Assembly (NCBI GenBank): GCA_945947575.1
Contig: CAMEYM010000010.1
Coordinates: 1-64,000 of the forward strand
DNA from: Rhizobium sp. Q54
GTDB taxonomy: Bacteria; Pseudomonadota; Alphaproteobacteria; UBA2966; CAIVPW01
Length of the DNA: 64,000 bases
Reading direction: 5' to 3'
The notes below the pieces were generated by a model, which was not told the origin of the DNA, did no database searches, and saw nothing but the letters and a program-made list of their open reading frames with translations. Positions 1 to 64,000 of this stretch are shown in pieces (positions within the stretch are counted from its first letter, which is position 1; every line of letters begins with the position of its first letter). Made by a program: the position numbers and the translations under genes.

Positions 1-113
1 CACCCCCTCCGCCACTCCTTAACGTCGAGCGCGGCGCACCCGAAGCACACCACCGCGCCTCGTGGCCGGCGTCGCTTCGGCGCTCGAAGAGGTCTTGGCT
101 CGGGCCGAGGGGT

Positions 114-1295
114 TCAGGCCGCTTGGCCGGCGCACCATCCGGATGACCAAGCCCACTGAAAATTGTAGCCGCCCAGCCAGCCGGTTACGTCCACGACCTC
201 GCCTATGAAGTAGAGCCCCGGCACCGCCCTGACCGCCATGGTCTTGGAGTCGAGCGCTTTGGTATCGACGCCGCCCAGGGTGACTTCGGCGGTGCGGTAG
301 CCCTCGCTGCCCGACGGCCGCACGCGCCAAGCGTTCACACGCTCGCTGATCTGGCGCAGCCTCGCGTCAGAGAGGTCGCCCAAGGTTCCGGTAGCGCCCT
401 CCTTCCCCGCCACCATGCGGGCCAGGCGCTTGGGCAGAGATTCCGACAAGACGGTTGCAAGCATCTGACGGCCGCTGGTCCTGCGTGCCGCGCGCAGCAT
501 GTCGAACGCATCGACAGAGGGCAGCAAGGAGATCGTGAGGTCTTCGCCTTCGCGCCAGTACGAGGAAATCTGCAGAATGGCGGGTCCACTCAAGCCGCGA
601 TGAGTGAAGAGCATCGCTTCGTCGAATACCGCGGTGCCGCACCCCACTCGCGCCGCAACACCGATGCCGGCGAGCGGCTTCAGGTGCGCGAGCGTCTGCT
701 CGTCGAAGATCAGCGGCACCAGCGCCGGTCGCGTTTCAGTGACGGGAACGTCAAAGCGTTCGGCAATCCGGTATCCGAAGTCGCTGGCGCCCATCTTGGG
801 AATGGACTTGCCGCCCGTCGCGACCACCAAGGATTGGCATTCGAGCCGTTCGCCGCGCGTGAGCGAGAGCAGGAACCCGGACTCGGTCTTGTCGACGCTG
901 GTCACCGTGGTCGCCAGGCGCAACTCCGCGCTTTCCTGCTTCAATTCCGCCAACAGGAGATCGATCACCTGCTGCGCCGAACCGTCACAGAAGAGCTGGC
1001 CCAAGGTCTTCTCGTGGTAGGCGACGCCGTAGCGTTCGACCAAGGCGATGAAGTCGCTGGCGGTGTATCGGCGCAAGGCGGAGATGCAGAAATGCGGGTT
1101 TTGCGACAGGAAGTTCTCGGGTGCCGCGCGCAGATTGGTAAAATTGCATCGCCCGCCGCCGGAGATCCGAATCTTTTCGCCCGGAGCATGGGCATGATCC
1201 AGGACCAGGACGGAGCGGTTGCGCTTGCCGGCTTGCGCGGCGCACATCATGCCCGCTGCGCCCGCGCCGATAACGACGACGTCCCGCCGATCCAC
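114..1295 (-). CDS. NAD(P)/FAD-dependent oxidoreductase, HI0933/BaiN family
   Basis: A flavoprotein of about 393 residues. The N-terminus carries the dinucleotide-binding motif VVIGAGAAGMMCA, followed by the family signature ISGGGRCNFTN. The C-terminal GLYFIGEVVDVTGWLGGYNFQ segment is the second FAD-contacting motif of the HI0933-like family (COG2081). Family members are cytoplasmic two-domain FAD proteins, and few have a known substrate. I chose GTG at 1295 because a GGGAGA ribosome-binding site lies 6 nt upstream and the Rossmann motif then starts at once. The longer reading frame (to 1382) would overlap the divergent gene at 1344. The gene is divergent from another flavoprotein, with under 50 bp between them. 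The substrate is unknown. Confidence 0.9.
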   Translation of the reverse strand: MDRRDVVVIGAGAAGMMCAAQAGKRNRSVLVLDHAHAPGEKIRISGGGRCNFTNLRAAPENFLSQNPHFCISALRRYTASDFIALVERYGVAYHEKTLGQLFCDGSAQQVIDLLLAELKQESAELRLATTVTSVDKTESGFLLSLTRGERLECQSLVVATGGKSIPKMGASDFGYRIAERFDVPVTETRPALVPLIFDEQTLAHLKPLAGIGVAARVGCGTAVFDEAMLFTHRGLSGPAILQISSYWREGEDLTISLLPSVDAFDMLRAARRTSGRQMLATVLSESLPKRLARMVAGKEGATGTLGDLSDARLRQISERVNAWRVRPSGSEGYRTAEVTLGGVDTKALDSKTMAVRAVPGLYFIGEVVDVTGWLGGYNFQWAWSSGWCAGQAA

Positions 1296-1343
1296 CCGCA
1301 CGTCTCCCGCCAATTTCAGTGATATAGCGTACACGGGCGAGGC

Positions 1344-2966
1344 ATGCTGCGACTGACCGAAATCAAACTGCCGCTCGACCACGGGCCGGATGCGCTACGA
1401 GGCGCCGTCCTGAGCCGGCTGGGCGTGCCGGCGCGCGATCTGGTCGGCTACACGGTGTTCCGGCGGGCGCACGACGCGCGCAAGAAATCCGCCATCGCGC
1501 TGATCTATGCCATCGACGTCACTCTGCGCGACGAGGCGGCGGTGCGGAAGCGCTTCGCCAAGGACACGCGCGTTCAGCCGACGCCGGACACCGAGTATCG
1601 GTTCGTGGGGCACGCGCCGGCCGGCCTGACTGCGCGTCCCGTGGTGATCGGCGCCGGCCCATGCGGGCTGTTCGCTGGCCTGATCCTGGCGCAGATGGGC
1701 TTCCGGCCGATCATCCTCGATCGCGGCAAGGTGGTGCGCGAACGCACCAAGGACACCTGGCAGCTCTGGCGCCGCTCGGTGCTCGATCCGGAATCGAACG
1801 TGCAGTTTGGCGAAGGCGGCGCCGGCACGTTCTCCGACGGCAAGCTGCACAGCCAGATCAAGGACCCGCGCCACCTGGGGCGCAAGGTTCTTACGGAATT
1901 CGTACGCGCCGGCGCGCCGCCACAGATCCTGAGCGACGCCAAGCCGCACATCGGCACCTTCCGACTGGTGACGATGGTGGAGAGCATGCGCGCCACGGTC
2001 GAATCCCTCGGCGGCGAGTACCGCTTCCAAAGCCGGGTGACGGATTTGGACATCGAGGTGCGGAGCGACGGCAGCCGGTGGATGCAGGGAGTGACCTTGG
2101 CGTCGGGCGAGTACATCGCCGCGGAGCAGGTCGTTCTCGCCGTCGGACACAGCGCGCGCGATACCTTCCACATGCTGGTCGAGCGCGGCGTCGACATCGA
2201 AGCCAAGGCATTCTCGATCGGCTTTCGCATCGAGCATCCGCAATCGCTCATTGAACGGGCGCGCTTCGGATCGGCCGCCGGGCATCCAATCCTAGGCGCG
2301 GCCGACTACAAGCTGGTGCATCACTGCAGCAATGGGCGCGACGTCTACAGCTTCTGCATGTGTCCCGGCGGCACCGTGGTTGCCGCCGCATCGGAGCCAG
2401 GCGGCGTCGTCACCAACGGCATGAGCCAATACTCGCGCAACGAGCGCAACGCCAATGCCGGCATTGTCGTGGGGATCAAGCCCGCCGACTATCCGGGCGG
2501 TGTGCTCGCCGGCATCGACTTCCAGCGCCACTGGGAACGGCAGGCGTACGTCGCCGGCGGCAGTACCTATGCCGCGCCGGCGCAGCGCGTCGGGGACTTC
2601 CTGGCCGGGCGGCCCTCGACGGCGCTCGGCGCGGTGGCGCCGTCGTACCGGCCGGGCGTCCACATGACCGATCTAGCGAGCTGCCTGCCCGACTACGCCG
2701 TCGCCGCCATCCGCGAGGCCCTGCCCGTATTCGGACGGCAGATTCCAGGGTTCGCCATGGACGACGCGCTGCTCACCGGCGTGGAGACACGCACGTCGTC
2801 GCCCATCCGCATCCGGCGCAACGCCGACTTCGAGAGCGTGAACACCCACGGGCTGTATCCGGCGGGCGAAGGGGCGGGATTCGCCGGCGGCATTCTGTCG
2901 GCGGGGGTGGACGGCATCAAAGTGGCCGAGGCGGTCGCGCGCCGAATGCTGGCGATGGCTGGCTAG
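1344..2966 (+). CDS. FAD-dependent dehydrogenase, COG2509-like
   Basis: A 540-residue flavoprotein. After a roughly 95-residue N-terminal domain (starting MLRLTEIKLPLDHG) comes a Rossmann FAD motif, VVIGAGPCGLFAGLILAQ, then the family-typical FGEGGAGTFSDGKL stretch. The C-terminal GLYPAGEGAGFAGGILSAG closes the FAD site. Length and motifs match the uncharacterised dehydrogenase family COG2509, whose N-terminal domain resembles an RNA- or substrate-binding module. It is divergent from the BaiN-like gene, so the two probably share a promoter region of under 50 bp. The reaction is unknown; assignment to the family is firm and any function would be a guess. Confidence 0.88.
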   Translation: MLRLTEIKLPLDHGPDALRGAVLSRLGVPARDLVGYTVFRRAHDARKKSAIALIYAIDVTLRDEAAVRKRFAKDTRVQPTPDTEYRFVGHAPAGLTARPVVIGAGPCGLFAGLILAQMGFRPIILDRGKVVRERTKDTWQLWRRSVLDPESNVQFGEGGAGTFSDGKLHSQIKDPRHLGRKVLTEFVRAGAPPQILSDAKPHIGTFRLVTMVESMRATVESLGGEYRFQSRVTDLDIEVRSDGSRWMQGVTLASGEYIAAEQVVLAVGHSARDTFHMLVERGVDIEAKAFSIGFRIEHPQSLIERARFGSAAGHPILGAADYKLVHHCSNGRDVYSFCMCPGGTVVAAASEPGGVVTNGMSQYSRNERNANAGIVVGIKPADYPGGVLAGIDFQRHWERQAYVAGGSTYAAPAQRVGDFLAGRPSTALGAVAPSYRPGVHMTDLASCLPDYAVAAIREALPVFGRQIPGFAMDDALLTGVETRTSSPIRIRRNADFESVNTHGLYPAGEGAGFAGGILSAGVDGIKVAEAVARRMLAMAG

Positions 2967-3111
2967 ACTTCTGGTCTTGGGCTCGGCGCGCAGGGCGCCG
3001 CCCCGTCCGCGGGAAGGACCGAGTCCACCTGAGGCCTCGCGTGCCGACACGGCTTGCCATGCACCTCCTTTTCGCCCGGCGCGGACGCGGGCACCGAGAA
3101 GGAGGCGTGTA

Positions 3112-4124
3112 GTGGCCAAGCTACGGCGCGGCGAGCTGGCCGCGGCTCTCGGTCGCGTGTCGGCTGATCGATGCCATCCGGCGCGATGACGCGGACGCAG
3201 TCCGGACTTTGGTAACGAAGCAACCTCCACTCCTGCACGAGGACGCGCCGCGCCACCGAGCACTGCAATTGGGGGCCGCCGATGTCCTACGCCGCGAACC
3301 TGGGCCGCGTTCGCATCATCGCGATGTTGCGGGCGTTGGGAGCTCAGGACCTGCAGAAGGCCTTCGACCGTGCCTGCTTGCAGGGCAGGATCGAAACGGC
3401 GCGGGCGTTGTTTGCTATGGGCGCGCGGCCAGCACCCGACCCCCTCATGGGGCCGTGCGAGACCCACACGCCGAGCGGCCTTGCGTTCCTCTTCGAGCTA
3501 GGCGCGCCGCCTACCGATGCGCACGGCGACCGGTTGGCTCCCGTTGCGATGTGCTGCAGACCTACGCGCGCAATACCGAAGGCAAGCACGGCTGCCTGGC
3601 CCTCCTGGCCCAACAAGGGATCGAGTTTCCCGACACGGCGCCCATGGCGCTGTATCGCGGGCGTATTGATCTGCTGGAAAGGCTCGTGCTGCACGACCGC
3701 ACCCCTTCTCGATCGCCCATTCGCCCACGAGGACATCTACCCGTCATCGCTCGGCTGCAGCGACGACCATTCGTTGGCGCTGCACGGCACGCCGCTCGCG
3801 GGCGGCACGCTGCTGCACCTGTGCGCCGACAGCGATGAAGTCGACATGGCGGCGATCGACGGGGGTGGCTTCGGTGGTCACACCGCGCTCTTTGGGTGCG
3901 TGGTGTCGCAGCCATACCGCAATGGGAACAAGAGCACCGCCCTGGCCCGATTGCTTATCGAATACGGTGCGCGGACCGATGTGCGCGCCAACGTGCGCAA
4001 GCGGCCGCGATTCGTCGATGGCGAATCCATGCACGAATGCCGTGACGTCACGCCCCTTGCCTGGGGGCGCGCGTTTCACGACCAGGCGTGGGTCAATCCT
4101 GCGGTGTTGGAGCTGCTAGGCTAA
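3112..4124 (+). pseudogene. Decayed ankyrin-repeat protein gene (multiple frameshifts)
   Basis: Ankyrin-like sequence continues across the region only if the frame is changed. LIDAIRRDDADAVRTLV (about 3164-3214) is in one frame. NWGPPMSYAANLGR through GDRLAPVAM (about 3268-3550) is in the next. CDVLQTYARNTEGKHG through RIDLLERLVLH (about 3550-3700) returns to the first. PFAHEDIYPSSLGC to the stop at 4124 is in the second again. At least three indels are therefore needed. An internal deletion is also likely: SDEVDMA runs straight into GGGFGGHTALFG, where the repeat family has an extra ankyrin helix pair. A GTG at 3112 with an AAGGAGG site could be the original start. Neighbouring genes are intact, so decay is likelier than sequencing error. 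The stop overlaps that of the convergent trxC. Confidence 0.75.
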
Positions 4125-4564
4125 GCGGAGACGAGCTGGCTCTCGATCCAGCGGCGCAACTCGCTTGCCGGCAGGGCGCCGCTCCGCCGTGCGACTTCGG
4201 TGCCGGCCCAGAACAGCACCAGCGTGGGGATGGAGGCGATGCCGAAGCGGGTGCCGAGATCCCGATGTTCCTCGGTGTTCACCTTCGCCAGGCGGAGGCG
4301 CGGCTCGAACTCCTTGGCGACCGCTGCGAACGTGGGTGCCATCATCCGGCACGGCGCACACCAGGGCGCCCAGAAGTCAACGAGCAACGGCAGGTCCGTG
4401 CTACGAACGTGTACGTCGAAACGCCGTGCGTCGAGCTCCAGCGGCTGGCCCACGAACAGCGGCTTGGCGCACTTGCCGCATTTGCCACCGTCGGCAAGCC
4501 GCGGCGGCGGCACGCGATTCAGCGTGTCGCAATGCGGGCATGGGATGAGGAGGCCTTCCGCCAT
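4121..4564 (-). CDS. trxC: Thioredoxin 2 (zinc-ribbon thioredoxin)
   Basis: A protein disulfide reductase of about 147 residues. The N-terminus has a zinc-binding pair of motifs, CPHC and CGKC, at residues about 9-12 and 29-32; this separates TrxC from TrxA. The thioredoxin fold follows, with the active site DFWAPWCAPCRMMAP and the conserved cis-proline in SIPTLVLF. Start at 4564 gives MAEGLLIPCPHC, the usual TrxC N-terminus; an upstream in-frame start would add eight unrelated residues. It is convergent with the ankyrin pseudogene (a 4-nt stop overlap) and divergent from the beta-helix gene at 4663. TrxC is typically linked to oxidative stress, but no regulator site is visible here. Confidence 0.93.
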   Translation of the reverse strand: MAEGLLIPCPHCDTLNRVPPPRLADGGKCGKCAKPLFVGQPLELDARRFDVHVRSTDLPLLVDFWAPWCAPCRMMAPTFAAVAKEFEPRLRLAKVNTEEHRDLGTRFGIASIPTLVLFWAGTEVARRSGALPASELRRWIESQLVSA

Positions 4565-4662
4565 CCCGGATAGATGCGATCGCACCAAGCGGATTTCGAT
4601 AGGGGAAATGACGTACCCGGCCGTGGTAGCGTGAACTTGTCGGCGCGAAGGGAGAAGTGCCG

Positions 4663-6618
4663 ATGCTGACCAGGCACAGGTTCTTGCAGCTTTGCGCGGG
4701 GGCAGCGACAGCGCCCCTGGCCCGCGCCGCGTTGGCGCAAGCGATCCCCTCCGGCGCGATCAGCGTGCGCGACTTCGGCGCCCGCGGCGACGGGATCTCT
4801 AACGATAGTCCCGGCATCAATGCCGCACTCCAGGCTTCGCAAGCGAAGGGCGACGGCGGCACGGTGTTTTTGCCTGCCGGACGCTACGTCCTGCGCGGCA
4901 TCACGCAGGCGCGGCCACGACCGATCTATACCCGCGTCGAAGACGGCATCGACGTGACGCGGGTCGCGCCCCAGGTGCGCGCGCACATCTTCCTCAGCGG
5001 CCTGTCGCGTCTCTCGCTGGTCGGCGAGCGCGGCACCGTCTTGGTGCTGCGCGACGCGACTGCCTGCGGCATCTATCTCGAGCGCTGCGCTGACGTGGTC
5101 GTGCGCGATCTCGCCCTCGATTTCGATCCCCTGCCCTTCTCCCAGGGCACGGTCGTGGCAATCGATGCCGGCAACCGCACGTTCGACTGGAAGGTGGACA
5201 CGGGCTACCTGGAACCTCCCCAGGGGTACCTGGCGCTAGCGTTCGAGCCGGTCGGCGATACCAGCCGCGGCCTCGGAACGGGATCCGCCTTCCTTGCGGA
5301 CGGCGCCCTCAAGGCAAGCGCGGGGGTGTCCGGCGACCTGCCGCTCGAGCGCATGCAGGAACGTGGGGGCGGCATCTACCGAACGGTGAGCGTCGCGCCG
5401 CTCGGCGCGCTGGCCGTCGGCGATCGATTCGCGTGGGCGGCGCGGCCACCGAACGGCGGCAGCGCCGTGGCGCTATCGCTGAGCAGCCGCTGCCGGATGG
5501 ACAATGTCACCGTCCACAGCTCGCCGGCGACGGCGTTCGTCGCCAACGACTGCGATGGCATCGCGTTCCGCGGCTGCGTTGTAGAGCGGCCGACAGGCAG
5601 CGACCGCCTGTTCTCCGCCAACGGCGGCGCCGTCATGGTCAAAGGCAATGCCGGTGGGCCGACCATCGAGCGTTGCCGCTTCCAGCACGTCGGGGATGAT
5701 GCGGTGAACGTCACCCAAACCGGGCAGCGCGTCCTCGCAGTGATGAGCCCGACGGAGATCATTGTCGACTTCGACGCATCGCAGCTATTCCGCGAGGGCA
5801 ATCGAGTCGCCGTGCTATCTCAGGCCAACGGACGCACGCGTGGCGACGCGCGCGTGCGCGAGGCGGCCCTGATACGCTTCCGCGACGGGCGCCTGGCGCG
5901 CCGCTTGGTGCTTGATCGCGCCGTCACCGGCCTTGTGGCGGTCGACGACCTCGACCTGCCAGAGATTCCGCCGCTTCCCGAGGGACGCGACCGCACCACG
6001 CCGCTCGCCAAACGGCCGGACGTCGTTGCCGACGTGGACCTCCTGGGCAGCGGGTTCGCGATCCGCGACACGACGTTCGCGAACCACCGCGCCAGCGGCA
6101 TCCGCACCTGCGCCAGCGATGGCACCATCGAGAACTGCCGGTTCATGGACCTGGGCGGCCACGGCGTGCAGATCGGCATGGACCTGAGCTGGCCCGAGGT
6201 CTACCACCCCCAGCGGCTGACCTTGCGGCGCAACACCTTCACCGGAATCGCCAACGGCGCCAACGTGTGGCTGCGCACGTTGCTGGGCAACGGCGAACAG
6301 GCGGAAGGCCTCGCCAACCAGAACGTGACCATCGAGGACAACACGTTCACCGGATTCGGTGCGCGCGCCGGTGGGATCGCCAACGCCGCGGTCACCGTGA
6401 GCAACGGTCAGGATGTGCGCATTCGCGGCAACACGTTCGGCGCACCCGATCCGGCCCAGACGCCGCCGCCGCGCGCGGTGCGCATCGACTTCGCCCGGGA
6501 CGTTGTGGTCGAGAACAACTCGGCCGTGCAGCGGGATCGCGCCGTCGATCCGTTCCAAGTCACGGCGCGGGCGGATCGTCCCACGGTGAGGGTGCAGCGC
6601 AACCGCCTGACGCGCTAG
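4663..6618 (+). CDS. Exported right-handed beta-helix (pectate-lyase-fold) protein
   Basis: A 651-residue protein with an N-terminal export signal: a basic start (LTRHRFLQ), a hydrophobic Ala-rich stretch, then ALAQA. It resembles a Tat signal but has R-H-R instead of two adjacent arginines. Residues about 33-60 (SVRDFGARGDGISNDSPGIN) are the hallmark N-terminus of the pectate lyase/GH28-like superfamily. The rest is rich in short beta-helix repeats such as IENCRFMDLGG, LRRNTFTGI and IEDNTFTGF. The fold is usual in enzymes or lyases acting on polysaccharides, but I see no diagnostic catalytic motif. ATG 4663 has an AAGGGA site 8 nt upstream; the GTG at 4657 is less likely. The stop shares CTAG with the stop of convergent mobA. 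Confidence 0.8.
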   Translation: MLTRHRFLQLCAGAATAPLARAALAQAIPSGAISVRDFGARGDGISNDSPGINAALQASQAKGDGGTVFLPAGRYVLRGITQARPRPIYTRVEDGIDVTRVAPQVRAHIFLSGLSRLSLVGERGTVLVLRDATACGIYLERCADVVVRDLALDFDPLPFSQGTVVAIDAGNRTFDWKVDTGYLEPPQGYLALAFEPVGDTSRGLGTGSAFLADGALKASAGVSGDLPLERMQERGGGIYRTVSVAPLGALAVGDRFAWAARPPNGGSAVALSLSSRCRMDNVTVHSSPATAFVANDCDGIAFRGCVVERPTGSDRLFSANGGAVMVKGNAGGPTIERCRFQHVGDDAVNVTQTGQRVLAVMSPTEIIVDFDASQLFREGNRVAVLSQANGRTRGDARVREAALIRFRDGRLARRLVLDRAVTGLVAVDDLDLPEIPPLPEGRDRTTPLAKRPDVVADVDLLGSGFAIRDTTFANHRASGIRTCASDGTIENCRFMDLGGHGVQIGMDLSWPEVYHPQRLTLRRNTFTGIANGANVWLRTLLGNGEQAEGLANQNVTIEDNTFTGFGARAGGIANAAVTVSNGQDVRIRGNTFGAPDPAQTPPPRAVRIDFARDVVVENNSAVQRDRAVDPFQVTARADRPTVRVQRNRLTR

Positions 6619-7190
6619 GCGGCCAGCACGCGCTCTGCGCGTTCGATGTCGGCGCGGCAGTTCATGTTGAGGAACGGGTCGCCGTTGCGCGTCGAGAAGT
6701 CCACGACAGCAACCGCGCAGCGCTGCTGGAACCGCATCACCGAGCGCTCTCCGTTGGAGTCCTGCAGCGTCGCACGCAACGCGGGCGCCACGCGTGTCGA
6801 CCAGACGGCACAGACCGGGTGGACCCGCTCGTTGGAGGACGCGACCGCAACGTCCGTGCAAGCGACCGACAAACGGGACACGACATCGAGCGGAAGGAAC
6901 GGCGTGTCGCACGGAAATGTTGCGACCGTCGCGTGTCCCAGACGCGCAGCCCACTCGAGTGCGGCGAGGACACCGGCCAGCGGTCCTTGGGATTCTCCAA
7001 TTAGATCAAAAAGTTGTGGAAATGGGACGGCAAGCGCGACGTTCGTTGAAATGGCGAGGTCGATCACTTGCGGTGTCACCCGCAAGAGGACGCGGTCGAG
7101 CAGCGCAACGCCTCGCAGGGGCACCAACGCCTTGGAGGTGCCCATGCGGCTCGAGCGGCCGCCGGCGAGGATGACTCCAGCGCGCGTCAC
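6615..7190 (-). CDS. mobA: Molybdenum cofactor guanylyltransferase
   Basis: A 191-residue nucleotidyltransferase that transfers GMP from GTP to molybdopterin to make the bis-MGD cofactor needed by nitrate reductase. The N-terminal GVILAGGRSSRMGTSKA is the GTP-binding signature (LAGGxSxRMGxxK), and FPCDTPFLP holds the metal-binding aspartate region. The GTG start at 7190 overlaps the nasA stop by 4 nt (GTGA), making mobA the last gene of the nitrate assimilation operon and coupling its translation to the enzyme that needs its product. The stop overlaps that of the convergent beta-helix gene. Confidence 0.93.
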   Translation of the reverse strand: MTRAGVILAGGRSSRMGTSKALVPLRGVALLDRVLLRVTPQVIDLAISTNVALAVPFPQLFDLIGESQGPLAGVLAALEWAARLGHATVATFPCDTPFLPLDVVSRLSVACTDVAVASSNERVHPVCAVWSTRVAPALRATLQDSNGERSVMRFQQRCAVAVVDFSTRNGDPFLNMNCRADIERAERVLAA

Positions 7191-9841
7191 GCGGGCACCT
7201 TGGTGCGATTCTCGGCGACGAGCGTCTTGAGCTCGGGGATGCACGAACCGCAGTTCGTGCCGGCCCGGAGCAAGTGGCCGATGCTGGGCACATCCACCGC
7301 CGTCTGGCTGCGCAAGGCGGCAACGATGCCGTTGATGCCGACGGAGAAGCACGAGCAGACGATGCGGCCCCGCTCCTCGGCCGCACCGGCGGCACGGCCG
7401 CTCAGGAGCGTCGGCCGCTCGTCCGCCGCGATTGCAGTCGGCGAAGCGAAGCGCTCCAGCATCCATTCGCGCGGCGGCAGCGAGCCGGGCGGTCCGGCGA
7501 ACAAGCATCCTCGGACGACGCCGTCGGCGATGTGCGCGATACGTAGCGCGCCGCGGCGGGTATCGGTGCTCTCGATGAGATCGTCCGTCCCGGCGGCCGC
7601 GAGCAGTGCCCGCCATCGTTCAGCCGCGTCGGGCGCGGTATCGGCGAGCTCGTAGAGATAGCCGCTCTCCACCTTGGCGCGGGTCCAGTAGAGGACGTCG
7701 CGCGGCCGGAAGCGTTCGCGCGTCAGCAGGAATCCGACTGCGGCAGGCGCGATGGCGGTGACCTCGACCGGCGTGTGCTTCAGCTCGGGCTGCCCAGAGT
7801 GAGCATCTGTGGCTGGGTTCACCAGGCGGCCCGCCACGCAGTCGGCGGAGAACGCATCGCTCCAATGCATAGGCAGGAAGACGCTGCCCGGGGCTTGGTC
7901 TTCGCTCGGGCGTACGCGGGCGATGGCGCTGCCCCAGGCGCTGGTGATCCGCACCAGGCCGCCGGCGGTGAGCCCGCGAGCCTTGGCATCGTCGGGATGC
8001 ACGTCGAGGCAGGGCTCCGGCGCGTGACGCGACAGGCGCGCCACGCGTCCGCTTTGCGACATGGTGTGCCACTGGTCGCGCAGACGGCCCGTGTTGAGGC
8101 GCAGCGGGCGCTCGGCGGTCGGCGCATACGCCGGCGCGATATGTTCGGTAGCGATGAAGCGTCCGCAGCCGTCGGGCGTCGGAAAGACGCCATCCGACAG
8201 GAGGCGCTTGGACTCGCCTGGAATTGGCCACTGCACCGGACGGAGCGACTCGTATTCCGCCGCTCCGATCTCCGCGAGGCCGCCGATGTTGAAGAGCCGT
8301 GCGCCGGTGTTCTCGAACGCCGAGAGGCGAGCGTGCTCGCGGAAGACCTCGACCGGCGTCTGATAGGGGAACGCGGCGGCAAAGCCCATGCGCCGGCCGA
8401 TCTCGGCGAACATCCACCAGTCTGGGCGCCCTTCGCCGGGCGGCGCGCGGAAGGCGCGCTGGCGCGAGATGCGGCGCTCGGAGTTGGTGACAGTGCCGTT
8501 CTTCTCGCCCCAGGCGGCGGCAGGCAACAGGACATGGGCGAAGGCCGCCGTGTCGGTCTCGGCGACGCAGTCGGAGACAACGACCAACGGGCAGCGCTGC
8601 AGCGCTTCGCGTACGCGTCCGGCGTTCGGCATGCTGACGGCGGGATTGGTGGCGGCGATCCAAATCGCCCGAATCTGGCCGTTGTGGACGGCTTCGAACA
8701 TATCGACGGCCTTCGGGCCTGCCGCCGTCGCCATGCGCGGGGCGTTCCAGAAGCGGCGCACACGGTCGATCGCGGCCGGATCGTCGAAGGTCATGTGGGC
8801 GGCGAGCTGATTGGCGAGACCGCCGACCTCGCGGCCGCCCATGGCGTTCGGCTGGCCGGTCAGCGAGAACGGTCCGGCGCCGGGCTTGCCGATGCGCCCC
8901 GTCGCCAGGTGGCAGTTGAGGATAGCGTTGACCTTGTCGGTGCCGCGCGAGGACTGGTTGACGCCCTGGGAGTAGGCGCTAACGGTGCGCGGCGTCGCCG
9001 CGAACCATTGGAAGAACGTCTCGACGTCGGCGCGGGCGATCTGGCACCCCGCGGCGACTGCATCGATGTCCGGCGCATCGCCGCGTGCGGCGGCGAGCGA
9101 TGTGGCAAAGCCGGTGGTGTGCGCCGCAACGTACGCCTCATCGATGGCGCCGTGGTCGGCCAAGTAAACCAGCAGCCCGTTCCACAGCAGCACGTCGGTT
9201 CCGGGCGCGATGCCGAGATGCAGGGAGGCGTCGGCGCAAGTAGCCGTCTTACGCGGGTCGATGACGACGACCTTGGCGCCGCGCTGCGTCGAGGCAGCCG
9301 TCAGGCGATGGTACAGAATCGGATGACACCAGGCGGTGTTCGAGCCGACAAGAACGACTAGGTCGGCGAGATCGAGGTCCTCGTAGCAGCCGGGCACGAT
9401 GTCCTCGCCGAAGGCGCGGCGGTGGCCGGCAACGCTCGACGCCATGCACAGGCGCGAATTGGTGTCGATCGCCGCCGATCCGAGGAAACCCTTCATCAGC
9501 TTGTTGGCGACGTAGTAGTCCTCGGTCAGCAGCTGACCGGACACGTAGAACGCGACGGAGCCCGGGCCGTACTCGTCGATGGTCGTCTGGAAGGTCCGCG
9601 CGACGAGATCGAGGGCGAAGTCCCAGCTTGCGCTCTCACCATGCACCATCGGGTGCAGCAGACGGCCTTCGAGGCCGAGGGTGTCGCCGAGCGCCGATCC
9701 CTTCGAGCAGAGCTTGCCGAAATTCGCGGGATGCGCGGCGTCGCCAGAGACGGCGCTGGCTGCGTCCACGCGCACGCCACAGCCGACCCCGCAGTACGGA
9801 CAGGTGGTGAGCGTCGCGCCGTCGCGCGACGCGCCGGTCAC
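7187..9841 (-). CDS. nasA: Assimilatory nitrate reductase catalytic subunit
   Basis: An 884-residue cytoplasmic molybdoenzyme that reduces nitrate to nitrite. Cys14, Cys17, Cys21 and Cys45 (CPYCGVGCG ... GKLCSKG) form the N-terminal [4Fe-4S] site. NSRLCMASS contains the likely cysteine ligand of Mo. The usual molybdopterin oxidoreductase and dinucleotide-binding domains follow. The last 60 residues (RIVCSCFSVG ... GTNCGSC) are a BFD-type [2Fe-2S] domain, typical of Klebsiella-type NasA that receives electrons from a separate carrier. The GTG start at 9841 overlaps the nirD stop by 4 nt. No dedicated reductase subunit (NasB/NasC) is in the window, so the electron donor must be encoded elsewhere. 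Confidence 0.96.
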   Translation of the reverse strand: MTGASRDGATLTTCPYCGVGCGVRVDAASAVSGDAAHPANFGKLCSKGSALGDTLGLEGRLLHPMVHGESASWDFALDLVARTFQTTIDEYGPGSVAFYVSGQLLTEDYYVANKLMKGFLGSAAIDTNSRLCMASSVAGHRRAFGEDIVPGCYEDLDLADLVVLVGSNTAWCHPILYHRLTAASTQRGAKVVVIDPRKTATCADASLHLGIAPGTDVLLWNGLLVYLADHGAIDEAYVAAHTTGFATSLAAARGDAPDIDAVAAGCQIARADVETFFQWFAATPRTVSAYSQGVNQSSRGTDKVNAILNCHLATGRIGKPGAGPFSLTGQPNAMGGREVGGLANQLAAHMTFDDPAAIDRVRRFWNAPRMATAAGPKAVDMFEAVHNGQIRAIWIAATNPAVSMPNAGRVREALQRCPLVVVSDCVAETDTAAFAHVLLPAAAWGEKNGTVTNSERRISRQRAFRAPPGEGRPDWWMFAEIGRRMGFAAAFPYQTPVEVFREHARLSAFENTGARLFNIGGLAEIGAAEYESLRPVQWPIPGESKRLLSDGVFPTPDGCGRFIATEHIAPAYAPTAERPLRLNTGRLRDQWHTMSQSGRVARLSRHAPEPCLDVHPDDAKARGLTAGGLVRITSAWGSAIARVRPSEDQAPGSVFLPMHWSDAFSADCVAGRLVNPATDAHSGQPELKHTPVEVTAIAPAAVGFLLTRERFRPRDVLYWTRAKVESGYLYELADTAPDAAERWRALLAAAGTDDLIESTDTRRGALRIAHIADGVVRGCLFAGPPGSLPPREWMLERFASPTAIAADERPTLLSGRAAGAAEERGRIVCSCFSVGINGIVAALRSQTAVDVPSIGHLLRAGTNCGSCIPELKTLVAENRTKVPA

Positions 9842-10185
9842 GGGAGCTCGGACAACGACAGCCAGATGCGACCGTCGCGGATCTCCGCCGCCACGGTCGG
9901 CACGCTGCCCTCGTCCGCTCCTTCGGCCTTGCCGGTGCCGAGGTTGATGACCCAGTTGTGCAACGGGCACGTCACCGACGTGCCGTGCACGATGCCTTGG
10001 GACAGCGGCCCGCCTTTGTGCGGGCAGCGGTCATGCAGGGCGAAAACGGCGTCTTCGGAGGTGCGGAACACCGCGACGCAACCTGCGGGCGTCTTGACGA
10101 CGCGCGCGCCGCGCACCGGAATGTCGGCCAGGGCGCCGACGGCGCGCCAAACGGCTGCCGGCCGCACCAGGGCGCGGGCGTTCAT
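9838..10185 (-). CDS. nirD: Nitrite reductase (NADH) small subunit, Rieske-type
   Basis: A 115-residue Rieske-fold protein. It keeps both cluster motifs, CPHKGGPL (C-x-H) and CPLHNW (C-x2-H), with the spacing of a [2Fe-2S] Rieske centre; many NirD proteins have lost these ligands. It sits directly after nirB (ATGA overlap at 10182-10185) and before nasA (GTGA overlap), so its role as NirB partner in nitrite reduction to ammonium follows from context. A stand-alone ring-hydroxylase ferredoxin is the alternative but is unlikely here. Confidence 0.93.
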   Translation of the reverse strand: MNARALVRPAAVWRAVGALADIPVRGARVVKTPAGCVAVFRTSEDAVFALHDRCPHKGGPLSQGIVHGTSVTCPLHNWVINLGTGKAEGADEGSVPTVAAEIRDGRIWLSLSELP

Positions 10186-12644
10186 TCCGCCGCCTGAAGC
10201 GGCGTGAGGTCGGCCATCGGCCGGAACTCGTGGGCGTCTTTGCCCGCCGCGCGCTGGGCCCAGGGATCTTCCTGGGAGAACTTCTGTGCGTAGACGAAGC
10301 GCTCGAAAAGCGCCTTGCGCCGTTCGACGTCCTCCATGATCTGCTTGCGGATGGTGTCGAGGCCGACACGCGCCGCCCACTTGTAGATGCGCTCCAGGTA
10401 GCGGCCCTGCTCGCGGTAGAGCTGCACCAGCGCGACGATGACTTCGAGCGCCTCGTCCTGGGTGGCGACGTGGCCGAGCGCTTCCGTACCCTTGATGTCG
10501 AGGCCGGCGGCGCCGGCAAAGACGATATCGAAGCCGGAGTCGACACAGATCACGCCGACGTCCTTGCAGGTCGCCTCGGCGCAATTGCGTGGGCATCCCG
10601 ACACCGCCATCTTCACCTTGGCGGGCGTCCACGAGCCCCACATGAACTTCTCGATGCGCACGCCGAGGGCCGTCGAGTCCTGGGTGCCGAAGCGGCACCA
10701 TTCCTTGCCGACGCAAGTCTTCACCGTGCGCAGCGCCTTGCCGTAGGCGTGACCGGACACGAGTCCGGCGGCGTTGAGGTCGGACCACACGGCCGGCAGA
10801 TCTTCCTTCTTCACACCGAGCATGTCGATGCGCTGGCCGCCGGTGACCTTGACCGCCGGGATGGCGAACTTGTCCACCACGTCGGCGATGGCGCGCAGTT
10901 CGCTGGCGGTCGTCATGCCGCCCCACATGCGCGGCACCACCGAGTAGGTGCCGTCCTTCTGGATGTTGGCGTGGATCCGCTCGTTGATGAAGCGGGACTG
11001 GCTGTCATCGACGTATTCGCCTGGCCAGGTAGCCAGCAAATAGTAGTTCAGCGCGGGGCGGCACTTGGCACAGCCGCCGGAGCTTTTCCATTCCAGCGAC
11101 TGCATCAGCGCCGGAATCGACTTCAGCTCCTTGGCAACGATCAGGCGACGCACGTCGTCGTGGCTCAGTGTCGTGCAGCCGCACATCGCCTGGCTCGCGC
11201 TCGGGTGGTAGGCGTCGCCGAGCTGCAACTGCAGCAGCTTCTCGACCAGGCCGGTGCACGTGCCGCAGCTCGCTGACGCCTTGGTATGGGCGCGCACACC
11301 CGCCAGGTCCTTGAGCTTCTTGTCGGCGATCGCCTTGCAGATCTTGCCCTTGGGAATGCCGTTGCAGCCGCAGATCTCCGCATCGTCGGCGAGGGCGGCA
11401 ACGGCGGCGCTAGGGTCCTTGGCGGCGCCCGCCTGCACTGTCGGCCCGAAGATCAGCGTGTCGCGCATGGCGGTGATATCGGTGCCGCGGCGCAGGAGAT
11501 CGAAGAACCAGGCACCGTCGGTGACGTCGCCGTACAGAACGATGCCGAGGACCTTGTTGTCCTTCAGCACGATGCGCTTGTAGACGCCGCGCGCGGCGTC
11601 GCGGAACACGACCTCTTCGCGATCCGCGCCATCGGCGAAATCACCGGCGGAGAACAGGTGGATGCCCGTGACCTTGAGCTTGGTGGCTGTGGCGCTGGGC
11701 GCAAAGGCCGCGCTCTTGTCGCCGGCGAGCTGCGCCGCGACGACGTTGGCCATCTCGTAGAGCGGGGCGACGAGCCCGTACGCCTGGCCAAACGCCTCGG
11801 CGCATTCGCCGACGGCGAACACGTCGGGATCGGAGGTGTGCATGGTCGCGTCGACGACGATGCCGCGATTGACCGTTATGCCGGCGTCCTTGGCGAGCGC
11901 GGCGTTGGGACGAATGCCGACCGCCATGACGACCAGATCGGCCGGAAGCTCGGTACCGTCCTCGAGCAGGACCGCGCGCACCTTCTTCTCACCGATGATC
12001 GCCTTAGTGTTGGCCTTAGTGATGACGTGGATGCCGCGCGCCTCGATGGCCTTGCGCAGCAGGTGGCCGGCGGCGGAATCGAGCTGGCGCTCCATCAGCG
12101 TTGGCACAAGGTGCACGACAGTGACGTTCATGCCCTGCTCGCGCAGGCCAGCCGCCGCTTCGAGGCCGAGCAGGCCGCCGCCGATGACCACCGCGTTGCC
12201 GCGCGACTTGGCGGCCAGCATCATGGCGGTGACGTCGTCGAGATCGCGATAGGTCAGCACGCCGGCCAAGTTTGCGCCGGGCACCGGAATAACGATCGGT
12301 TGCGACCCGGTGGCGATGAGCAGCTTGTCGTATTCAGCCGTCGTGCCGTTGTCGGCCGTCACCGTGCGGGCGGCACGGTCGATCTTCACGACCTTCATGC
12401 CCTTATAGAGCATGACGTTGTGCTCGATGTACCAGCCGTCGCCGTGGATGACGATCTCGTCGAACTTCTTCTCTCCGGCAAGCACCGGCGACAGCATGAT
12501 GCGGTCGTAGTTGACCCGCGGCTCCGCGTTGAAAATCGTCACCGCATAGGTGCCGGGCGACGTCTCGAACAGGCGTTCGAGGGCGCGGCCGGGCGCCATG
12601 CCGTTGCCGATGACGACCAGGCGCTGGCGGATGGCTTCGCTCAT
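10182..12644 (-). CDS. nirB: Nitrite reductase (NADH) large subunit
   Basis: An 820-residue NADH-dependent siroheme nitrite reductase that makes ammonium from nitrite. The domain order is normal. An FAD/NAD oxidoreductase comes first (VVIGNGMAPG at the N-terminus and NAVVIGGGLLGLEAA near residue 150). Two BFD-like [2Fe-2S] domains follow (CGCNGIPKGKIC ... SCGTC, and CGCTTLSHDD ... GCAKC). The nitrite/sulfite reductase domain carries the siroheme-[4Fe-4S] ligands in CVGKEWC and SGCPRNC. Length is close to that of E. coli NirB. It starts 2 nt after the nrtD stop and overlaps nirD by 4 nt. Confidence 0.97.
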   Translation of the reverse strand: MSEAIRQRLVVIGNGMAPGRALERLFETSPGTYAVTIFNAEPRVNYDRIMLSPVLAGEKKFDEIVIHGDGWYIEHNVMLYKGMKVVKIDRAARTVTADNGTTAEYDKLLIATGSQPIVIPVPGANLAGVLTYRDLDDVTAMMLAAKSRGNAVVIGGGLLGLEAAAGLREQGMNVTVVHLVPTLMERQLDSAAGHLLRKAIEARGIHVITKANTKAIIGEKKVRAVLLEDGTELPADLVVMAVGIRPNAALAKDAGITVNRGIVVDATMHTSDPDVFAVGECAEAFGQAYGLVAPLYEMANVVAAQLAGDKSAAFAPSATATKLKVTGIHLFSAGDFADGADREEVVFRDAARGVYKRIVLKDNKVLGIVLYGDVTDGAWFFDLLRRGTDITAMRDTLIFGPTVQAGAAKDPSAAVAALADDAEICGCNGIPKGKICKAIADKKLKDLAGVRAHTKASASCGTCTGLVEKLLQLQLGDAYHPSASQAMCGCTTLSHDDVRRLIVAKELKSIPALMQSLEWKSSGGCAKCRPALNYYLLATWPGEYVDDSQSRFINERIHANIQKDGTYSVVPRMWGGMTTASELRAIADVVDKFAIPAVKVTGGQRIDMLGVKKEDLPAVWSDLNAAGLVSGHAYGKALRTVKTCVGKEWCRFGTQDSTALGVRIEKFMWGSWTPAKVKMAVSGCPRNCAEATCKDVGVICVDSGFDIVFAGAAGLDIKGTEALGHVATQDEALEVIVALVQLYREQGRYLERIYKWAARVGLDTIRKQIMEDVERRKALFERFVYAQKFSQEDPWAQRAAGKDAHEFRPMADLTPLQAAE

Positions 12645-12646
12645 GA

Positions 12647-13432
12647 CTAGGCGGCGACCGGGTGGCGATGACGCTCGTAGAGGAAGCGCAGCACGCGCGT
12701 GCGGGCATTCAGATACGCGGAGCTGTCGGTCATGCTGAGGCGGTCGCGCGGCCGCGGCAGAGAGACCTCGAGCACTTCGCCGATCGTCGCCGCTGGGCCA
12801 TTGGTCATCATGACGATGCGGTCGGAGAGCAGCACCGCCTCATCGACGTCGTGGGTGATCATGATGACCGTGTTGCCGAGGCGCGCGGCGATCTCCTGCA
12901 CGGTGTCCTGCAGCTGCGCGCGCGTCAGCGCGTCGAGGGCGCCGAACGGCTCGTCCAGCAACAGCACCTTCGGCTCCATGGCGAGTGCGCGGGCGATGCC
13001 GACGCGCTGCTTCATGCCGCCGGAAATCTCCGCGGGCTTCTTGTGATGCTCGTGCGCCATGTGCACGAGCTGCAGGTGATGCATGGTCCAGTCGTGGCGC
13101 TCGGCGCGCGACTTGGTCGAGCCGAACACCTTGTCGACGGCGAGCTTCACGTTACCGTAGACCGTGAGCCACGGCAGCAGCGAGTGATTCTGGAACACCA
13201 CCGCGCGGTCGGGGCCCGGCTCATCGACTTGGCGTCCCTCCAGGAACACGCCGCCGTTGGTCGGACCGGTGAGGCCGGCGACAATGTTGAGCAAGGTCGA
13301 CTTGCCGCAGCCGGAGTGGCCGATGATCGAGACGAACTCGCCCTTGTTGATGGTGAGCGAGACGCCCTTCAGCACGTAGGTGCCCTGCGTGAACGCCTTG
13401 TCGATGTGGTCGATCTGGAGATAGGGGATCAT
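12647..13432 (-). CDS. nrtD: Nitrate ABC transporter, ATP-binding subunit
   Basis: A 261-residue ABC ATPase with Walker A GHSGCGKST, the signature ISGGMKQR, Walker B VLLLDEPFGALD and the switch histidine in ITHDVDEA. The closest family is NrtD/SsuB/TauB. It lacks the extra C-terminal substrate-binding domain of NrtC, so this transporter uses a single short ATPase. The start MIPYLQIDHIDKAF at 13432 lies 14 nt after nrtB. Substrate assignment rests on the operon with nrtA, nrtB and the nitrate/nitrite reductases. Confidence 0.94.
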   Translation of the reverse strand: MIPYLQIDHIDKAFTQGTYVLKGVSLTINKGEFVSIIGHSGCGKSTLLNIVAGLTGPTNGGVFLEGRQVDEPGPDRAVVFQNHSLLPWLTVYGNVKLAVDKVFGSTKSRAERHDWTMHHLQLVHMAHEHHKKPAEISGGMKQRVGIARALAMEPKVLLLDEPFGALDALTRAQLQDTVQEIAARLGNTVIMITHDVDEAVLLSDRIVMMTNGPAATIGEVLEVSLPRPRDRLSMTDSSAYLNARTRVLRFLYERHRHPVAA

Positions 13433-13446
13433 GTCGATTTCCTTGG

Positions 13447-14352
13447 TCAGCCCTTGGCCGTACCGCGCGTGGCGTAGTGGCCGAGCATCGCGACGATGCG
13501 ATCGAGGGCGAAGCCGACGACGCCGATGTAAATGAGGGCGACGATGATGTCTGACAGGCGCGAGGAGTTCCACGCGTCCCATATGAAGAAGCCGATGCCG
13601 ACACCGCCCGTCAGCATCTCGGCCGCGACGATGCCGAGCCACGCGAGTCCGACGCCGATGCGCAGGCCGGTGAAGATGTAGGGCGCCGCTGCCGGCACCA
13701 TGATCTTGGCGAAATACTCGAAGTGGTTGAGCCGCAGCACCAGCGCGACGTTGCGGTAATCCTGGGGAATGTTGCGGATGCCGACCGCGGTATTGATGAT
13801 GATCGGCCAGATCGCCGTGATGAAGATGACGAACATTGCCGCGGGGTGACTGTCGCGGAATGCCGCGAGTGCTATCGGCAGCCAGGCAAGCGGCGGCACC
13901 GTGCGCAGCACCTGGAACAGCGGATCGAGCGCACGCATCGCCCAGGTCGATGAACCGACGATCGTGCCAAGGGCGATGCCCATCACGGTGGCGATCGAGA
14001 ATCCGACGGCGACGCGCTGCAGCGACGTGAGCAGTCGCCAACCGAGGCCAATGTCCTGCGGCCCGTAAACGAACCACGGATCGAGGACGAGTTCCTTCGC
14101 CTCCGCCCAGACCTTGCTCGGCCCGGGCATGGAGGCGTCCGGTCCCATGCACAGCAACTCCCACACACCGAGCGCGAGTGCGAGGCCGAGCAGCGGCGGA
14201 ATGGTGCGCGCCGCTATGCCCGGCAGTGCCGGCAGGATGTGTCGGCGGAGGAAGCTCCGCCGCGGCACACCGAGCTGTACTACGGCAGCGCTCCCCTCCG
14301 CCGGAGCAATTTGCTCCGGAGCGGGGCGAGCCGCGATAGCGGACTGCGACAT
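13447..14352 (-). CDS. nrtB: Nitrate ABC transporter, permease
   Basis: A 301-residue inner-membrane permease of the NrtB/SsuC/TauC type with about six hydrophobic segments, the first around LLGLALALGVWELL. The cytoplasmic ABC-contacting loop is recognisable near residues 210-250 (NVALVLRLNHFEYFAKIMVPAA, region only). A hydrophilic tail of about 45 residues precedes the first membrane span. The start at 14352 is 2 nt after the nrtA stop. Confidence 0.93.
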   Translation of the reverse strand: MSQSAIAARPAPEQIAPAEGSAAVVQLGVPRRSFLRRHILPALPGIAARTIPPLLGLALALGVWELLCMGPDASMPGPSKVWAEAKELVLDPWFVYGPQDIGLGWRLLTSLQRVAVGFSIATVMGIALGTIVGSSTWAMRALDPLFQVLRTVPPLAWLPIALAAFRDSHPAAMFVIFITAIWPIIINTAVGIRNIPQDYRNVALVLRLNHFEYFAKIMVPAAAPYIFTGLRIGVGLAWLGIVAAEMLTGGVGIGFFIWDAWNSSRLSDIIVALIYIGVVGFALDRIVAMLGHYATRGTAKG

Positions 14353-14354
14353 GG

Positions 14355-15671
14355 CTAGACCGCCACTTTCTTGATGGCGAGGCTCTTCAGGTAGGCCATC
14401 GGATCCTCGGGATCGAAGACCTTGCCGTCGAACCACGTCTCCTTGCCACGCGAGGTGCTGGCCGGGATCTGGTCCTTGGCGACGTTGAGGGAGACGGCGG
14501 CCTCGCGCCACAGGTCCTCACGGTTGACCTTGTTGACGAGCGCCTTGATGTCGAGCGTCGGCTCGAGGTAGCCCCAACGGATGTCCTCAGTCAGGAACCA
14601 TGTGTCGTGGCTCTTGAACGGATAGGACGCGTTCTCGTTCCAGTACTTCATGTACTGAGTCGAGTCCTTCACGACGCGGCCGTCGCCGTAATCGATCACG
14701 CCGACTGCGCGATCCTTCATGTCGGCGACCGGAACGTTGAACCACTGCCGGCGGCTGACAATCTCGGCTAGGGCCTCGCGGTTCTTGTCAGCCCACTGCT
14801 GGGCCTCCATCACCGCCATCAGGATCGCGCGCGCGGCGCTGGGGTACTTGTCGACCCACTCGGCGCGCATGCCGAGCGCCTTCTCCGGGTGATGCTTCCA
14901 CAATTCGCCAGTCATCAAGGCGGTGTAGCCGATCTTCTGGTTGACGAGCTGGTGGTTCCACGGCTCGCCGACGCAGAAGCACTCGGTGTTGCCGACCTTC
15001 ATGTTCGCCACCATTTGCGGCGGCGGCACCACGATCATCGCCACGTCCTTGTCGGGATCGATGCCGCCGGCGGCGAGCCAGTAGCGCATCCACAGGTCGT
15101 GGGTGCCGCCCGGGAAGGTGACAGCGATGTTGACCGCCTCGCCCTTGGCGCGTTTCGCGGCGAACGCCGCCTTCAGCGGCGAGGAGTCCATCGAGACCTT
15201 CAGCGACTTGTATTCTTCGGCGACCGAGATTGCCTGTGCGTCCACGTTGAGGCGCGCCATCAGGTACATCGGCACCGGCTGGTTGTTGGTCACCTTGCCG
15301 GTCGAAATCAGGTAAGGCATCGGCGACAGGATATGCGCGCCGTCGATGCCGTTGCGGTCGCCGCCCAGCACGAGGTTGTCGCGCGTCGTGCCCCACGACG
15401 CCTGCTTGGAAACCTCGACGTCGGGCATGCCGTACTTGGCGAAGAGTCCGTTCTCCTTGGCGATGATCAACGGAGCGGCATCCATCAGCGCGATGTAGCC
15501 GAGGATCGCCTTCTTGACCTCGGGACCGCGCGCTTGCGCGAACACGCCGGAGGGGAACGCGCTGTTCACTGCCGAAACCAACGCGGTGGCGCCGGCCAGC
15601 TTGGCGACGCGCGTCACCAGCGAGCGCCGTGAAACGCTTCGCTGCATGCCCGGACCATTCTTCGTCGTCAT
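14355..15671 (-). CDS. nrtA: Nitrate ABC transporter, substrate-binding protein (Tat-exported)
   Basis: A 438-residue periplasmic binding protein of the NrtA/CmpA class. The N-terminus has a twin-arginine signal (SRRSLVTRVAKLAG, then a hydrophobic run ending near FAQA), as is common for this family. The mature part has the NrtA-type motifs GYIALMDAAPLIIAKENGLF, FPGGTHDLWMRYWL and ECFCVGEPWN. ATG 15671 has a strong AAGGGAG site; the longer in-frame extension to 15815 lies inside the structured leader. It is the first gene of the nitrate assimilation operon. The same fold is used by NasS, the nitrate sensor that partners NasT, so a dual role cannot be excluded (inference). Confidence 0.95.
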   Translation of the reverse strand: MTTKNGPGMQRSVSRRSLVTRVAKLAGATALVSAVNSAFPSGVFAQARGPEVKKAILGYIALMDAAPLIIAKENGLFAKYGMPDVEVSKQASWGTTRDNLVLGGDRNGIDGAHILSPMPYLISTGKVTNNQPVPMYLMARLNVDAQAISVAEEYKSLKVSMDSSPLKAAFAAKRAKGEAVNIAVTFPGGTHDLWMRYWLAAGGIDPDKDVAMIVVPPPQMVANMKVGNTECFCVGEPWNHQLVNQKIGYTALMTGELWKHHPEKALGMRAEWVDKYPSAARAILMAVMEAQQWADKNREALAEIVSRRQWFNVPVADMKDRAVGVIDYGDGRVVKDSTQYMKYWNENASYPFKSHDTWFLTEDIRWGYLEPTLDIKALVNKVNREDLWREAAVSLNVAKDQIPASTSRGKETWFDGKVFDPEDPMAYLKSLAIKKVAV

Positions 15672-16001
15672 AGTCGCAATCTCCCTTCGGCCCTTCTGGC
15701 GGGCGCCCAATAGAAACGTCGCGCGTTCGGAGGTTTGCTCCGCGTCGTCCACGCGACACCGTTGTCGTGGGGGACCGCCGTTGGCCCGATGATTCGCGGC
15801 TAGCCGCGAGAGCAACCGGTCACGACATCATTGCCGCCGGCCGCGCTGCCCCGCCCCTGCCATAGCAAGGGCGGGGCCAGCCGGAGGGCGGCGGAAAGTC
15901 TTTCTTCTTCAGATAGTTATGACGCCTGCGACGGGCCGCCGCAGGCTCAGACCGCCTAATACTTAGGCTGTCGGCAGCGCGCCACCTTCTATTTGGGCAG
16001 G
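15672..16001 (-). promoter_or_regulatory. Structured leader of the nas operon (candidate NasT antitermination region)
   Basis: A gene-free 330-bp stretch between nasT and nrtA, both on the minus strand. It holds several dyads in order of transcription: GCCTGCG/CGCAGGC arms at 15924-15946; a 13-bp nearly perfect GC-rich stem with a four-base loop at 15848-15877; a perfect 16-bp palindrome at 15794-15809 (TCGCGGCTAGCCGCGA); and a weaker CCAC-GACA/TGTC-GTGG hairpin near 15750. The 15848-15877 stem has no T-tract after it, so a classical terminator is not proven. The position directly downstream of an ANTAR-protein gene and upstream of nas genes fits the known NasT-controlled leader arrangement. 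I could not find a clear pair of hexanucleotide loops. Confidence 0.6.
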
Positions 16002-16583
16002 CTAGCGCTTCAGCAGGTCGGCGACCGAAACCACCGACTGCGCGACCTCGCCGATCTTGCGGCCGCGATCCATCGCTTCCTTGCGCAGGATCTTGTAGGC
16101 GTCGTCCTCCGACAGCGAGCGCTGCTGCATGAGGATGCCCTTGGCGCGGTCGATGACCTTGCGCTCGGCGAGGTTGGCGCGCGCGGTCTCGAGTTCGACG
16201 CGCGTCGCCTCGGTCGCCTGGAAACGGGCGATGGCGACGTCGAGGATGGCGCGCACGCGTTGCGGTGCGAGACCGGCAACGACCAGGGAGCTCACACCCG
16301 CGGCGATCGCATCGCGCATGGTGGTGTCGTCGGCGCGATCGACGAACACGACGACGGGCCGCGGCCCCTCCTTGGTGGCGACGCGCAGATCATCGATCGT
16401 GCGGCGATCGAGCGCTTCGGTGGCCAGGATGACCGCATCAGGCTTGCCGCGCCGCAGAGTCATGGAGAGATCGGCGGGTAGTGCCAGCACGACCGTGTCA
16501 TCGCCCGTCTCCATGAGACTGCTCTGCAGTGACTTGGCGCGGGCGGGGTCGGCGTCGGCGATGAGGATGTGCAACGGAGCCAT
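16002..16583 (-). CDS. nasT: ANTAR-domain response regulator, NasT type
   Basis: A 193-residue protein with an N-terminal receiver-like domain (HILIADADPARA, VILATEA, VVVFVDRADD) and a C-terminal ANTAR RNA-binding domain (about residues 130-190: ERKVIDRAKGILMQQ, LSEDDAYKILRKEAM). In known systems NasT binds a two-hairpin RNA in the nas leader and prevents early termination unless held by NasS. The start MAPLHILIADAD at 16583 was chosen because the upstream extension is not conserved-looking. It lies upstream of the nas leader on the same strand. No nasS gene is next to it, which is unusual. Confidence 0.9.
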   Translation of the reverse strand: MAPLHILIADADPARAKSLQSSLMETGDDTVVLALPADLSMTLRRGKPDAVILATEALDRRTIDDLRVATKEGPRPVVVFVDRADDTTMRDAIAAGVSSLVVAGLAPQRVRAILDVAIARFQATEATRVELETARANLAERKVIDRAKGILMQQRSLSEDDAYKILRKEAMDRGRKIGEVAQSVVSVADLLKR

Positions 16584-16753
16584 TCTGTGAACTGCAAAGA
16601 AACCACCTTGCGCGCGGCGCGAGCCGGGTGCGCTGACGAGATTTAGCAATCGCTATGCCAGCGCAAACGCGCCGGAATGCTTGGATTGCCGCGATCTGGC
16701 GGCGGCGGTGCTGAAATTGTGGGCGGCCACTGATCGCGGCCGCGCCAAGAACG

Positions 16754-17434
16754 TCAGCGCGCGGCAGCCACCGCGACCGGCAGGACCTCGCCGACGCGCG
16801 CGACTTCGGTGTAGGCCTTGGCGGTCGCCTGGATCGCGGCGCGCGTGGTCGCGGCCACCGTCGTCGCCTCGGCCATCTGTGCGCTGGTCAGCAGCGGCCA
16901 TGCCGCCGCGAGCAGGGCGTCGATCTGGGCGCCGAGTTGGGCATCGGCACCGCCGCGCGCGACGGTGAGCCAGGTGTATGCGACGGCGGGATCGCTCGCC
17001 GTGCCGACGCCGAGGAAGGTGCGGACCCCGAGCAAATACTGCGCGCGCTCGTGACCGCCATACGCCGCGGCGCGGTAAAGATCGGTCGCCCGGATAGCGG
17101 CGCCATCCTTCGCCAGGCCGAACTTCTCGGCACTCGCATAGATGAGCGCCAGGTTGTACTGGGCCATCGGATAGCCGAAGTCGGCGACCGAGCCGAGCAG
17201 CTCGAGGCCCTTGGGAACATCGCGCGGCACGCCGTTGCCGGAGATGTACATGAACGCAAGGTTGTTCATTCCGGCCGGGTGGCCGATGCGGGCGATGTCG
17301 GCCCACAAGGTGGAGGCGCCAGTGAGGTTACCTTGCCGCAAAGCGGTGACGCCGGTGGTTGCGTCGTCTGCTTGGGAGGGAAAGGCGACGCAGCCAAACC
17401 AGAGAGCACCAACCACGCAAACAAGGCGATTCAC
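16754..17434 (-). CDS. Exported Sel1-like/TPR repeat protein
   Basis: A 226-residue protein starting with a signal peptide (MNRLVCVVGALWFGCVAF, cleavage near SQA-DD). The body consists of Sel1-like repeats: GMNNLAFMYISGNGVPRD, AQYNLALIYASAE, AQYLLGVRTFLGVG and AYTWLTVARGG. These alpha/alpha repeats usually mediate protein contacts in the periplasm. The last 60 residues are an Ala-rich helical region. No partner is evident: the gene is alone between nasT and a divergent response regulator. The function is not predictable from sequence. Confidence 0.8.
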   Translation of the reverse strand: MNRLVCVVGALWFGCVAFPSQADDATTGVTALRQGNLTGASTLWADIARIGHPAGMNNLAFMYISGNGVPRDVPKGLELLGSVADFGYPMAQYNLALIYASAEKFGLAKDGAAIRATDLYRAAAYGGHERAQYLLGVRTFLGVGTASDPAVAYTWLTVARGGADAQLGAQIDALLAAAWPLLTSAQMAEATTVAATTRAAIQATAKAYTEVARVGEVLPVAVAAAR

Positions 17435-17563
17435 GAGCAGCCTCCACCAACCAAGGTGAGGCCCGCGTGTACCGTTCCCGCGCCGTTCCGGCCAACGTCA
17501 TGTAAAGACGTGTAAAATCGTCGCAGAATCGGTCAAGATCAAAACCTTCCCCAGGAAGAACCT

Positions 17564-18265
17564 TTGGCCGCCAAGACTCACCTCCTCATCGTCGAAGACG
17601 ACGACCTGGTTCGCTCCCTGATCGAGGCGTTCCTGCGCGAGCGTGGCTACCGCATCACCGCGGTCGGCAGCGGCGCCGCCATGCGCGCGGTGCTGGCGCG
17701 CGAGTCGATCGACCTGCTGCTGTTGGACCTCGGCCTTCCGGACGAAGACGGCATCGCGCTGGCGCGACAATTCCGCTCGTCGCGCCAGACGCCCATGATG
17801 ATCCTGACGGCGCGCGGTGGCCGCGACGACCGCCGGGCGGCGCTCGAGATCGGAGCCGACGACTACCTGGTTAAGCCGTTCGATCCGCAGGAGATGGCGC
17901 TGCGCATCGGCAACCTAGTCGCGCGCGCCAAGGGCGGCGAGGTCGATGGCAAAACCGTCGCCATCGCGTTCGGCGGCTTCCGCTTCGATGCCCGCAAGCG
18001 CACCCTGACCGACATCGACGGCAAAGCCGTGCAGTTGACGCCCGCCGAGTTCGCCATGCTCGCCGCCTTCACCAAGGCGCCGGGACGCGTCCTGAGCCGC
18101 GACTTTCTATTGGATGCCATCTCGCGCGGCGGCGATTCGCCGGGCGAGCGCGTCGTGGACGTGGTGGTCGGCCGCCTGCGCAAGAAGCTCGGCGACGATC
18201 CGCGCAATCCGTCCCTGATCAAGACAGTGACGGGCTTCGGCTACCTGCTGCAGACCGATGCGTAG
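17564..18265 (+). CDS. OmpR/PhoB-family response regulator (orphan)
   Basis: A 233-residue two-domain regulator. The receiver domain (1-120) has the acidic pair in VEDDD, the phospho-acceptor Asp in LLLLDLGLPDEDG, the Thr in ILTARGG and the Lys in LVKPFDP. The C-terminal winged helix (about 135-233) has the OmpR-type ending VDVVVGRLRKKLG ... VTGFGYLL. It starts at TTG 17564 behind an AGGAAG site 5 nt away. No histidine kinase is adjacent, so its sensor is unknown. The nearest named relatives are TorR/OmpR-type regulators, but a specific name is not justified. Confidence 0.92.
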   Translation: MAAKTHLLIVEDDDLVRSLIEAFLRERGYRITAVGSGAAMRAVLARESIDLLLLDLGLPDEDGIALARQFRSSRQTPMMILTARGGRDDRRAALEIGADDYLVKPFDPQEMALRIGNLVARAKGGEVDGKTVAIAFGGFRFDARKRTLTDIDGKAVQLTPAEFAMLAAFTKAPGRVLSRDFLLDAISRGGDSPGERVVDVVVGRLRKKLGDDPRNPSLIKTVTGFGYLLQTDA

Positions 18266-18319
18266 TTGCGCGGAACGCGCGCGCTCGGCACACGAAGCGT
18301 GCCGTCAGCAGGAAGTCGA

Positions 18320-18889
18320 TCAGTCCTTGGCTCGCTCGGAGTAGCTGCCATCGACCGTCATGACGACGATGCGGGTGCCGACGTTGATGTGCGGCGGTAC
18401 CATGGTGCGCAGGCCGTTCGACAAGACGGCGGGCTTGTACGACGACGCTGAAGTCTGGCCCTTCACGGTCGGCTCGGTCTCGACCACTTCGAGGGTAACG
18501 CGCTGCGGCAACTCGTAGCCTACGGCGATGCCTTCGTGCAGGCTGAGAAACACCTTCATCTCCGGCTGCAGGTAGACGGCGTCATCGCCGATGAGGTCCG
18601 CCGGCAACGTCACCTGCTCGTAGTTCTCGGTGTTCATGAAGTAGAAGCCGTCGGCGTCGCCGTAGAGGAACGTGTGCTCCTTCTCTTCGACATGGGCGCG
18701 CTCGACCTGCTCGGTGGTGCGCCAGCGCTCGGCGATCTTGACGCCGTCGCTCAAGCGCCGGGCATCGATCTGCGTGACCGGTGTGCCCTTGCCGGGATGG
18801 ATGTTCTCGGCCGTCAGGATGACGTAGAGCTTGCCCTCCAGGTCGATAATGTTGCCCTTGCGAAGCGAGCTGGCGATGACTTTAACCAC
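18320..18889 (-). CDS. efp: Translation elongation factor P
   Basis: A 189-residue, three-domain EF-P that relieves ribosome stalling at polyproline stretches. The loop NIHPGKGTP carries the lysine at about residue 34 that is beta-lysylated in bacteria with EpmA/EpmB; both enzymes are encoded next to it. The N-terminal KOW-like domain and the C-terminal OB domain ending [19 protein letters not shown] are complete. It is divergent from epmA with about 74 bp between them. Confidence 0.97.
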
Positions 18890-18963
18890 GTTTAGCTCCC
18901 GGCCTTATCCGTGCGTTTCGGCGCCGCACGATACTGATCCTGGCGCGCGCCGCCAGTGCTTTG

Positions 18964-20022
18964 ATGGCTAGCCGAGGCATTCCGCCTGGCGAATCGCGCC
19001 CCTCCCCTTGGTGGGACAGGGAGCGCCACGCCGATCGCAGGCCGTTCCTCTTGGCCCGGGCACGCATAGCCACGGCCGTTCGCGCCTTCTTTGCCGAGCG
19101 CGGATTCCTCGAAGTGGACCCTGCCGCCCTCACCGCTTCGCCCGGCAACGAGACCCACCTGCACGCGTTCGGGACCGAGGCGATCCATGAAGGAGGAGCG
19201 CGGCACAGCCTCTTTCTGCACACCTCGCCCGAGTTCGCCTGCAAGAAGCTCCTCGCCGCCGGCGAGCGGCGCATCTTCAGCTTTGGTCATGCATTCCGCA
19301 ATCGCGAGCGCGGCCCGTTGCACCATCCCGAATTCACCATGCTCGAGTGGTATCGCGCCGAGGAGCCGTACGACACGATCATCGCCGACACCATCAGCCT
19401 GGTGCATAGCGTGGCGCGGGCCACCCCGGCGATCTTCCTGAGGCACCGGGCGCGCAGCCTCGACCCGTTCCAGCCGGCGGAGCGAATCACGGTGGCGTCC
19501 GCGTTCATGCAACACGCCAACATCGATCTGTCGGGTTGCGCGGAGCGCACTGCCTTCGCAACGGCAGCGCAGCGCGCGGGAGTGTCGGTCGCGGCAGACG
19601 ACACCTGGAGCGACATCTTCAGCAAGGTGCTCGTCGCCAAAGTCGAGCCGCGCTTGGGCGATGGACGCTTGTGCGTGCTGGACGAATACCCGGTGAGCGA
19701 GGCGGCGCTGGCGCGGCCGAAGCCGAGGGATCCGCGCGTCGCCGAACGCTTCGAGCTCTTTGGCTGCGGCGTCGAGGTCGCCAACGGATTCGGAGAGCTG
19801 ACGGATGCCGCCGAGCAGCGCCGTCGCTTCGCTGCGGCGATGGCTGAGAAGGAGCTGCGCTATGGCGAGCGCTATCCCCTTGATGAGGATTTCCTCGCAG
19901 CGCTGGCGGCCATGCCGCCCGCGAGTGGCGTGGCGCTCGGCTTCGACCGCCTGGTGATGCTGGCCACCGGCGCCGCCAAGATCGACGACGTGCTCTGGAC
20001 CCCCGTCCCCGACCATGCTTAG
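18964..20022 (+). CDS. epmA: EF-P lysine ligase (GenX/PoxA)
   Basis: A roughly 352-residue class II lysyl-tRNA-synthetase paralogue without the tRNA anticodon-binding domain. Motif 2 is GHAFRNRERGPLHHPEFTMLEWY and motif 3 is GVALGFDRLVMLATG (each given only in part). It activates (R)-beta-lysine and attaches it to the EF-P lysine. The ATG at 18964 is preceded directly by TTG, so a start one codon earlier is possible. It is followed by epmB after 9 nt and is divergent from efp, forming a complete EF-P modification locus. Confidence 0.95.
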   Translation: MASRGIPPGESRPSPWWDRERHADRRPFLLARARIATAVRAFFAERGFLEVDPAALTASPGNETHLHAFGTEAIHEGGARHSLFLHTSPEFACKKLLAAGERRIFSFGHAFRNRERGPLHHPEFTMLEWYRAEEPYDTIIADTISLVHSVARATPAIFLRHRARSLDPFQPAERITVASAFMQHANIDLSGCAERTAFATAAQRAGVSVAADDTWSDIFSKVLVAKVEPRLGDGRLCVLDEYPVSEAALARPKPRDPRVAERFELFGCGVEVANGFGELTDAAEQRRRFAAAMAEKELRYGERYPLDEDFLAALAAMPPASGVALGFDRLVMLATGAAKIDDVLWTPVPDHA

Positions 20023-20031
20023 TGCGACGCT

Positions 20032-21114
20032 GTGAGTACTTCCAAGACCCTGCGTTCGGTCCAAGACCTCGCCGCCGCCGGCCTTGCCGCTGCGGCGGAC
20101 CGCCCGGCGTTGGCGGAGGTCGCGGCGCGCTATGCGGTTGCCATCACGCCCGCGATGGTCGACCTGATCGATCCGTCCGATCCCAACGACCCGATCGCGC
20201 GCCAGTTCGTTCCGGATGCCGCCGAGCTCAAGACCGGCGCCGAGGAGTCCGACGATCCGATCGGCGATGAGCCGCACAGCCCGGTCGCGGGCATCGTCCA
20301 CCGCTATCCGGATCGCGTGCTGCTCAAGCTCGTCCTGGTGTGCTCGGTGTACTGCCGCTTCTGCTTCCGCCGCGCCATGGTCGGCCCCGGCAAGGCGCAG
20401 ACGCTCAGCAAGGCAGAGATCGATGCGGCGCTGGAGTACGTACTCGGGCAGCCCGGCATCTGGGAGGTCATCCTCACCGGGGGCGATCCCCTCGTCGTGT
20501 CGCCGGCGCGCTTGCGCCGTGTGCTGGAGACCCTCGCCGCCATCGACCACGTCAAGGTCGTGCGCATCCATACGCGCGTCCCCGTGGTCGAGCCGCAGCG
20601 GATCAATGCGGCGCTCGTCAGCGCGTTGCGTGCGTCCGGCAAGGCGACCTATGTCGTGCTGCACGCCAACCACGCGCGCGAGCTGACGCCGGATGCCACG
20701 GCGGCGTGCGCACGCCTGGTCGACGCCGGCATTCCCATGCTGAGTCAGTCGGTCCTGCTGCGCGGCGTCAACGACGACGCGGCGACGCTGGAAGCGTTGA
20801 TGCGCCGCCTGGTCGAGGCACGCATCAAGCCGTACTACCTGCATCATGCAGACCTGGCGCCGGGCACCGCGCACATGCGCACGCGCATCGAGGAAGGCCA
20901 GGTGCTGCTGCGCGAGTTGCAGCGCAGCGCCTCGGGCCTGTGTCAGCCCGCCTACGTGCTCGACATCCCCGGCGGTCACGGCAAAGTGCCGGTGGGGCCG
21001 AGCTACTTGGAGCCGGACGCCGATCCAGATTGCTACGCGGTCGCTGACCAAAGCGGTCGCCGCCACCGCTACGTCGACACCGCGACGCCGCGTCGCTATC
21101 CCAAGGGACGCTAG
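20032..21114 (+). CDS. epmB: EF-P-type lysine 2,3-aminomutase (radical SAM)
   Basis: A 360-residue radical SAM/PLP enzyme that isomerises lysine to beta-lysine for EpmA. The [4Fe-4S]-SAM motif is CSVYCRFCFRR (CxxxCxxC) near residue 104. The PLP-binding lysine is in DIPGGHGKVPVGPSY near the C-terminus. ILTGGDPL and THMRT-like regions match lysine aminomutases. At about 360 residues it is the short EpmB form rather than the longer KamA. It starts at GTG 20032, 9 nt after epmA. EpmC (the EF-P hydroxylase) is not in the window. Confidence 0.95.
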   Translation: MSTSKTLRSVQDLAAAGLAAAADRPALAEVAARYAVAITPAMVDLIDPSDPNDPIARQFVPDAAELKTGAEESDDPIGDEPHSPVAGIVHRYPDRVLLKLVLVCSVYCRFCFRRAMVGPGKAQTLSKAEIDAALEYVLGQPGIWEVILTGGDPLVVSPARLRRVLETLAAIDHVKVVRIHTRVPVVEPQRINAALVSALRASGKATYVVLHANHARELTPDATAACARLVDAGIPMLSQSVLLRGVNDDAATLEALMRRLVEARIKPYYLHHADLAPGTAHMRTRIEEGQVLLRELQRSASGLCQPAYVLDIPGGHGKVPVGPSYLEPDADPDCYAVADQSGRRHRYVDTATPRRYPKGR

Positions 21115-21167
21115 ACAGCAGAACGCCCTCGCCGAGGCAACGCGGCCACGGGAGGGCGTTGAACGTT

Positions 21168-21187
21168 GCGCGGCCGTCCGGCCGCGC
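21168..21187. terminator. Hairpin between convergent genes epmB and 21196-21675
   Basis: GCGCGGCC and GGCCGCGC pair around a four-base loop, and a second, longer dyad (AACGCCCTC at 21122-21130 with GAGGGCGTT at 21152-21160) lies just before it. There is no T-tract on either strand, so this is a terminator candidate by position and stability only. Confidence 0.45.
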
Positions 21188-21195
21188 CCAGATGC

Positions 21196-21675
21196 CTAGA
21201 GCGCGGCGGCCTTGAGGGCCGGAATGAGGGCGCCACCGATCTCGGTGGGCACCGTGGCGATGTTGTCTTCGTCGGACTGGAACACCGTCGCCCACAGCTG
21301 CTTGCCGTCCTTGGCGTCGAACAGCTTGAGGTCGAAGCGGAACGCGTGGCTGCCGGCGGTGACGCCGCCCATCAGCACGTAGCGGACCTTCATTGCGGCG
21401 CCGGCTTCTTGCGGCGTCATGGTCTTGGTGGCCACCGCCTCCATCAGCGCGTCGTCGGCGATGCGGAGGGCGGCGTCCTTGCGGAGCACGCCGGAAATCG
21501 GCGTCCACTGGGTACCGGCCCAGTGAGCGCCTTCTTCGTTGACGCCTGTAAGGATGACGCCAACGGAACGGTCGTTTGCGACCTGGGCTCCCGCCGTCGA
21601 AGCGACGAGGGAGAGGAAGAGCGACGCCAGCAATACGCCGGCGAGCCGCCCGAGCTTGATCATGGGATTGCGCAT
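21196..21675 (-). CDS. Exported protein with TolB-N/FlgO-like fold, function unknown
   Basis: A 159-residue protein with an N-terminal signal peptide (LAGVLLASLFLSLVASTAGA-QV). The part after residue 60 has the pattern of the small alpha/beta domain found at the start of TolB and in FlgO and some cyclase-linked proteins: a helix (DALMEAVATKTMTPQEAG), then VRYVLMGGVTAG, FRFDLKLFDAKDGKQLW. In relatives such a domain binds nucleotides or partners; nothing here shows which. It is a single gene, convergent with epmB. In-frame ATG codons at 21675 and 21663 are both possible starts. Confidence 0.65.
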   Translation of the reverse strand: MRNPMIKLGRLAGVLLASLFLSLVASTAGAQVANDRSVGVILTGVNEEGAHWAGTQWTPISGVLRKDAALRIADDALMEAVATKTMTPQEAGAAMKVRYVLMGGVTAGSHAFRFDLKLFDAKDGKQLWATVFQSDEDNIATVPTEIGGALIPALKAAAL

Positions 21676-22100
21676 GGGCGCGGATGTTCCTGAGAGCCAC
21701 CGTCCAAGTCAAGGGCCCGAGTCGGCCTGAGCCGGCACCTGCATCGCTGCCGGCGGCTGCTTGCTGCCCGGCAGTGCTTGCCGCATGGCGGAGTCTGCCT
21801 GACGCGAGCCCTCAGTAATTCGCTGTATTGACACGAATTTTCGTCCGCCCCGGGCGGCCCCGACCTTGCACCCGATCCCCGCACTACCGCTCGGACCTGC
21901 CCAAAGGGGGTGCAGGTCCAGCGACGGCTAAGCCCAGAAGCCGAACTCGCGACGGGACTGCACGCGGCCGCCTAACCGAACGCAGCCCCGCTTGACGCTC
22001 TGTTCCCGTGATGCCCGCGGAGCTGCCTGCTTCGCGTCGCCCGCAGGGGAGCAGCCATGCCTGGCGTCGGCGTTCTCATTCGCGTTTCGGGGGTCAACCA
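21676..22100. other. Intergenic region upstream of the large LamG/beta-helix gene
   Basis: About 425 bp between genes pointing away from each other. It holds a perfect 8-bp dyad GGACCTGC/GCAGGTCC at 21893-21919 and an isolated TTGACA at 21828-21833 with no matching -10 box at the right distance. An in-frame extension of the downstream reading frame back to 22008 looks non-coding (Arg/Ser-rich). I see no RNA gene. Confidence 0.5.
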
Positions 22101-25100
22101 ATGACGGGCTTGCAATTCACTCACGGCGATACGGCCAGCATCGCGAACGGCATCAGCGGCGGCGGCTACCAGCTCAACGGCCTGAGCACCAGCAGCGGCG
22201 GCAACTATCTGTCGATCGCGCGCGATCCACTTCTGTTCGGACAAGACCAGCTGTCGATCGGCGTGGCGTTCAAGGCGGCGACGGCCGGCAAGGGCGGCAC
22301 CCTTTTCAAGATTCATACGGCGCTGCAGATCGAAATCGGCAACGACGGCCAGGTCACGTTCAACCTGATGGCCAACAGCGCCGGCGAGAAGGGCGTGATC
22401 AAGTCGAGCGGACTGACGGCGGCCGATGGCGCCTGGCATCACCTGGCGCTGTCCTACGACGCCGTCGCGGGCGCGATGATCGGCTACGTCGATGGCGTCG
22501 CCATCGGTCAGGTCGCAGTTAGCGCGGCGACCAAGGTGGCCGAATCGTGGGACCCCACATTCGGCGATCAGTGGGGCAAGGGTTTCGCGGGCACCATCGA
22601 CAACATCGAGATCCACGGCGCGCCGCTGACAGCGTCACAGGCGGTGGCGCAGTACCAGACGGTCCTGAAGCAGCTCGACGTGCCGCCGCCTCAATTGGTG
22701 AAGCTGACCTTCGACAATGGCGTCATCGCCGACTCCTCGGGCAACAACATCGCGGTGACCGCCGGCAAGGTCGCCAGCATCAGTGACGGCGCCTACTACC
22801 TGAACGGCAAGACCACCGCCGAGGGCGGCAACCACATCGCCCTCGCCCGCCACGCGTCGCTGTTCGAGAAGGACGAGTTCACACTCTCGATCGACTTCAA
22901 GTCCGCAGACGCCGGTGTCGGCGGCTCCTTGTTCCGCATGCACACCGCGATGCAGGTCGACGTCACCGCGGCCGGCGATGTCATGGTGCGCCTGGTCAAG
23001 AACGCGGCCGGCGAAAGCGGCCTCATCAAGGCCGTGGCGCGCGTCGCCGACGGCGAGTGGCACAACGTGACGGTCAGCTACGACGTGGCGGCCGGCAAGA
23101 TGACCGGCTACGTCGACGGCGTCGCCTACGGATCCATCAACGTGTCGGCGCCAACGATGCCGGCGGCACTGTGGGATCCGATGGTTGGCAGCCCGTGGAC
23201 TGGCGCCTTCCGCGGCTTCGTCGACAACATCACCATGACGGACGAGGCACTGCCGCCCACCATCAACCCGAAGCCCGTGGCCGGCGCCGATATGGCGGTG
23301 ACGCGCGAGAACTCCCCGCTCACCCTGACGGTCGAGAAACTGCTCGCCAACGACCATGACCCGCAAGGGCAGGCGTTGAGCATCACCGACGTGGATTTGG
23401 TGTCTGGCCAAGGCACCGTGGCGATGGTCGATGGCAATGTCGTGTTCACGCCCGGCGCCGATTGGCACGGAATCGCGACGCTGGAGTACACGCTTCGCGA
23501 CACGATGCGCGCCAAGGACACCGGCGTCGTGCGCATCGAGGTCACGCCGACAGAAGCGGACGCGCCTGTGATTGCCCAGGCTTCCGCGAGCGCGGTCGCC
23601 GGCGGCAAGACCATCATCGTCGGCAGCTCGTCCGAGTTGCTTGCGGCGCTGCGCGGAGTCAAAGGCGGCGAGACGATCTTGTTGCGCTCGGACGTCGACT
23701 ACAAGGCGATCGTGACCGGCGTGCCCGCGCATGCTCAGCAGGTGACGGTCACCTCGCTCGACCCCAACGACCCAGCCACCATCGTCGGCCTCGACCTGCG
23801 CGGGGTCACGAACGTGACGTTCTCGAACCTGCGCTTTGCGTTCGAGGGGACGCCCGCCGACTGGCAGACCGACGTCCTCGTCAGCGGCGGCAGCGGCATC
23901 CGCTTCACGCACAATGTCTTCAAGGGCGTTGCCGAGGGCTACGTGGCGGTCGGCGATAACCGTGCCGAGAACCTGATGTCGGTGACGAACACCAAGAACT
24001 TCGTGTTCGAGCACAACGAGGTCAGCCATTTCTTCCAGGGCATCGGCGTCAGCCGCTCGGACGGAGTGACGATCCGCGACAACGACATCCACGACATGCA
24101 GGGCGACGGCATGCGCTTCGCCCAAATGAAGAACGTGCTCATCGAAAACAACCGCCTGCACGACTTCCTTGGCTCGGACTCTGCCGTGAATCACAACGAC
24201 TACATCCAGTTCTGGACCTCCGGCACCACCGCCGCCAGCACGGACGTCGTCATCCGCGGCAACGTCTTCCTGAGCGGCGACTATCAGCCGCAGGCCATCT
24301 TCATCCGGGACGACCAGGGCGACGCGGGAATCACCGGCACGCGCTTTCAGCGCCTGACGATCGAGGACAACGTCATCTACAACAGCAACGTCCACGCCAT
24401 TACGACGATCGGCGTCGACGGCCTCACCCTGCGCGGCAACACGATCCTCGAGCACCCGGCTGGCACGACGGTGCCCGCCATCAACGTAACCAAGGCGACG
24501 GGCGTCGTGGCGTACGACAACGTCGCGCCCCGCATCGATGTCGGCGCCACCAACCAGATCACGCGCCTGGACGGCAACGTGGTGACGCAGGACACCTACG
24601 CGATCAACCCGGGCTATGCGCCGGACCTGTTCGTCAATCCGACCCAAGGCACGGGCGCCTCCCTCGATGACCTGTTCGTGCGGCCGGACGGCGCTCTGGT
24701 GCGCGCGGACGGCAGCGTGGTTGGGTCGGACCTTCTGCACCCGGGCGCGACGCCGGACGAACTGACGGCGCTGTTCACCGCGACGGCCAGCCGCGGAGCC
24801 GATGGGCGCACAACTCTGTCCTTCGACGCCAGCCACACCGCCAACCAGAACGGTTACGTTCACGGCAACGACGCGACGTTCTTGTGGGACTTCGGCGACG
24901 GCAAGGGCGAGACCGGGCGCTTCGACAGCCACACCTATGCCAAGCCCGGCGACTATCAGGTGGTGCTTACGGTCCTTCACAATGACGGCAGCACGGACAC
25001 CGCCCGGCTGCACGCAAGCATCAAGCCGGCGCTAGCCACCGCGCTGGACTTCGACGACGGCCTCGCCTTCCAGCACCACGACCTCGGCACTGTTTGGGGC

Positions 25101-25103
25101 TAG
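22101..25103 (+). CDS. Large multidomain extracellular protein: LamG x2, cadherin-like, beta helix, PKD
   Basis: A 1000-residue protein without an N-terminal signal peptide. Residues about 1-185 and 195-385 are two related LamG/concanavalin-like domains; shared motifs are GGN(Y/H)(L/I)(S/A)(I/L)AR, TLFKIHTALQ / SLFRMHTAMQ and GYVDGVA. Residues about 392-490 are a cadherin-like/tandem-95 domain (LTVEKLLANDHDPQGQALSI). Residues 505-830 form a right-handed beta helix with repeats such as VTIRDNDIHDM and LTLRGNTILEH. Residues 890-975 are a PKD domain (FLWDFGDGKGE, HTYAKPGDYQVVLTV). The last 20 residues (ALDFDDGLAFQ ...) look like the first strand of another LamG domain. Such architectures are common in type I-secreted carbohydrate-binding or polysaccharide-modifying proteins; no RTX repeats or secretion genes are visible. 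The start ATG 22101 is supported by the domain start. Confidence 0.82.
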   Translation: MTGLQFTHGDTASIANGISGGGYQLNGLSTSSGGNYLSIARDPLLFGQDQLSIGVAFKAATAGKGGTLFKIHTALQIEIGNDGQVTFNLMANSAGEKGVIKSSGLTAADGAWHHLALSYDAVAGAMIGYVDGVAIGQVAVSAATKVAESWDPTFGDQWGKGFAGTIDNIEIHGAPLTASQAVAQYQTVLKQLDVPPPQLVKLTFDNGVIADSSGNNIAVTAGKVASISDGAYYLNGKTTAEGGNHIALARHASLFEKDEFTLSIDFKSADAGVGGSLFRMHTAMQVDVTAAGDVMVRLVKNAAGESGLIKAVARVADGEWHNVTVSYDVAAGKMTGYVDGVAYGSINVSAPTMPAALWDPMVGSPWTGAFRGFVDNITMTDEALPPTINPKPVAGADMAVTRENSPLTLTVEKLLANDHDPQGQALSITDVDLVSGQGTVAMVDGNVVFTPGADWHGIATLEYTLRDTMRAKDTGVVRIEVTPTEADAPVIAQASASAVAGGKTIIVGSSSELLAALRGVKGGETILLRSDVDYKAIVTGVPAHAQQVTVTSLDPNDPATIVGLDLRGVTNVTFSNLRFAFEGTPADWQTDVLVSGGSGIRFTHNVFKGVAEGYVAVGDNRAENLMSVTNTKNFVFEHNEVSHFFQGIGVSRSDGVTIRDNDIHDMQGDGMRFAQMKNVLIENNRLHDFLGSDSAVNHNDYIQFWTSGTTAASTDVVIRGNVFLSGDYQPQAIFIRDDQGDAGITGTRFQRLTIEDNVIYNSNVHAITTIGVDGLTLRGNTILEHPAGTTVPAINVTKATGVVAYDNVAPRIDVGATNQITRLDGNVVTQDTYAINPGYAPDLFVNPTQGTGASLDDLFVRPDGALVRADGSVVGSDLLHPGATPDELTALFTATASRGADGRTTLSFDASHTANQNGYVHGNDATFLWDFGDGKGETGRFDSHTYAKPGDYQVVLTVLHNDGSTDTARLHASIKPALATALDFDDGLAFQHHDLGTVWG

Positions 25104-25120
25104 GCAGCCAAGGTTGGGTT

Positions 25121-25153
25121 GGCCGGGGCGCGTCAAAACGTCGCGCCCCGGCC
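25121..25153 (+). terminator. Terminator-like hairpin after the LamG/beta-helix gene
   Basis: A perfect 12-bp stem, GGCCGGGGCGCG pairing with CGCGCCCCGGCC, around a 9-nt loop, starting 18 nt after the stop codon. No T-run follows, so it may act as a stabilising 3' hairpin instead of a true intrinsic terminator. Confidence 0.6.
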
Positions 25154-25249
25154 ATCACGCCCCGTCCCGAGCCGCATGACCCACGCTCCTATGAAATCAG
25201 CTTTGTTCCGGCATCGAGTGCCGGTAGGCTTTAGCGCGGGGGGCGTCCC

Positions 25250-26797
25250 GTGCCGATCGACTTGGCGCGCGGAGACACACGGATTTCCATGAATGAGACC
25301 ACCCCACGCTTGAACCGCCCGGTAGCGGAGCGGCTGGCGAGTGCGCTCGCCCTGAACCTTGCCAAGGCATCGGCGTTCCTGGCCACGGTTTCGCTGGACG
25401 AGCCGCGCCACGGCAACGGGCGCGCGGCCGCTTGGTTCGTCGCCGCCCTCGGCGCCAACATCCTCACCGCCGGGGCCTATTTCGCCGTCAGCGCCCCCGT
25501 CGCCAAGTTCTTCGAGGTCTTCGGCTTCTTCCCCTCACCGTTCTGGCCGGGCGCAGGCATCGCGCTGTTCGCCGTGCTGGTCGGCGGCTGGACGGTAGCC
25601 CCTGGCATCTTCATTGGGTCTGCGGCGGCGAACGGCGTTCTGTTCGCTGCGCCCCTCGAACCGGTGCTCCTTACCTCGGTAACCAACACCCTTGGACCGA
25701 TCGTCGGCGGCTTGCTGCTGCGCCGGTCGTTCCCGCCGCGGTACCCGGTATTCTTGCTGGGCGACGTTGGCCGCTTCATGCTGTACGGCGTGCTTGTGCA
25801 TGCCAGCGTCACTGCGCTGGGCGGCACGCTTGCGCAAACGCTGTTCAGCGACACAACCGACACGCCGTTCCGTCTGTTCGCGGCGTGGTTGCTGTCCGAT
25901 GCGGCGGGCACTTTGCTGGTCGGTGCACCCGCGATCCTGTGGTGGATCGACCGCCGCGTCATCGAGCGGCAGCACTGGCGCGAGGTCCTGATGGTCTCGG
26001 TGCTCACCCTCTCGGTGGGCGGGTCCCGGCTGCTGCTGCCCGAGGGCTACGAACTTCCGGTCGGCGTGCCGGTGTTGGTCGCGATGTGCTGCACCTGGCT
26101 GGTGGCCCGCTTCTACCCGCGCGACGCCACGACCCTGTTCGCGCTGGTCGTGATCCTCGTCCTAGCGGCCAACATCATCAAGCCCGCCGGCATCCTGCTG
26201 TTCACGCCCAGCAACGTGAGCTGGTTTCTCGGCATCGCCGCAGTCGTCGGCATGCTCAACGTTCTGCTTGTTGGCGCCATCATGGAAGAGCGCGCCGTGG
26301 CGACGCGGCGCATCTCCCAGGATCTGGTCACCGGCCTGCCGAACCGCGCCAGCTTCCTTGGCATCGCGGCGCGCGAGCTCGGCCGCGCCCAGACCTACAA
26401 CCGGCCGCTGTCGCTGATCACCTTCGACATCGACGGCTTCCGCTCGGTTAACGCTCGTCACGGCAGCATGGTCGGCGACGCCGTGCTCAATGCCATTGCC
26501 GGACATGCGCGCGCCTGGCTGCGGCCCCTCGACGTTCTGGCGCGCATCGGCGACGACGAATTCGCCATCCTGATGGTGGAGACCGACCAGAAGTCCTCGG
26601 CAGCCCTCGCCGAGCAGCTGCGCGTCACGATCGCGACGACTCCCATTGAGATCAACGGCGCCGTCGTCGAGGTCACCGTCAGCATCGGCGTCACCGCCGG
26701 GCGCTCGGGCGACACCATTGAATCGGTGCTCGATCGCGCCAACGCCTCGCGCCACATCGCCCAACAGGCCGGCCGCAACCGAGTCGCCGCCGCTTAG
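25250..26797 (+). CDS. MASE1-GGDEF membrane diguanylate cyclase-like protein
   Basis: A 515-residue inner-membrane protein. The first 330 residues contain about eight hydrophobic segments of the MASE1 sensor type (PSPFWPGAGIALFAVLVGGW, APGIFIGSAAANG). The C-terminal GGDEF domain (about 350-510) has LVTGLPNRASF, ITFDIDGFRSVNARHG and, at the active-site loop, GDDEF (434-438) in place of GGDEF. The product-inhibition site RxxD is intact (RPLD, 425-428, five residues before the loop). Change of the second Gly often lowers or removes activity, so it may be a weak enzyme or a c-di-GMP-binding sensor. GTG 25250 is preceded by a G-rich site; ATG 25289 is an alternative start. Confidence 0.85.
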   Translation: MPIDLARGDTRISMNETTPRLNRPVAERLASALALNLAKASAFLATVSLDEPRHGNGRAAAWFVAALGANILTAGAYFAVSAPVAKFFEVFGFFPSPFWPGAGIALFAVLVGGWTVAPGIFIGSAAANGVLFAAPLEPVLLTSVTNTLGPIVGGLLLRRSFPPRYPVFLLGDVGRFMLYGVLVHASVTALGGTLAQTLFSDTTDTPFRLFAAWLLSDAAGTLLVGAPAILWWIDRRVIERQHWREVLMVSVLTLSVGGSRLLLPEGYELPVGVPVLVAMCCTWLVARFYPRDATTLFALVVILVLAANIIKPAGILLFTPSNVSWFLGIAAVVGMLNVLLVGAIMEERAVATRRISQDLVTGLPNRASFLGIAARELGRAQTYNRPLSLITFDIDGFRSVNARHGSMVGDAVLNAIAGHARAWLRPLDVLARIGDDEFAILMVETDQKSSAALAEQLRVTIATTPIEINGAVVEVTVSIGVTAGRSGDTIESVLDRANASRHIAQQAGRNRVAAA

Positions 26798-26993
26798 CTC
26801 GCGCCACGGTAGGGCTTGGCGTTCGACGTCCACGGCCGCTCTTATCGACACAGCAAAGTCACAGCTAGCTTGCCTGGGTGCCAAGGGTTGCCAAGCTCTT
26901 GCCCCGCCCTCCGTGACGTACGCGGCACAAGGCGACCGCAGCAAAGTGGTCGAGATCAGGGTGCTCGCCGACGCGGCGCCGGCGGCACGCCCG

Positions 26994-27626
26994 CTATGGC
27001 CGAGCGCAGCCGCTGAGGAAGATCGCCACGGCAGCCTCGACCACCTCCTCGATCTCCGCCGGGGAGGGCGCGGGCGGCACGCCGAACAAAGCGCGCTTGT
27101 GGAGGTCCCCGGTGATCATCTCGAGAAAGATGCGCGCCGCGATCGCCGGGTGCCGCACTTTGAGCTCGCGGCGGCGCTTGGCGCCGGCGAGGTAGTCGCC
27201 GAGCCGCGCTGCGGCAACCTCGGGTCCGGCGGCGAACACGCGGCGCCCAAGCTCGGGGAAGCGCCCGCTTTCCGCTGCGGCAACACGAAAGAGCGCGACG
27301 CTGCCCGGCTCGAGGAAGGCGGTCGCATAGCGTAGGGCGAACGCGCGCAAGACGTCGGCCAGCGGACGGCCGGCGTCGATGGCGGCATCGAGCGGCGCCA
27401 GCATGCGGTCGCAGACGCCGGCGATGATTGCCGCGAACAGCCCTTCCTTGTTGCCGAACTGGGCGTAGACGGTGGCGCGCGAGCCCCCGGCGCTGGCGAT
27501 TACGTCATCGAGCGTCGCACCGGCGAAGCCGTGCTCAAGGAACGCAGCGGTGGCGGCAGCCAGGATCGCCTCGCGGCGCGCCTCCAGGCGGCTCACCCGC
27601 ACGCCCAGCGCTGCCTGCTTGCTCAC
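26994..27626 (-). CDS. TetR/AcrR-family transcriptional repressor
   Basis: A roughly 210-residue regulator. The N-terminal helix-turn-helix is clear: ILAAATAAFLEHGFAGATL, then DDVIASAGGSRATVYAQFGNKEGLF. The C-terminal ligand-binding half (FALRYATAFLEPGSVALFRV ... AARIFLEMITGDLHKRALFG) resembles the AcrR/RutR-like C-terminal domain seen in efflux regulators. The start GTG 27626 leaves the palindromic operator at 27636-27654 just outside the gene; the longer frame would run through it. It is divergent from a small STAS/SpoIIAA-like gene that is probably under its control. Confidence 0.9.
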   Translation of the reverse strand: MSKQAALGVRVSRLEARREAILAAATAAFLEHGFAGATLDDVIASAGGSRATVYAQFGNKEGLFAAIIAGVCDRMLAPLDAAIDAGRPLADVLRAFALRYATAFLEPGSVALFRVAAAESGRFPELGRRVFAAGPEVAAARLGDYLAGAKRRRELKVRHPAIAARIFLEMITGDLHKRALFGVPPAPSPAEIEEVVEAAVAIFLSGCARP

Positions 27627-27635
27627 GCGGGAAGT

Positions 27636-27654
27636 GTACTGTACGGTACAGTAC
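27636..27654. promoter_or_regulatory. TetR-type operator, perfect inverted repeat
   Basis: GTACTGTAC-G-GTACAGTAC is a perfect 9-bp inverted repeat with a 1-bp centre. It lies 10 bp upstream of the TetR gene start and 31 bp upstream of the divergent ATG at 27685. Size, symmetry and place are those of an autoregulatory TetR/AcrR operator. Confidence 0.85.
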
Positions 27655-27684
27655 CTTTCAACAAGAATCTGGAGTTGCACGCTC

Positions 27685-28164
27685 ATGGCCGAGCCAAGCA
27701 ATTCGGAACACCTCGCCGATACCGAGGCGCTGCTGCAGACCGAGTCGGAATTCCACCTGAGCTATGACGCCTCGGTGCCCTGTGTCGCGATGACGTGGCG
27801 CGGCTATCACACGACGCCGTCGTTCCGCGAGAAGAACGAGCAGGTGCTTGGCCTGATCCAGGAGCGCAAGGCGTCGCGCATCCTGTGCGACATCCGCCGC
27901 TTCCTGCTCATCAGCGCCGCCGACCAGGTGTGGCTGAGCGGTGACTGGCTGCCGCGGGCAATGGCAGCGGGCTTGCGCCACTGCGCCATCGTCACGCCCG
28001 CGTACTTCTTTAACCAGGTGGCGGTGCGCAGCGTCGCCGACCAGATCGATGCGCACGTGCTGCGCGTCGATCATTTCGAGTCGGTGGAACAGGCGCGGCT
28101 GTGGTTGCAGCGAATTCCGGCAGCAGGAAACACACCGCACCGTCTCGGCAACGTCACCGTTTAG
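27685..28164 (+). CDS. SpoIIAA-like (STAS/SEC14-type) small protein
   Basis: A 159-residue cytoplasmic protein with an alternating strand/helix pattern: SVPCVAMTWRGYHT, FREKNEQVLGLIQERKASRILCDIRRF, LISAADQVWLSGDWLPRAMAAGLRHCAIVTP, DQIDAHVLRVDHFESVEQARLWL (segments shortened here). This fits the SpoIIAA-like/STAS-superfamily proteins often annotated as hypothetical in Proteobacteria. No conserved phospho-serine motif can be named. ATG 27685 follows a GGAG site. The gene is divergent from the TetR gene and shares its operator region, so expression is probably repressed by that regulator. Its ligand is unknown. Confidence 0.7.
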   Translation: MAEPSNSEHLADTEALLQTESEFHLSYDASVPCVAMTWRGYHTTPSFREKNEQVLGLIQERKASRILCDIRRFLLISAADQVWLSGDWLPRAMAAGLRHCAIVTPAYFFNQVAVRSVADQIDAHVLRVDHFESVEQARLWLQRIPAAGNTPHRLGNVTV

Positions 28165-28179
28165 TCACGGCTGGTACGC

Positions 28180-28210
28180 GCCCCCTCCACCTTCCGGTGC
28201 CGGGGAGGGC
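28180..28210. repeat. REP-like intergenic palindrome, copy 1
   Basis: CCCCCTCC at 28181-28188 pairs with GGGGAGGG at 28202-28209, downstream of the SpoIIAA-like gene. It resembles the two CCCCCACCC...CCCTCCCC...GGGGGAGGG elements at 34029-34065 and 55534-55570, but is shorter. Confidence 0.45.
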
Positions 28211-28377
28211 CGGGAACGCGCGCCTTTCGGGGCTTTCGCGGCAGAACCTCACAGGCGCGCCGCATGCCACGACCATGACACCGCTCCGCTCAGGCTCGTG
28301 TCCTCACATTCCGTCGTCAGTCGCGGGCAGTCCGGTCCGCGCCGTTGCCACACCTGCACCGAGCAAGGAAGCAGGCC

Positions 28378-28572
28378 ATGAAGACAGAGCGAGGCAAGGT
28401 CACCGCGTTGGATGCCACCAAGCGGGCGGTTCGCATGAACCGCAACTGGTACAACGCGTCCGAGCAGGAGCTGAAACGCCTGCGTCTGCACGATGAGATC
28501 GAGGTCACTTACGTCACCAAAGAAGGCCGCCGCAAGGTGGTCGAGTTGCTGATCCTTCCCGACGGCGATTGA
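28378..28572 (+). CDS. Small basic protein of unknown function (64 aa)
   Basis: A 64-residue protein starting at ATG 28378 behind an AAGGAAG site. It is rich in Arg/Lys and predicted strands: RGKVTALDATKRAVRMN, then EIEVTYVTKEGRRKVVELLIL. The pattern of short strands with basic residues is compatible with an OB- or SH3-like nucleic-acid-binding barrel, but I do not recognise a family. It is alone, in a G+C-rich region, and convergent with the 75-residue gene at 28583. The good ribosome-binding site and biased composition argue that it is real. Confidence 0.6.
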   Translation: MKTERGKVTALDATKRAVRMNRNWYNASEQELKRLRLHDEIEVTYVTKEGRRKVVELLILPDGD

Positions 28573-28582
28573 GCCGGCGCGA

Positions 28583-28810
28583 TTAGGCCGGCTTGTTGCG
28601 ATCCAAGTCCTTCAAGAACTGGGTCAACAGATCCCGCACCGACTGCCCCTGCTGGGCGGCGCCGAAGATCTCCTCGGCGTCGAGCAGGGCAAGGTCGACG
28701 AGCTCGCGCGCGTCCTCGCGGTTGAGGGCGTTGCGGTAGACGAGCCGCTGGATGAGGTGGATCATCAGGAGCAGCGCCGTGAAGCCGGCTGCGTCGAACT
28801 TCTCTGCCAT
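28583..28810 (-). CDS. Small helical protein of unknown function (75 aa)
   Basis: A 75-residue, mostly helical protein: a moderately hydrophobic first half (FTALLLMIHLIQRLVYRNAL) and an amphipathic second half (REDARELVDLALLDAEEIFG ... LLTQFLKDL). No signal peptide and no recognised family. The start ATG 28810 was chosen because the longer frame upstream is the complement of allA. It is convergent with the 64-residue gene (10 bp apart) and divergent from allA. Confidence 0.6.
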   Translation of the reverse strand: MAEKFDAAGFTALLLMIHLIQRLVYRNALNREDARELVDLALLDAEEIFGAAQQGQSVRDLLTQFLKDLDRNKPA

Positions 28811-28894
28811 TCTTGGTGCGCCCTCTTGGCGATCCCTGGGGCCGTCCTTAGGGTGAGGTTCGCACCCAGCATCGCCGTTTGCTACTTTCCCGGC

Positions 28895-29359
28895 ATGACA
28901 CGAACCATTCGCGCCGAACCGCTGACTGCGGCAGCCTTCGCACCGTTCGGCGACGTCATCGAGGGCCCTGCCGCACCCGGTCGCGCCGACGACCTCGCCG
29001 CGGTGCTGGTGGGCAGCGACGGGCGGCCAGGCGTCCACGTGCTGCGGGCCGAGAAGAGCGCGGCCCTGCCCCTCACCGTCGAGCGCATGGAGCGCCACCC
29101 ACTCGGCAGCCAGGCGTTCGTGCCGATGGGCGGCGGTGGCTTCTTCGTCGTGGTGGCACCGGCCGGCGAGTTCGATCCCAATGCCCTCCGCGCCTTCGTC
29201 GCCAACGGACGCCAGGGCATCAACTACAAGCCCGGCACCTGGCATCACGGCTTCCTGGCGGTGGAGGCGGGCGACGACTTCCTGATGATCGAGCGCTTCG
29301 GTCCGGGCGAGAACTGCGACTTCCACCACCTCGAGAAGCCGCTGCGGGTCACGGGCTAA
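28895..29359 (+). CDS. allA: Ureidoglycolate lyase
   Basis: A 154-residue cupin-like enzyme that splits ureidoglycolate into glyoxylate and urea in purine/allantoin breakdown. Family features are LTAAAFAPFGDVIEG at the N-terminus, GSQAFVPMGGGGFFVVVAP in the middle and NYKPGTWHHGFLAV with the conserved His pair. Length is normal for AllA. No other allantoin genes are adjacent, so the upstream pathway must be encoded elsewhere. Confidence 0.93.
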   Translation: MTRTIRAEPLTAAAFAPFGDVIEGPAAPGRADDLAAVLVGSDGRPGVHVLRAEKSAALPLTVERMERHPLGSQAFVPMGGGGFFVVVAPAGEFDPNALRAFVANGRQGINYKPGTWHHGFLAVEAGDDFLMIERFGPGENCDFHHLEKPLRVTG

Positions 29360-29430
29360 TCCAAGCTAGGCCTTCGCGGTATCCCATTCGGGCGCTGGCG
29401 GCCGCAGCCGATCTGCCGTCCTCTGCCGCC

Positions 29431-29652
29431 ATGATTAGAATTGCAGCAATCGCCCTCATCGCGCTGGGCGTCCTCGGACTGGTCTACGGCGGCTTCACCT
29501 ACACCCGCGATCGCGACGCGGCCAGGCTTGGCCCCATCGAGATCCAGGTCACGGACAAGGAATTCGTGCCGGTACCCTTGTGGGCCGGTGTGGTCGCCAT
29601 CGCCGCCGGCGCGGGCCTGCTCCTGTTCGGCATTCCCGGCCGCAAGGTCTAA
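29431..29652 (+). CDS. Small membrane protein, DUF3185-like
   Basis: A 73-residue protein with two transmembrane segments, IAAIALIALGVLGLVYGGF and WAGVVAIAAGAGLLLFG, joined by a hydrophilic loop containing LGPIEIQVTDKE. This two-helix layout and loop wording match the DUF3185-type small proteins found next to varied genes in Proteobacteria. No clear ribosome-binding site is visible, and the function is unknown. It follows allA by about 70 bp and is convergent with the ABC exporter gene. Confidence 0.65.
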   Translation: MIRIAAIALIALGVLGLVYGGFTYTRDRDAARLGPIEIQVTDKEFVPVPLWAGVVAIAAGAGLLLFGIPGRKV

Positions 29653-29661
29653 CGACCGCCG

Positions 29662-31446
29662 CTAGGAGGCGTTGCGCAGCAGCTCGGGTGACTCCGGGTG
29701 CTGCAACGACCAGGCGCGGGCGAAGGCGCCGCTTGAGGCTATGAGCACGGACGGTGGTCCCTGCTCGATGATCTTGCCGTCCTCCATCACGATGACGCGG
29801 TCCATGGCGCGCAGCGTCGAAAGACGATGCGCGATGGCGATGACCGTGCGTCCCGCCATCAGGCGCCACAGCGCATCCTGTAGCGCGAGCTCGGTCTCGG
29901 TGTCGAGGGACGAGGTCGCCTCGTCGAGCACGAGGATCGGCGCGTCCTTGAGGAACGCGCGCGCCACGGCGATGCGCTGCTTCTCGCCACCCGACAGCTT
30001 GACACCCTTCTCGCCGACCACGGCGTCGTAGGAGCCCGGCCGCGCCAGGATGAACTCGTGGCAGCCGGCGGCATGCGCCGCCGCTTCCACCGCGGCATCG
30101 TCGGCGCCGGGGCGGCCATAGCGGATGTTCTCGCGGATTGAGCGATGGAACAGCTCGGTGGCCTGCGGCACCTCGCCGATCGACTCGGCGATGCTGGCCT
30201 GGGTGAGCGAGCCGATGTCCTGGCCGTCGATGGTGACGCGGCCGGCGGAAATCAGATGCCGGCGCGTCAGCAGCTTCACCAGCGTGCTCTTGCCGGCGCC
30301 GGAACGGCCGACCAGCCCGATACGCTCGCCGGCACGAATGTCGAGATTGAGCGCATCGAACACGCGGCGGCCGTCGGGGTAAAGGAACGACACCGTGTCG
30401 AAGCGGATGGCGCCGCCGCGCACCGCCAGCGGCTGCGCGCCGGGGGCATCGGGAATGTCATGGTCGCGAGCCAGCGCGTCGAGCGACTCCTTGAGGTCGC
30501 CGACGTGCTCGAACATGTTGAGGGCCTCGTCGCCGAGCTGGGCGATCTGCAGGCCGAGCTGCACGCCGACCGTGAGGATCGTGGCGATGGCGCCAGCGGT
30601 GAGCGTGCCGGCGACGACCGACTGCAGCGCCACCCAGGAGATCGCCGAGAGGAAGCCGACCGACAGGAACAGCTGCACGACGCGCATCGCCGTCATGGAA
30701 ATGCGCACGTCGCGGGCGCGGCGGTACTCCTCGAGACTGGCGGGCTCGAGGCCTTCCTGCTCGCGCCGCCAGGCGCCGAAGCTGCGCACCACGTCGGCGT
30801 TGGAGATGGTGTCGGCGATGCGGCCCGTCACGCGTGAGCGGGCGCGCGCCGTGCGGCCGACGAGATCGACGACGCGGCGCGCCATCGGCACGGTCACGAT
30901 GACGAACAGGGCGACGAACGCAATGAAGGCGAGCGCGTAGTTCAGCGACACGGTGCCGAGCGTGAAGGCGCCGACCGCGGCGAACGTGCCGATGCGGAAG
31001 AACGGCAGCGCCGACTCGAACAGTCCCGGCATCGACTGGCCGCCGCGGCGAATGCGCTGGTTGATAGCGCCGGCGAAGTTGTCGTTGAAGAAGCGTGTCG
31101 ACTGGCCGAGCGTGTGCGCGAACAGGACGCGATCGACGATGACGCGCATCTTCGGCATCGTGAACGCGTTGGCGAACGTGTACATGCGCGTCAGCAGCGG
31201 ACCGCCGAGCCAAGCGCTGACCAGCAGCGAGAAGTAGAACGGAATCTCGTCGAAGCGGCCGTGGTTGACCACGTCGATGAGCGTGCCGACAGCGAGCGGC
31301 GCCAGCGCCTGCAAGCCGTGACCGAAGATGGTCAGCGACAGCATCGCCGCCGCGCGCCCCGGCAGCTGGCGGACGACCCACCACGTGAAGGCGAACGGCG
31401 TGCGCGGGAAGACGGGTTCACCCGGGCGGGACAGCGGCGGACTCAT
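29662..31446 (-). CDS. ABC exporter, fused membrane and ATPase domains
   Basis: A 594-residue half-transporter that would work as a homodimer in the inner membrane. Residues about 20-320 form a six-helix type I exporter domain. The C-terminal ATPase has Walker A GRSGAGKST, the Q-loop GEVPQ, signature LSGGEKQ, Walker B ILVLDEATSSLD and H-loop AIAHRLST. The nearest class is the MsbA/NdvA-type multidrug, lipid or glucan exporters; substrate is not predictable. It is a single gene with a long (about 500 bp) upstream region leading to rplU on the other strand. Confidence 0.9.
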   Translation of the reverse strand: MSPPLSRPGEPVFPRTPFAFTWWVVRQLPGRAAAMLSLTIFGHGLQALAPLAVGTLIDVVNHGRFDEIPFYFSLLVSAWLGGPLLTRMYTFANAFTMPKMRVIVDRVLFAHTLGQSTRFFNDNFAGAINQRIRRGGQSMPGLFESALPFFRIGTFAAVGAFTLGTVSLNYALAFIAFVALFVIVTVPMARRVVDLVGRTARARSRVTGRIADTISNADVVRSFGAWRREQEGLEPASLEEYRRARDVRISMTAMRVVQLFLSVGFLSAISWVALQSVVAGTLTAGAIATILTVGVQLGLQIAQLGDEALNMFEHVGDLKESLDALARDHDIPDAPGAQPLAVRGGAIRFDTVSFLYPDGRRVFDALNLDIRAGERIGLVGRSGAGKSTLVKLLTRRHLISAGRVTIDGQDIGSLTQASIAESIGEVPQATELFHRSIRENIRYGRPGADDAAVEAAAHAAGCHEFILARPGSYDAVVGEKGVKLSGGEKQRIAVARAFLKDAPILVLDEATSSLDTETELALQDALWRLMAGRTVIAIAHRLSTLRAMDRVIVMEDGKIIEQGPPSVLIASSGAFARAWSLQHPESPELLRNAS

Positions 31447-31956
31447 GGGACGCGGGACCTGCGCAAGGGAGACGACGACAAAAGCCCTTGGCGCCCGTGG
31501 AGAATGGCTCCGCCGGTTCGCGTTGGGCTGGTTGGATGTAGAACGGCGCGACGCGCGGCCAAGACGCCGACCGTCACGGAGCGATCATATTCCGGGCGCG
31601 ACGAACTCGCATCGCCGGTCCAGCCGGCGCCGCTGGCAACGGCCGGAAACGGGTGTTATCTGGAAATCGTCTCACGGCGATGCACTACAATGCGTATCTA
31701 GTTGCCGGCTGCACGAGGCGAGCGCCCGCCTCTCTTCTCGGCCCGTGTAGATACGAAATGTATCGCAGTTCCGGCCGGATGTCAAGGGCGCACAGGCCCG
31801 GTGGGGCCGCGCGGCAGAGCTCGGTCATCAGGGCGGGGGACGGAAGTCCCTTTGAAAGCGGCGAAACCCGTTGACACTCGGGGCTTGGGCGGCAATTCTC
31901 CGGCCGCTCAATTCACGGCTGACAGTTTCAACCCCAACAACAGGGGCGGGTCTCCA
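31447..31956. promoter_or_regulatory. Divergent promoter region of the ABC exporter and rplU-rpmA
   Basis: A roughly 510-bp stretch without a convincing gene. On the plus strand TTGACA at 31871-31876 with AATTCT about 17 bp later (31894-31899) is a possible promoter for rplU; the -35 is perfect, the -10 weak. A short dyad GATAC/GTATC lies at 31750-31764. No tRNA or ribosomal leader with a known shape was recognised, although the 80 nt before rplU could hold an L21-type leader that I cannot verify by eye. Confidence 0.45.
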
Positions 31957-32535
31957 ATGTTCGCGGTCGTTCGCACCGGCGGCAAGCAATACAAAGTTTC
32001 GCCCAACGACGTGATCGTCGTTGAGCGCCTCGCTGGCGATGCCGGTTCGACCATCTCGCTCGACGACGTGCTGATGGTTTCGGACGGCGCCAAGACGACC
32101 GTTGGTACGCCGACGGTGTCGGGCGCCAAGGTCGCGGCGGAAGTTGTCGATCAGGCGCGCGGCGAGAAGATCGTCGTGCTCAAGTTCCGGCAGCGCACGA
32201 GGAGCTTTCGCCGCACCAAGGGCCATCGCCAGGAGATCACCGTCCTGCGCGTGACCGAGATCAGCGCGCCGGGCATGACCACCGCCCGCGCCGAGGCGAA
32301 GGCCGCGCGCCCCAAGAAGGAAGCTGCCGAGGGCGAGACGGCGGAAGCCGCCCCGCGCAAGGCGAAGTCCAAGCGCTCGGCCGGCAAGGCCCAGGGCGCC
32401 AAGAAGGCCGCGGCGGCCAAGAAGTCGCCCGCCGCCAAGAAGGCGAAGGCTGCCGCGCCGAAGAAGAAGGCCGCGGCCAAGGGCAAGTCCCAAGGCAAGT
32501 CCAAGGCCAAGAGCAAGGCCAAGAAGGAAGCTTAG
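31957..32535 (+). CDS. rplU: 50S ribosomal protein L21 with long Lys/Ala-rich tail
   Basis: Residues 1-103 are a complete bL21 ([14 protein letters not shown] ... [16 protein letters not shown]). They are followed by an unusual 85-90-residue C-terminal extension made almost only of Lys, Ala, Ser and Gly ([20 protein letters not shown] type). Normal L21 is about 103 residues. The extension is in frame and the next gene, rpmA, begins 2 nt after the stop, so the tail is part of the real gene. It may bind rRNA or be a flexible surface tail; this is inference. Confidence 0.95.
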
Positions 32536-32537
32536 TC

Positions 32538-32798
32538 ATGGCACATAAGAAAGCCGGCGGCTCCACGCGCAACGGGCGCGACTCAGCGGGCAAGCACCTG
32601 GGCGTGAAGAAGTTCGGCGGCGAGCACGTCATCTCGGGCAACATCCTGGTGCGCCAGCGCGGCACCGAGTACCACCCGGGCCCGAACGTCGGCATCGGCC
32701 GCGACCACACCCTGTTCGCCACGGCGGACGGCCAGGTGAAGTTCAAAGTCACCACCGGCGGCCGCCGCTACATCTCGGTCGATGAGAAGTCCAAGTAG
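32538..32798 (+). CDS. rpmA: 50S ribosomal protein L27
   Basis: A complete 86-residue bL27: [19 protein letters not shown] at the N-terminus, which reaches the peptidyl-transferase centre, and KFFGG-like/[12 protein letters not shown] core. It is 2 nt downstream of rplU in the usual rplU-rpmA operon and is followed by a strong terminator. In this genome obgE is not directly behind rpmA but 2.5 kb further on, separated by three minus-strand genes. Confidence 0.97.
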
Positions 32799-32827
32799 CG
32801 CGCTAGCGCACAGCGACACCAAATACG

Positions 32828-32856
32828 AACGGGCCCGCCGATGAGGCGGGCCCGTT
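32828..32856 (+). terminator. Intrinsic terminator of rplU-rpmA
   Basis: A 12-bp perfect stem, AACGGGCCCGCC with GGCGGGCCCGTT, a 5-nt loop, then GTCATTTCT downstream. Located 30 nt after the rpmA stop. Confidence 0.88.
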
Positions 32857-32899
32857 GTCATTTCTGAGGTCGCACGAGCCTTCCCCACCATCGAGCACA

Positions 32900-33133
32900 T
32901 CAAAGCGGCGGGGACGCGGTTTCCTCATCGGGCGCGGCGAACTCCAAGAGATCGCCGGGTTGGCAGTGCAGCGCGGCGCAGATCGCTTCCAGTGTCGAGA
33001 AGCGCACGGCGCGCGCCTTGCCGGTTTTCAGGATCGACAGGTTGGCGAGCGTGATGCCGATGCGGTCGGCGAGCTCGGTCAGGGTCATGCGGCGCTCGTG
33101 CAGCATGTCGTCGAGTTTCACGAGGATGGGCAC
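32900..33133 (-). CDS. XRE-type HTH regulator (YozG-like)
   Basis: A 77-residue single-domain Cro/C1-type helix-turn-helix protein: MTLTELADRIGITLANLSILKTGKARAVR is the DNA-binding region, followed by the typical LEAICAALHCQPGDLLEF. Small regulators of this kind are commonly paired with a DUF2975 membrane protein, which is exactly the upstream gene here (3-nt gap). The pair is preceded by repeated TATCGATAAT sequences that are probably its own operator. Confidence 0.9.
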   Translation of the reverse strand: MPILVKLDDMLHERRMTLTELADRIGITLANLSILKTGKARAVRFSTLEAICAALHCQPGDLLEFAAPDEETASPPL

Positions 33134-33136
33134 GGA

Positions 33137-33658
33137 TCAGACCGTCCCTTCGAGGTCGGCGCGCATGCGGGCGCCGTGCTCGAACACGCGCGCCAGCACG
33201 AACAGCAGCAACACCGCGAGCCAGGGGTTGAAGGAAAAGCTCCACTCGATGTCGAGCGGGCGCTCGTCAGTCGAAGCACCGGTGATGACGGCGCCGACGA
33301 GCAGGTGCAGCATTTCGAGACCGAGCAGCGTCCAGGCGATGGTCTGCAGGCGGACGGCGTTGGCGAGGACGAACGCATCGCCGGCGCGCACCGTATCGAC
33401 GATGGCGAGCAGGCGCGTAAGGAAGATGTGGTTGAGCGGAATGCTGGCGATGCCGATGGCGGCGATGCCGCGCATGCCCATCACCAGCGGCATCGTTGCC
33501 GGCGACAGCGGCTCGCCGACCGCACCGGCCATCAACGTCTCCTCGAAGAGGAAGCTGGCGGCCAGCAGCGCGGCGATGCCGGCGCCGACCACGAGATTGA
33601 GGACGAGGAGCACCCGCAGGAGGGTGCGCGAGGCGGCCAGGGCGGGCGTGGAGGACAT
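33137..33658 (-). CDS. DUF2975 membrane protein
   Basis: A 173-residue inner-membrane protein with four hydrophobic segments: LLRVLLVLNLVVGAGIAALL, a second around GMRGIAAIGIASIP, a third around TIAWTLLGLEMLHLLVGAVI and a fourth around WLAVLLLFVLARVF. The order and wording match DUF2975/YoaS proteins. It is first in a two-gene operon with the XRE regulator, which suggests it modulates or is regulated by that protein; the mechanism is not established. Confidence 0.82.
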   Translation of the reverse strand: MSSTPALAASRTLLRVLLVLNLVVGAGIAALLAASFLFEETLMAGAVGEPLSPATMPLVMGMRGIAAIGIASIPLNHIFLTRLLAIVDTVRAGDAFVLANAVRLQTIAWTLLGLEMLHLLVGAVITGASTDERPLDIEWSFSFNPWLAVLLLFVLARVFEHGARMRADLEGTV

Positions 33659-33681
33659 GGCGAGAACCGGGATCGATGCGC

Positions 33682-33741
33682 GAATTATCGACTATCGATA
33701 ATTCGTGCATCGAAGATCGTCAAGAGAAATATCGATAATCA
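33682..33741. promoter_or_regulatory. TATCGATAAT repeat/inverted-repeat operator region
   Basis: GAATTATCGA (33682-33691) and TCGATAATTC (33695-33704) form a perfect 10-bp inverted repeat with a 3-bp spacer, 24 bp upstream of the DUF2975 start. TATCGATAAT is repeated at 33730-33739, 37 bp from the first copy. The block is markedly AT-rich in a GC-rich genome, as expected for a promoter with a bound regulator, most likely the adjacent XRE protein. Confidence 0.7.
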
Positions 33742-34109
33742 ATAATTACCCTCGAGCACCCGCCGCGTACCGGCTTCTCGCGCGGACTCCTAGGGTGCAG
33801 CCCCGACTGTACGGAACCGCGACTACGGCTAGGTTGCCGCTCGGGCGCTTCCCCCGCGCCCTCTAGAGAACGTCCCCAAAGAAAGCCCTCCCGCCCTCCC
33901 CCGGCGCGAGGGCTTTCGCTTGTCTGGGGGTCGGAGCGGGACCCAAGCGTCCGTGGCTCACGAGCTCATGCTTCGACCGGCTAGCATGAGGAGTACGTGT
34001 TGGCCGCCCATGACGGCGGCCTGTGCGACCCCCCACCCCAGCCCTCCCCGGCAAGGGGGGAGGGCCACCGCCCTCCCGCCCGCAAGCGAGAAAGAGAGAG
34101 GGGCGGGTT
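33742..34109. other. Gene-free region with palindromes, including a REP-like element
   Basis: No gene is supported. A 10-bp stem (GAAAGCCCTC with GAGGGCTTTC) spans 33881-33917. A REP-like palindrome lies at 34029-34065 (CCCCCACCC ... CCCTCCCC ... GGGGGGAGGG), close to the 3' end of the acyltransferase/cNMP gene on the minus strand. The rest shows no clear signal. Confidence 0.55.
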
Positions 34110-35243
34110 CTAGGCGACGAGGTTGGTTGTCGCGCGGAGGCGACGGGCGAGGATGGCGGCGAGGTTGAGGTTGATGCGGGCGAGGACCGTGGGATCGAGG
34201 CCCTTCACGCCGGCGAAGCGGGACGGCTGGATGCGCAGCATGTTGCCGTTGGAGAGGGCGACGACGTCGGCGGTGCGGCCTTCGCCGAGGAGCATGCTCA
34301 TCTCGCCGATGAGGTCGCCGGGGCCGAGGGTGGTGACGATGGTCTTGCGGCCCATGGGGCTGGTCTTCACCACCTGCAGGAAGCCTGTGCGCACCAGGTA
34401 GACGTCGCGCCCGCGCGCCGAGGCGTCGATGACCTGGTCGCCGACGTGGAAGTCGACCTCGGGCACCCCATCGAGGAAGGCATCGATGTCCGGGTGCGAG
34501 ATGCCGCGGAACAACTCCATGTCGAGGAGCGAGGGCGAGGAATCGACCATGTCGTGGGCGTTGAGCGGGCCGTTGTCGATCCCGGCCGGGGCCTCGACAG
34601 GGCCTTCGGTCAGCTCGCGGAAGAAGCGCGCTGCCGCGGGCACATGGCTTTGGCCGTGGTCGATGAGCGCCGGCAGCAGGCGCGAGCGGATCGATGCGAG
34701 GTGCTCGAGGTCGTGCGCGACGAGGCACATGGGCACGCCGATGCCGCCGCGCGGATACCGGAAATGCGGCGCGTGGCAGCGAAAGCCCAAGCGCTCGTAG
34801 AGGGCGACGGATTCCGGGTCGCAGTCGATGAAGACGAACCAGGGCGCCGGGTATTTGGAGAGTTCATCCACGACGGCGCCGACCAGCGAGGCGAACGCGG
34901 GCGTGGTCCGGTACTTGGACAGGACTGCGGCTTTGCGCACCTGGAAGACGTTCTTCTTGGAGCACGCGTCGGCGACCGGGGTCAGGTTGAGGGTCTGGAC
35001 GCGCTCGGCGTCGAAGTCCGCCCCGCCCCACCAGTCGATCGCAACGGTGCCGATCGGCTCCGTGCCGTCGTAGGCGACCAGGATGGTGGCCTTGGCGTCG
35101 GCCTCCTCGACGATGCCCTTGGCGGCCGTCACGCCCATGATGTCGTAGCCGAGGTCGCCGACCAGGACCGTGTAGCGCAGCCGATAGGCATCCCGGCGCG
35201 CCTCGTCCGTGCGCACGGTCTCGATCCGGAAGTCCGCCCCCAT
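34110..35243 (-). CDS. GNAT-type N-acyltransferase fused to a cyclic-nucleotide-binding domain
   Basis: A 377-residue fusion. Residues 1-215 look like the FeeM/acyl-homoserine-lactone-synthase branch of the GNAT fold: [17 protein letters not shown] at the start, then [39 protein letters not shown] and [17 protein letters not shown]. Residues 240-350 are a cNMP-binding domain with the phosphate-binding cassette [21 protein letters not shown] (Gly313, Glu314, Arg323, Thr324 conserved). No DNA-binding domain follows, so it is not a Crp-type regulator. The likely role is an acyltransferase controlled by cAMP or cGMP (inference). ATG 35243 has a very strong GGGGAGAGGGG site; the frame extends upstream to 35519 but that part lies opposite obgE. 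Confidence 0.78.
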
Positions 35244-35349
35244 AGCCCCTCTCCCCCTGCCAAACTCTAGCATCTTGGCTCGAGAGCAACAGTGGGCCGA
35301 TGGGCGCGCGCGGGTTGTCTTTCGGCCCGTTTGGCCGCATGTAACGCCC

Positions 35350-36381
35350 ATGAAGTTCCTCGACCAGGCCAAGGTGGCCATCCGCGCCGGCAAGGGCGGG
35401 CCCGGCGCCATGAGCTTCCGGCGCGAGAAGAACCTCGAGTTCGGCGGCCCCCACGGCGGCAACGGCGGGCGCGGCGGCGACGTTTGGGCCGAGGCCGCGG
35501 CGGGGCTCAATACCCTCATCGACTTCCGCTACCAGCAGCACTTCAAGGCGCAAAACGGGGCGCCCGGCGGGGCTTATCAGCGCTCCGGCGCCAACGGCGC
35601 CGACCTCGTCCTGCTGGTGCCGCCCGGCACCGAGATCATCGACGACGCCACCGAAGAGGTGCTGGCCGAGCTGAACGAGCCGGGCCAACGCATGCTGCTG
35701 GCCAAGGGCGGCGACGGCGGCATGGGCAATGCGCATTACAAGTCATCCACCAATCGGGCGCCGCGCAAGACGACGCCCGGCTATCCGGGCGAGGACCGCG
35801 AACTGCGCCTGCGCCTGAAGCTGATCGCGGACGCGGGGCTGGTGGGGCTGCCGAACGCGGGCAAGTCGACGTTCTTGTCGGCGGTGTCGCGCGCCAAGCC
35901 GAAGGTCGCCGACTATCCGTTCACAACGCTGCATCCGCATCTCGGCGTGGTGCGCGCGGGCGAACGCGAGTTCGTGCTCGCCGATCTGCCCGGACTGATC
36001 GAAGGCGCGCACGAAGGCGTCGGCCTCGGCGACCAATTCCTGGGGCACGTCGAGCGCTGCCGCGTGCTGCTGCACCTGGTCGATGCGACCCAGGACAACG
36101 TCGCCCTGGCGTGGCGCACGGTGCGCACGGAGCTCGAAGCGTACGGCGCTGGGCTGTCGGAGAAGCCCGAGGTCTTGGCGCTGTCGAAGTGCGACGCGCT
36201 GACCGAGGACGAGATCAAGAAGAAGCGCATGGCACTGAAGCGAGCCGCCAAGAACGACGTGCTGACCATCTCCGCGGTGAGCGGCGACGGCATGCCGGCC
36301 GCGCTGCACCGGATATTCGCCATCGTGCGGCCCGATCCGAAGGCGGCGGCCGGCGAAGCCGACCAGGCCTGGACGCCGTGA
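35350..36381 (+). CDS. obgE: Obg/CgtA GTPase
   Basis: A 343-residue GTPase that acts in ribosome assembly and stress control. The N-terminal Gly-rich Obg domain ([19 protein letters not shown] ... [14 protein letters not shown]) is complete. The G domain has G1 [11 protein letters not shown]3 DLPGLIEGA, and G4 SKCD in place of the usual NKxD ([10 protein letters not shown]). The unstructured Obg C-terminal tail is short. ATG 35350 gives the standard start. Its stop overlaps the proB start by 4 nt (GTGA). Confidence 0.96.
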
Positions 36382-37526
36382 GCGAGTCGCTCGCCAAGGC
36401 GAAACGAGTCGTCGTCAAGATCGGCTCGTCGCTGCTGGTCGATGGCGTCAGTGGTGCGTTGCGCTTGGGCTGGCTGGGTGCGCTGGCGGCGGACGTCGCA
36501 CGCATGCAGCACCGCGGGCAGGACGTGGTGATCGTCTCGTCGGGAGCGATTGCGCTCGGGCGGCGCGCGCTCAAGCTGGCGGCGGGTGCGCTGAAGCTGG
36601 AGGAGAAGCAGGCAGCAGCGGCGTCGGGACAGATCCGGCTGGCGCATGCCTATCAAGAGGCGCTGGGCAAGTTCGGCATCGGCGCGGCGCAGGTGCTACT
36701 GACCGGCGACGACACCGAGTCGCGGCGGCGCTACCTCAACGCGCGCACGACGCTGACGACGCTGTTGGACCTCAAGGCGGTTCCCGTCATCAACGAGAAC
36801 GACACGGTGGCGACGGAGGAGATCCGATACGGCGACAATGATCGCCTGGCGGCGCGCGTGGCACAGATGGTGTCGGCGGACTGCCTGGTGCTGCTGTCCG
36901 ACATCGACGGACTCTACGACGCCAATCCGGCGACCAACCCGAATGCAAAGCCCATCGCCGAAGTGCGCGAGGTGACTGCCGCTATCGAGGCGATGGCGGG
37001 CTCGACCTCGAGCGTCGACATGGGCACCGGCGGCATGGTCACCAAACTTGCCGCGGCGAAGATCGCCATGGCGGCCGGCTGCCGCATGGTGCTCGCCGAC
37101 GGGCGCAAGGAAGGCGCGCTGGCCGCGATCGAGAGCGGCGCGCGCTGCACGTGGTTCGTGCCAAACGCCAGCCCGCGCACGGCGCGCAAGAACTGGATCG
37201 CCAGCGGCTTGAAGCCGTCGGGAACGTTGGTGCTGGACGCGGGCGCGGTGGGCGCGCTGGCCAAGGGCAAGAGCCTGCTGCCGGCCGGCGTCGTCAGCAT
37301 CAAGGGCGACTTCCAGCGCGGCGACGCGGTCATCCTGCAGAGCGCGAGCGGGGTCGAGGTGGGGCGCGGGCTGTCGGCATATTCGGCGGCCGACGCGCGC
37401 CGCATCGTCGGGCACAAAAGCGGTGAAATCGAGGGGTTGCTGGGCTACCGTGGCCGCGACGAGATGGTCCACCGCGACGACCTCGTCATCACCGAAGAAT
37501 TGGTCTCGTCTGGGGTCGACGGATGA
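36378..37526 (+). CDS. proB: Glutamate 5-kinase
   Basis: A 382-residue enzyme for the first step of proline synthesis. An amino-acid-kinase domain ([56 protein letters not shown]) is followed by a C-terminal PUA domain (about 285-370, [21 protein letters not shown] ... EVGRGLSAY). GTG start at 36378 overlaps obgE; the stop overlaps proA (ATGA). Confidence 0.96.
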
Positions 37527-38806
37527 CGCCCACACCGGCGCGCAAGGAACAAGAGTCCGACATTCGCATCCTCATGCGCGACATGGGCGTACGCGCGCGT
37601 GCCGCCGCCGGACCGCTTGCCCGCGCCACGACCGAGCAGAAGAACAAGGCGCTCGCGGTCGCGTCCATGCGCGTGATCGCTGACGCGCAGGCGATCTTGC
37701 GCGCCAACGCCCTCGACCTCGCCGAGGCGAAGGATCTGTCGGACGCGATGTTCGACCGCCTGAAGCTGGACCAGAAGCGCATCGACGGCATCGCCAAGGG
37801 CCTGCGCGACGTGGCCGCCCTGCCCGATCCGGTCGGCGAGATCATGGCCGAGTGGCCGCGGCCGAACGGCATGCGCATCGCGCGCGTGCGCGTGCCGCTG
37901 GGCGTCGTCGGGGTTATCTACGAGTCGCGGCCGAACGTCACGGCGGACGCGGCGGCGTTGTGCCTGAAGGCCGGCAATCCGGTGATCCTGCGCGGCGGTT
38001 CCGAGAGCCTGCATTCGAGCCAGGCGCTGTACGAGTGCCTGCGCGCCGGACTGGAAGCGGCGGGACTGCCCGAGGGCGCCATCCAGCTGGTGCCGACGCG
38101 CGATCGCGCCGCGGTCGGAGAGATGCTGACGATGGTCGAGTTCATCGACGTGGTGGTGCCGCGGGGCGGGCGCAGCCTAGTCGATCGCGTGCAGCGCGAG
38201 AGCCGCGTGGCGGTGTTCGCGCACCTCGAAGGCATCTGCCACACGTACGTGCACAGCGCCGCCGACCTTGAGATGGCACGCAAGGTGACGCTCAACGCCA
38301 AGATGCGGCGCACCGGCATCTGCGGCGCCACCGAGACGCTGCTGGTGGATCGCGCGGTGGCGAAGACGCACCTCGTGCCGATCCTCGACGATCTCGCCAA
38401 GGCGGGATGCGAGTTGCGCGGCGACGCGGCAACACAAGCGCTCGACAAGCGCGTTGTACCGGCGACCGAACAGGATTGGCGCACCGAGTATCTCGACGCG
38501 ATCATTGCGGTGCGCGTCGTGGACGGCATCGATCAGGCGATCGAGCACATCAACACCTACGGCTCGCACCACACCGACTGCATCGTCACGGCGGACGCCA
38601 AGGCGGCGGAGCAGTTCATCGGCGAAGTGGATTCGGCGATCGTGCTGCACAACGCCTCGACCCAGTTCGCCGACGGCGGCGAGTTCGGCTTCGGCGCCGA
38701 GATCGGCATCTCGACCGGACGGCTGCACGCGCGCGGGCCGGTCGGCGTCGAGCAGCTGACGACTTATAAGTATGTCGTGCGCGGCACCGGCCAGACGCGG
38801 CCCTAA
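37523..38806 (+). CDS. proA: Glutamate-5-semialdehyde dehydrogenase (gamma-glutamyl phosphate reductase)
   Basis: A 427-residue aldehyde-dehydrogenase-fold enzyme making glutamate semialdehyde from the ProB product. Family motifs are [21 protein letters not shown] (partial), [12 protein letters not shown] and the catalytic-cysteine region [13 protein letters not shown]. Normal length. Translationally coupled to proB by a 4-nt overlap; nadD begins at the base after its stop codon. Confidence 0.96.
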
Positions 38807-39436
38807 TTGAACGAAGCAGCAGAGGGACTTGCCGGTCCTTTGGCCGGCCTCCCGGCGACGGCGCCGGGTCGCGTTGGCCTACTGGGCGGATCGTTCAATC
38901 CGGCCCACCCGGGGCATTTGCATATCAGCCAGCTGGCGCTCGATATCCTCCGGCTCGATGCGGTGTGGTGGCTGGTCTCGCCGCAGAACCCGCTCAAGTC
39001 CACGGACGGCATGGAGCCGCTCGGCCACCGCCTCGGCCTGGCGCAGGAGCGGGCGGCGCCGGAGCCGCGCATCATCGTGACTGACCTCGAGCGGTCGCTC
39101 GGCACGCGCTACAGCGTCGATACGCTGTCGGCACTGATCCAGCGCTACCCGGCGACGCGCTGGGTCTGGATCATGGGGGCCGACAACCTATCTGAGTTGC
39201 ATCGCTGGAAGGACTGGACCCGGCTGTTCGAGCTGGCGCCGGTTGCGGTGTTCGACCGGCCTACCTATTCTTTCAACGCCCTTCAGGGCGTTGCGGCGCG
39301 CCAGATGGCGCAGCATCGCGTGACGCGCACCAACGCCAATACCCTTGCCGACAGGAAGCCGCCGGCGTGGATGTTCCTGTGGAGTGCATTCGACCCGGCG
39401 TCGGCGACGGCGATCCGGGAGAGCAAGCAACCCTGA
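38807..39436 (+). CDS. nadD: Nicotinate-nucleotide adenylyltransferase
   Basis: A 209-residue nucleotidyltransferase in NAD synthesis. It has the ATP-binding GLLGGSFNPAHPGHLHIS (HxGH motif), WWLVSPQNPLK, IMGADNLSELHRW and the C-terminal SATAIRES (SxTxIR motif). TTG start directly after the proA stop fits the compact operon; the first 20 residues before GRVGLLGG are Ala/Gly-rich and a later start cannot be excluded. Confidence 0.93.
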   Translation: MNEAAEGLAGPLAGLPATAPGRVGLLGGSFNPAHPGHLHISQLALDILRLDAVWWLVSPQNPLKSTDGMEPLGHRLGLAQERAAPEPRIIVTDLERSLGTRYSVDTLSALIQRYPATRWVWIMGADNLSELHRWKDWTRLFELAPVAVFDRPTYSFNALQGVAARQMAQHRVTRTNANTLADRKPPAWMFLWSAFDPASATAIRESKQP

Positions 39437-39439
39437 GCT

Positions 39440-40081
39440 ATGGAGAGAGCGATCCCCGCACCCAAGAAGACGAAGCCGAAGGCACCGACTGCTAAGAAGG
39501 CGCCCGCGCGCAAGCTGACCAAAGCACCCGCCCGCAAGACGGGCGCCACCAAGACCAAGCCGTCCGCGGCCAAGGCCAAGAACAAGAAGATGGCCTTCGC
39601 GGCGAAGCCCCTGAAGGCGGCGCGGCCGAAGGCGCCGCCAAAGAAGGCGCCACCACGGAAGGCAGCGCCACCGAAGGCGACGCGACCGACCGCCACTCCG
39701 AAGCCAGCGAAGTCGAAGGCCTCGACGCAGCTCTTGAACTTGGCCCTGAAGTCGCTCGACGACGATCAGGCGGTGGATGTCTCGACGATCGACCTGGAAG
39801 GCAAGACGAGCATCGCCGACCACATGATCGTCGCTTCGGGCCGTTCCCAGCGTCAGGTCGGCGCCATGGCCGTGCACTTGATGCAGCGACTGAAGGCGGC
39901 AGGCTATCGCGGCATCCAGATCGAAGGCATGCCGCAGAACGACTGGGTGCTGGTGGATGCCGGCGACGTCATCGTGCATCTGTTCCGGCCCGAGGTGCGC
40001 ACGTTCTACAACCTCGAGAAGATGTGGTCCGCGGAGTTCAACGAGGCCGCCGCAGCGGACGCCGAGCGAGCCCACGGCTGA
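39440..40081 (+). CDS. rsfS: Ribosome silencing factor RsfS with long basic N-terminal extension
   Basis: The C-terminal 115 residues are a normal RsfS (QLLNLALKSLDDDQAVDVSTID ... IADHMIVASGRSQRQVGAMA ... IEGMPQNDWVLVDAGDVIVHLF, parts), which binds L14 and blocks 50S joining. The first about 95 residues are almost entirely Lys, Ala, Pro and Thr, a tail not seen in the usual 105-130-residue RsfS. ATG 39440 lies 3 nt after nadD. An internal ATG near 39590 would remove half of the tail. rlmH, often the next gene, is missing; gpmI follows directly. Confidence 0.92.
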   Translation: MERAIPAPKKTKPKAPTAKKAPARKLTKAPARKTGATKTKPSAAKAKNKKMAFAAKPLKAARPKAPPKKAPPRKAAPPKATRPTATPKPAKSKASTQLLNLALKSLDDDQAVDVSTIDLEGKTSIADHMIVASGRSQRQVGAMAVHLMQRLKAAGYRGIQIEGMPQNDWVLVDAGDVIVHLFRPEVRTFYNLEKMWSAEFNEAAAADAERAHG

Positions 40082-40083
40082 CC

Positions 40084-41655
40084 ATGGCTGAGTCGTTGCG
40101 CCGCCGTCCGGTCGTGCTGTGCGTGCTCGATGGCTGGGGCCATCGCGAGGAGCCGCGCGACAACGCCATCGCCATCGCCAAGACGCCGGTCTACGACCGC
40201 CTGGTGCGGACCAATCCGGTCAGCTTCCTTGCGACGTCCGCAGAGGAAGTGGGGCTGCCGGCGGGACAGATGGGCAACTCCGAGGTCGGGCACATGAATC
40301 TCGGCGCCGGGCGCACGGTGATGCAGGTGCTGCCGCGCATCGACGTCGAGTCGGGCCGCGGCTATCCGGAAGTGCCGGGGCTGAAGAAGCTGATCGCCAC
40401 GCTGAAGGCGTCGAAGGGCGCCTGCCACGTGATGGGATTGCTCTCGCCGGGTGGCGTGCATTCGCACCTGCAGCATTTCGCGCCGATGGTGAAGGCCATC
40501 GCAGCGCAGGGCGTGCCGGTAGTGCTGCACCTGTTCCTGGACGGGCGTGACACGCCGCCGAAGAGTGCGCTGGAGTACCTGAGCACGTTCGAGCAGCAGA
40601 TCGCGAGCGTCGGCGGCGTGCGCACCGCCACCGTGTCGGGGCGCTTCTTCACCATGGATCGCGACAAGCGCTGGGATCGCGTGGCGCAAGGCTACGCGGC
40701 GCTGGTGAGCGGGCGCGGCGTGATTGCCGCGGACGCGCAACGCGCCATCGAGAACGCCTACGCGCGCGGCGAGACCGACGAGTTCGTCGAGCCGACGGTG
40801 CTGTCCGGCTACGGCGGTATGAACGACGGTGACGGCGTGCTGATGCTCAACTTCCGCTCCGACCGCGTGCGGGAGATCCTGAGCGCGCTGGTCGATCCGG
40901 CCTTCACCGGATTCGCGCGCGAGCGCGTACCTCAGTTTGCGGCCGTTGCGGGCATGACGGACTATTCGGACGCGCTCAGCGAGAAGCTGATCACGCTATT
41001 CCCGCAGCAGCGCCTGACCAACTCGCTCGGCGAGCTTGTCAGCCGCGCCGGCGGCCGCCAGCTGCGCATCGCCGAGACCGAGAAGTACGCCCACGTCACG
41101 TTCTTCTTCAACGGCGGTGAGGAGACGGTGTTCGTCGGCGAAGACCGCATCATGGTGCCGTCGCCGAAGGTGCCAACCTATGACCAGAAGCCGGAGATGT
41201 CTGCCCAGGAAGTGACCGACCGCCTCGTCGAGGCGATCCAGTCGGGCACCTACGACTTCATTCTGGTGAACTACGCCAACGCCGACATGGTCGGACATTC
41301 CGGAATCCTGAGCGCGGCGATCCGCGCCGTGGAGACGGTGGACGCGTGCCTCGGCCGCGTTGAGGCGGCGGTGGTGCAAGCGGGCGGCGTGCTGTTGATC
41401 ACCGCCGACCACGGCAACGTCGAGATGATGCGCGACGACGCGACGGGCCAGCCGCATACCGCGCATACGACGTGTCCGGTGCCGGCGATCCTGGTCAACG
41501 CACCGGCCGAAGTCCGCGGCATCCGCGACGGACGCTTGGCGGACATCGCGCCGACCCTGCTGCCGTTCCTCGGCCTCACCCAGCCGCGCGACATGGACGG
41601 CCGCAATCTCCTGCAGCTCGCCGAGGAAGCGAAGCGGTCGGGCGCGCGGCGCTAA
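40084..41655 (+). CDS. gpmI: 2,3-bisphosphoglycerate-independent phosphoglycerate mutase
   Basis: A 523-residue manganese enzyme interconverting 3- and 2-phosphoglycerate. It has VVLCVLDGWGHREEPRDNA at the start with metal ligands, the catalytic serine in GQMGNSEVGHMNLGAGR, and the second metal cluster NYANADMVGHSG ... ITADHGNVEMM ... HTAHTTCPVP. Length is standard. ATG 40084 is 2 nt after the rsfS stop. Confidence 0.97.
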   Translation: MAESLRRRPVVLCVLDGWGHREEPRDNAIAIAKTPVYDRLVRTNPVSFLATSAEEVGLPAGQMGNSEVGHMNLGAGRTVMQVLPRIDVESGRGYPEVPGLKKLIATLKASKGACHVMGLLSPGGVHSHLQHFAPMVKAIAAQGVPVVLHLFLDGRDTPPKSALEYLSTFEQQIASVGGVRTATVSGRFFTMDRDKRWDRVAQGYAALVSGRGVIAADAQRAIENAYARGETDEFVEPTVLSGYGGMNDGDGVLMLNFRSDRVREILSALVDPAFTGFARERVPQFAAVAGMTDYSDALSEKLITLFPQQRLTNSLGELVSRAGGRQLRIAETEKYAHVTFFFNGGEETVFVGEDRIMVPSPKVPTYDQKPEMSAQEVTDRLVEAIQSGTYDFILVNYANADMVGHSGILSAAIRAVETVDACLGRVEAAVVQAGGVLLITADHGNVEMMRDDATGQPHTAHTTCPVPAILVNAPAEVRGIRDGRLADIAPTLLPFLGLTQPRDMDGRNLLQLAEEAKRSGARR

Positions 41656-41674
41656 CAGCGGCGCCCAACTGGCC

Positions 41675-41905
41675 CTAGCGGCCGGCCGCGCCGGTGCTGG
41701 CGAAGGTCACGCAGAGAGTGACCGCGCCGCGACAGCGGAAGGCGCTCTCCGGCCGCTCGGGAGCGGTGGCCGCCTTGGCGACCAGGGTCGCCGCGGGCAG
41801 GGCATGCGGGAAGAATGCGCTGACAGCGGCGGCGAGGGCGAAGCCGAGGGCAATGCCGACCAACGCTCGCGACACGGTGCACTCCGAGCGGGAGGAAGCG
41901 ACCAT
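41675..41905 (-). CDS. Possible small membrane-anchored protein
   Basis: A 76-residue reading frame on the strand opposite to its neighbours, with one good hydrophobic segment (ALVGIALGFALAAAVSAFF) near the N-terminus and two cysteines in the C-terminal part (FRCRGAVTLCVTF). An AGGTGGAG sequence directly precedes the ATG at 41905. It fills a 358-bp gap between gpmI and the EnvC-like gene. No family is recognised; it may be chance in GC-rich DNA. Confidence 0.35.
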   Translation of the reverse strand: MVASSRSECTVSRALVGIALGFALAAAVSAFFPHALPAATLVAKAATAPERPESAFRCRGAVTLCVTFASTGAAGR

Positions 41906-42013
41906 CTCCACCTAGGCGCAAACGGCGCGCGCCGCACTGTGGCAAGCAGGCAATCTCTCGCCAGGGCCATCCGGCCGGCGCCGGAGTAGCGCGAGAGGAG
42001 TAGTATCGAGTCC

Positions 42014-43165
42014 GTGAGACTCGGGCCGTTCGCACTTCCGTTGCTGGCGCTTGGCGCCGCCCTGCTGGCCTTGCCGGCGGCGGCGCAAGAGCCGCTGCCC
42101 GGTCCGCTACAACAGCTGCAGGAACTGGAGCGGGCGCTCGAGCAGAGCCGGCTGCGCCAGCAGGAGTTGGCGCGCCAAGCGGCGCGGCTGGCGCAAGAAC
42201 TCGGCACGCTGCGCGCGCAACTGGTCGCGGCAGCGGAAGCTGTGCAGCAGCAGGAAGCGCGCATCACCTTGATCAACGCGCGCCTCGACGTGTTGCGCGC
42301 CGAGGAGGCGACGCGCTCGGAAGCATTGATGCGCGAGCATCGCGACCTTGCCGTCGTGCTGGCGAGCCTGGCGCGGCTGTCACGCCAGCCGCCGGCGACC
42401 ATGGTGGCCGGCCAAGGCGCCGCTATCGATCTCGTGCGCTCGTCGTTGCTGCTCGCCGCGGTCGTGCCGGGACTGCAAGATCGCGCCCGCGAGGCGGTCA
42501 ACGAGCTCGTTTCCATCCGTGAGCTTCGCCGCGCCATCGCCGAGGAGCAGGCGGGGCTCGCCGACGCATACCGTCAGCTCGAGACGGAGCGCAGACGGCT
42601 GGCTGGATTACTGGAGCAGAAGGGCGCCGAGCAGGCGCAAACCCAGACCGCTGCCCTAGCGGAACGCGAGCGCGTGACACGCATGGCGGCCGAGGCGCAG
42701 GACCTGCGCGAGTTGCTGGGCCGCCTCGACGCGGAACCCGGGTTCGACGTCGGGCCGCCCGAAGGGACGCGGCCATTCGCCGAGGCGCGCGGGCGCCTGC
42801 CGCTGCCGGCTCGCGGCAAAGTGATCCGCTCCTGGGGCGAGGTCGATCCGCTCGGATTCCCGGCCCGTGGCCTCACGGTCGAGATCGTCGACGGCGCACA
42901 GGTGGTGGCGCCGTACGATGGCCGAATCGTGTTCGCCGACGCCTTCCGCAGCTATGGCCAACTCTTGATAATCAGCCATGGCGGGGGCTACCATACGTTA
43001 ATAGCCGGGCTATATCGTATCGACGGTCAAGTCGGCCAATGGCTGCTGGCCGGAGAGCCTGTGGGCCAGGCAAGCCACGGTGAGAACGGCAAATCCACGC
43101 TTTATGTAGAGCTGCGCCGCAACGGCGAGCCGATCAACCCATTGCCGTGGTTGGCGGCACGGTAG
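42014..43165 (+). CDS. envC: EnvC-like murein hydrolase activator (degenerate LytM/M23)
   Basis: A 383-residue exported protein: signal peptide (FALPLLALGAALLALPAAA-QE), a coiled-coil region (about 30-230), then a LytM/M23 domain (about 255-380: KVIRSWGEV, VVAPYDGRIVFADAFRSYG, LIISHGGGYHTLIAG). The zinc ligands of active M23 enzymes are incomplete: the first His/Asp pair is absent and the final HxH is replaced by VELRRNG. This is typical of EnvC, which activates amidases instead of cutting murein itself. GTG start at 42014. It is followed by ctpA. Confidence 0.9.
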   Translation: MRLGPFALPLLALGAALLALPAAAQEPLPGPLQQLQELERALEQSRLRQQELARQAARLAQELGTLRAQLVAAAEAVQQQEARITLINARLDVLRAEEATRSEALMREHRDLAVVLASLARLSRQPPATMVAGQGAAIDLVRSSLLLAAVVPGLQDRAREAVNELVSIRELRRAIAEEQAGLADAYRQLETERRRLAGLLEQKGAEQAQTQTAALAERERVTRMAAEAQDLRELLGRLDAEPGFDVGPPEGTRPFAEARGRLPLPARGKVIRSWGEVDPLGFPARGLTVEIVDGAQVVAPYDGRIVFADAFRSYGQLLIISHGGGYHTLIAGLYRIDGQVGQWLLAGEPVGQASHGENGKSTLYVELRRNGEPINPLPWLAAR

Positions 43166-43227
43166 CTGCCCCAAAGGGGCCACACGGGACCGGTACTAGG
43201 GCTGAGCAAGATAGGGATCGAACCACG

Positions 43228-44466
43228 ATGATCAGGACCGCGTTCCTTGCGACCGTTGCCGGTGGCCTCGCCCTGGTGACACTTCCGGCGCAGACGGCGG
43301 AAACCACCGCCTATCAGCAACTCAACCTGTTCGGCAACGTGTTCGAGCTCGTGCGCGCGCGCTACGCCGAGCCGGTCGATGAGCAGAAGCTAATCTACTC
43401 CGCCATCAACGGCATGCTTGCCGCCCTCGACCCGCATTCGGCCTTCATGGCCGCCCAGGAATACCGCGACATGCAGGAGCGCACCTCCGGCGAGTTCGGT
43501 GGCCTTGGCCTCGAAGTGCGCATGGAAGAGGGCCTCGTCCGCGTTTCGCGTCCGATGGAGGACTCGCCCGCCCTGCGCGCCGGCGTCAAGCAGAACGACC
43601 TAATCACGCACATCGATGGCCAGCCCGTCATGGGCCTGACGCTGAACGAGGCCGTCGAGAAGATGCGCGGCCGCGTCAACACTCCGATCGACCTGACCAT
43701 CACGCGCGACGGTGCCGCGGCGCCGTTGGTCGTGCGGGTCACGCGCGAGATCATCCGCCAGCCCTCCGTGCGCTACCGCGTCGAGGGCAACGCCGCCTAC
43801 ATCCTGATCACCTCGTTCTCGGAACAGACCGAGTCGGGCGTGCGCCGCGCCATGACCGAGCTGCGCGCCACCCTCGGCGACAAGTTCGAGGGTGTCATCC
43901 TCGACGTGCGAAACAACCCGGGCGGCCTGCTCGAGCAGTCGGTCGCCGTCGTCGATGCGTTCCTGGAGCGCGGCGAGGTCGTTTCGACCCGCGGCCGCGA
44001 GACCGGCAACGTGCAGCGCTACACGGCCCGCCGCGGCGACCTCGCCGAAGGCAAGCCGGTCATCGTGCTGACCAACAACGGCTCGGCCTCGGCGTCGGAG
44101 ATCGTCGCCGGCGCCCTGCAAGACCACAAGCGGGCCATCATCCTGGGCACCACAACCTTCGGTAAGGGCTCGGTGCAGACCATCATGCCGATGGGCGATC
44201 AGGGCGCCATGCGCCTGACCACCTCGCGCTACTACACGCCGTCGGGCCGCTCGATCCAGGGCACCGGCGTGGTGCCCGACGTCGTCGTCGAGCAGGCGCG
44301 CATCCAGCCGCTGCGCGCGGCGGACGGCACCGCCACGACCGCAACGGCGGCTCCGCCGCCGGCCGCCGGACCGGGCGCCACCACGCCCCCGGATTACCAG
44401 CTGGCGCGCGCCATCGATCTATTGCACTCGCTGTCGGTGTACCAGAAGGCACCGGCGGTGAACTAA
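43228..44466 (+). CDS. ctpA: S41 carboxy-terminal processing protease
   Basis: A 412-residue periplasmic protease with signal peptide, a PDZ domain (about 95-175: GGLGLEVRMEEGLVRV ... DSPALRAGVKQNDLITHIDG) and the S41 catalytic domain. The Ser/Lys dyad is present: SASASE with catalytic Ser288 and TFGKGSVQ with Lys313. The C-terminal 30 residues are Ala/Pro/Thr-rich before DYQLARAIDLLHSL. ATG 43228 gives a normal signal peptide. Located between EnvC-like activator and a second CtpA-like gene, in the known envC-ctpA order of Alphaproteobacteria. Confidence 0.95.
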   Translation: MIRTAFLATVAGGLALVTLPAQTAETTAYQQLNLFGNVFELVRARYAEPVDEQKLIYSAINGMLAALDPHSAFMAAQEYRDMQERTSGEFGGLGLEVRMEEGLVRVSRPMEDSPALRAGVKQNDLITHIDGQPVMGLTLNEAVEKMRGRVNTPIDLTITRDGAAAPLVVRVTREIIRQPSVRYRVEGNAAYILITSFSEQTESGVRRAMTELRATLGDKFEGVILDVRNNPGGLLEQSVAVVDAFLERGEVVSTRGRETGNVQRYTARRGDLAEGKPVIVLTNNGSASASEIVAGALQDHKRAIILGTTTFGKGSVQTIMPMGDQGAMRLTTSRYYTPSGRSIQGTGVVPDVVVEQARIQPLRAADGTATTATAAPPPAAGPGATTPPDYQLARAIDLLHSLSVYQKAPAVN

Positions 44467-44497
44467 GCAGCACGCAAATCCTGGGTTTGGAGTCCAA

Positions 44498-45802
44498 ATG
44501 AATCAGTCTCGGGTTACGACGGCGCGCGGGAACGGTGTGCGCTCGGCGCGGCGCGCCGGCATCAGCAGCATCATCGTCGCGGCGACGCTCGGCCTACTGA
44601 CCGCCGACACATTGGCGGCGGACGCGCGCACCTACACCCAGCTCAACCTGTTCGGCGACGCGTATGACCGCGTGCGCCGCGCCTACGTCGAACCGGTGGC
44701 GGACGAGCACCTCATCCGCTCGGCCATCAACGGCCTGCTCGCGGCACTGGATCCGGATTCGGTGTTCATGACGCCGCAGGCCTACAAGGACCTGCTCGCC
44801 AACAAGGTGCGCGTCTATGACGGCCTCGGCCTTGAGATCACCATGTCGGAGGGCGTCGCCCGCGTGGTCGCGCCGATCGACGGCGGCCCCGCCTTCACGG
44901 CCGGCCTGCGCACTGACGACCTGATTGTCGATATCAACGGCACGCCCGTCTACGGCATGAACCTGACCGAGACGATCCAGGCATTGCAGGGCGCCCCCGG
45001 CACCGTTGCCGACCTGGTCATCGTGCGCCAGGGCTCCGATGCGTTCCGCCAAGCGGTGACACGCGAGGCGGTCGCCGAGCCGGCGGTGACGGCGCGCACG
45101 CGCGGCAACGAAGGCTACATCCGCATCCCCTACTTCACTCCGGGCGTGCTGGCCCAGGTCACCAAGGCGGTGACCGACCTGCAGGCGAAGCTCGGCCAGA
45201 ATTTCGAGGGCGTTGTCCTCGACCTGCGCAACACACCGGGCGGCTCGCATGAAGCGGCCCTCCAGGTCGCCGACGCGTTCCTTGTGGACGGCCTGATGAT
45301 GTCGATCCAGGGCCGCGCCGAAGGCGACTCGAAGGCGTTCACCGCCACCCCCGGCGACATCCTGCAGGGGCGGCCCCTCGTCGTTCTCGTCGACGGTGGC
45401 ACGGCCGGCCCGGCGGAAATCCTCGCTGGCGCGCTCAAGGATCGCGGCCGCGCCATCACCATCGGCACGAGCACGTTCAAGCGCGGCTCCGCCCAGTCGC
45501 TCGTGCAAATGGGCGAATTCGGCTACGTGCAGCTCACCACGGGCTACTACGTGACGCCCAAGGGCGCATCGATCCAGAACGACGGCATCGTCCCCGAGAC
45601 GATCGTCGAGCCGGCCCGCGTCATCCTGCCGGAGGACCGTTTCCCTCGCCGCACCGAGGCGACCCTGCGTGGCGCCCTCGACGTGCCGGCCGGCGGCCGC
45701 GCCGCGGTGCAGACCGAGGCGGCCGAGGTCGACTACCAGCTGGCGCGCGCGTTTGACCTGTTGCACGCCCTTGCCCTGGTCAATCAGTTCGCCGCGAACT
45801 GA
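44498..45802 (+). CDS. Catalytically dead CtpA paralogue (pseudo-protease)
   Basis: A 434-residue exported protein that aligns with the preceding CtpA along its whole length: YTQLNLFGDAYDRVRRAYVEPV, AINGLLAALDPDSVFM, the PDZ domain (DGLGLEITMSEGVARV ... AGLRTDDLIVDING), LDLRNTPGGS and the identical tail pattern DYQLARAFDLLHAL. At the active site SASASE has become TAGPAE (Ser to Gly304), and TFGKGS has become TFKRGS (Lys to Arg329). Both catalytic residues are thus missing while the fold is kept, which suggests a binding or scaffold role, perhaps with CtpA. It starts 31 nt after ctpA; tandem duplication is likely. Confidence 0.9.
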   Translation: MNQSRVTTARGNGVRSARRAGISSIIVAATLGLLTADTLAADARTYTQLNLFGDAYDRVRRAYVEPVADEHLIRSAINGLLAALDPDSVFMTPQAYKDLLANKVRVYDGLGLEITMSEGVARVVAPIDGGPAFTAGLRTDDLIVDINGTPVYGMNLTETIQALQGAPGTVADLVIVRQGSDAFRQAVTREAVAEPAVTARTRGNEGYIRIPYFTPGVLAQVTKAVTDLQAKLGQNFEGVVLDLRNTPGGSHEAALQVADAFLVDGLMMSIQGRAEGDSKAFTATPGDILQGRPLVVLVDGGTAGPAEILAGALKDRGRAITIGTSTFKRGSAQSLVQMGEFGYVQLTTGYYVTPKGASIQNDGIVPETIVEPARVILPEDRFPRRTEATLRGALDVPAGGRAAVQTEAAEVDYQLARAFDLLHALALVNQFAAN

Positions 45803-45921
45803 GCCGCACGCGCTCGCGGCCGCCGCGCTTCGCGGCGCGTCGCCGTTCGTGACGCGCCCCACGGGATACCAACTCGCGCGCCCTAGTGGCGCGCGGGACG
45901 TTTTGGCCCAGGCGTAACGCC

Positions 45922-47469
45922 ATGTTCGGCCGGAAAAAGAAGGCAGCAGCGGAGCCCGAGGTCGAGGAAGACGACGTTGCCCTCGACGAGGACGACGACG
46001 CCCCTGCAGCCACGGACGATGCGCCCGACGCGGACGCCGATGCCACAGCCGACGACGATGTCGCGGCCACCGCGCCGGACGACGAAGACACGTCCGACGA
46101 CGACGGCGATGCGGACGGCGATGACGAGCCGGCCGAGGCCGACGACGATCACCCCGACATCAGCCAGTTCTTCGGCGGCGGCGGCAGCAGCAACGCGGAC
46201 GACATCGACGACGACGCGGCAGAGATCGGCGTAAGCGACGACGACTACGAGGACGACGACGAGGGCAAGCGCCCGCTGTGGAAGAACCCGATCCTGTGGG
46301 CCTCGCTCGGCCTGCTGCTGGTTGTCGGTGTCGCCATCGGCTGGACGACGGTGAGCTTCGACCGCGAGGCCTACGAGGCCGCGTTGGCGCCCCCGACCGC
46401 CGGCGTGGCGCTGCCACCGCCGCCCCCCCGTGCCGGGGCGACGGAAGCCGCCGCGGTTGCACCCGATGCCGCCGCCCCGGGCGGCGCTGCCGCGCCCCAG
46501 ACCGCCGCGGCCACGACCCCAGCGGTTCCCGCAGCTACTCCCGCCGCTGCACCCGCCGCGCCCGTCGCTGCGGCGGCGACTCCGGCAGCCGCCACCACGC
46601 CCCCCGCGGGCGCAGCGCCGGCTCCGCCAGCGGCCGCGGCACCCGGCGATGCGGCGGTGGCCGCCCTGACGCCGGCGCCCGATCCGGGCCTGATTGCTCC
46701 CGGCGAGAATGGCCCGCTGCCCATCAAGGGCGAAGACGGCCGCGAGCCGTGGCGCGTGTACGCGCGCCCGTTCGCGCTGCCCCCCGAGATGCCCAAGATC
46801 GGCATCGTCATTGGCGGCCTCGGGTTGTCCCGCGCCGCCACCCAGGCAGCCATCCAGCAGTTGCCGCCCGAGGTGACCCTGGCGTTCGCGCCGTACGCAC
46901 CGAACCTTGAGGCGCAGATCGCCGAGGCGCGCGCGGCCGGTCATGAAGTCGTGCTGCAGCTGCCGATGGAGCCGAACGGCTACCCCGCCAACGATCCGGG
47001 CCCGCACACGCTGCTCACCACCGCCGCGGCCGAGGAGAACATCGCTCGCCTGCATTGGCTGCTGTCGCGCTTCACCGGCTATGTCGGCGTCACCAACTAC
47101 ATGGGCGGCAAGATGAGCACCTCGGCGGAGGCGCTGCGCCCGATCCTCACCGACCTGCAGACTCGCGGCCTGATGTTCCTGGACGCGCGCGAGATGACCG
47201 ACAGCGTCGCCTCGGCGGTCGCCACCGAGCTCGGCATGGCGCGCGCCGTCACCAACCGCTTCCTCGACACCGAGGCCAATCGCCTGAGCGTCGATGCGCG
47301 CCTCCTGGAACTCGAGCGCATCGCCGCCACTCAGGGCGGCGCCATTGGCATCGGCTACGCCTATCCGGTGACGATCGAGCGGGTCGCGACCTGGATCCGC
47401 GCCCTGCGCGGCAAGAACGTGGCTCTGGCGCCGATCTCGGCGCTGGCGCGCACTTCCGCCACCAATTGA
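45922..47469 (+). CDS. Divergent polysaccharide deacetylase (DUF610) with acidic N-terminal region
   Basis: A 515-residue protein. Residues 1-112 are an extremely Asp/Glu-rich cytoplasmic region after MFGRKKKAA. One transmembrane helix follows (about 122-142, ILWASLGLLLVVGVAIGW), then a Pro/Ala-rich periplasmic linker (to about 265). The C-terminal 235 residues are the divergent polysaccharide deacetylase domain, COG2861 (KIGIVIGGLGLSRAATQAAIQQLP, LPMEPNGYPANDPGPHTLL, GVTNYMGGKM, FLDAREMTDSVASAVA, GAIGIGYAYPVTIE; parts). Normal relatives are about 250-400 residues, so the acidic region is extra. It is the usual neighbour of ctpA and rppH. The catalytic role is unproven in the family. Confidence 0.88.
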   Translation: MFGRKKKAAAEPEVEEDDVALDEDDDAPAATDDAPDADADATADDDVAATAPDDEDTSDDDGDADGDDEPAEADDDHPDISQFFGGGGSSNADDIDDDAAEIGVSDDDYEDDDEGKRPLWKNPILWASLGLLLVVGVAIGWTTVSFDREAYEAALAPPTAGVALPPPPPRAGATEAAAVAPDAAAPGGAAAPQTAAATTPAVPAATPAAAPAAPVAAAATPAAATTPPAGAAPAPPAAAAPGDAAVAALTPAPDPGLIAPGENGPLPIKGEDGREPWRVYARPFALPPEMPKIGIVIGGLGLSRAATQAAIQQLPPEVTLAFAPYAPNLEAQIAEARAAGHEVVLQLPMEPNGYPANDPGPHTLLTTAAAEENIARLHWLLSRFTGYVGVTNYMGGKMSTSAEALRPILTDLQTRGLMFLDAREMTDSVASAVATELGMARAVTNRFLDTEANRLSVDARLLELERIAATQGGAIGIGYAYPVTIERVATWIRALRGKNVALAPISALARTSATN

Positions 47470-47990
47470 GCGCGACGATTGACCGGCCCGGCGGTGATCT
47501 TGCCGCGCGCGTGCGGTCCCTGCCCTACCGGCGCAACGTCGGCATCATGATGCTGAACGCGGACGGCCTGGCGCTGGTCGGCCACCGCGTCGATATGAAG
47601 GCCGACGCCTGGCAGATGCCCCAAGGCGGCATCGACGACGGCGAGGAGCCCGAGCACGCGCTCTGGCGCGAGCTGCTTGAAGAGGTCGGCACCGACAAGG
47701 CGAGCGTGCTGGCGCGGGCGCGCGACTGGATGCCCTACGACTTTCCCTTGGAACTGCAACCGACGTTGTGGGAGGGCCGCTTCCGTGGCCAAACCCAGAT
47801 GTGGTTCCTGCTGCGGTTCCTGGGCACCGACGCCGACCTGGCGCTGGACACCCACGAGCGCGAGTTCACCCACACACGCTGGGTGAAGCCGGAGGAACTG
47901 CCGAGCATGGTGATCGGCTTCAAGCGCGAGACCTACCGCAAGGTGCTGGCAGAGTTCGCAGAGCATCTCCGTCGTCGCGAGCCGGAGTAA
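47466..47990 (+). CDS. rppH: RNA pyrophosphohydrolase
   Basis: A roughly 174-residue Nudix enzyme that removes pyrophosphate from mRNA 5' ends. It has the conserved entry LPYRRNVGIMMLN, WQMPQGGIDDGE and the Nudix box G-x5-E-x7-REL-x-EE-x-G (GGIDDGEEPEHALWRELLEE). TTG at 47466 overlaps the deacetylase stop by 4 nt (TTGA); GTG near 47511 would give a shorter protein. Length and sequence fit alphaproteobacterial RppH/NudH. Confidence 0.94.
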   Translation: MSATIDRPGGDLAARVRSLPYRRNVGIMMLNADGLALVGHRVDMKADAWQMPQGGIDDGEEPEHALWRELLEEVGTDKASVLARARDWMPYDFPLELQPTLWEGRFRGQTQMWFLLRFLGTDADLALDTHEREFTHTRWVKPEELPSMVIGFKRETYRKVLAEFAEHLRRREPE

Positions 47991-48072
47991 TCCGGCAGCC
48001 CGAGGGCTCGGCCTGATTGACCATCGCCGGACTTAGGCCGACGATGTGCGCATCCCGACCAGGAGGCAGCGC

Positions 48073-48633
48073 ATGGCCAAGGCAACCAAACGAGCCACCA
48101 AACGACCGGCGGCAAAGGCCGCAACCAAGAAGCGGGCTCCCGCCCGAGCAGCCAAGCGCACCCCGCGCAAGGCCGCCCGGACCGCAGCGAAGAAGGCGCC
48201 GGCCAAGAAGGCCGCGCGCGCCAAGAAGCCGGCACGCGCGAAGAAGCCTGCCCGCGCCAAGGCGGCGCCGGCGCAGGACCTCAGCGGCTGGATCACGCAC
48301 ACCGAGCTTGCGACGAGCAACCCGGAGGCGACTCAGGCCTGGGGCGCCAAGGTATTCGGCTGGACGGCACGGCCGAGCGTGCCGTCTCCGAACGGCCCCT
48401 ACTACATGTTCACGTATTCCGATAAGGGCGGCGGCGGCGTCCGCGGCCTCGACCCGACCGAGAAGCCGAGCAGCGTGCCGTATGTCAACGTCAAGGACTG
48501 CCGCGCCGCCTATGCGAAAGCCCTCGCGGCCGGCGCCGAGGGTGTGATGGCCCCGGAGACCGTCATGCCGGGCACGACCATCGCCACGGTCCGCGCGCCC
48601 GGTGGCGTACTGATCGGCATCGCCGGCCCGTAG
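48073..48633 (+). CDS. VOC-fold protein with histone-H1-like N-terminal tail
   Basis: Residues 1-65 are almost only Lys, Ala, Arg and Pro (KKAPAKKAARAKKPARAKKP type). Residues 68-186 form a vicinal-oxygen-chelate (glyoxalase/bleomycin-resistance) domain: GWITHTELATSNPEATQAWG, KVFGWTARPSVPSPNGPYYMF, VPYVNVKDCRAAYAKALAAGAE and IATVRAPGGVLIGI (partial). The metal-ligand residues of the family (His at the first strand, Glu near the end) are only partly visible: HTELA has the His, the last Glu is not obvious. ATG 48073 has a perfect AGGAGG 6 nt upstream, so the basic tail is translated. A DNA- or RNA-bound VOC protein is a reasonable guess, not shown. Confidence 0.85.
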   Translation: MAKATKRATKRPAAKAATKKRAPARAAKRTPRKAARTAAKKAPAKKAARAKKPARAKKPARAKAAPAQDLSGWITHTELATSNPEATQAWGAKVFGWTARPSVPSPNGPYYMFTYSDKGGGGVRGLDPTEKPSSVPYVNVKDCRAAYAKALAAGAEGVMAPETVMPGTTIATVRAPGGVLIGIAGP

Positions 48634-48686
48634 GCCGCGCGTTTCCGGGCCAATGCCGAGGATAGATATCTCGGCGGCCGTTCCTG

Positions 48687-48725
48687 CCTGAAGGTCGCGC
48701 GGACCGTTCACCGCGCTCCTTCAGG
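48687..48725 (+). promoter_or_regulatory. 5' UTR hairpin that partly covers a ribosome-binding site
   Basis: CCTGAAGG (48687-48694) pairs with CCTTCAGG (48718-48725), and GCGCGG (48697-48702) with CCGCGC (48711-48716), closing an 8-nt loop. The 3' arm ends inside the AGGAGG site (48723-48728) of the gene starting at 48737. The structure would hide half of the Shine-Dalgarno sequence. Confidence 0.6.
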
Positions 48726-48736
48726 AGGAACCTCAC

Positions 48737-49228
48737 ATGAGGAAGTATCTGGCATCGGCCGCAACAGCGGCCGCGCTCGCCGCACTGGCCACGTCGTCGC
48801 AAGCGGAGGGTAACCTCGCCGCGGGACCACCCACTGATCTTGCCGTCACCATCACCACCACGCCGAACGGGCCGGTGGTGGCGCCGGCGTCGTTCGACAT
48901 GGTTACGGGCAAGTACTACCGGCTGAACTTCACGTTCGCTGGACCGGACACCGATCCGGACTGGCGGCTCGAGGTGAATGACCTGTTGTCGAACTCACAT
49001 GTGCGGGTGATGACGATCGGCGGCATCGAGCTGCACATCCAGGGCATGCCGTTCCGGGCGATCGAATTCGACGGCGCCGGCACCGTGCAGTTCAGCTTCG
49101 TCGTGATCCGGCCGGGCAACTACCCGTTCATCGTCGGCGAAAACCCGGGCGCAATGGGCCTGCCGGTGGGCACGCCGGGCCAGGCTGACCCGAACCGGCG
49201 AGCGATCGGCATGTTCCAGGTGAAGTAG
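48737..49228 (+). CDS. Exported cupredoxin-like protein, function unknown
   Basis: A 163-residue protein with a signal peptide (YLASAATAAALAALATSSQA-EG) and a beta-rich mature part: LAVTITTTPNGPVVAPASFDM, GKYYRLNFTFAG, IEFDGAGTVQFSFVVIRPGNYPFIVGENPG (parts). The overall strand order and the ending P-G-N-Y-P-F resemble cupredoxin-like domains, but the usual Cys-x-x-x-x-His-Met copper site is absent. A very good AGGAGG site precedes ATG 48737, partly inside a hairpin. It is a single gene between the VOC gene and the atp terminator. Confidence 0.68.
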   Translation: MRKYLASAATAAALAALATSSQAEGNLAAGPPTDLAVTITTTPNGPVVAPASFDMVTGKYYRLNFTFAGPDTDPDWRLEVNDLLSNSHVRVMTIGGIELHIQGMPFRAIEFDGAGTVQFSFVVIRPGNYPFIVGENPGAMGLPVGTPGQADPNRRAIGMFQVK

Positions 49229-49245
49229 CGGCGCAAGAAACGAAA

Positions 49246-49267
49246 CGGCCGGGCGATTGCCCGGCCG
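49246..49267. terminator. Terminator between the exported protein gene and the atp operon
   Basis: A 9-bp stem CGGCCGGGC/GCCCGGCCG with a 4-nt loop. On the minus strand it is followed by GTTTCGTTTCTTG, so it ends the atpHAGDC transcript; on the plus strand it lies 18 nt after the exported-protein gene and may act both ways. Confidence 0.78.
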
Positions 49268-49291
49268 GGTGCCGGGGATCGGAGAGGTGAC

Positions 49292-49693
49292 CTAGCGCGC
49301 GGCCTGCATCATTTCGCGCAGCACGGAGACGGCCGTCGAGGCCTTGTGCTGGTCGAGGTCGGTCTTGGCGTCGGCTAGGTCCTCCTCGGCGTCCTTGAGG
49401 CGCTTCTCGAGGGTCGCGCGGTCGAGGGTTGCCACCTCGACGGCGTCGTCAGCCAGAACCGTGCAGCGGTCGGCCGAGACCTCGCAGATACCGCCGGAGA
49501 TGAAGATGCGGTCCGGCGCCGCCGTGCCCTTGTGCACCTCGATGACACCCGGACGGATGGTCGAGATGATGGGCGCGTGGCCGGGCAGAACGCCGAAGTC
49601 GCCTTCGGAGCCCGGCACCACGACCATGTCCACGTCCTCGGAGCGCAGCAAACGCTCCGGCGAGACGAGGTCGAATTTGACCTTGTCGGCCAC
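49292..49693 (-). CDS. atpC: ATP synthase F1 epsilon subunit
   Basis: A 133-residue epsilon subunit with the N-terminal beta domain (FDLVSPERLLRSEDVDMVVVPGSEGDFGVLPGHAP, in part; GGICEVSADRCTVLADDA) and a C-terminal helical hairpin (LEKRLKDAEEDLADAKTDLD). It is 3 nt after atpD and last in the F1 operon. Confidence 0.95.
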   Translation of the reverse strand: MADKVKFDLVSPERLLRSEDVDMVVVPGSEGDFGVLPGHAPIISTIRPGVIEVHKGTAAPDRIFISGGICEVSADRCTVLADDAVEVATLDRATLEKRLKDAEEDLADAKTDLDQHKASTAVSVLREMMQAAR

Positions 49694-49696
49694 GAA

Positions 49697-51142
<1,446 letters not shown>

Positions 51143-51155
51143 TCAATTCCTAAGC

Positions 51156-52040
51156 TCAGAGCGCCTCGGCGCCTGAGATGATCTCGATGAGTTCTTTGGT
51201 GATGTTGGCCTGGCGCGCGCGGTTGTAGCTGAGCGTCAGGCGGGCGATCATGTCGCCGGCGTTGCGTGTCGCGGAGTCCATGGCGCTCATCTGCGCGCCC
51301 TGGAAGCTCGCATTGTTCTCCAGCAGCGCGTTCAGCACCTGAACCGCGAGATTGCGCGGCAGCAGCTCCGTCAGGATCTCGCCCTCATCCGGCTCGGCCT
51401 CGTAGGACGCATCACCCTCGAGCTTGGTGGCGCCGCCTTCCGGAATGGCAACCGGGATGAGCTGCTTCTCGGTCGGCACCTGCGAGATCACCGACTTGAA
51501 GGTGTTGTAGAAGATGACGGCGCGATCGAACTCGCCCTTGTCGAACATCTCCGTGATCTGTTCGGCGATGCGTTGCGCGTCGGCGTAGGTGATCTTGGTG
51601 CGCAGGCCGGAGGTATCGACCTGGCCGACGATGCGCTGATTGTGGTCGCGGCGCAGGGCATCGCGGCCCTTCTTGCCGACCGCCAGGATCTTCACGGTCT
51701 TGCCCTCGGCGAGCAGGGCGTTGATGCGCCGGCGCGCCACGCGCACGAGCGTGGAATTCAGCGCACCGCACAGGCCGCGGTCCGAGGTGACGATCACGAC
51801 CAGGACGGTCTGGTCCTTGCCGCTACCGGCAAGGAGCTTCGGCATGTCGTCGGTGCGCGGCATGCCCGCTGCGACCGAGGCCATGACGCGCGCCATGTTG
51901 GTGGCAAAGGGACGCGCGGCCTCGACCCACTCCTGGGCACGACGCAACTTCGACGCGGCGACCATCTTGGTCGCCGACGTGATCTTGCGCGTCGACTTAA
52001 CGCTGTCGATGCGCTTGCGAAGGTCCTTGAGGCTGGCCAT
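51156..52040 (-). CDS. atpG: ATP synthase F1 gamma subunit
   Basis: A 294-residue rotor shaft protein: N-terminal helix [36 protein letters not shown] (start only), [13 protein letters not shown] in the middle and the C-terminal helix with [19 protein letters not shown] (partial). Start 2 nt after the atpA stop. Confidence 0.97.
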
Positions 52041-52042
52041 GC

Positions 52043-54132
<2,090 letters not shown>

Positions 54133-54332
54133 CGGATGCGCCCTGGGTCCCTTCGGTGCGTGCCCACAAGGGCACCCTGCGGCACCCTTAACGCACTGAA
54201 AACAAAAGAAATTCCGCCGGCGATCCACCCCTGCCGGCAGGGCGAGGGATACCTAACACACTCCCCCGTGAGCGCGCAACCAAAGGCTCGGCCCGTGCGG
54301 CCATTCGCCCAGCCCACGCGGCAAACAAAAAG

Positions 54333-54357
54333 GGCGGCGGGCCATGAGCCCGCCGCC
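54333..54357 (-). terminator. Intrinsic terminator of the beta-propeller gene
   Basis: A 10-bp stem GGCGGCGGGC/GCCCGCCGCC around a 5-nt loop, followed on the minus strand by CTTTTTGTTTG. It lies 41 nt after the stop of the 54399-55346 gene and upstream of atpH. Confidence 0.9.
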
Positions 54358-54398
54358 GCTGCGGTCCGGTTCGGGACCGCCATCTCGTAACGGATCGC

Positions 54399-55346
54399 CT
54401 ACCGCAACTGAACGATCGTCACCGCGTTCTGGGCGTTCTGCGGGATGACGAGCTGGTTGCGCTTGGAGTCGTAGGCCATCGAGGCGGCGGTCGGGATGCC
54501 GTCGGCGATCGCCTCGGCCGGCTGGTTCGGGCGGATGCGGGCGACGGTGCCGCGCACGACACTCGAAATCAGCTTGGTGCCGTCGGCGAGGATCACGAGA
54601 CCGTCGTTGCCGGCGTCGGTGGACTTCTCGGTCTTCAGGATTTTGCCGTTCGGATCGTAGGTGAGCACGTCGTCGGTGCCGATCAGCACGACGACGATGT
54701 TGCCCTGACCGTCAATGGCGATGCCGTTCGGACGGTTGACCTGTTCGCCTTCGGCAAACACGGAGATCTGACCGGCAGGCGTGATCTTGTGCACCTTGTT
54801 GGTGCCGGTGTCGGTGACATAGATCGTGCCGTCACGCGCGACCTCGAGGTCGTTGAGCGTCATCGCGCCCTGGATGACGTGCTCGCCCTTGGGCTGGCCG
54901 GTCGCCATGTCGAACTTGCGCACCGTATCCATGTCGGCGATGTAGAGAACGCCGCCTTCGATGTCGGAGCCGCGCGGATCGTTCAACGTAATGCCGTTGC
55001 TGGGCTGGTTGGTGCCGGCCGGCGCGATCCACTTCAGCGTGTGCACGGTGCCGTCCGGATTGAGCAGCGAGATGTAGCCGTCGTTGGCGCGCACGGTGTT
55101 ACCGACGCCGGTGTTCACGACGACGTAGCGGTCGTTCTGCGCGTCATACGAAACGCTTTCGGCGCTGAGGAAGCTGCCGAAGGTCTTGATGTTGTCGCGC
55201 AGGGCGAGCGCCGTGCCGGCGACGAACGGTTGCGTCTGGCCGGCGGCGGCCGCCTGGCCGGGGGTGGCGGGCGTCGGCATCTGCTGGGCGACAGCGGTGC
55301 CAATCAGTGCGGCAACGGCAACAGTTGCGAGAAGCAGTTTCTGCAT
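54399..55346 (-). CDS. Exported NHL/SMP-30-like beta-propeller protein
   Basis: A 315-residue protein with a signal peptide (MQKLLLATVAVAALIGTAVA-QQ) followed by repeated propeller blades: YDAQNDRYVVVNTG, EGGVLYIADMDTVRKFD, ARDGTIYVTDTGTNKVHKI, IDGQGNIVVVLIGTDDVLTYD and YDSKRNQLVIPQNAQNAVTI. The wording is that of the gluconolactonase/NHL-type six-bladed propellers. The metal-binding Glu/Asn/Asp set of SMP-30 enzymes cannot be confirmed by eye, so it may be a binding protein. ATG 55346 has a TTAGGAG site. It ends with a strong terminator. Confidence 0.82.
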   Translation of the reverse strand: MQKLLLATVAVAALIGTAVAQQMPTPATPGQAAAAGQTQPFVAGTALALRDNIKTFGSFLSAESVSYDAQNDRYVVVNTGVGNTVRANDGYISLLNPDGTVHTLKWIAPAGTNQPSNGITLNDPRGSDIEGGVLYIADMDTVRKFDMATGQPKGEHVIQGAMTLNDLEVARDGTIYVTDTGTNKVHKITPAGQISVFAEGEQVNRPNGIAIDGQGNIVVVLIGTDDVLTYDPNGKILKTEKSTDAGNDGLVILADGTKLISSVVRGTVARIRPNQPAEAIADGIPTAASMAYDSKRNQLVIPQNAQNAVTIVQLR

Positions 55347-55533
55347 TGTGTAGCTCCTAATTCGACTCGGGGGAGGGGTGCGCGAGGCGCTGTACGGGAA
55401 GTGGTCCTCCCAGGGGGCCTGCGGCACCTGTGCGGAGGAGATAGGGGCGACGGGTCACGCTCCCGCTGCGCCGGAGTGATGCAGCGCGTGGAGATGACGG
55501 ACTGATGACGGGCCGCACTGCGTGTGCGGCGCG

Positions 55534-55570
55534 CCCCCACCCTGCCCTCCCCTTGACGAAAGGGGGAGGG
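55534..55570. repeat. REP-like intergenic palindrome, copy 3
   Basis: CCCCCACCC-TG-CCCTCCCC ... AAAGGGGGAGGG, nearly the same as the element at 34029-34065 (CCCCCACCCCAGCCCTCCCC half). It lies just after the pirin stop codon on the minus strand. On the minus strand a short T-poor region follows, so it is a repeat more than a terminator. Confidence 0.5.
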
Positions 55571-55577
55571 TTCTTGC

Positions 55578-56423
55578 CTAGAGGCGGCCGTCGCGCCGCA
55601 GCTGGTCGCGGATGTCGAGGATGCGGCGCTCGCCGGCGCGCAACGACGCGGGGCTGGTGTGCACGGAATAACGGCCAAGCACGAGATCGTGAGCGTGCGG
55701 CGCGGCAGAGCCGAGGACGAACTCGGCATCGGCTTCGGCAGCGAATTCGATCGGCGCACTGCCGGGCTCGAAGGTCGCGAGATCGCCGGCGTTCAGAGAC
55801 TCGATCGCGCGCACGCGGCCGGAAGCGAGGGCGGTCCAGGCGATGGAGTGGTCGGCCGGCGGCTGATAGGTCCACGTCTCGCCGGCGCGCAGGTGCACGG
55901 CGAGGTAGTTCATCGAGCCGGGCGCGCGCAGCGGGCTGACGGCGCCGTCGTAGGAGCCGACGAGCACGCGGGCGGGACCGGCCTTCGCGACCGACTCGGG
56001 TGACTGATAGACGCTCTCGATCTCGCCCAGTTCCTGGTCGGGCGGCAGCGCGATCCACAGCTGGAAGCCGCGCGTCGGCTTGGTGCCGGGACCGCCACCG
56101 TGCCACGCACCGTGGGCCGCCTTGAACCACTCGACGCTGCCCGTCGAGATCGTGCCGGTCGCGCCGGTGGTGTCCTCGTAGCGGGAATCGCCTTCGAACA
56201 AGTACGTCACCGTGGCGATGCCGGAATGCGGGTGCAGGCCGAATCCGCCGAAGGCGCTCTTGGTCGTGTCGAACAGGTCGATGAACACGAACGGCTTCAG
56301 GAGCTCGCCGAGATCGCCGGGACTGACGAGACGCGTGATCGCGCCGTGGCTGCTGCCGCGCGTGCGATGCACGATGCTGCGCGCCTCGGATGTCACGAGC
56401 GGCTTGCGGGCGAGTGCGGTCAT
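55578..56423 (-). CDS. Pirin family protein
   Basis: A 281-residue bicupin. The N-terminal cupin has LLKPFVFIDLFD, then GLHPHSGIATVTYLFEGDSRYEDTTG, with the two histidines of HPH that bind metal in pirin. The second metal motif is altered: AAHGAWHGGG where typical pirins have a His-x-Glu (H-S-E or H-A-E), so the glutamate ligand is replaced by Gly. Bacterial pirins act as quercetinases, regulators or redox proteins. It is 16 nt downstream of an FMN reductase gene, forming a likely two-gene operon next to the divergent HxlR regulator. Confidence 0.88.
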   Translation of the reverse strand: MTALARKPLVTSEARSIVHRTRGSSHGAITRLVSPGDLGELLKPFVFIDLFDTTKSAFGGFGLHPHSGIATVTYLFEGDSRYEDTTGATGTISTGSVEWFKAAHGAWHGGGPGTKPTRGFQLWIALPPDQELGEIESVYQSPESVAKAGPARVLVGSYDGAVSPLRAPGSMNYLAVHLRAGETWTYQPPADHSIAWTALASGRVRAIESLNAGDLATFEPGSAPIEFAAEADAEFVLGSAAPHAHDLVLGRYSVHTSPASLRAGERRILDIRDQLRRDGRL

Positions 56424-56439
56424 CGAGGTCTCTCCTATT

Positions 56440-57063
56440 CTACGCCGCCACCTGCTGGCGCGCCGCGCGCAAGGCGTGGCCCCACCAGGTCAGCTCGGCA
56501 ATGATGTTGTTGGCGGCGTCCTTGACCCAGGGCGTCGCGCTGTAGGTCTCGGCGGCTTCCGGAAGCGTCGCCTTCATGGTCGCCATGAAGACTTCCGCGG
56601 GCACATGCACGGCGGTGCGCGTCGGTGCCATCTTCAGTTCGACCGCGACCTGACGCAGCTGCTCGACGGCACGCGCGCCGCCGACGCCGCCGTACGAGAC
56701 GAACGCGACCGGCTTCTGGTTCCACTCGCGATAGAGCCAGTCGAGGGCGTTCTTCAGCACGGCGGTGTAGCCGTGGTTGTACTCGGGGGCGACCAGGACA
56801 AAGCCGTCGGCAGACGCGATCTTGGCCGACCACGCGGCCACGAGAGGGTCGCTGGGCGGACCGGACGACCACGACGGCGAAACCGGCGCGTTGAAGAAGG
56901 GCAGCGGCCAGTCGCGCAGGTCCACCAGCTCGGCGTTGATGCCGGGGGCGCCGTTGAGCTGGCCGAGGATCCACCGGGCGGGCTTTTCGCTGTAACGGCC
57001 CTCGCGGGTGCTGCCGAGGATCACGAGAATCTTGAGGGAGTTCGGGGGGCTGAGGGCATTCAT
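56440..57063 (-). CDS. NADPH-dependent FMN reductase (flavodoxin-like)
   Basis: A 207-residue flavodoxin-fold oxidoreductase: ILVILGSTREGRYSEKPARW binds FMN phosphate, and LVAPEYNHGYTAVLKNALDWL (partial) is the second family motif. This group includes ArsH- and azoreductase-like quinone reductases. ATG 57063 was chosen; a longer frame begins upstream inside the operator. It is first of an operon with pirin, divergent from hxlR. Confidence 0.92.
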   Translation of the reverse strand: MNALSPPNSLKILVILGSTREGRYSEKPARWILGQLNGAPGINAELVDLRDWPLPFFNAPVSPSWSSGPPSDPLVAAWSAKIASADGFVLVAPEYNHGYTAVLKNALDWLYREWNQKPVAFVSYGGVGGARAVEQLRQVAVELKMAPTRTAVHVPAEVFMATMKATLPEAAETYSATPWVKDAANNIIAELTWWGHALRAARQQVAA

Positions 57064-57066
57064 GGG

Positions 57067-57104
57067 TTGGTTCCGTCCTGAGGCCTGGTATAATTCAGTT
57101 ACCA
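57067..57104 (+). promoter_or_regulatory. hxlR promoter with overlapping TGGTA-N9-TACCA operator
   Basis: A sigma70-like promoter for the plus strand: TTGGTT (57067-57072), 16 bp, TATAAT (57089-57094). The inverted repeat TGGTA (57086-57090) / TACCA (57100-57104) covers the -10 box. It lies between the divergent FMN reductase (start 57063) and hxlR (start 57151), as expected for the HxlR operator controlling both. Confidence 0.75.
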
Positions 57105-57150
57105 AGACTATCTATGGAACCATCGACGCCGCACAAGGGGGCACACCGAA

Positions 57151-57570
57151 GTGACCAAGCCACTCCCTGCGTCTCCAAGGAACATGAAGGACGGTGCCTG
57201 CCCGGCTGTGCGCGAAGTGCTGAGCCGCGTCGGCGACAAGTGGAGCGTGCTGGTGATCGGCCTGCTCGGCGCGGGGCCCCGGCGATTCTCCGACCTGCGC
57301 CGCGGCATCGAGGGCATCTCGCAGCGGATGCTGACGCTGACCCTGCGCGGTCTCGAGCGCGACGGCATGGTGACGCGCACCGTCTATCCAACTCAGCCGC
57401 CGAGCGTGGTGTATACGCTGACGACTCTCGGCCACACGCTGCTCGATCCGATCAAGGAACTCGCCGCGTGGGCGGAAGGGAACCGCCTCGCCATTCAGGA
57501 AGCGCGAGCACGCTTCGATGCGGATTCCGAGGCGCAGGGGCGGACGAAACCGACGCACCGACCGGCGTAG
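57151..57570 (+). CDS. HxlR-family transcriptional regulator
   Basis: A 139-residue winged-helix regulator. The signature is [23 protein letters not shown], then [38 protein letters not shown] (key parts only) and [14 protein letters not shown]. The cysteine at the start of the domain is the one that senses quinones or electrophiles in YodB/QorR-type members. GTG start at 57151. Divergent from an FMN reductase-pirin pair with a palindromic operator between, so it very probably controls that pair. Confidence 0.93.
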
Positions 57571-57658
57571 GGCGGCGAGCGCGGATGCGCGAGTCAAGGC
57601 GGAGGCCCGCACGTCGCAAGAAACAGCACCGATGCCGAGCGCAACGATTTGCGCGGCG

Positions 57659-58084
57659 CTACCGGGGCGAGCGCTCGCGCGCCTCGGCCTGCGCGGCGAT
57701 GCTGCGGAACGTGTTGGTACCAGGACGCGCCCCGGCACGCGCCATGGCTTCGGTGACCCAGCGGTTGGACCGGCCGGCGCAACCAACCCCGTAGCGCGCA
57801 TCGGCGTCGCCATCTCCGACGAACGCGAGCCGGTACTCGTAGCACCGGACGCCGGGTGCGCGTCGTGCGTCCTCGAAATGGCGCAGGGTCTCGACGACGG
57901 CGGGCACACCGTTCGGGCCGACCGTGAACTCTTCGCGCGCGGGCAGTCCGGGTGCGGAGCGATTGAGCGCGACGGCCAGCGCCGGAAACGTGGTGATGCG
58001 TAGCGGCGCCCACACGTCCTCGGGCGCCGCGCACGCAGCGAGCAGGAGGGCGAGCGCGCTAGAGGAAGCTGTACGGATCGACAT
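57659..58084 (-). CDS. Small predicted lipoprotein
   Basis: A roughly 141-residue protein with a lipoprotein signal: [18 protein letters not shown], lipobox L-A-A-C. The mature part has no recognised domain; it holds [28 protein letters not shown] and two further cysteines ([16 protein letters not shown]). The start ATG 58084 lies 26 bp inside the end of priA on the same strand. Function unknown; the overlap suggests co-expression with priA. Confidence 0.68.
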
Positions 58085-60266
58085 CGATTTGCAGGCGGAC
58101 ACCGTTGGGCGCCGGCGCGCGCGTCACCCAGTCGCGCACAACCGACTGCACGTTGACGCTGCGTTCGGCGCGCAGCAGCAAGCGGTAGCGGTGCCGGCCG
58201 CGCAGGAGCGCGAGGGGCGCCGGCGCCGGCCCTAGCACGCGCACGCCGTCAAGGCGTGGCGCGGCGCGCGACAATGCATGCGCGTGCGCTTCGACCCGCG
58301 GCGCGTCGTGCCCCGACACGATGAGCGCGACCAGGCGGCCGAACGGCGGCCACCCGCCCGCGCGACGATCCTCGGACTCGCGCGCCAGGAATCCGGCGCG
58401 GTCGCCCGACAGCAGCGCCTCGATCACGGGATGGTCCGGCAGATACGTTTGCAGGTAGACGCGGCCGGGACGCTCGGCACGGCCGGCGCGCCCCGCCACC
58501 TGGCTGAGCAGCTGAAAGGTGCGCTCGGAGGCGCGCAGATCGCCGCCGCCGAGTCCCAGATCGGCGTCGACCACGGCGACCACCGTGAGCAGCGGGAAGT
58601 GGTGACCTTTGGCGACGATCTGGGTGCCGATGAGGATGTCGACCGCATGCTCGGCGACGGCACGCACCATTGCCGCGGCGCCGGCCGGGCCGGTGATGGT
58701 ATCGCTGGCCATGACGGCGGCGCGCGCTTCGGGAAACAGCTCGCGCACTTCTTCGTGGATGCGCTCGACGCCGGGGCCGCACGGAGCGAGGGAGTCGAGC
58801 GACGCGCAGGCGGGACATGCCTTGGGCAGCGGCACGGAATGCCCGCAGTGGTGACAGGCGAGGCGACCGACATAGCGGTGCTCGACCAGCCACGCCTGGC
58901 AGTTCGGACACTGCATGCGGTGGCCGCACGTGCGGCACAGGGTGAGCGGAGCGTAGCCGCGGCGATTGAGGAACAGCATCGCCTGACTGCCCTCGCCCAG
59001 CGCGCGCGTCACAGCGTCGACGACCACGGGCGAGAGCCAGCGGCCGCGCGCCGGCGGCGCCGCACGCATGTCGACGGCGCGGATGGCAGGCAACTGGGCG
59101 TCGCCGTGACGCTCGGGCAGATGAATGGCCGTGTAGCGGCCGGCCTCGACGTTGACGACAGTTTCGAGGGACGGCGTCGCCGACGCCAGCACCACCGGCA
59201 GACCCGCGATGTGGCCGCGCGCCACGGCCATGTCGCGCGCGTTGTAGATGACTCCCTCCTCCTGCTTGTAGGAAGCGTCGTGCTCCTCGTCGATGACGAT
59301 TAGGCCGAGGTTGGCAAAGGGCAGGAACAACGCCGAGCGCGCGCCGACGACGACCTGGGCGCGGCCCTCGGCGACGGCGCGCCAGGTATTGCGGCGGGTC
59401 GCCATCGACAGCTCCGAGTGCCATTCCGACGGTGCGGCGCCGAAGCGGACGTGGAAGCGCTCGAGCCACTGCGCCGTGAGCGAGATCTCCGGCACCAGCA
59501 CGAGGACCTGCTGACCCTGCGCGAGCGACTCCGCGACGGCATCGAGGTAGACCTCGGTTTTGCCCGAGCCGGTGACGCCGTCGAGCACGGTGACGGAGAA
59601 GGTGCGGGCTCGTACGCGGGCGCGCAGCTCGCGCGCGGCGGCGTCCTGAGCGGGCGATAGCGTGACCGCGGCCGTGGCGCGCAGCGGGATATGCTCGATC
59701 GCAGCGAGCATGGCGGGACTCAGCAGGCCGGCGTCGGCCATGCTGCGCACGACACCGGCGCTGACCTCGGCCTCGCGCGCGAGATCGGCGGCGGCACGGA
59801 CGACGCCGTCGGCGAGCACCGCGGCGACGCGCTGGCGGGCGTCGGTCATGCGGCCGGAGCCGGCGTGCGAGAGCACGTAGCCGGTGCGGGCCTGCGGCGG
59901 CTCGAGCGCGGCAGGCACGCTGAGCGCCAGGCGCAGCACGGCGCCGAGTGGTGCCACGGTGTAGTTGGCGACCCACGCGAGGAAGGCGCGCGTGGTCTCG
60001 GACCACGGCGGCAAATCGATGCGCTCGGCGATGGAGCGCAGCTTGTCCGCGGCAACGTCGCCGACGCCTTCGCTCCACACGATGCCGCTGACGCGCCGAG
60101 GACCGAGCGGCACGTGCACGTAGTCACCGGGTGCGAGCGCGAGCCCGTCCGGTACGACGTAATCGTACACGTTCGCGAACGGCAGCGGCAACAACACGCC
60201 GACGCGCGCACCCGGATGAAAAACCGGAGCAGAGCGCGCCGCTACGCTGGCGGGCATGGGAGGCAT
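58059..60266 (-). CDS. priA: Primosomal protein N' (replication restart helicase)
   Basis: A 735-residue helicase. N-terminal 3'-end-binding domain starts [21 protein letters not shown]. The helicase core has Walker [12 protein letters not shown], the DEEH box [16 protein letters not shown], and HATP/APSLET-like [10 protein letters not shown]. Two zinc-binding clusters follow ([34 protein letters not shown]). Complete at the C-terminus. An ATG three codons downstream (60257) is another start. Divergent from DUF484, with the gene starts about 16 bp apart or overlapping. Confidence 0.97.
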
Positions 60267-60282
60267 CGCCTACACTGTGCCG

Positions 60283-61005
60283 GTGAGCACCAAGCTCGAC
60301 AATGCGTTTCACACCGCCGATGAGCGCCCTAGCGCGGCCGATGTCGCCGCCTACCTCGCCCGCCATCCGGATTTCCTCAACGAGCGGCCGGAGCTTCTGG
60401 AAGCCCTGACGCCGCCCGCCGAGCGCAGCGGCCGCCGCGTGCTCGACATGCAACGCTACATGCTGGCGCGCCTGCAGGGCACGCTGCGCGAGTCCCGCGC
60501 CCGCGAGGCCGAGCTGCTGGCTTCGGTGCGTGCCAACCGCACCAGCGCGGCGCGCACGCATGCGGCGGTGCTGGCTCTATGCGATTCGGGCGCACTCGAC
60601 AACCTTGTGGAGATCATCAGCAACGACCTGCCCACCCTGCTCGAGGTTGACGTCGTCGTCATCGGCGTCGAGGCGGAGCCGGAGCGCACAGGGTCGCTGC
60701 ACTCAACGGCGGGGGTTTGCCTTTTGCCGAGCGGCTCGGTGGAAGCGCTGCTGGGCACGTCGCGCGACGTGTTGCTCACGCTCTCGCTCGGTCCGGAGGC
60801 GCAGCTCTTTGGCGGCGCCGCCGCGTTGGTGAAGTCGGCCGCGTTCCTGCGGCTGCGGTTGGGGCCGCCGGGCCGGCCCGCCATGCTGGCGCTGGGCAGC
60901 CGTGACATACAGCGCTTCGCACCGGGCCAGGGCACCGACATGCTGGCGTTCCTTGCCGAAGGTCTTGGCCGGCGCATGCGGGAATGGCTGGACTACGCGC
61001 TGTAG
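60283..61005 (+). CDS. DUF484 protein
   Basis: A 240-residue protein with N-terminal [27 protein letters not shown], the DUF484 hallmark, then a coiled coil ([24 protein letters not shown], part) and a GAF-like domain ending [17 protein letters not shown]484 is a usual neighbour of xerC in Proteobacteria, also here (22-nt overlap). The start GTG 60283 removes a short N-terminal extension that would overlap priA. Function unproven in the family. Confidence 0.88.
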
Positions 61006-61940
61006 AGCCAATCCGCGCCGAGGCGAGTGTTCGCGCCGCCGTCACCGATTGGGCCACGTGGCTCGCTTCCGAGCGCCGCGCGGCCGCCAATACCCTCGCC
61101 GCCTACCAGAGCGACGTCGCCGCCTTCTTCGCGTTCCTCACCGAGCATCTGGGTCAGACGCCCACTCTCAATGACCTCGGCCGCCTGCGCGCCGCCGACC
61201 TCCGCGCCTACATGGCGAACCGGCGCGCCAACGGATTGCAGAGCTCCTCGGTGGCGCGTGGGCTGTCGACCGTGCGCGGGTTCTTCCGCTTCCTCGAGCG
61301 CCGCGGCTTGGTCAGCAACGCCGCCATCGCCGGCGTGCGCTCGCCGAAGCTGCCGCGCGCAGTGCCCAAGCCACTGACCGTCGATGCGGCGCGCGACGTG
61401 CTGGTGACGGCGGCGGAGTCCGGCGTCGCGTGGGTGGGATTGCGCGACGTTGCGCTGCTGACACTTCTGTATGGCTGCGGACTGCGCATCGGTGAGGCGC
61501 TCGGACTCAAGCGCGCCGTCGCGCCGCTGGGAACCAGCCTGATCGTCACCGGCAAGGGCAATAAGCAGCGCATGGTGCCGATCCTCCCGGCGGTGCGCGA
61601 CGCGGTGGCGGCGTATGTCGCGGCCTGCCCCCTGACGCTCGCCGCCGATGGGCCTCTCTTTGTCGGCGAGCGCGGCGCCGCGCTGCAAGCCGCGATCGTG
61701 CAGAAGCGTGTGCGCGCCATCCGCGCCGCGCTCGACCTGCCGGACACCGCAACGCCGCATGCGCTGCGCCACAGCTTCGCGACTCACCTGCTCGGCGCGG
61801 GCGGCGACTTGCGCACCATTCAGGAACTGCTGGGACATGCGTCGCTATCGACGACCCAGCGCTACACGGACGTCGACGCCGAGCGGCTGCGCGAGGTCTA
61901 CGACAAGGCGCACCCCCGCGCGCGTTCGCGCCCGAGCTAG
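60984..61940 (+). CDS. xerC: Tyrosine recombinase XerC
   Basis: A 318-residue site-specific recombinase that resolves chromosome dimers with XerD. The SAM-like N-terminal domain ([22 protein letters not shown], part) and the catalytic domain are complete: Arg in [13 protein letters not shown], Lys in VTGKGNKQR, HxLR in [14 protein letters not shown], His in [11 protein letters not shown] and Tyr in RYTDVD. The ATG lies within the end of the DUF484 gene. It is a housekeeping Xer protein and not evidence of a mobile element. The stop codon shares CTAG with the convergent patatin gene. Confidence 0.95.
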
Positions 61941-62767
61941 GCGAGGGCGCGCAGCGCCTGGGCGCTGCGTTCGACGCAGGCGCGGCCCTCGGCAATCACG
62001 GCACCGGCACGCTCGAACTGGAACGGCCCGACGCCACTGAGGTTCGGCACCAGAACGATGTCGGCGGGTTCGCTGGCGAATCGGGCGAGCGTGATTTGCA
62101 CCTGCATGATCGTGACCGCGCGGGCCATCGCCTCGAAGTACGATGGCCGATTGGCACGCCACCCGCGCAGGCGCTCCAGCATGGTGCGCGGCTCGCGCGG
62201 CTCGCTGCGCCACAGGCGCGAGCTGTTGACGTCCACCGCGATGACGATGTCGGCCCCAAGAGAGCGCGCGGCGGAAACCGGCACCGGGTTCACCAAACCA
62301 CCGTCGAGCAGCCACTGGGTGCCGACCTGCACCGGCGTGAAGATCCCTGGCAGGCCGATGGAGGCCCGCACCGCGCGGGCGATGGCGCCGGTTCGCAGCC
62401 ATACCTCGCCGCCACTTTCGATGTCGGTCGCCACTGCGGCGAACGGCACGGCGCACTCCTCGATGTCGCCGCCAATGCCGTGCTCCGCCAGCAGCGTCTC
62501 GATGCGGGCGCCGTCGATCAGGCCGCCGCGCGCGATGCGCACATCGAGCAGGCGTGCCATGCCGCGCCAGTGCAACGCGTCGGCCCAGGTGTGCAGCGCC
62601 GGCAGACGACCCATGGCGTGGGCAGCGCCGACCAGCGCGCCCATCGACGTGCCGCACACGACGTCCGGCACTACGCCAAGGTCGGCGAGCGCTTCGAGCA
62701 CGCCGATATGGGCCCACCCGCGCGCCGAGCCGCCGCCCAATGCCACGCCGATGCGTGGGCGGCTCAT
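61937..62767 (-). CDS. Patatin-like phospholipase family protein (RssA-like)
   Basis: A 276-residue serine hydrolase-fold protein. The oxyanion loop is [12 protein letters not shown], the nucleophile elbow GTSMGA (GxSxG) and the catalytic Asp in [11 protein letters not shown] (DG-G motif). RssA/YchK type by length and motifs. In the family the substrate is mostly unknown, probably a phospholipid or ester. Convergent with xerC with the stop codons in a shared CTAG; lpdA lies upstream on the same strand. Confidence 0.92.
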
Positions 62768-62776
62768 GAATTGAGG

Positions 62777-64000
62777 CTAGAGATGAAGCACGCGGCCGGC
62801 GGCATCGAGGGCCGCCTCCTTCATCGCCTCGGCGAGGGTAGGGTGGGCGTGGCAGGTGCGCGCGATGTCCTCGGCGGAGCCGCCGAACTCCATCGCCAGC
62901 ACCGCCTCATGGATGAGGGTGCCGGCCTCGGCGCCGATGATGTGCACGCCGAGCACGCGGTCGGTGCGCTTGTCGGCGAGGATCTTCACGAAGCCATCGG
63001 TGTAGCCGTTGGCGCGGGCGCGCGGCGTCGCGGTGAACGGGAACTTGCCGACGGCGTACTCGACGCCTTCGTCCTTGAGGGACTGCTCGGTGCGGCCCAC
63101 CGAGGCGATCTCGGGCCACGTGTACACGACGCCCGGCACGGTATTGTAATCGACGTGGCCGACGCGGCCGGCGATCGTCTCGACGCAGGCAACGCCGTCC
63201 TCGGACGCCTTGTGCGCGAGCATCGGGCCGGCGACGCAGTCGCCGATGGCATAGACGCCTTGGACATTGGTGGCGAAGGCGTTGTTCACGACGATGAAGC
63301 CCTTGGCGTCGCGTTCGACGCCGAGCGCTTCCAGGCCGAGGTCGGCGGTGTTGGGCTTGCGGCCGATCGCCACCAGAACGACGTCGGCAGTCACCTTCTC
63401 GGTTGCGCCGCCGGCGGCGGGCTCCAGAGACAACGTGACGTCGGTTTTGCCGGCCCTGGCGCCGGTGACCTTGGTGGACAGGCGGAAGCTCAGACCTTGG
63501 CGGACGAACAGCCGTTGCGCGAGGGTCGCCACCTCGGTGTCCACGCCAGGCAGGATGCGATCGAGGAACTCGACCACCGTCACCTCGGCGCCGAGGCGCG
63601 CCCATACCGAGCCGAGCTCAAGCCCGATGTAGCCGGCGCCGATCACGACGAGACGCTTCGGCACCGCGGCCAGCGTCAGCGCGCCGGTCGAGGAGACGAT
63701 GCGCTCCTCGTCGAAGGCGATGCCAGGCAGTCCGGCGGGTGTCGAGCCGGTGGCAATGAGCACGCGGGTCGCCGCCACCGTCTGCTTGGCGCCCGCCGCG
63801 TCGGTGACTTCGACCCTGCCAGGCGCCGCGATGCGTGCGGTGCCGCGGATGTGGGTGATCTGGTGCTTCTTGAAGAGGAAGGCGACCCCCTTGGTGTTGG
63901 CGTCCACGACCTTGTCCTTGCGCGCCATCATGGCGGCGAGGTCGAAGGTCACGCCTTGGACAGCGATGCCATGCTGGCCAAGGCCGTGGCTGGTCTCGGC
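62777..64000 (-). CDS. lpdA: Dihydrolipoamide dehydrogenase, C-terminal 407 residues (runs off window)
   Basis: A partial gene open to the window edge; the stop is at 62777. It contains the NAD-binding motif VVIGAGYIGLELGSVWARLG (part), AIGRKPNTADLGLE, the FAD motif GVYAIGDCVAGPMLAHKASEDG (part) and the His-Glu active-site pair in ARTCHAHPTLAEAMKEAA. The N-terminal FAD motif and the redox-active CxxxxC disulfide lie outside the window. E3 component of pyruvate, 2-oxoglutarate or branched-chain dehydrogenase complexes; which one depends on genes beyond the edge. It is 9 nt from the patatin start. Confidence 0.94.
   Translation of the reverse strand, partial: AETSHGLGQHGIAVQGVTFDLAAMMARKDKVVDANTKGVAFLFKKHQITHIRGTARIAAPGRVEVTDAAGAKQTVAATRVLIATGSTPAGLPGIAFDEERIVSSTGALTLAAVPKRLVVIGAGYIGLELGSVWARLGAEVTVVEFLDRILPGVDTEVATLAQRLFVRQGLSFRLSTKVTGARAGKTDVTLSLEPAAGGATEKVTADVVLVAIGRKPNTADLGLEALGVERDAKGFIVVNNAFATNVQGVYAIGDCVAGPMLAHKASEDGVACVETIAGRVGHVDYNTVPGVVYTWPEIASVGRTEQSLKDEGVEYAVGKFPFTATPRARANGYTDGFVKILADKRTDRVLGVHIIGAEAGTLIHEAVLAMEFGGSAEDIARTCHAHPTLAEAMKEAALDAAGRVLHL

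Follow-up and report, generated by a model that had tools for sequence, protein, structure and literature searches.

Organization of the locus

The DNA analysed here, a 64-kb window comprising positions 1–64,000 of the forward strand of contig CAMEYM010000010.1 of Rhizobium sp. Q54 (GCA_945947575.1), carries on its minus strand a gene for a protein of 377 aa in which a GNAT domain is followed by a linker and a cyclic-nucleotide-binding (CNB) domain (34110..35243). The reading frame runs from ATG to stop without internal stop codons, and orthologues that are 90% and 68% identical begin at the same start and have the same full length. Because both length and gene order match in these orthologues, an assembly or frameshift artefact is ruled out. 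The fusion of an N-terminal acyltransferase-type domain to a C-terminal CNB domain in a single gene, proposed in the first-pass annotation, is thus borne out by Pfam, by fold comparison and by the uninterrupted frame.

The gene lies, as had been noted, between a regulatory pair and obgE: an HTH_26 regulator and a DUF2975 membrane protein adjoin it on one side (32900–33658), and a divergent obgE, named from its sequence, on the other. In three species the gene of the window clade is found between rpmA and the obgE-proB-proA-nadD genes. The neighbouring HTH gene is conserved in L020; it has no match in L021, the most distant of the three species, although the GNAT–CNB gene is matched there. Consequently, a functional link with the HTH_26/DUF2975 pair is unlikely. 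Neither a sigma-70-like nor a CRP-like site was found in the 107-bp divergent intergenic region between the gene and obgE (35244..35350). Autoregulation through a CRP-like site was also considered and rejected: the window contains five weak matches, below the number expected by chance, and none is near the gene.

The gene is kept in two sister species with overall dN/dS values of 0.21 and 0.26 and per-domain values of 0.20–0.25 (0.21–0.24 for the GNAT domain), figures that have to be read in the light of other open frames overlapping the gene on the opposite strand. Since the overall values are low and similar in each domain, both domains are maintained, and purifying selection acts on the GNAT as well as on the CNB part.

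The cyclic-nucleotide-binding domain

The full-length AlphaFold model (pLDDT 81.7) comprises the GNAT domain (residues 1–190; 34674..35243, minus strand), a helical linker (residues 191–240; 34524..34673, minus strand), with low confidence at residues 214–235, and a CRP-type beta roll (residues 241–344; 34212..34523, minus strand). Pfam cNMP_binding (PF00027) matches residues 264–344 with an E-value of 2.6e-16 and 59.8 bits, against a cut-off of 27.5. The top Foldseek matches of this half are bacterial cAMP receptor proteins, many of them solved with cAMP bound (E 7.6e-11). Within the phosphate-binding cassette (residues 307–327; 34263..34325, minus strand), the four residues highlighted in the first-pass annotation, Gly313, Glu314, Arg323 and Thr324, are indeed kept and align with G71, E72, R82 and S83 of Escherichia coli CRP. 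The C-helix (residues 351–376; 34116..34193, minus strand), delimited from the model and the alignment, contains the motif ARRLRATTN and places R, T and T at the positions of CRP R123, T127 and S128, in an alignment that opens a four-residue gap in this helix. These CRP residues contact cAMP, and the C-helix of CRP serves dimerization. All seven contact positions tested are either kept or conservatively replaced in the window protein, which supports an intact CRP-type pocket; by these positions, the sole criterion used, the ligand space foreseen for a cyclic nucleotide would be present.

The same positions are conserved in the wider family: the cassette Gly in 30/30 members, Glu, Arg and Thr or Ser each in 29/30, the equivalent of CRP R123 in all 30, and the Thr/Ser positions of the C-helix in most. 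All three findings, the match to the CNB model, the fold match and the conservation across families, far exceed chance. The conserved pocket positions also bear on the idea of an active enzyme without cyclic-nucleotide gating, whose CNB domain would only dimerize the protein or bind another ligand. The CRP/FNR relatives do include sensors of signals other than cyclic nucleotides, and one receiver-fused relative (L083, see below) retains its CNB domain despite a degenerate pocket. Such relaxed use of the domain would fit poorly, however, with the near-invariant cassette and the largely retained C-helix positions, or with the presence of every pocket residue in three orthologues of the window gene, down to 68% identity. 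We therefore consider it decidedly unlikely.

A helix-turn-helix, reported absent in the first-pass annotation, was likewise not encountered here. The window protein has no match to an HTH family in Pfam, and the model ends one residue past the C-helix; in CRP this helix leads into the HTH, but here the chain stops.

The host genome (2.49 Mb, 96% complete) contains about nine matches to class III cyclases, some of them partial, none of which is on the contig of the window, and 22 CNB domains. For a genome of this size, this looks like a dense cyclic-nucleotide network.

The GNAT domain

Modelled alone, residues 1–190 give a pLDDT of 89.7, and a GNAT fold is present in the region (residues 1–215) to which it had been ascribed. 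Its placement in the branch of FeeM and the acyl-homoserine lactone (AHL) synthases is backed by both Pfam and fold comparison. The Pfam FeeM model (PF21926) matches residues 48–177 (5.9e-6); the score is 26.6 bits, just short of the cut-off of 27, and 28.2 bits in the genome-level search; it exceeds the cut-off in the orthologue from L021 (30.9 bits) and in L083 (32.4 bits). Acetyltransf_10 also matches this half (0.0015). Over 30 family members, FeeM is matched in 16 and Acetyltransf_5 in 15; the LuxI-type autoinducer-synthase model is matched in none at E 0.01. The NCBIfam model for the ornithine N-acyltransferase OlsB does not appear among the matches of the window protein at E ≤ 1.

In the Foldseek comparison with solved structures, the top query TM-scores among the matches listed for the GNAT model belong to FeeM (2g0b, chains A, C and D; 0.73–0.74), followed by the AHL synthases TofI (0.70) and BjaI (0.70–0.71). 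Generic GNATs such as SACOL1063 reach similar or better E-values with lower query TM-scores. A GNAT-only profile run on 386 genomes of the class gave more than 180 bits exclusively for loci of the CNB-fused family. The next tier scored 49–60 bits, and the three loci sampled from it all score as OlsB, making OlsB-type proteins the nearest stand-alone relatives by sequence in the class. Acyl-ACP is the donor for FeeM, OlsB and most AHL synthases. The acetyl-CoA loop RxxGx[G/A] is absent from the window protein, in which the region of R112 reads RTTPAF, and a loose pattern finds it in only 2/30 family members. The FeeM fold, the OlsB-like relatives and the missing loop favour the acyl-ACP-using branch.

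These data can be set against a reading of the protein as a reversed-order analogue of the mycobacterial lysine acetyltransferase Pat, that is, a cAMP-controlled enzyme modifying lysines of metabolic enzymes with acetyl-CoA as donor. Pat contains the same pair of domain types and is known to be activated by cAMP (PMC5861322), and the lowest-E fold match of the GNAT model is the CoA-bound generic GNAT SACOL1063. Yet the NCBIfam model for Pat (NF058543) gives only 23.4 of 460 bits on the window protein, all of them from the CNB part. The loop expected for acetyl-CoA is missing, and it is FeeM that provides the best full-length fold, which leaves this reading doubtful.

Homology is not enough to assign catalysis to the window protein, because the OlsB-type glutamate and two arginine positions are changed. 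Where the OlsB motif E-[LM]-[SG]-R has its Glu, the family mostly has a hydrophobic residue, and the window protein has Gln101. The Arg following this Glu is replaced by Lys104, and Ala68 stands at a position where 25/30 family members have Arg. An N-acyl amino acid or a signal molecule as product, as suggested, is not established: the window protein lacks the glutamate that OlsB conserves, and no biosynthetic or substrate gene beside the GNAT–CNB gene points to a product. The altered positions and the lack of linked substrate genes would also suit a GNAT domain that is non-catalytic or sensory and binds acyl-ACP or another metabolite, the protein then being a cyclic-nucleotide-dependent regulator or scaffold. 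However, purifying selection acts on this domain, and the surroundings of the YERLGFR motif are conserved throughout the family. Moreover, catalytic residues of GNATs differ widely from one family to another. We regard a non-catalytic role as unlikely.

Distribution and evolution of the family

At a threshold of 1e-30, 26 of the 386 genomes of the class contain a match. One of these (G116) is aligned over the CNB domain only, leaving 25 with the GNAT–CNB order, from at least ten families of the class. Relatives with the same domain order occur in genomes of the same genus, of the same family and of more distant groups. No further GNAT–CNB members were found in 397 genomes drawn at the phylum level, nor any plasmid relatives covering 80% of the query. 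The host genome itself encodes a second full-length GNAT–CNB protein, 30% identical to the first. The window clade forms a separate and fully supported group (100/100), whose placement involves long branches. These sequence comparisons make the window gene a diverged paralogue within a conserved family rather than a singleton fusion, and this family, restricted to one class in our sample, is apparently undescribed.

About a dozen family members are located directly downstream of nrdJ, which codes for the B12-dependent ribonucleotide reductase, most of them with aspS nearby; the identities of nrdJ and aspS were checked by Pfam at L064. The nrdJ-linked loci (L064, L066, L067, L069, L070, L072, L075, L077, L078, L079 and L080) share a conserved block that in most cases includes aspS, mlaD-like and NDUFA12-like genes. 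All family-bearing genomes of the class sample contain nrdJ, compared with 246/386 overall. This co-occurrence is equally well explained by shared descent, and the link was not retained as a sign of function.

Several other features of the paralogous loci were recorded. Stand-alone CNB proteins of approximately 160–180 aa adjoin GNAT–CNB paralogues in three genomes (L059:10246-10725, L060:8091-8627 and L062:9411-9908). The L059/L002 copy is flanked upstream by an ABC1-type kinase gene and downstream by a gene for an MFS transporter. The gene at L082:722-1974 (G311), one of the loci above 180 bits in the GNAT-only profile run, is apparently in two frames, and may represent a frameshift or a pseudogene.

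The sister of the window gene, and its nearest relative outside the genus, is the 563-aa protein L083:6085-7773 (G274). It carries an intact N-terminal receiver domain (5.8e-25), then a FeeM-type GNAT domain scoring over the cut-off and a degenerate CNB domain, whose cassette has decayed to VGDDATLLESDQPSIPS. The receiver placed in front, together with the decayed pocket, suggests a GNAT output domain whose controlling signal can be exchanged. Judged from this one sequence, it looks as if phosphorylation took over from the cyclic nucleotide.

Proposed function

We propose, with a probability of about 0.5, that the window protein is a cAMP- or cGMP-gated acyltransferase of the FeeM/OlsB branch, soluble and probably dimeric. 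One of the class III cyclases of the genome would supply cAMP or cGMP, which would bind to the CRP-type domain at the C terminus. From there, the C-helix and the linker may pass the change on to the N-terminal GNAT domain, and the latter would acylate an amine acceptor with an acyl thioester as donor. Both the gating and the acyl transfer appear likely. Acyl-ACP or a longer acyl-CoA would be a more plausible donor than acetyl-CoA. As a first guess, the acceptor might be a small amine or an amino-lipid, since these are the substrates of the nearest relatives, FeeM and OlsB.

A broader proposal, which we put forward tentatively, is that the proteins make up an undescribed family of N-acyltransferases gated by cAMP or cGMP. 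The messenger would act directly on the synthesis of an N-acylated lipid or signal molecule, bypassing transcription, and in one lineage a response-regulator receiver domain would have replaced the cyclic-nucleotide switch. If this is true, cyclic-nucleotide signalling would be tied to the making of acyl lipids or signals with no transcription step in between, and a second messenger may switch acylation directly on and off.

Comparison with known systems

The individual components of the window protein have well-known counterparts. FeeM is the closest full-length fold for its GNAT half, at 17–18% identity; the FeeM chain in the PDB consists of the GNAT domain only (about 170–190 residues seen), unlike the CNB-fused protein described here. 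OlsB similarly has no CNB domain and, unlike the GNAT–CNB family, keeps the motif E-[LM]-[SG]-R. The CNB half shares with CRP the phosphate cassette and the C-helix contacts, but in CRP this domain precedes a DNA-binding domain, whereas here it is located behind a GNAT domain and no HTH follows.

The combination of a second-messenger-binding domain and a GNAT domain in one protein is also known from PixB of Myxococcus xanthus, a PilZ–GNAT protein with c-di-GMP as the messenger (PMC8316039); the window protein differs from it in having a cyclic-nucleotide-binding domain of the CRP type instead of PilZ domains. Our literature search, which covered a minority of subscription journals, returned no paper naming FeeM together with a cyclic-nucleotide-binding domain and no description of such a fusion. 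Direct links from cyclic nucleotides to enzymes are few in bacteria, and Pat is the sole case involving a GNAT that we found. Mycobacterial Pat (Rv0998/MSMEG_5458), a cAMP-activated lysine acetyltransferase, unites the two domains in one chain, as the window protein does, with the cyclic-nucleotide-binding domain first (PMC5861322), in agreement with the opposite order noted in the first-pass annotation. GNATs regulated by cyclic nucleotides are therefore not new in themselves; what is new here is the reversed domain order and a GNAT domain from a branch different from that of Pat.

Follow-up and report, generated by a model that had tools for sequence, protein, structure and literature searches.

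Why a genome should keep, directly behind a complete ctpA gene, a second copy from which the catalytic residues have disappeared is the question raised by this locus. The window analysed here is a stretch of 64,000 nucleotides from a genome of 2.49 Mb in 40 contigs, and the two ctpA copies that it carries, encoding P0001 (copy 1) and P0002 (copy 2), are the only S41 genes found in that genome by a PF03572 search. An earlier note, made from the letters of the window, had described a tandem of ctpA and a paralogue. This description holds: both reading frames are intact, the coordinates are right, and an alignment of the two proteins over 411 positions shows 44% identity. The active-site letters had also been read correctly, the alignment setting Ser288, Lys313 and Gln317 of P0001 against Gly304, Arg329 and the retained Gln333 of P0002.

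Both proteins have kept the hallmarks of the family. Peptidase_S41, PDZ and CtpB_N-like domains score above the Pfam cut-offs in each (131.1 bits for S41 and 43.6 for PDZ_6 in P0002), TIGR00225 (cut-off 218.6) is reached by P0001 with 323.9 and by P0002 with 225.4, and the best match of both copies, by sequence and by fold, is the CtpA of P. aeruginosa (PaCtpA). Since Gly304 and Arg329 replace the Ser-Lys catalytic dyad of S41A CtpA proteins, P0002 is, as judged from these residues, a non-peptidase homologue and no active CtpA. It also carries Asp87 in place of the PaCtpA histidine H84, and at the sequence level it possesses the CtpA-type dimer helices, the C-terminal helix and the trans-interacting loop motif. 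P0001 presents the dyad and H84 and is devoid of the loop motif (E385, L388). The two proteins had been thought to share their architecture from end to end, and this is true of the domains and of the DYQL tail, but the conserved Glu-x-x-Leu motif lying between the protease core and this tail is found in copy 2 only.

The pair is flanked on one side by genes that we take to be gpmI and envC, and on the other by a divergent polysaccharide deacetylase gene and a NUDIX gene, presumably rppH or rppH-like (Pfam: iPGM, Peptidase_M23, Polysacc_deac_2 and NUDIX). Beyond this neighbourhood, nothing was found that ties the paralogue to the EnvC-amidase machinery, as had been proposed. The spacer between the copies measures 10-66 bases in the six other pairs described below, with start codons of our choice. 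A site scan of little power found no promoter or terminator between the copies; over positions 41500-48800 it gave 1 promoter-like site versus 0.5 expected and 2 terminator-like sites versus 2.9 expected.

Features of the ctpA tandem and their positions in the window (Pa, P. aeruginosa CtpA; Hp, H. pylori CtpA)
Feature	Position	Strand	Remark
envC (name presumed), conserved upstream neighbour	42014..43165	+	Pfam: Peptidase_M23
ctpA copy 1 (P0001), 412 aa	43228..44466	+	complete Ser-Lys protease, without loop motif
P0001 His70 (= Pa H84)	43435..43437	+	retained in copy 1
P0001 Ser288 (= Pa S302)	44089..44091	+	catalytic nucleophile
P0001 Lys313 (= Pa K327)	44164..44166	+	catalytic base
P0001 core-to-tail linker, residues 360-388	44305..44391	+	without Glu-x-x-Leu loop motif
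P0001 C-terminal DYQL helix	44392..44445	+	trimer-of-dimers interface in PaCtpA
Spacer between ctpA copies, 31 bases	44467..44497	+	without terminator-like site on + strand
ctpA copy 2 (P0002), 434 aa	44498..45802	+	predicted pseudoprotease paralogue, loop motif retained
P0002 Asp87 at H84 position	44756..44758	+	His lost
P0002 Gln164 at R161 PDZ sensor position	44987..44989	+	Arg lost
P0002 Gly304 at S302 position	45407..45409	+	nucleophile lost
P0002 Arg329 at K327 position	45482..45484	+	
P0002 trans-interacting loop motif FPRRTEATLRGALD	45641..45682	+	Glu387 = Pa E385 = Hp E382; Leu390 = Pa L388
P0002 C-terminal DYQL helix	45731..45796	+	retained

Two recent structural studies propose that half of the subunits of the CtpA hexamer are at rest and that loops are lent across dimers. 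According to the work on PaCtpA and its partner LbcA, the front subunit alone is active within a dimer, and the loop of an inactive subunit (CtpA′) enters the active subunit of the neighbouring dimer, where E385′ bonds H84 (PMC11021448). LbcA may occupy either face at each vertex of PaCtpA (PMC11021448), and the loop donor is therefore not necessarily a resting subunit. All mutants of the PaCtpA loop, a deletion among them, cost the enzyme only a minor share of its activity, and N394A is without effect (PMC11021448). The freedom of LbcA and the small cost of the loop mutations count against the mixed complex proposed below. The H. pylori enzyme is described as a trimer of dimers with at most one active subunit per N-dimer, in which the active subunit's His85 is bonded by the loop residue Glu382; activity is largely reduced by H85A and by E382A and abolished by E382R, and the authors think that His85 and Glu382 have evolved pairwise (PMC12749690).

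In the tandem pair, the two halves of this contact are lost reciprocally. With the PaCtpA numbering, checked at 26 named residues, seven functional positions were read in each of 111 sequences, 15 from the GTDB family of the window and 96 outside rows from 94 loci (118 sequences minus 7 near-copies; the duplicate loci L001, L002, L027 and L048-L053 were also dropped). The comparison drew on 40 extra genes: 20 of them were the best-scoring hits to the copy 2 profile, and of the other 20, 17 were picked for possible loop loss, their profile match ending before position 410 of 426. Copy 1 retains H84, S302 and K327 in 7/7 sequences, but E385 and L388 are gone from all seven complete tails (G006, cut by a contig end, is excluded). 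In copy 2, E385 and L388 are retained in 7/7, while other residues replace H84 in 7/7 (D, Q, D, D, E, L and E), S302 in six (five Gly, one Ala; the seventh keeps Ser) and K327 in four (all Arg; three keep Lys). Outside the family, the 92 rows readable at every position all read H84/S302/F325/K327/Q331/E385/L388. The remaining rows are two fragments with the loop pair but short of the His, one fragment with the His alone, and L117. As the 92 rows and the fragments retain whatever they cover, no readable outside sequence lacks either half, and Ser and Lys are present in all 95 outside rows covering those positions. L117, a candidate for an outside CtpA without loop, was rejected, since a frame break precedes its loop, with motif and DYQL tail carrying on in another frame.

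A looser test, asking for [DE]xx[LIMV] anywhere in the linker, gave the same picture: none of the seven first copies, all of the seven second copies and 94 of the 94 other testable sequences have it, two more being too short. With its 24-37 residues, the linker of copy 1 is short and difficult to align, and that of G001 contains SEANAQ, perhaps a vestige of the motif; both points weigh against the reading proposed below. Direct alignment with H. pylori CtpA places its H85, F105, R162 and E382 on Asp87, a Tyr, Gln164 and Glu387 of P0002, respectively.

It looks, from these residues, as if each gene had been assigned one role of a two-role homo-oligomer. We consider it probable that the two products form a hard-wired CtpA hetero-oligomer, in which the dead second copy would serve as a dedicated activator and not as an inhibitor. 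Most likely this copy is the subunit that always rests and lends its loop within a mixed CtpA oligomer, and as a resting loop donor it would be an activator. Copies 1 and 2 would build an obligate hetero-oligomer with the architecture of the CtpA trimer of dimers. Copy 1 would occupy the place of the active subunit, while copy 2, frozen as the resting one, would pair with one copy 1 in the N-terminal dimer and, via its C-terminal contact, would insert its loop into the active site of the copy 1 in the next dimer, Glu387 then bonding His70. That this assembly is an obligate A3B3 protease, with a pseudoprotease as activating subunit and with the His and the Glu of one contact encoded by different genes, is a more specific proposal whose chances we regard as evenly balanced. 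The heteromeric complex may contain its own substitute for an external activator such as LbcA. Its ancestor would have been a homo-oligomer activating one subunit per dimer, from which tandem duplication and complementary loss would have produced a catalytic and an activating subunit.

The same losses invite another reading, in which copy 2 is a dominant-negative inhibitor that joins CtpA dimers, cuts the number of active sites and thereby regulates proteolysis. The loss of the catalytic residues with retention of the main dimer and hexamer contacts is compatible with such an inhibitor, as is the adjacency of the genes on one strand. However, it leaves unexplained that the loop motif is lost in 7/7 first copies yet retained in 7/7 second copies, and because one subunit of every dimer is at rest in any case, activity need not fall when a dead one is present. 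We thus consider an inhibitor unlikely; the earlier note had suggested one for CtpA, but nothing was found in support, and the reciprocal loss of contact residues points instead to a loop-donating subunit.

In the dimer helices and the C-terminal helix, the named contact residues (L46, F49, A73, L78, L81, Y418, Q419 and L420) are identical in 14/14 proteins, with F53Y and M77L in 6/7 second copies, and F325 and Q331 are retained in both copies. Further residues of the active subunit are divided between the copies in the manner of the dyad and the His. R161, equivalent to the R162 of H. pylori CtpA (R168 of CtpB) described as stabilising the PDZ in active subunits, is retained in 7/7 first copies and lost in 7/7 second copies. 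L248 (7/7), L249 (6/7) and V330 (6/7) are likewise lost in copy 2, and all three are kept by copy 1 in 7/7. In a scan of 147 sites conserved in at least 90% of the other sequences, a site being counted as changed when it differs in at least 4/7 of a copy, 17 sites are changed in copy 1 and 46 in copy 2. The two conserved loop sites are changed in copy 1 only, the 84 core sites show 25 changes in copy 2 versus 5 in copy 1, and none of the 6 conserved tail-helix sites is changed in either. The loop loss is not the sole drift of copy 1, because 15 further conserved sites are changed in it. Changes also affect 4 of the 17 dimer-region sites in copy 2 versus 2 in copy 1, strand S10 differs between the copies, and V or I stands in copy 2 at N394, a further contact of the loop; these differences and the wider drift of copy 1 count against the mixed complex.

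With its PDZ domain still recognised and the substrate path retained in the active copy, copy 2 might also be imagined as a substrate-binding adaptor or chaperone, whose PDZ would pass substrates to CtpA in the manner of a substitute for LbcA or NlpI. We hold this to be less likely still than an inhibitor, since 7/7 second copies are altered at the PDZ positions G102, F104, G105 and R161, the change at F104 being no more than one to Tyr, and little of the substrate strand L248/L249 remains in them.

The roles proposed for the two copies in the mixed complex agree with the conformations predicted for them. Single chains were modelled with AlphaFold2 without templates, taking the best of five models from one run per protein and no single-copy CtpA as control, and the confidence was moderate (pLDDT 77 and pTM 0.63 for P0001, pLDDT 68 and pTM 0.54 for P0002). 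Against the PaCtpA entries 8sxe, 8sxf, 8sxg and 8sxh, the P0001 model fits chain A (TMt 0.81-0.83), which to judge from the labelled entries would be the active subunit, better than chain B (0.53-0.58), whereas the P0002 model fits chain B (0.67-0.74) better than chain A (0.57-0.59). Compared with CtpB, the P0001 model prefers the active form (4c2c, Z 30.3) to the resting form (4c2e, Z 23.0), and the P0002 model prefers the resting form (Z 28.5, against 25.8 for the active one). The all-resting H. pylori entry 9ksp gave Z 27.1 for P0002 versus Z 23.5 for P0001. The inactive PaCtpA crystal chains 7rpq and 7rqh, in which much of the PDZ is absent, fail to separate the models (Z 28.4 for P0001, Z 27.1 for P0002). 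The models would thus place P0001 in an active and P0002 in a resting conformation.

Is the pair a stable feature of the lineage? Our genome set comprised 8 genomes of the GTDB family (four genera), 15 of the order. The tandem is found in 7/8 family genomes, and the eighth (G006, 79% complete) is uninformative on copy 2 because its contig stops inside ctpA; in the 7/7 informative genomes the pair has an identical place and order. In the sister family, one full CtpA adjoins envC in 7/7 genomes, and the deacetylase and NUDIX genes directly follow ctpA, as in the window, in five of these (in G010 the NUDIX gene alone was recognised, and in G012 the contig stops soon after ctpA). Extra S41 matter in that family amounts to a further gene elsewhere in G009, a 135-residue piece in G014 and weak distant matches in some genomes. 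Among the matches listed for the copy 2 profile in a 385-genome sample of the class, three of its genomes being of the own family, no further copy 2 was found outside the family: the family's second copies score 726-817 bits, and the next best place, outside the family, 454 bits.

S41-fold proteins without a protease role exist, and IRBP modules are among the fold matches, so that copy 2 could be pictured as an S41-fold binding protein acting apart from CtpA. That it stands directly behind ctpA in 7/7 informative genomes and that an inter-subunit contact is split between the two copies both argue against such independence, which we regard as very unlikely.

The state of the dyad varies among the second copies. 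Among the 5 genomes of the own genus, Ser is replaced by Gly in 5/5 and Lys by Arg in 4/5, G004 reading FKKGS; in two other genera, G005 has Ala for Ser with the Lys retained, and G007 retains both Ser and Lys. The loss of both dyad residues announced by the earlier note is hence correct for 4/7 second copies, the window's included, but not for G004, G005 and G007, and the Gly and Arg that were to be looked for in relatives occur in neither G005 nor G007. This mixture of Ser and Lys states indicates that the dyad was lost after the duplication, step by step. The second copy of G007, with Ser and Lys, may still cut, an observation that counts against the mixed complex.

Copy 2 is under purifying selection. 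Its dN/dS (Nei-Gojobori) is 0.19-0.32 within the genus (10 pairs) and that of copy 1 is 0.07-0.23, so that copy 2 is under constraint, though a looser one than copy 1. Pairs across genera give 0.15-0.41 for copy 1 and 0.14-0.49 for copy 2; for either copy the highest values come from G007 paired with the own genus, and synonymous sites are near saturation in the G005 pairs. None of the 7/7 second copies of the family, the window's included, is broken by an internal stop, the finding that would have told against a selected partner. The pseudo-enzyme partnering CtpA foreseen in the earlier note is thus well supported by the occurrence of the pair, the within-genus dN/dS and the retention of the main contacts, and in the own genus, where the nucleophile is absent in 5/5, copy 2 is, on residue evidence, a selected pseudoprotease. 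The least probable of all the readings is that copy 2 is a decaying gene, or else an enzyme with an unusual active site. The Ser and Lys of G007 and the Lys standing one position before Arg329 in the own-genus copies could be taken in its favour; the frame open in 7/7 and a dN/dS well under 1 speak against decay, and against an unusual enzyme speaks the absence of Ser at the S302 position in 6/7, as S302A abolishes PaCtpA activity (PMC11021448).

A mixed CtpA complex would resemble PaCtpA-LbcA (7rpq, 7rqh, 8sxe-8sxh) in its domains, N-terminal dimer helices and C-terminal helix. Unlike PaCtpA, where one gene covers both roles, two genes seem to share them here, and whereas the H. pylori enzyme (9jr1, 9ksp, 9ku0, 9ku3, 9kub, 9kuc) is a homo-hexamer switching roles, the asymmetry would here be fixed in the sequence. 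More distant likenesses come from plastid ClpPR, an ATP-dependent ring of different fold and family, and from CspC/CspA of C. difficile, subtilisin-type proteins of unrelated fold that act in germination signalling. In ClpPR, dead paralogues (ClpR) are fixed subunits of a mixed serine-protease core (PMC6508832). CspC and CspA are described as two regulatory pseudoproteases forming a heterodimer (PMC12880746). The principle of a dead paralogue as fixed subunit is thus known from other proteases; in the open-licence literature we found no case among C-terminal processing proteases, nor any S41 pseudoprotease, CtpA pseudoenzyme, inactive paralogue or heteromeric CtpA. If the mixed complex is true, the pair would represent a naturally occurring heteromeric C-terminal processing protease. 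Roles lying on separate genes would independently support a functional asymmetry of CtpA, and active and resting subunits could be mutated separately, which is impossible in a homo-oligomer.

How did the two copies diverge? In the tree, the second copies form one clade (100/100) and the first copies another (90/81), which are sisters with weak support (66/76); the stem of copy 2 measures 1.61 versus 0.17 for copy 1. Long branches and the odd composition of the G007 copy 2 call for caution with this topology. The branching of G005 and G007 differs between the copy 2 and copy 1 parts, and because of this disagreement the number of Ser losses is one or two. All 7 pairs stem from one duplication, and the reciprocal loss is therefore one evolutionary event and not seven; this single origin of the pattern counts against the mixed complex. 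Just one further tandem pair was seen, in G018 (L040); there, each copy retains the Ser, the Lys, the His and both loop residues, so that tandem duplication alone does not cause the split.

In G001, a genome of the same family, the linker of copy 1 of the ctpA pair reads PLSEANAQ. Copy 1 has lost the loop motif (the segment carrying E385 and L388 in P. aeruginosa CtpA numbering), and this stretch may be what is left of its Glu-Ala portion. In the ctpA gene of G307, a genome of the class outside the family, the frame changes ahead of the loop, and the loop motif and the C-terminal DYQL tail lie in another frame; this may be either a sequencing error or a real break.

A separate tandem ctpA pair occupies the same place in G018, which belongs to another family of the class. 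Both of its S41 genes keep the Ser, Lys and His together with the loop pair, and the second sits on a long branch in the tree.

Scanning 41500-48800 for promoters gave a single sigma70-like match, inside envC, the gene upstream of ctpA, with its 3′ end 234 bases upstream of ctpA. In P. aeruginosa, a ctpA transcript is reported to start within envC, 239 bases upstream. Since 0.5 matches were expected in the scanned region, the one found is possibly due to chance.

Features around the ctpA pair
Feature	Position	Strand	Basis
RsfS-domain protein with long Lys/Ala-rich N-terminal tail	39440-40081	+	domain match
sigma70-like match inside envC	42965-42994	+	promoter scan of 41500-48800
Polysacc_deac_2 gene, 3′ of ctpA copy 2	45886-47469	+	domain match
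Glyoxalase-domain protein with long Lys/Ala-rich N-terminal tail	48046-48633	+	domain match

The Polysacc_deac_2 protein begins with a strongly acidic, Asp/Glu-rich region followed by a hydrophobic stretch; the acidic region is likewise present in three genomes of the family (G001, G002 and G007) and in the sister family (loci L042 and L044). The Glyoxalase-domain and RsfS-domain proteins are unrelated to each other, and both carry tails reminiscent of histone H1. That of the Glyoxalase-domain protein is also found in G001 and G002.
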